Shown: piece by piece, positions 1 through 14,933 of the stretch | Layout of the letters: each line of letters starts with the position of its first letter | Position numbering within the stretch: the stretch's first letter is position 1 | Notes under the pieces: generated by a model | Databases searched by the model: none | The model's input: the letters and a program-made list of their open reading frames with translations, nothing else | What the model was told of the DNA's origin: nothing | Position numbers and translations under genes: made by a program | Source: Tannerella sp. | GTDB taxonomy: Bacteria > Bacteroidota > Bacteroidia > Bacteroidales > Tannerellaceae | Direction: 5' to 3' | DNA: 14,933 nucleotides | Assembly: GCA_031259505.1 (NCBI GenBank) | Contig: JAIRLL010000334.1 | Span: forward strand, 1 to 14,933

Positions 1-352
1 AAATAATGAAACATGCCACTGGTAACTGCGAAGTACGAAGCATGAAGCAATGGTGGACTTTTACTGTTTGCTTCAACTTTGCCTGAAACTGTTATATCTT
101 ATTTATTTCGCATTCCTTAGTGTTTTTCCGGCCTTTTCCGGCAGTTTGGCCGGAGAGAGACGACATCCTGGCGAAAAAGACCGGCGCAGGCGGGGCATCT
201 GCCGTGTTCCGGCCTTTTCTTCCGAGACATGCGGGGTAGAAAAGTCTCCCGGTTTCTTCCGCAACGTGCGGACGGGAAAAATCACTCGAAATTTTTCTCA
301 CTGACCGTTTGCGAAGCGTGCTTCGCGAAGTATGATCCGGCGGGCAGTGCGT
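1..352. other. Left-edge region without a recognisable gene
   Basis: This stretch lies downstream of hemG. I find no gene in either direction that resembles a known family. The short open frames here have arginine- and proline-rich translations typical of non-coding GC-rich DNA. It holds three 7-nt GAAG-starting repeats at 30-50, an imperfect pair of ~37-nt direct repeats at 209-246 and 248-283, and a small hairpin at 311-326 just past the hemG stop. It may be a decayed gene or simple intergenic DNA at a contig edge. Confidence 0.5.
209..283. repeat. Imperfect tandem direct repeat, two ~37-nt copies
   Basis: Copies at 209-246 and 248-283 share the order: CCGG, a T-rich run, CTTCCG, a variable pair, a GTGCGG or ATGCGGGG block, then GAAAA. 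A shorter related fragment with CCGGCCTTTTCCGG occurs near 127-141. The copies are in different reading frames, so this is a DNA-level repeat, not a protein repeat. Function unknown. Confidence 0.4.
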
Positions 353-1723
353 TCAGCGGCGGCCGGCGGGCAGTTTTGCGCCCGTGTCGAAGGCCTGCTT
401 TATTCGATGGGGGATTCCGACGCCGTCGCGGATGTTGCCGGCGAGGATGATTCCGGGGTTGGCGCGTTCGAACTGCGCAATGTCTGTCAGCAGTTTCCTG
501 CAGGTGATTTCATACTGGGGGATGGCATGGCGGTGGCGGAATATTTCCATGAAGTCGATGTCGGCTTCTGTCAGGCGATGGATTGCGCCGAGTTCGTCGA
601 GTATCAGGCGGCGGATGGCGGTGTCGGACTGTCCGTATATTTCGGGATGGTTTATTCCGCCCAGAAAGACGGAGAGGAGCGTTTTGCCGAGCGGCGCCCG
701 TCCTTCGAAACAGGACGAGGGGTAGAGGATGCCGAGCAGGCGTCGCTTTTCGACCGCGGGGATGAGCGCGCCGAAGGCTTCCATGTCGGCGGAGGGGGGG
801 GATTTGACGCCGACGGCTGCCTGTATGATTGCGGCATAGCGCAGTCCGTCGAGCGAGTCCCGGAGGGAAGCGGGCATGAGGCTGTCGAAAATGTCGCCGG
901 CGGCATGACCGCCTGTGGTGCATATCACGCGGTCGGCGCCGACGCTGCCTGCGTCCGAAAGCTCGACCACGCAACCGGATGCCGCGCCGCGCCGCACTTT
1001 GCAGCGCTGCTGGCCGGGCAGGATGTTTTCGCGCCCGACGCCGGCGGTCAGCGCCTCGATGAGTTTTCCGAAACCGCCTCTGACCGAGAACACGTCTTTG
1101 GTTACTCTTTTTTCGGCGCTGCCTCCCGCCATCATGCGCGCGACGGCTCCGCGGATGAAGCTGCCGTGTTCCTGCTCCAGTCCGTACAGTTTGGGGAGGG
1201 CGAAGCGGGTGACAAGTTTTTCGGGATCGCCGGCATATACCCCGCCGATGAATGGCTGGACGGCATAGTCGAGAAACGATTTTCCCAGCCGTCGCACAGT
1301 GAGCGCGGCCACGCTTTCGTCGGGATTCGAGCCGGCCTTCCGGAACGGTTCGGCGAGAATGCGAAACTTGTCCGTCCAACTGAACAGGGGCGTGAGAATC
1401 CCGTCCGTCAATCCCGCCGGAAGCCTGTGCAGCGTGCCGTCTTTCAGTATATACCGCTTTCGGGCGTCCTTTCGGGCGATTTCGAGTTCGCATTTTCCAC
1501 GGAGCATGTCGAACAGCGCGACGGTCTCGATATTCGACAGGCTTGCCGTGCTTGGGCCTGATTCGTACACGTATCCGTCGCGTTCGAACGTCCGGATGGC
1601 GCCGCCCGTACGGCCGGACTTTTCGACGACCAGGACGGACAGTCCCTTCTGTTTCAGCACGAACGCCGTTGCAAGTCCCGTCAGTCCGGCGCCGATTACG
1701 ACGGCATCATATCTGTCTGTCAT
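353..1723 (-). CDS. hemG: Protoporphyrinogen oxidase, HemY-type FAD enzyme
   Basis: The product oxidises protoporphyrinogen IX to protoporphyrin IX, the penultimate step of protohaem synthesis. It is an FAD flavoprotein of the HemY/PPOX family, called hemG in many Bacteroidales annotations although unrelated to E. coli HemG. The 456-residue length fits the family. The N-terminus carries the dinucleotide-binding fold with GxGxxG at residues 11-16, an acidic residue at the end of the second strand (E34) and an RTGG motif near 38-41. The C-terminus has the FAD-contacting LAGNxRDGVGIP segment near 425-440. The start is ATG at 1721-1723, 42 nt after the TonB-receptor stop, so it is probably the last gene of the cytochrome b / receptor / hemG operon. 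The DNA is distinctly more GC-rich than the GYF genes (hand count 41/60 at 901-960). The family classically uses oxygen; in an anaerobe the acceptor must differ. Confidence 0.9.
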   Translation of the reverse strand: MTDRYDAVVIGAGLTGLATAFVLKQKGLSVLVVEKSGRTGGAIRTFERDGYVYESGPSTASLSNIETVALFDMLRGKCELEIARKDARKRYILKDGTLHRLPAGLTDGILTPLFSWTDKFRILAEPFRKAGSNPDESVAALTVRRLGKSFLDYAVQPFIGGVYAGDPEKLVTRFALPKLYGLEQEHGSFIRGAVARMMAGGSAEKRVTKDVFSVRGGFGKLIEALTAGVGRENILPGQQRCKVRRGAASGCVVELSDAGSVGADRVICTTGGHAAGDIFDSLMPASLRDSLDGLRYAAIIQAAVGVKSPPSADMEAFGALIPAVEKRRLLGILYPSSCFEGRAPLGKTLLSVFLGGINHPEIYGQSDTAIRRLILDELGAIHRLTEADIDFMEIFRHRHAIPQYEITCRKLLTDIAQFERANPGIILAGNIRDGVGIPHRIKQAFDTGAKLPAGRR

Positions 1724-1765
1724 TCGATAGTTTTTTTCTGTAAACCGTGTATCACATGTGCGGCG

Positions 1766-3865
1766 CTAAAAGAATACGCCGACGCTCGTTCCCGCAGTCG
1801 CAGGCATGCCCCGCTGCCCGAAACGGCTGGCGCCGACCGCAAAATCGAACAGGTTGTAGTTCGCATTGCAGAGGTTCCTGCCCCATACGGCAAAGCGGAA
1901 TCGCGAGGCCGTCCGGAATTCCGCCCGCATGTTGAGCACGCCGTAGAAATCCTGACTGGACAGGTTCGTCTCGTCCCAGAACAGTCGCCCGACGCCGCTG
2001 TATTGCGCCATCAGCGTAATCCCGTCCACGAACCGGCGCAGGTTCATGCTGTAAAGACCGGTCAGCGACACCGTGTTGCGCGGGACGTGGGGAATGAACT
2101 TTCCCGCGTAGTCTTCACTGTCGCTCTTCCGGTTCCGGTCGAAAACGGCGCGGGTGTATCCATATTCCAGGTCGAACGAAAGGTTTTTCGCCGGCCAGAC
2201 GCGCGCCGACACTTCGAATCCGCTGCTGTGCGATTTCCCGGCATTTCGCAGCACCGAGCCGCGGCCGCTGGGGTTGACGGCGTATATCTGCTGATTGCGC
2301 CAGTCGATGTAGAACAGCGACAGGTCGACTGCGGCGAAGCCGGCTATCCGCTGCGAGCGATAGCCCGTTTCGTAATTGATGCTGTTTTCCGGGCCGAAGC
2401 TTCTGTCGGCATCAAGTTCGAAAGCGGTATTGAAGCCGCCGGTCTTGTAGCCGCAGGATACGGATGCAAACCACCGGTTGTCCGAATGTTCATACATTGT
2501 GCTTACCCGCGGCACGACTTTCACGAAATCCAGTCTGCCGTACACGCGGGGGCTTTCCGATACGCCGTTCTTCATCTCCAGCAAATAGTCGTAGTCCATA
2601 TTCGACTTTTCCGCATCCATTCTCACTCCGGCCTCCAGCGAGAGACCCTTTACCGACACGCCGTTGATTCTTGACTGGTGAAACAGGGCAAACCCCGAAG
2701 TGCGGACATCCGTCAGCCTGTATTCGGCCGCCTGCTGCACATAATTGTCGACATCTATCCTGCTTTCCACATTCTGCAGAAATCCGAAAGCGCCGGCCAG
2801 CCACTGATATTTCGCATCCTCGCGGTTCGAGCGTAGCGTAAGTTCCTGCGACAGCATGACCTGCTTCTGGCTCTGCGTCGCAAAATAGACGGAATCGGCC
2901 GTGAAGTCCTGGTCGAGTTTCTGTTCGTCGTCGAGCCAGTGAAACGCTGTTACCGACGCAAAAAGCGTGCTCTCGCTTTCACGCCTGACATGTATCCCGT
3001 GCGTGGTGACACGCTGACTGTAGCCGCTCGACTGGTTATACACGATTTCTCCCGTCCGGTTCGAAGCCGGCACGATCGGAGCATACGGATAACCGTTTTG
3101 CCGGGAATCGCCGAACGAACCCGAATAAGCAGCCCGCCAGAGGCCGTTCGGGCGATATTCCAGTCTTATTTTTGCATTTGCGTCGTCGAGTTCACCCGCC
3201 TTTTCATTTCGGGTTACATTCCGGAAAAAGCCACCTTCGTGACTGTAGCCCGCCGATACGGACAGCCCCAGACGGTCGCCGGCCAGCAACCGGTGCGTCG
3301 CCTTTGCCGAATAGTGTTCATACGCGCCGCCCGACAGTTTGACCTGCGTCCCCTGACCGTCGAAAGGCGACCAGGTATGGATGTTGATGACCCCTCCCAT
3401 CGTATTCCGGCCATACAGCGTACCCTGCGGGCCGCGTAAAACCTCCACCCGCTTTACGCCGTCGAGATCAATATCGTACATGCTTTTTTCGAAGTAGGGA
3501 ATATCATCCGCATACAGTCCGACGGAAGGCGCATTGATTCTCGAACCTATGCCACGGATATAGACCGGCGAAGTCAGTCTGGAACCGTAGCCGGGCATAT
3601 ACATGTTGGGAATCCGGGCAGTCAGTTCGCTCGTCGAAGCGATGTTTTCCGATGCAAGCCTGTAGCCCGTCAGTACGCTGCTCGAAACCGGCAGTTTCTC
3701 AATCGCCGACAGTTCTTTCGACGAAGCCACTATTTGTACCGAAGGGAGTTCGACTGTCCTGTGATGCGTCGAATCGCTTTGCGCCCGCAAGGCGTTGACG
3801 GCTACCAGCGAAAAGACAAAAAACAGCATTTTGCCGGAAACCCTTGAGTCTTTAATTTTCTGCAT
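1766..3865 (-). CDS. TonB-dependent outer-membrane receptor (substrate unknown)
   Basis: This 699-residue protein is an outer-membrane gated barrel that imports a scarce ligand using TonB-ExbBD energy. Residues ~12-28 form a signal peptide (hydrophobic run ending ALRA-QS). A TonB-box-like VELPSVQIVAS segment follows at 38-48. The plug domain covers ~55-165 and includes the hallmark VEVLRGPQGTLYGRN segment at 140-154 and GGVINI at 157-162. The rest is beta-barrel with alternating aromatic strands and a terminal phenylalanine, as the BAM signal requires. It lacks the N-terminal carboxypeptidase-regulatory-like domain of SusC proteins and has no adjacent SusD, so a glycan role is unlikely; siderophore, haem/porphyrin or cobalamin-type ligands fit the class better. 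It starts 21 nt after the cytochrome b gene and ends 42 nt before hemG, which hints at tetrapyrrole or iron use, but this is inference from context. Confidence 0.88.
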   Translation of the reverse strand: MQKIKDSRVSGKMLFFVFSLVAVNALRAQSDSTHHRTVELPSVQIVASSKELSAIEKLPVSSSVLTGYRLASENIASTSELTARIPNMYMPGYGSRLTSPVYIRGIGSRINAPSVGLYADDIPYFEKSMYDIDLDGVKRVEVLRGPQGTLYGRNTMGGVINIHTWSPFDGQGTQVKLSGGAYEHYSAKATHRLLAGDRLGLSVSAGYSHEGGFFRNVTRNEKAGELDDANAKIRLEYRPNGLWRAAYSGSFGDSRQNGYPYAPIVPASNRTGEIVYNQSSGYSQRVTTHGIHVRRESESTLFASVTAFHWLDDEQKLDQDFTADSVYFATQSQKQVMLSQELTLRSNREDAKYQWLAGAFGFLQNVESRIDVDNYVQQAAEYRLTDVRTSGFALFHQSRINGVSVKGLSLEAGVRMDAEKSNMDYDYLLEMKNGVSESPRVYGRLDFVKVVPRVSTMYEHSDNRWFASVSCGYKTGGFNTAFELDADRSFGPENSINYETGYRSQRIAGFAAVDLSLFYIDWRNQQIYAVNPSGRGSVLRNAGKSHSSGFEVSARVWPAKNLSFDLEYGYTRAVFDRNRKSDSEDYAGKFIPHVPRNTVSLTGLYSMNLRRFVDGITLMAQYSGVGRLFWDETNLSSQDFYGVLNMRAEFRTASRFRFAVWGRNLCNANYNLFDFAVGASRFGQRGMPATAGTSVGVFF

Positions 3866-3886
3866 TTTAAAATTTTGAATCTTGAA

Positions 3887-4510
3887 TTATGAATATCCGA
3901 ATCCCAAATAAAAATATATGGAAATGAAAATAAATCCTGCGGCAATGGAAGCCGAGAATATTTTTGATGCGATTTGCAGACGGCTGATCAGTTTGCGATT
4001 CGCCGTATTTGCGGATTGAAACATGTGCAGGAATCCGCGCGACAGGTGAAAATACAGGGCGATGAACCAAATCACATAACCGGCAACATAAAAATCACTG
4101 TAGAACAGTGTTCTTACTATATCGTAGGGATTTTCTCCCCGCAGTTGGATTTTCGCCCAGAAATGGCACAGGTGAAATGCCAGAAGACCTGCCACAATAA
4201 TGCCCGGCAGCAATATGCCAGCCCATTTGTCTCCGGCATTCTTTTTCCTGCCGCGGCTCGGATTCATGATCTTCCTGTCGCGGACAGCAAGGATGACGCC
4301 GTATATGACGTGCACCGTGAACCCGAAAGCCAGCAGGGGAACAACAATTCGGGCCATGACATTTTCATTGATAAACCGCCAGGCCGATTCATACGTTTCG
4401 CGGGAAACCAGAGATGTCAGATTGACTGCCAGATGCATGAGAAGAAACAGTACGAGCAGCGCTCCGCTTATGGCCGTAATTTTTCTTTCGTTTGTCAGCG
4501 ATATGTTCAT
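3887..4510 (-). CDS. FrdC/SdhC-type dihaem cytochrome b subunit, orphan paralogue
   Basis: The 207-residue protein is an integral membrane protein with about five hydrophobic helices. It resembles the Bacteroides-type cytochrome b558 subunit of succinate dehydrogenase/fumarate reductase, which anchors the catalytic subunits and passes electrons between menaquinone and the flavoprotein. Family features are the N-terminal RKITAISGALLxLFLLMHxxxN, an HVIYGV motif, HLCHFWAKIQL, and FHLSRGFLHMFQS, which corresponds to FHLTHGFWSALQT in the canonical subunit. Histidines at 26, 67, 113 and 155 sit where four haem ligands are expected. Canonical frdC is followed by frdA and frdB; here the next gene is a TonB receptor 21 nt away and no catalytic subunits are in the window. 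It may be a diverged paralogue with another electron partner. The family call is firm; the role is not. Confidence 0.82.
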   Translation of the reverse strand: MNISLTNERKITAISGALLVLFLLMHLAVNLTSLVSRETYESAWRFINENVMARIVVPLLAFGFTVHVIYGVILAVRDRKIMNPSRGRKKNAGDKWAGILLPGIIVAGLLAFHLCHFWAKIQLRGENPYDIVRTLFYSDFYVAGYVIWFIALYFHLSRGFLHMFQSANTANRKLISRLQIASKIFSASIAAGFIFISIYFYLGFGYS

Positions 4511-4579
4511 AATTTAAATAATTAATTTCACTGCCGTGTATGAGCGTCGCAGTTGTTTCCTGCCCTCTTCACGCGGGGG

Positions 4580-4587
4580 CAAAGGTA
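4580..4587 (-). promoter_or_regulatory. Probable -7 promoter box for the cytochrome b / receptor / hemG operon
   Basis: Read on the minus strand this is TACCTTTG, an exact match to the Bacteroidota -7 consensus TAnnTTTG. It lies 70 nt upstream of the cytochrome b start. I see no good TTTG at the ideal -33 distance, only a TTG about 11 nt away, which is too close. The leader would be about 65 nt. Confidence 0.45.
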
Positions 4588-4677
4588 GCAATTATCGACA
4601 AGGAGAAACTTAAGATTTGCTTAAAATTCCGGTCGTGCCGACAATTGATACATGACTGTCCGGATTCAATAAGACGT

Positions 4678-5076
4678 TCAGAAACCGAAAATATTTCTCG
4701 TAAACCAGAAAACGAGCACGAAGACAAGGTAACACAGAATGACAGTGGGATGCTGTATCAGGAAAGGGAAAGGTGATTGAGGCCGGACATGGCGGACGAT
4801 GTAGCCGGCAAGCAGCAGGATAATATAAGGGATGGAAACAATTAACAGCGCATTACTGCTAAAAGCGCTGTTAAAGTCGAAATGAAGCAGGGAATGGATG
4901 GCTCTCTGCGAGCCGCATCCGGGACATTTCAGTCCCGTCGCCAGCAGGAAAGGGCATTTGGGAAACCAGACGTTCGTCGCCGGATTGAAACGGAAATAAA
5001 TGATACCTCCGGCCGTCAGCACGAACACGCCGGCTATGAAATATACGAATCTGTTCCGGAATGTGATTTTCGCCAT
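4678..5076 (-). CDS. DUF2752 membrane protein
   Basis: A 132-residue protein of the DUF2752 family. It has a hydrophobic helix near 11-28, then the family signature from residue 41: CPFLLATGLKCPGCGSQR, with cysteines 41, 51 and 54, followed by AIHSLLHFDFNSAF. A second helix at ~75-93 and a third at ~111-126 complete the usual three-helix layout. The biochemical function of the family is not known. The cysteine cluster could bind metal or be lipidated, but nothing here proves it. Its start lies 9 nt after the stop of a GYF_2/CD225 gene, so the two are almost certainly co-transcribed. DUF2752 genes are often found beside small CD225 or TM2 membrane-protein genes in Bacteroidota, which fits. Confidence 0.85.
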   Translation of the reverse strand: MAKITFRNRFVYFIAGVFVLTAGGIIYFRFNPATNVWFPKCPFLLATGLKCPGCGSQRAIHSLLHFDFNSAFSSNALLIVSIPYIILLLAGYIVRHVRPQSPFPFLIQHPTVILCYLVFVLVFWFTRNIFGF

Positions 5077-5085
5077 CTATATCTG

Positions 5086-5625
5086 CTATAGAGCGCCTGC
5101 CAATGCGAGGAAAAAAAGGAAAAGAAAATACAGGACGAGGCATATGCCGAAAACTATAGCCGACCACATCGCCCATTTTTTCGCATCTTCCGAAGCCCGT
5201 ATGGCGCCTTCATAATCACCCGCATAATAGGCCGAATTGACTTTTGACGAATGTACAATCGACACGATGCCCAGCGGCATACAGCAGCAGATAGTCGTCA
5301 AAATAGCCCATACCAGATAATTGTCGGGCAACGGCGGGCGAACCGTTTCGGCGCCGAATTGGGAATAAGGATTCGGCTGCGCCGTTTGTTGCTGATAATA
5401 AGTTTGTTGTGATGCCGGTTGATAGGGTGGGGGAGGGGGCGCAGTCTGCTGTGGCGCTGTAAACAGTACGTTCAATTCAGGCAATGTGCGCGCTTCAACC
5501 CAGTCCGGAAACGATCTGTTCCAAACAAGCGTATCGGGTCTGATGGGTGCATGTTTAAGCGTGTCCAGCGAAAACGGCCCCATTTTGACGTTCCCGTTCA
5601 GGTAATAATATGTCTTTTCTTCCAT
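5086..5625 (-). CDS. GYF_2 domain plus CD225/dispanin membrane protein (second paralogue)
   Basis: This 179-residue protein has three parts. Residues ~5-55 are a GYF_2 domain (DUF4339): YYYLNGNVKMGPFSL, then LVWNRSFPDWVEARTLPEL. Residues 56-98 are a proline-, glutamine- and tyrosine-rich linker with a run of five prolines. Residues ~103-175 are a CD225/dispanin module: NYLVWAILTTICCC, then AGDYEGAIRASEDAKKWA, ending in a long hydrophobic helix. Cysteines 113-115 sit where IFITM-type proteins carry palmitoylated cysteines, though lipidation in bacteria is not established. GYF domains bind proline-rich peptides, so the linker could be a ligand for this or a sibling protein. I chose the ATG at 5623-5625, which aligns with the paralogues' MEEK start; an in-frame start at 5667 would add 14 residues coded by an inverted repeat. 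Exact function unknown. Confidence 0.85.
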   Translation of the reverse strand: MEEKTYYYLNGNVKMGPFSLDTLKHAPIRPDTLVWNRSFPDWVEARTLPELNVLFTAPQQTAPPPPPYQPASQQTYYQQQTAQPNPYSQFGAETVRPPLPDNYLVWAILTTICCCMPLGIVSIVHSSKVNSAYYAGDYEGAIRASEDAKKWAMWSAIVFGICLVLYFLFLFFLALAGAL

Positions 5626-5638
5626 TACAGTAATATAC

Positions 5639-5676
5639 ACATTTTCCATGCGTTGCGGTCTGCGCATGGAAAATGT
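5639..5676. promoter_or_regulatory. Perfect 14-bp inverted repeat between the two CD225 paralogues
   Basis: Arms at 5639-5652 (ACATTTTCCATGCG) and 5663-5676 (CGCATGGAAAATGT) are perfectly complementary around a 10-nt loop. The element lies 33 nt after the stop of the upstream paralogue and 13 nt before the start codon of the downstream one. As RNA it would form a strong stem-loop. There is no U-tract directly after it, so it looks more like an mRNA-processing, stability or translation-control element, or a protein-binding palindrome, than a simple terminator. Confidence 0.65.
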
Positions 5677-5709
5677 ATTTTCAATGTATTTGTCTTCTCA
5701 ATAATTATA

Positions 5710-6228
5710 TCAATAGTCAAGTGCTCCGGACGAAATACCTACAGCAATAACTATAGCATAAATAATAATCACAATTACACCCACAATTCCACCGGCGATA
5801 GCCGTCCATATAGCCAGGTTCTTAGCGTTTTCCGAAGCTTTCTGCGCGCCTTCATAATCGCCGGCGATGTAAGCGGAACTTACTTTCGTGGAATTGATAA
5901 TTGCAAATATACCCACCGGCCAGCAGCAAAACATTGTCGTCAGAATAGCCCAGACAAGGTAGTTTTCAGGCATGGGCGGCGGGACATTCGCGCCGCCGAG
6001 CGGACTTCTCTGACTGTATGCAGGCGCCGCCTGCGCTGTCGGGGGTGGCGCTGTCTCTACTGCAAACAACCCTTGCAGTTCGGGCAGCGTGTTTGCGGCT
6101 ACCCAGTTGGGGAGCGTATTGTTCCACACTAATGTAGACGCCGTTACAGGGGCACTCTTCAATGCCTCCAACGACAGGGGACCTACTTTGGTCTCTCCAC
6201 TAAGATAATAATAATCTTTCTCTTCCAT
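5710..6228 (-). CDS. GYF_2 domain plus CD225/dispanin membrane protein (first paralogue)
   Basis: The 172-residue protein has the same build as its downstream neighbour. Residues ~5-55 are the GYF_2 domain (YYYLSGETKVGPLSL, then LVWNNTLPNWVAANTLPEL). Residues 56-87 are a shorter proline/alanine linker. The CD225 module starts with NYLVWAILTTMFCCWPVG at 89-106, followed by STKVSSAYIAGDYEGAQKAS and NAKNLA, and ends in a hydrophobic helix at ~140-165. The AGDYEGA and A-K-x-A positions match the conserved GD/AK pattern of dispanins. The two genes clearly arose by tandem duplication. It has its own good promoter (6261-6292) and appears to head a three-gene operon with the second paralogue and the DUF2752 gene. 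Predicted to sit in the inner membrane with the GYF domain on one face. Function not known. Confidence 0.87.
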   Translation of the reverse strand: MEEKDYYYLSGETKVGPLSLEALKSAPVTASTLVWNNTLPNWVAANTLPELQGLFAVETAPPPTAQAAPAYSQRSPLGGANVPPPMPENYLVWAILTTMFCCWPVGIFAIINSTKVSSAYIAGDYEGAQKASENAKNLAIWTAIAGGIVGVIVIIIYAIVIAVGISSGALDY

Positions 6229-6260
6229 AAATATTTATCCAATTTTGTCAATATCTCCGA

Positions 6261-6292
6261 CAAAGATATGGTATTGTTGTTTTACGCACAAA
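6261..6292 (-). promoter_or_regulatory. Bacteroidota-type promoter for the GYF/CD225/DUF2752 operon
   Basis: On the minus strand the -33 box TTTG is at 6292-6289 and the -7 box TATCTTTG is at 6268-6261, separated by 20 bp. Both match the primary-sigma consensus of this phylum (TTTG, 19-21 bp, TAnnTTTG). The expected transcript start near 6256 gives a leader of about 28 nt before the ATG at 6228. Confidence 0.7.
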
Positions 6293-6343
6293 TTATTTTC
6301 AAAAAATATTGGCTGCCTTATTGTTTTTTTTTTCATCAGTTGG

Positions 6344-6874
6344 CTATATATCCAAGAAATCCGTACCTAAAAAGCTAAGCATACCTCCCAGAAAAAAGGC
6401 TATCAGAATAAGGACGATAAGACTAAGACATGAAATTATCAAACCCGCAATGGCCATCCCTCTGGGTTCTTTAAAAATGCCGACAAACGACAGAATAAGA
6501 CCAATAATCCACGAAAGCCAGCCAAGTACCGGGACCCAGCCTAACAACAAACCGACAAGCGCCAGTACAAAACCTGCCGTTCCGACACCGTTTGTTTCCT
6601 TTGCCGGAGGAGAATTGACGAATACGGTGGAGGTTGGCTGCCACGGCGGTTGCACATTTCCGGCATAGGCGGTTCCCGGAAACGGAGGTGGCGGCGGAGG
6701 TTGCGAGGCAAATAATTCAGCCAGTTCCGGCAATGTCCGGGCTTCCGTCCAGTTCGTCAATGCGTTGTGCCAAATCAGCGTATTTCGCGAAATCGGTGCA
6801 TTCTTAAGCGCCTCCAGCGAAAATGGTCCTACTCTCGTTTCTCCGTTCAAATAAAAATATTCTCTGTTTTCCAT
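6344..6874 (-). CDS. GYF_2 domain plus DUF4190-like membrane protein
   Basis: This 176-residue protein shares its N-terminal GYF_2 domain (residues ~5-56: YFYLNGETRVGPFSLEALK, then LIWHNALTNWTEARTLPEL) with the two CD225 paralogues, but its membrane part is different. After a linker with a six-proline run (59-64), residues ~97-135 form hydrophobic helices with GTAGFVLALVGLLLGWVPVLG and a glycine-rich WIIGLILSFVGIF. A further helix pair follows GMAIAGLIIS at ~140-168. This resembles DUF4190-type modules (G-x-x-S/G-rich, two to four helices). It lies 115 nt upstream of the first CD225 paralogue, which has its own promoter. The same sensor-like head on a different membrane anchor suggests these proteins act in one process, but that is inference. 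Confidence 0.83.
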   Translation of the reverse strand: MENREYFYLNGETRVGPFSLEALKNAPISRNTLIWHNALTNWTEARTLPELAELFASQPPPPPPFPGTAYAGNVQPPWQPTSTVFVNSPPAKETNGVGTAGFVLALVGLLLGWVPVLGWLSWIIGLILSFVGIFKEPRGMAIAGLIISCLSLIVLILIAFFLGGMLSFLGTDFLDI

Positions 6875-7218
6875 AAAAAATAAAATTGAGTATACAAATA
6901 ATTAACTGCATTTAAAAACGGGTTAAAGATATGAATAAATATTTGCGAAATGAGTATTTTTTTTGCAAAAAAATATTCTGTATCAATTGCATTGAGTATA
7001 ATTCCCTGTTTTCGTGATGTATCCGGTTTGAACGGAACAGTTGCTGACGGTTGTCGGATTGGCATCGTTCGCGCAGGCGATCAGATATTTTCCGGCAGTG
7101 AGTTTAACGGCTGCATAGCCTTCGTCGCGCGCTTTCTCGATGGCGCAATTAATTCCGTCGGAGATAGCGCGCGTTTGTTTTGTTGGAACTGATGCCGGAT
7201 TCGGTGTTGCCGGTTTGT
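6875..7218. other. Intergenic region between the DUF368 gene and the DUF4190-type GYF gene
   Basis: The part at 6983-7218 holds a coding-like frame without start, listed separately. The part at 6875-6982 is strongly AT-rich and is the likely promoter region of the GYF_2/DUF4190 gene. It includes a near-palindromic run of T and A residues around TGCA at 6955-6977. No other gene is seen on either strand. Confidence 0.5.
6924..6931 (-). promoter_or_regulatory. Weak candidate -7 box for the GYF_2/DUF4190 gene
   Basis: The minus-strand sequence TATCTTTA matches seven of eight positions of TAnnTTTG. It lies 49 nt upstream of the start at 6874. A -33 element is poor (TTTCG about 20 bp further up), so this is tentative. 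Confidence 0.3.
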
Positions 7219-7228
7219 TTATTTCTTT
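6983..7228 (-). pseudogene. Coding-like frame without start codon, possibly a -1 frameshift extension of the DUF368 gene
   Basis: This frame of about 81 codons runs from the A-rich stop region of the DUF368 gene to TGA at 6985-6983. It contains no ATG, GTG or TTG. Its translation looks protein-like: a proline/threonine-rich linker (NKPATPNPASVPTKQT), then AISDGINCAIEKARDEGYAAV, then KLTAGKYLIACANDANPTTV and a cysteine-containing tail. Codons favour GCC, GGC, GAC, ATC and CTG as in neighbouring genes. It could be (a) the 3' end of a gene that lost its front, (b) a C-terminal extension of DUF368 reached by slippage on the AAAAAG run, or (c) chance. The AI-x-x-A-x-x-x-G-x-x-A-V-x-L-x-x-G-x-Y pattern recalls the first turn of beta-helix proteins, but this is too short to assign. 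Confidence 0.35.
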
Positions 7229-8124
7229 TTACGAGACAGTTTTTCGAGCACATATACAATTGTGAATCCGAGAACAGCCAGCGCTGTGGCTTCCCACAAC
7301 TGTTTATCGGGCAGAATATTGGATTCAATCAGCGGGTGGACAACGCCGTGGCTGTCGGTGAAAGTAGTGACAGTCTCTTTCCATGGCCAGACCTTATTGA
7401 GCGAGCCAAGCATGAAACCGCTCAATACGGCGATGGTGATGTCGTGATATTTGCGAAGCAGAAACGAAAGTATGCGCGAAAAACAGATCAGTCCTATGGC
7501 CGCACCGGATGCAAATGTGAGTATGATACTTATTTTCAGTTCCTTCACGGCCTCCATTACGTAGAAATACTTGTCCATCAGTACCAGTATGAAACTGCCG
7601 GATATGCCGGGTAAAATCATGGCGCAAATGGCGATTGCTCCACACAGGAAGGTAAATGGCAGCGCTTCAGGCGTATGCATGGGCACGGCCACGGTGATAC
7701 AATAAGCCGCGCCTGCCCCCAGAATAAAGCCTGCGACAGTTTTCCAGTTCCATTTTCCCACGTCTTTCAGGACGAACCATGTGGACGCCAGCACCAGGCC
7801 GAAAAAAAACGCCCATACAAGCACCGGATGCTCTACCAGCAGCCAGGTTGTAATCTTTGCCAGCGAAAAGATGCTGAAAGCGATTCCCAAAACAAGGAAC
7901 AACAGGAAATTTCCGTTTACGGCTTTCCAGAATGTCGCTATTTTGAAGGAAAATAACAATTTCAACGTTTTCAGGTCGATACTCTTTATGGAATCGATAA
8001 GTTCCTGGTAAATACCGGCGATGAATGCAATAGTGCCTCCCGAAACGCCCGGAACAACGTCTGCTGCTCCCATAGCGACACCTTTCAGGGTGATCATCGC
8101 GTAGTCTTTGATAGTACGCTTCAT
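7219..8124 (-). CDS. DUF368 / PopT-family polyprenyl-phosphate transporter
   Basis: The 301-residue protein is a polytopic inner-membrane protein of the DUF368 family. Members called PopT have been shown to return undecaprenyl phosphate, the lipid carrier for peptidoglycan and other glycans, across the cytoplasmic membrane. The two inverted-repeat signature motifs are visible: GAADVVPGVSGGTIAFIAGIY at residues 19-39 and AMILPGISGSFILVLMDKY at about 168-186. The hydrophobic pattern fits roughly eight helices or re-entrant segments. The ATG at 8122-8124 shares its A with the TGA stop of the upstream TPR gene (TGATG), so translation is probably coupled. The C-terminus ends LSRKKK at an A-rich run; an unexplained open frame follows in the -1 frame. 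The family identity is strong; the substrate is inferred from characterised relatives. Confidence 0.9.
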   Translation of the reverse strand: MKRTIKDYAMITLKGVAMGAADVVPGVSGGTIAFIAGIYQELIDSIKSIDLKTLKLLFSFKIATFWKAVNGNFLLFLVLGIAFSIFSLAKITTWLLVEHPVLVWAFFFGLVLASTWFVLKDVGKWNWKTVAGFILGAGAAYCITVAVPMHTPEALPFTFLCGAIAICAMILPGISGSFILVLMDKYFYVMEAVKELKISIILTFASGAAIGLICFSRILSFLLRKYHDITIAVLSGFMLGSLNKVWPWKETVTTFTDSHGVVHPLIESNILPDKQLWEATALAVLGFTIVYVLEKLSRKKK

Positions 8125-9254
8125 CAGTTGTTATGATATTTTTGCGTTAAATAAGTGGATGCCAATTGTTTGGACGAAATGTTTCTGTTTTCTGCGTAAA
8201 TGTCGTCCGCATGCAGAAAATGTATGTTGCTTCTTTGTTGATCGCTCGAAAAATACTGTTTTGCGCCGTCTGCGAGGCTGTCGAAATGGCGGGTGATGGC
8301 GGGAATTTTATTTTTATCATGCTGATAAGCAGGTTTATTTATCAAAGGAGATGATACGTCTTTGTGCTTTACCTCATCGCGCAGTACCTCGAAAAGGAAG
8401 CAAACGTCCTTGAAATCAGCCGGTACGGGATATTCTGCGTCAATCGCCTGTATGAGTGCGTCCGTATCGTCCTGCTGTTCGGATGCGAATATCTCGCGAA
8501 ACTCCGTGATTGCTTTTGCAAGAAGGTCGTTTTTGTGAAAACAGAACGCGCGGAATATTCTGATTTCCATGTCGGAATCATCACATGTCACGGCAAAGTC
8601 CAGTGCCTCGATCGCTTTGTCGTAGTCGTTCGCTTCGGCATATAGCCGGCCTGCCATGTACCAGTAATCGGGGAAATAAGGGTCGCTGTCAATCAGTTCG
8701 TTGCATATATGGAGAGCTTCGACCGTCAAACCCTGCGCCTCCAAAAGGTAGCAGTATTCTTCCTTCAGCGCCAGATTGTCGGGGAAAAGCGCAAGTCCTT
8801 CGTCGAGCAGTTCTTCCAGTTCACTTTGTTTATCAGTCAGTTCGCCCAATACTGAAGCCACATATTCATACAATTCTTCCACGTCTTCGCTTTGCTGCAT
8901 CTGTTTCAGTTCGATGATGCGCTTGACTTCGTCGTAACGATCCGATGCACAAAGACATTCTATTTTCAGCAGTTCAAATTCACCTTCGCTGTCGCATCCG
9001 GTTTCCATGATCAATTCGAGCGCTTCATTATATTGTTCTTTGAATATCATCAGTTTGCATGTTCGAAATTTCAAATCGGGGTTTTCGGGATGCAGTTTCA
9101 GTCCGAAATCCAGCGCCTTTTCATACTGCGCTATGTCGTTTTCGCTTTCGAAATAATCCAGCAAATCAGCGATTTCATCGGCATCGAAATATGATTTCGT
9201 TCCACTGCCGTTCATGTGGAGATATCGTTGCAATATGTCATCTAATTCATTCAT
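8124..9254 (-). CDS. Tetratricopeptide-repeat protein
   Basis: This 376-residue, very acidic protein has no signal peptide or membrane segment and is likely cytoplasmic. TPR-like helix pairs are visible at ~34-85 (YEKALDFGLKLHPENPDLKF, then QYNEALELI), ~141-190 (LEELLDEGLALFPDNLALKE, then VEALHICNELIDSDP) and ~194-255 (YWYMAGRLYAEANDYDKAIEALDFA, then AKAITEFREIFAS), showing the usual A-L-x-x-P spacing. The last ~75 residues are not TPR-like and look flexible and polar. TPR arrays hold partner proteins; no partner can be named. It starts 15 nt after the glnS stop and overlaps the start of the DUF368 gene by one base, so it belongs to the same operon. A role in handling or regulating the transporter is possible but only a contextual guess. 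Confidence 0.85.
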   Translation of the reverse strand: MNELDDILQRYLHMNGSGTKSYFDADEIADLLDYFESENDIAQYEKALDFGLKLHPENPDLKFRTCKLMIFKEQYNEALELIMETGCDSEGEFELLKIECLCASDRYDEVKRIIELKQMQQSEDVEELYEYVASVLGELTDKQSELEELLDEGLALFPDNLALKEEYCYLLEAQGLTVEALHICNELIDSDPYFPDYWYMAGRLYAEANDYDKAIEALDFAVTCDDSDMEIRIFRAFCFHKNDLLAKAITEFREIFASEQQDDTDALIQAIDAEYPVPADFKDVCFLFEVLRDEVKHKDVSSPLINKPAYQHDKNKIPAITRHFDSLADGAKQYFSSDQQRSNIHFLHADDIYAENRNISSKQLASTYLTQKYHNN

Positions 9255-9269
9255 TTTTTGTCAGTTTAC

Positions 9270-10970
9270 TTAGACTTTATTAATTTTGTTCCAAGTGTCT
9301 TTCAACGATACGGTACGGTTAAAAACGAGTTTGCCGTCTTTGCTGTCCGGGTCCAGATTGAAATAGCCTATGCGTTGAAACTGGAAATGGTCGTAAGGTT
9401 TGGCGTTTGCCAAGTCTGCTTCCACGTAGCAGCCGGTCAGTATCTTCAGTGAATCCGGATTCAATAATTCTTTGATATCCCTGTCTTTTTCTTTCGACGG
9501 ATTTTCCATCGTAAACAGGCGGTCGTACAGGCGTACTTCTGCCTGCAGAGCGTGCGGAACCGAAACCCAGTGAATGGTGCCTTTTACCTTACGGTTGCTT
9601 TCGGGCATTCCGCTTTTCGTCTGCGGGTCGTATTCGGCATACACTTCTTCCACTTCACCGGCTTCGTTTTTCTTGCACCCCGTACATTTAATAATGTATG
9701 CACAGCGCAGGCGGACTTCCTGTCCCGGAGTCAACCGGTAGTATTTGGCGGGAGCGTTTTCCATAAAATCTTCACGTTCAATATATAATTCACGTGAAAA
9801 AGCAATTTTGTGTACCCCGGCCGACGGGTCTTCGGGATTATTGACGGACTCCATCATTTCCGTTTTGCCTTCGGGATAGTTGGTGATGATCAGTTTGACG
9901 GGATTAATCACTGCAGCCACGCGGCGTGCCGTTGCGTTCAGGTCTTCGCGTATGGAATGCTCGAGCAGCGCCATTTCGACTACTCCGTCAAATTTGGTAT
10001 AACCGATTTTATCAATGAAAGCCTTGATGGAGGCGGGCGTATAACCGCGCCGGCGGAAACCGCAGAGGGTCGGCATGCGCGGGTCGTCCCAGCCGTTAAC
10101 GGAGTTCTCCTTCACCAACTTGAGGAGTTTGCTCTTGCTCATAACCGTGTAGGTCAGGTTCAGGCGGTTAAATTCCGTTTGCCGGGGACGGTAATCGGTA
10201 TTGCCTTTGAGCAAATCGATAAAATAATCGTATAACGGGCGGTGTACCTCAAACTCGAGCGTACACCATGAGTGCGTGACGCCTTCGAAATAATCGCTTT
10301 GTCCGTGCGCAAAATCATACATCGGATAGATTTTCCACTCTGTTCCGGTGCGGTGGTGGGGCGTCTTGATTATGCGGTATATAATGGGATCGCGGAGGTG
10401 CATGTTGGTAGAAGCCATGTCGATTTTGGCGCGGAGCGTCATGCTGCCCTCTTCGCATTCCCCGCATTTCATACGGCGAAAAAGTTCGAGACTTTCTTCG
10501 ACCGGCCTGTTGCGATAGGGGCTTTCAATGCCCGGCTGAGTAGGCGTACCTTTCTGTGCGGCAATGAGTTCGGCGCTCTGTTCGTCGACGTACGCATGTC
10601 CTCTTTTTATCAGATCAACGGCAAAATCGTACAGTTTCTGGAAGTAGTCGGAGGCATAATACACATTATCCCACTTGAACCCCAGCCATTTAATGTCTTC
10701 CTGAATCGAATCTACATATTCGACATCTTCGCGCGAAGGGTTTGTGTCGTCAAACCTCAGATTACATGTGCCATTATATTTTTCGGCAAGCCCGAAATCA
10801 AGGCAAATGGCTTTGGCGTGACCGATATGCAGGTACCCGTTCGGCTCGGGCGGGAAACGCGTTTGGATGCGTCTCCTATTTTCGCTCTTAGCTAAATCAC
10901 TGATTACCATCTGCTCTATGAAACTCACACCTCTTTTGTTATCGTCATCGGACGTCATATTCTCTTCCAT
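9270..10970 (-). CDS. glnS: Glutaminyl-tRNA synthetase
   Basis: The enzyme charges tRNA-Gln with glutamine in the cytoplasm. It is a class I synthetase: FPPEPNGYLHIGHAKAICLDFG carries the HIGH motif at residues 48-51 (566-residue numbering), RFDDTNP follows, and VMSKSK at ~276-281 is the KMSKS loop. The length and the C-terminal beta-barrel anticodon-binding region (EREDFMENAPAKYYRLTPGQEVRL, then VKGTIHWVS) fit bacterial GlnRS. The frame can be read back to a TTG at 11021, but that would lie upstream of the promoter's -7 box (11001-11008), so I prefer ATG at 10970; ATG at 10958 is also possible. It heads a likely operon with the TPR and DUF368 genes (gaps of 15 nt and a one-base overlap). Presence of GlnRS means this organism does not rely only on the GatCAB transamidation route for glutamine. 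Confidence 0.95.
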   Translation of the reverse strand: MEENMTSDDDNKRGVSFIEQMVISDLAKSENRRRIQTRFPPEPNGYLHIGHAKAICLDFGLAEKYNGTCNLRFDDTNPSREDVEYVDSIQEDIKWLGFKWDNVYYASDYFQKLYDFAVDLIKRGHAYVDEQSAELIAAQKGTPTQPGIESPYRNRPVEESLELFRRMKCGECEEGSMTLRAKIDMASTNMHLRDPIIYRIIKTPHHRTGTEWKIYPMYDFAHGQSDYFEGVTHSWCTLEFEVHRPLYDYFIDLLKGNTDYRPRQTEFNRLNLTYTVMSKSKLLKLVKENSVNGWDDPRMPTLCGFRRRGYTPASIKAFIDKIGYTKFDGVVEMALLEHSIREDLNATARRVAAVINPVKLIITNYPEGKTEMMESVNNPEDPSAGVHKIAFSRELYIEREDFMENAPAKYYRLTPGQEVRLRCAYIIKCTGCKKNEAGEVEEVYAEYDPQTKSGMPESNRKVKGTIHWVSVPHALQAEVRLYDRLFTMENPSKEKDRDIKELLNPDSLKILTGCYVEADLANAKPYDHFQFQRIGYFNLDPDSKDGKLVFNRTVSLKDTWNKINKV

Positions 10971-11000
10971 GCGAATAATACTTTGATTACATTTCGAGTG

Positions 11001-11032
11001 CAAAGGTATAATTTTAATCAATAATTACTCAA
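11001..11032 (-). promoter_or_regulatory. Bacteroidota-type promoter for the glnS operon
   Basis: Read on the minus strand, TTG at 11032-11030 is followed after 21 bp by TACCTTTG at 11008-11001, an exact TAnnTTTG match. The expected transcript start near 10996 leaves a leader of about 26 nt to the ATG at 10970. This placement also decides against the upstream TTG start at 11021. Confidence 0.6.
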
Positions 11033-11127
11033 TCGGCAGTATAATTTTTTTCCTGAACAGAAGTGTTTATTCTTTTCAGATTGTCGCACGGTACTGTTCA
11101 GACGAGTTCGAGTCGGCATTTTTGCAC

Positions 11128-11169
11128 TTCCCAAAAGTTTTTTCGGAGTTCCCAAAAAGTTTTCCGATC
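11128..11169. repeat. Two tandem 21-nt repeats downstream of metH
   Basis: Copies at 11128-11148 and 11149-11169 both start TTCCCAAAA and continue with a G, a T-run and CGG/CCG. They differ by shifting one base between the A-run and T-run and at the 3' end. Each copy is close to a short palindrome of the AAAAGTTTT type. They lie between metH and glnS, 48-89 nt after the metH stop. Function unknown; possibly part of a dispersed intergenic repeat. Confidence 0.55.
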
Positions 11170-11216
11170 ATCTGTTAACTCTGTGCGGTCTGCGAGCTAA
11201 TCGGCGAGCAGAATTT

Positions 11217-14200
11217 TCAAATGTTTTTGTTGAGAAACTTGCGTACGGTTTCCACCGGTTCGTGCCGGCGGGCGGCGTAGTCGTGCAGTTGTTCGTCCGA
11301 GATTTGTCCGATCATGAAGTAGCGCGCTTCGGGATGGGCGAAGTAGAGACCGGCCACAGTGGCGGTGGGAGTCATTGCGCCGTTTTCCGTGATCCGGATA
11401 CCTGATTTTTCAGTTTGCAGCAGTCGGTCGAGGGTAAATATTTGCAGTTGGTCGGGGAGTGAGGGATAGCCGACGGCCGGGCGGATGCCCTGATATTTGG
11501 CTTTCAGCATGTCGTCGACAGTCAGTGTTTCGCAGGCGGCATATCCCCAGTATTCGCGCCGGACTTTCTCGTGCAGATACTCGGCTGCGGCTTCGGCCAG
11601 GCGGTCGGTCAGGGTCTGGAGGAGGAGCAGGCGATAGTCGTCGCCCTCGCTTGCGAACTGCTCTGCCAGTCCGTCCGGTCCCGTCCCGGCGGTTACGGCA
11701 AAGGCGCCGAGATAGTCCGTCCGTCCGTCCGTATCGGGCATGATGTAGTCGGCCAGCGACAGGCAGACGCCGTCTGCGGGCGTCTGGCGGCGGAGCATTG
11801 GAAATGTTTCGCCGCTGACATGGATGTCGTCTCCGGTCGCCGTGGCGGGGAAAAATCCGTAACGCGCCCGGCAGCAGTACGCGCCGTCATCGATCATGCG
11901 GCGCAGCATCGCCCGTGCGTCGTCGAACAGTTTCATAGCCTCTTCAGCCCTGTCGCGCGTGTCGTCGGGCTGTCCGGCGAGCCATGCGGCGCGACATCCT
12001 TTGCAGTCGTGCAGTTCGGCAAGACCGGCATACTGTCCGCTCATGCGCCACGTCATGAAGAAGAAAGTCCAGTTGATGTAGGGGGCGACTGCTTCCGGAC
12101 GTATCGCCAGTTCCTGCACGCCCGTTTGTGCGGGTTTCACCGGCGTGAAGGCTGCCCAGTCGACGCGCAGCCGGCGCGCACGCGCTTCCTCAAGCGGCAG
12201 CAGGCGGTCTTTTTTCGTGTCGGAGAGATGGCGAAGCTGTGCGTATTCGTCGTTCAGTTCGCGCACAAAATCGTCGCGCGTGGCCGGATTCAGCAGTTTG
12301 GAGGCCAGCAGCGGGCTTTGCGAGGCGTCGGCGCCGTATACGACCGGGTAGTCGTAGCGGGGAGCTATCTTCAGCGCTGTGTATATCTTCGACGTCGTGG
12401 CGCCGCCGATCATGATCGGGATGTGCTGTCCGGCCTTCTGCATTTCCTCGGTGACGTGCACCATTTCATCAAGCGACGGCGTGATCAGCCCCGACAGGCA
12501 CAGTATATCGGGCTGCTCGTCCACGACGGTGCGGATGATTCTGTCGGCAGGCACCATCACGCCAAGGTCAATGACTTCGTAGTTGTTGCACGTCAGTACG
12601 ATGGAAACGATGTTTTTCCCGATGTCGTGCACGTCGCCCTTGACAGTGGCAAAGACGACCTTGCCGGTTTTCGTCGCCGCCCCGTCCGTTTTTTCCGCCT
12701 CGATGGCTGGCTGCAGCAGGGCAACCGCCTTTTTCATCGTGCGGGCGGTTTTGACCACCTGAGGGAGGAACATCTTCCCTTCGCCGAACATTTCTCCCAC
12801 CCTGTTCATCCCGTTCATCAGCGGGCCGTCGATAATCGACACCGCCCGTTCGTATACCTGCAAGGCTTCGCCAATATCTGTTTCCATGTAGTCGCCGATG
12901 CCCTTTATCAGTGCGTATTCGAGCCGTTCGCCCGGCGGCAGGCTGCGCCACGCATCCTTTTCAGCCTCCGGACGGTCGCCTGGCTGCCGCATGTTTTGCT
13001 GCGCATACGCAATCACTTCGTCCGCAGCTTCGGGTCGGCGCGCCAGAATCACGTCTTCGAGCAGCGAGCGGAGCGGTGGGTCAATGTCGTCGTAGCTGAC
13101 AGTCGACGAAGGGTTCACAATGCCCATGTCCATCCCTTCGCGGATGGCATGAAAGAGGAAGACGGCATGCATGGCTTCGCGCACATAATTGTTGCCGCGA
13201 AACGAGAAAGACAGATTGCTCACCCCGCCACTCACGTGTGCGCCGGGCAGGTTGCGCTTTATCCACGCCACGGCGCGGATGAAATCCAGCCCGTAGCGGC
13301 TGTGTTCCGCCATTCCTGTGGCAATCGCCAGTACGTTAGGGTCGAAGATGATGTCGTGCGGCGGGAAACCGGCACGTGTCAACAGACGGTAGGCGCGTGC
13401 GCAGACGGCGGTTTTACGCTCGAACGTATCGGCCTGCCCTTCCTCGTCGAACGCCATCACCACCACGGCAGCGCCCAGACGGCGGATGTGGGCGGCGCGC
13501 GACAGAAACGTCGCTTCGCCTTCTTTCAGGCTGATGGAATTGACGATGCTCTTCCCCTGCACGCAGTACAGCGCGCGCTCGATGACTTCCCACTTCGACG
13601 AATCGATCATCACCGGCACGCGGGCAATATCGGGTTCCGATGCGACAAGATTCAGGAACACGGTCATCTCGTGTGCGGCGTCCAGCAGTCCGTCGTCCAT
13701 GTTGATGTCGATCACCTGGGCGCCGTCTTCGACCTGCCGGCGGGCGATGACCAGCGCTTCTTCATAATTCTCTTCCCTGATCAGGCGGAGGAAACGACGC
13801 GAGCCTGCCACGTTGCAGCGTTCGCCGATGTTGATGAAGTTGTTTTCGGGCTTCACTTCGAGCAGTTCCAGTCCCGAAAGCCACAGGCGCTCCGGCGCCG
13901 GCTTCGGGCGACGGGGATGCGCGCCGCGGACGATGCCGGGATAGTGTGCGATGTGAGCAGGGGTTGTGCCGCAGCATCCGCCGACGATGTTGACCAGTCC
14001 ATCGTCGACAAAAGCGCGGATGTGCCGCGCCATCGTGTCGGGCGTTTCGTCGTACTGTCCGAAATTGTTCGGCAGTCCGGCGTTGGGATGCGCGCTGACA
14101 AAATACGGCGCCAGGTCGGACAGTTCTTTCAGGTACGGCTTCATTTCGGCGGCTCCAAACGAGCAGTTCAGTCCGACGGAGATGAGCGGAACATGCTGTA

Positions 14201-14933
14201 CGGATGCCAGAAAGGCAGCCAGCGTCTGTCCGGAGAAACTCCTCCCTCCCTGCCCCGACAGGGTCAGCGAGAGCATGAGCGGCAGCCTGACGTCGCGGTC
14301 TGCCATGATCTGCATCGCCGCGTTCAGTCCGGCCTTGACGTTCAGCGTATCAAACACGGTTTCGAACAGAAGGATGTCTACCCCGCCTTCGATCAGCGCG
14401 TCCACCTGTTCGGCATAGGCGCCGTAGAGGTCGGCATACGTCACGGCGCGGTAGGCAGGCCGTTCCACATCGGGACTCATGGTAGCCGTTTTGTTGGTCG
14501 GCCCGATTGAGCCGGCCACGAAAACCGTCCGTCCGACATGTGTCGCCATGTAGTCGTCGGCCTGTTCGCGCAGATCGGTCAGGAGCGACCGCTCCCTGGC
14601 GATGCCGGTCAGCACCGTCCCCGCGCCCTGCAGGGGGTGGGGACGGCGCACCGACTCGTAGCGCCGGATCAGCTCCGAGTCGGTCGCGTCCAGGAAAACG
14701 ATGCGGTGGTTGACGCCGCCCGCCCGCAGGGCGTTGATCGCCGCCCCGTGCAGCGTGCCGCCCTTGGGTTCGACGATGCGGGCCGACGGGCAGAGCTTGC
14801 GGATTTCCGCCTCGACGAGCGGTTGATAGGGAGCGCCGCCCCGCGCGCAGCTTCCGAGCAGCACGACCTGCGGACCGCGCGGGAACACCAGCGCCCGGCT
14901 CGCGCCCGCCACCAGGCCCGCCAGCGCGCGCGC
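11217..14933 (-). CDS. metH: Cobalamin-dependent methionine synthase, 5' part replaced and cut by window edge
   Basis: MetH transfers a methyl group from 5-methyltetrahydrofolate to homocysteine through cobalamin. Numbering from the GTG at 14912: the homocysteine domain continues from ~117 with [16 protein letters not shown] and the zinc cysteines C250 (GLNCSF) and C313-C314 ([10 protein letters not shown]). The pterin domain follows from ~350 ([29 protein letters not shown]). The B12 domain has the cap at ~655-740 and GDVHDIGKN at 759-767, with H762 as the cobalt ligand. The AdoMet activation domain includes [11 protein letters not shown] and [16 protein letters not shown]. The C-terminus is complete. 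The normal first ~100 residues, including the DGAMGT strand, are absent; the frame instead reads through RapZ-like and sugar-kinase-like sequence and stays open to the window edge. The GTG at 14912 is therefore not a credible start. GC (~60%) is above that of glnS (~47%) in hand counts. Confidence 0.9.
14553..14732 (-). pseudogene. RapZ-like internal fragment fused in frame to metH
   Basis: About 55 residues match the middle of the RapZ/YvcJ nucleotide-binding family: [19 protein letters not shown], then RRPHPLQG, then [17 protein letters not shown]. The wording is closest to actinobacterial RapZ, in which [11 protein letters not shown] is typical. The Walker A start and the C-terminal half of RapZ are missing. 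It joins MetH at QADD (14553-14564), where both families have similar residues (RapZ LREQAD, MetH helix xADEW). This is a foreign insert or an assembly chimera, not a functional rapZ. Confidence 0.65.
14715..14933 (-). pseudogene. BadF/GlcNAc-kinase-like C-terminal fragment at the window edge
   Basis: About 70 residues, open at the window edge, read [17 protein letters not shown], then [20 protein letters not shown], then [19 protein letters not shown]. This matches the C-terminal pattern of BadF/BcrA and N-acetylglucosamine-kinase-type ATPases: helix, V-V-L-x-G-G/S strand, a P-L-x-E helix, R-I-V-E-P, then G-A-A. It joins RapZ-like sequence at ALRAGG (14715-14732). The DNA is much more GC-rich than the rest (46/60 at 14701-14760; 45/53 at 14881-14933 by hand count). 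The family call is moderate because only the tail is present. Confidence 0.45.

Follow-up and report, generated by a model that had tools for sequence, protein, structure and literature searches.

Assembly of mixed communities yields inter-species chimeric contigs, some of them by false routes taken in de Bruijn graphs, as described in a study of simulated viral metagenomes (PMC4585024). The contig end analysed here is like the inter-species chimeras of short-read metagenome assembly, in that a contig is continued into the DNA of other organisms via short shared stretches. It differs from them in having two joins in less than 400 bases and a reading frame that is open throughout, mimicking a fusion gene. 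Three known protein families are involved. The likeness to B12-dependent methionine synthase (MetH; TIGR02082 and PRK09490) lies above the curated cut-offs and covers residues 122 onward of the frame, but unlike known MetH the frame lacks the first ~110 residues and has unrelated sequence there instead. RapZ (PRK05416; PF03668) is matched by residues ~65-131, a middle piece only, unlike full RapZ. The BadF/BadG/BcrA/BcrD ATPase family (PF01869; N-acetylglucosamine-kinase-like) is represented by near-identical DNA over part of a gene, amounting to ~75 of about 339 codons.

The window, that is, the whole stretch of DNA studied, is the entire contig C125 (14,933 bases) of a draft genome of 2.65 Mb in 417 contigs, which is 80.8% complete with 0.9% contamination. 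A single open frame on the minus strand runs from 14933 to 11217, comprises at least 1238 codons and is still open at the last base. It joins metH and the last ~385 bases of the contig, with pieces of three origins (Table 1). The odd metH start is almost certainly a chimeric contig end and hence an artefact, whether made during assembly or in the library.

Table 1. Pieces and joins of the minus-strand frame at the end of the contig, from metH outward
Feature	Position	Strand	Evidence
Ordinary metH (B12-dependent methionine synthase), start missing	11217..14547	-	PRK09490, TIGR02082 above cut-offs; 87% protein identity to L045
Join 2, 24 bases fitting rapZ and metH	14548..14571	-	24/24 identical to L004 rapZ, 22/24 to L045 metH
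Foreign piece 2, internal part of an actinobacterial (Bifidobacteriaceae-like) rapZ	14572..14707	-	PF03668 positions 81-134 of 158; DNA identity 84% to L005, 82% to L004
Join 1, 21 bases with an exact fit to the BadF gene and an approximate one to rapZ	14708..14728	-	Side-by-side letters
Foreign piece 1, near the C-terminal end of an Opitutaceae BadF/BadG/BcrA-family gene (N-acetylglucosamine-kinase-like)	14729..14933	-	Identity to G287 and Ct408_bin80; PF01869

The metH part is ordinary from 14571 down. The two NCBIfam models start at residue 122, at model positions 116 and 100, and the pterin-binding, B12-binding and activation domains follow in frame (PF00809, PF02607, PF02310 and PF02965). 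The N-terminal strand of the homocysteine-binding barrel with its DG[G/A]MG motif is absent from the window's frame, and judged against relatives ~110 codons of the metH start are missing. A native start was sought in the draft with PF02574 and with the N-terminal protein of a relative and was not found; the search matched this contig only, plus contig C156 at chance level (E 0.197). The closest relative metH was that of the same-genus locus L045 (189 residues matched with a 310-residue query), and a second same-genus genome showed 84% protein identity to the metH part. These two values, as expected for a native contig, argue against the idea that the entire contig was mis-binned and is foreign to the draft, which would make the comparison with the relatives' metH misplaced. 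Nothing specific points to mis-binning in a draft of the completeness, contamination and contig number given above, and we consider it very improbable.

The 310-residue query had matches in 53 of 60 relatives (54 of 61 with the genome itself), and seven of the 60 had none. Among the places listed in the 53 matching relatives, some of which weakly match homocysteine methyltransferase-like genes other than metH, none started before query residue 109. Twenty loci were fetched, one being the window itself and the other 19 (L045-L063) the best-scoring 19 of the 53 matching relatives. All 19 had the usual MetH N-terminus with an open frame upstream, and in each a DG[G/A][M/L]G motif stood exactly 92 residues upstream of the position of residue 122. 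Aligned without gaps, the foreign part of the window was 22-31% identical in DNA to these 19 loci, which is about chance. The first-pass annotation had placed the break in the MetH alignment at QADDYMAT, with about 100 residues including a DGAMGT strand missing before it, and both observations are borne out by the models and by the examined relatives.

The outermost piece could be traced to a nearly identical gene. From 14933 to 14708, 225 of 226 bases were identical to an intact BadF-family gene in genome G287 (G287:C1:5158177-5158402), where the match lies on a 7.82 Mb contig inside a 339-codon open frame. This genome was placed in the family of the Opitutaceae MAG Ct408_bin80 (locus L003), which itself matched 217 of the 226 bases, with residues 1-74 at 97%. 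Both whole source-type genes match PF01869, and that of G287 also matches an N-acetylglucosamine kinase model, below its cut-off. Residues 1-66 alone matched no Pfam family at E<=0.001, yet at the DNA level they belong to a BadF-family gene. In the family of the Opitutaceae MAG, 57 of 252 genomes had a match to the BadF piece and, beyond G287 and Ct408_bin80, the best of the other 55 was 70% identical; at most three candidates were scored per genome, so that better matches within them could be missed. MAGs with the names Ct408, Cd354 and Pcl387 are, we presume, from termite guts.

The draft has BadF-family members of its own, which counts against a chimera: two other, different BadF-family matches were found at G000:C153:3989-4447 and G000:C186:9778-10113. 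The profile positions matched there are 4-156 and 1-128, respectively. As a source of the foreign piece these two loci were rejected, since they match the N-terminal part of the profile and were not matched by the DNA search.

The middle piece is a fragment of rapZ. The RapZ-like_N domain (PF03668) matched residues 74-127 (E 1.2e-13) and the RapZ model PRK05416 residues 65-131, with a best score of 59.7 bits vs a cut-off of 244; in DNA, the similarity spans 14728-14548. When genome contigs were scanned with the 127 foreign residues, 41 loci were obtained. The best was the Opitutaceae BadF locus, and the other 40 were actinobacterial by the genera in their record titles; the best four were Bifidobacteriaceae MAGs. 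Beyond the two loci in Table 1, DNA identity of the RapZ piece was 75% to both L006 and L007. The match in L004 lies inside a 310-codon rapZ, located between uvrC and yvcK-whiA, in which both domains are complete, whereas the piece in the window lacks the start of the N-terminal domain and the C-terminal domain (no PF22740 match). The exact donor was sought in 18 genomes of the L004 family, of which ten had a match, the best at 84%, and this modest identity also counts against a chimera. No other RapZ-like_N domain was found in the draft genome.

The two joins lie some 160 bases apart, and their lengths (~21 and 24 bases) are estimates because neither the native start of metH nor the exact donor of the rapZ piece was found. 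At the outer one, identity to G287 ends at 14708, from where the G287 gene continues to its own stop and the window continues as rapZ; the similarity to rapZ starts at 14728-14729. At the inner one, the 24 bases sit within a 26-base exact word of L004 rapZ. By plain arithmetic with uniform composition, a 2.65-Mb genome and an assumed random community of 1 Gb would share ~1200 words of 21 bases, 19 of 24 bases and 0.02 of 29 bases by chance, so that shared words of 21-24 bases are expected at small k and words of at least 29 bases are not. The first-pass annotation had placed the junctions at 14553-14564 and 14715-14732, close to those found here. It had also read the replaced part as an in-frame RapZ middle segment that looked actinobacterial, followed by a BadF/N-acetylglucosamine-kinase tail, and the family matches and DNA identities agree with this.

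Base composition changes along the same pieces, from 61% GC in the first 1000 bases of metH to 72% in the RapZ part and 76% in the BadF part. The earlier description of a rise from ~62% at 14461-14520 to 77-85% was right about the first value (62%), but the range given for the DNA beyond it fits only three of the six 60-base lines from 14581 to the end (77, 68, 77, 68, 75 and 85%).

The three pieces have separate origins, adjacent pieces come from different organisms and meet in short stretches compatible with either neighbour, as in chimeric contigs, and the whole lies at a contig end, while the metH starts of the examined relatives are ordinary. We propose that the native contig would extend to metH codons around 14571, beyond which the assembler would have strayed first into the rapZ of an actinobacterium and from there into a BadF-family kinase gene of an Opitutaceae bacterium, each crossing going through a stretch of ~21-24 bases that fits both sources. 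Such joins could have been made by a de Bruijn-graph assembler working at small k, and the organism would presumably possess a normal metH, the 5' end of which is missing from the draft. Contig names beginning with 'k119_', which resemble those of MEGAHIT, occur in MAGs that are related to the donors.

The main alternative to an assembly origin is a chimera made in the library, by amplification or ligation of fragments of three organisms. The same evidence, namely three origins and short stretches fitting both sides, would be expected from it, and it would leave the conclusion of an artefact unchanged. We regard it as unlikely, since two joins only ~160 bases apart, at stretches of the size of a small k-mer, would be explained more simply by a walk through the assembly graph.

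A chimeric contig end is also favoured by the searches made for counterparts. In the draft itself, both the foreign DNA and the RapZ-like_N domain were found only at this contig end, and the idea that the foreign pieces stem from elsewhere in the genome was rejected on these grounds. In 36 same-genus genomes, with no more than 19 candidates scored in each, the foreign DNA had no match in 35. The remaining genome has one exact match of 22 bases to the foreign part (G022:C188:1425-1446), probably by chance. A protein search with residues 1-135 gave no match at E<=0.001 among 4034 candidates, all of them 0.55-1.75 times the query length; even the window's own protein was not returned. The order BadF-RapZ-MetH was found in none of the 60 relatives among the places listed.

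These results bear on the second option raised at that time, a real, strain-specific BadF-kinase/RapZ/MetH fusion produced through a pair of very recent transfers into the start of metH. Its sole support is the unbroken frame, and the frame staying open across both joins does count against a chimera. A real fusion would, however, need DNA from two different phyla to have come together within 385 bases, one donor contributing a piece that differs from its source gene at a single base in 226, and would deprive MetH of the DG[G/A]MG strand that all 19 examined relatives' loci retain, and neither the 60 relatives, the 36 same-genus genomes nor the search with residues 1-135 yielded the same arrangement. 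It is thus extremely improbable. Selection cannot be read from the open frame, which can be understood as a by-product: all three pieces are GC-rich coding DNA, and each shared word has the same reading frame in its two parents.

A chimeric contig end, which the first-pass annotation had already ranked as most likely, is therefore the best explanation of the odd metH start: at the end of a contig, 385 bases bring together DNA of two donors from different phyla, that of one donor almost unaltered, and no counterpart was found in the searched relatives. Very probably no fusion protein exists here. If a three-part protein were expressed, no function would be expected of it, because the first strand of the homocysteine-binding barrel is missing and only fragments of two other proteins are present. 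The case is of value only as a warning: where a frame stays unbroken across a contig end, gene callers may accept it, and a spurious 'fusion protein' can find its way into databases. Annotation of metH in this contig should leave out the last ~385 bases.

Two other features of the window were observed. Opposite metH, a 979-codon open frame occupies 11571-14510 on the plus strand, probably as a by-product of GC-rich codon usage. At 5086-6874 on the minus strand there are three adjacent genes, each with a GYF_2 domain at its start, two of which also have a CD225 (interferon-induced transmembrane protein-like) domain; the three genes may be tandem duplicates.
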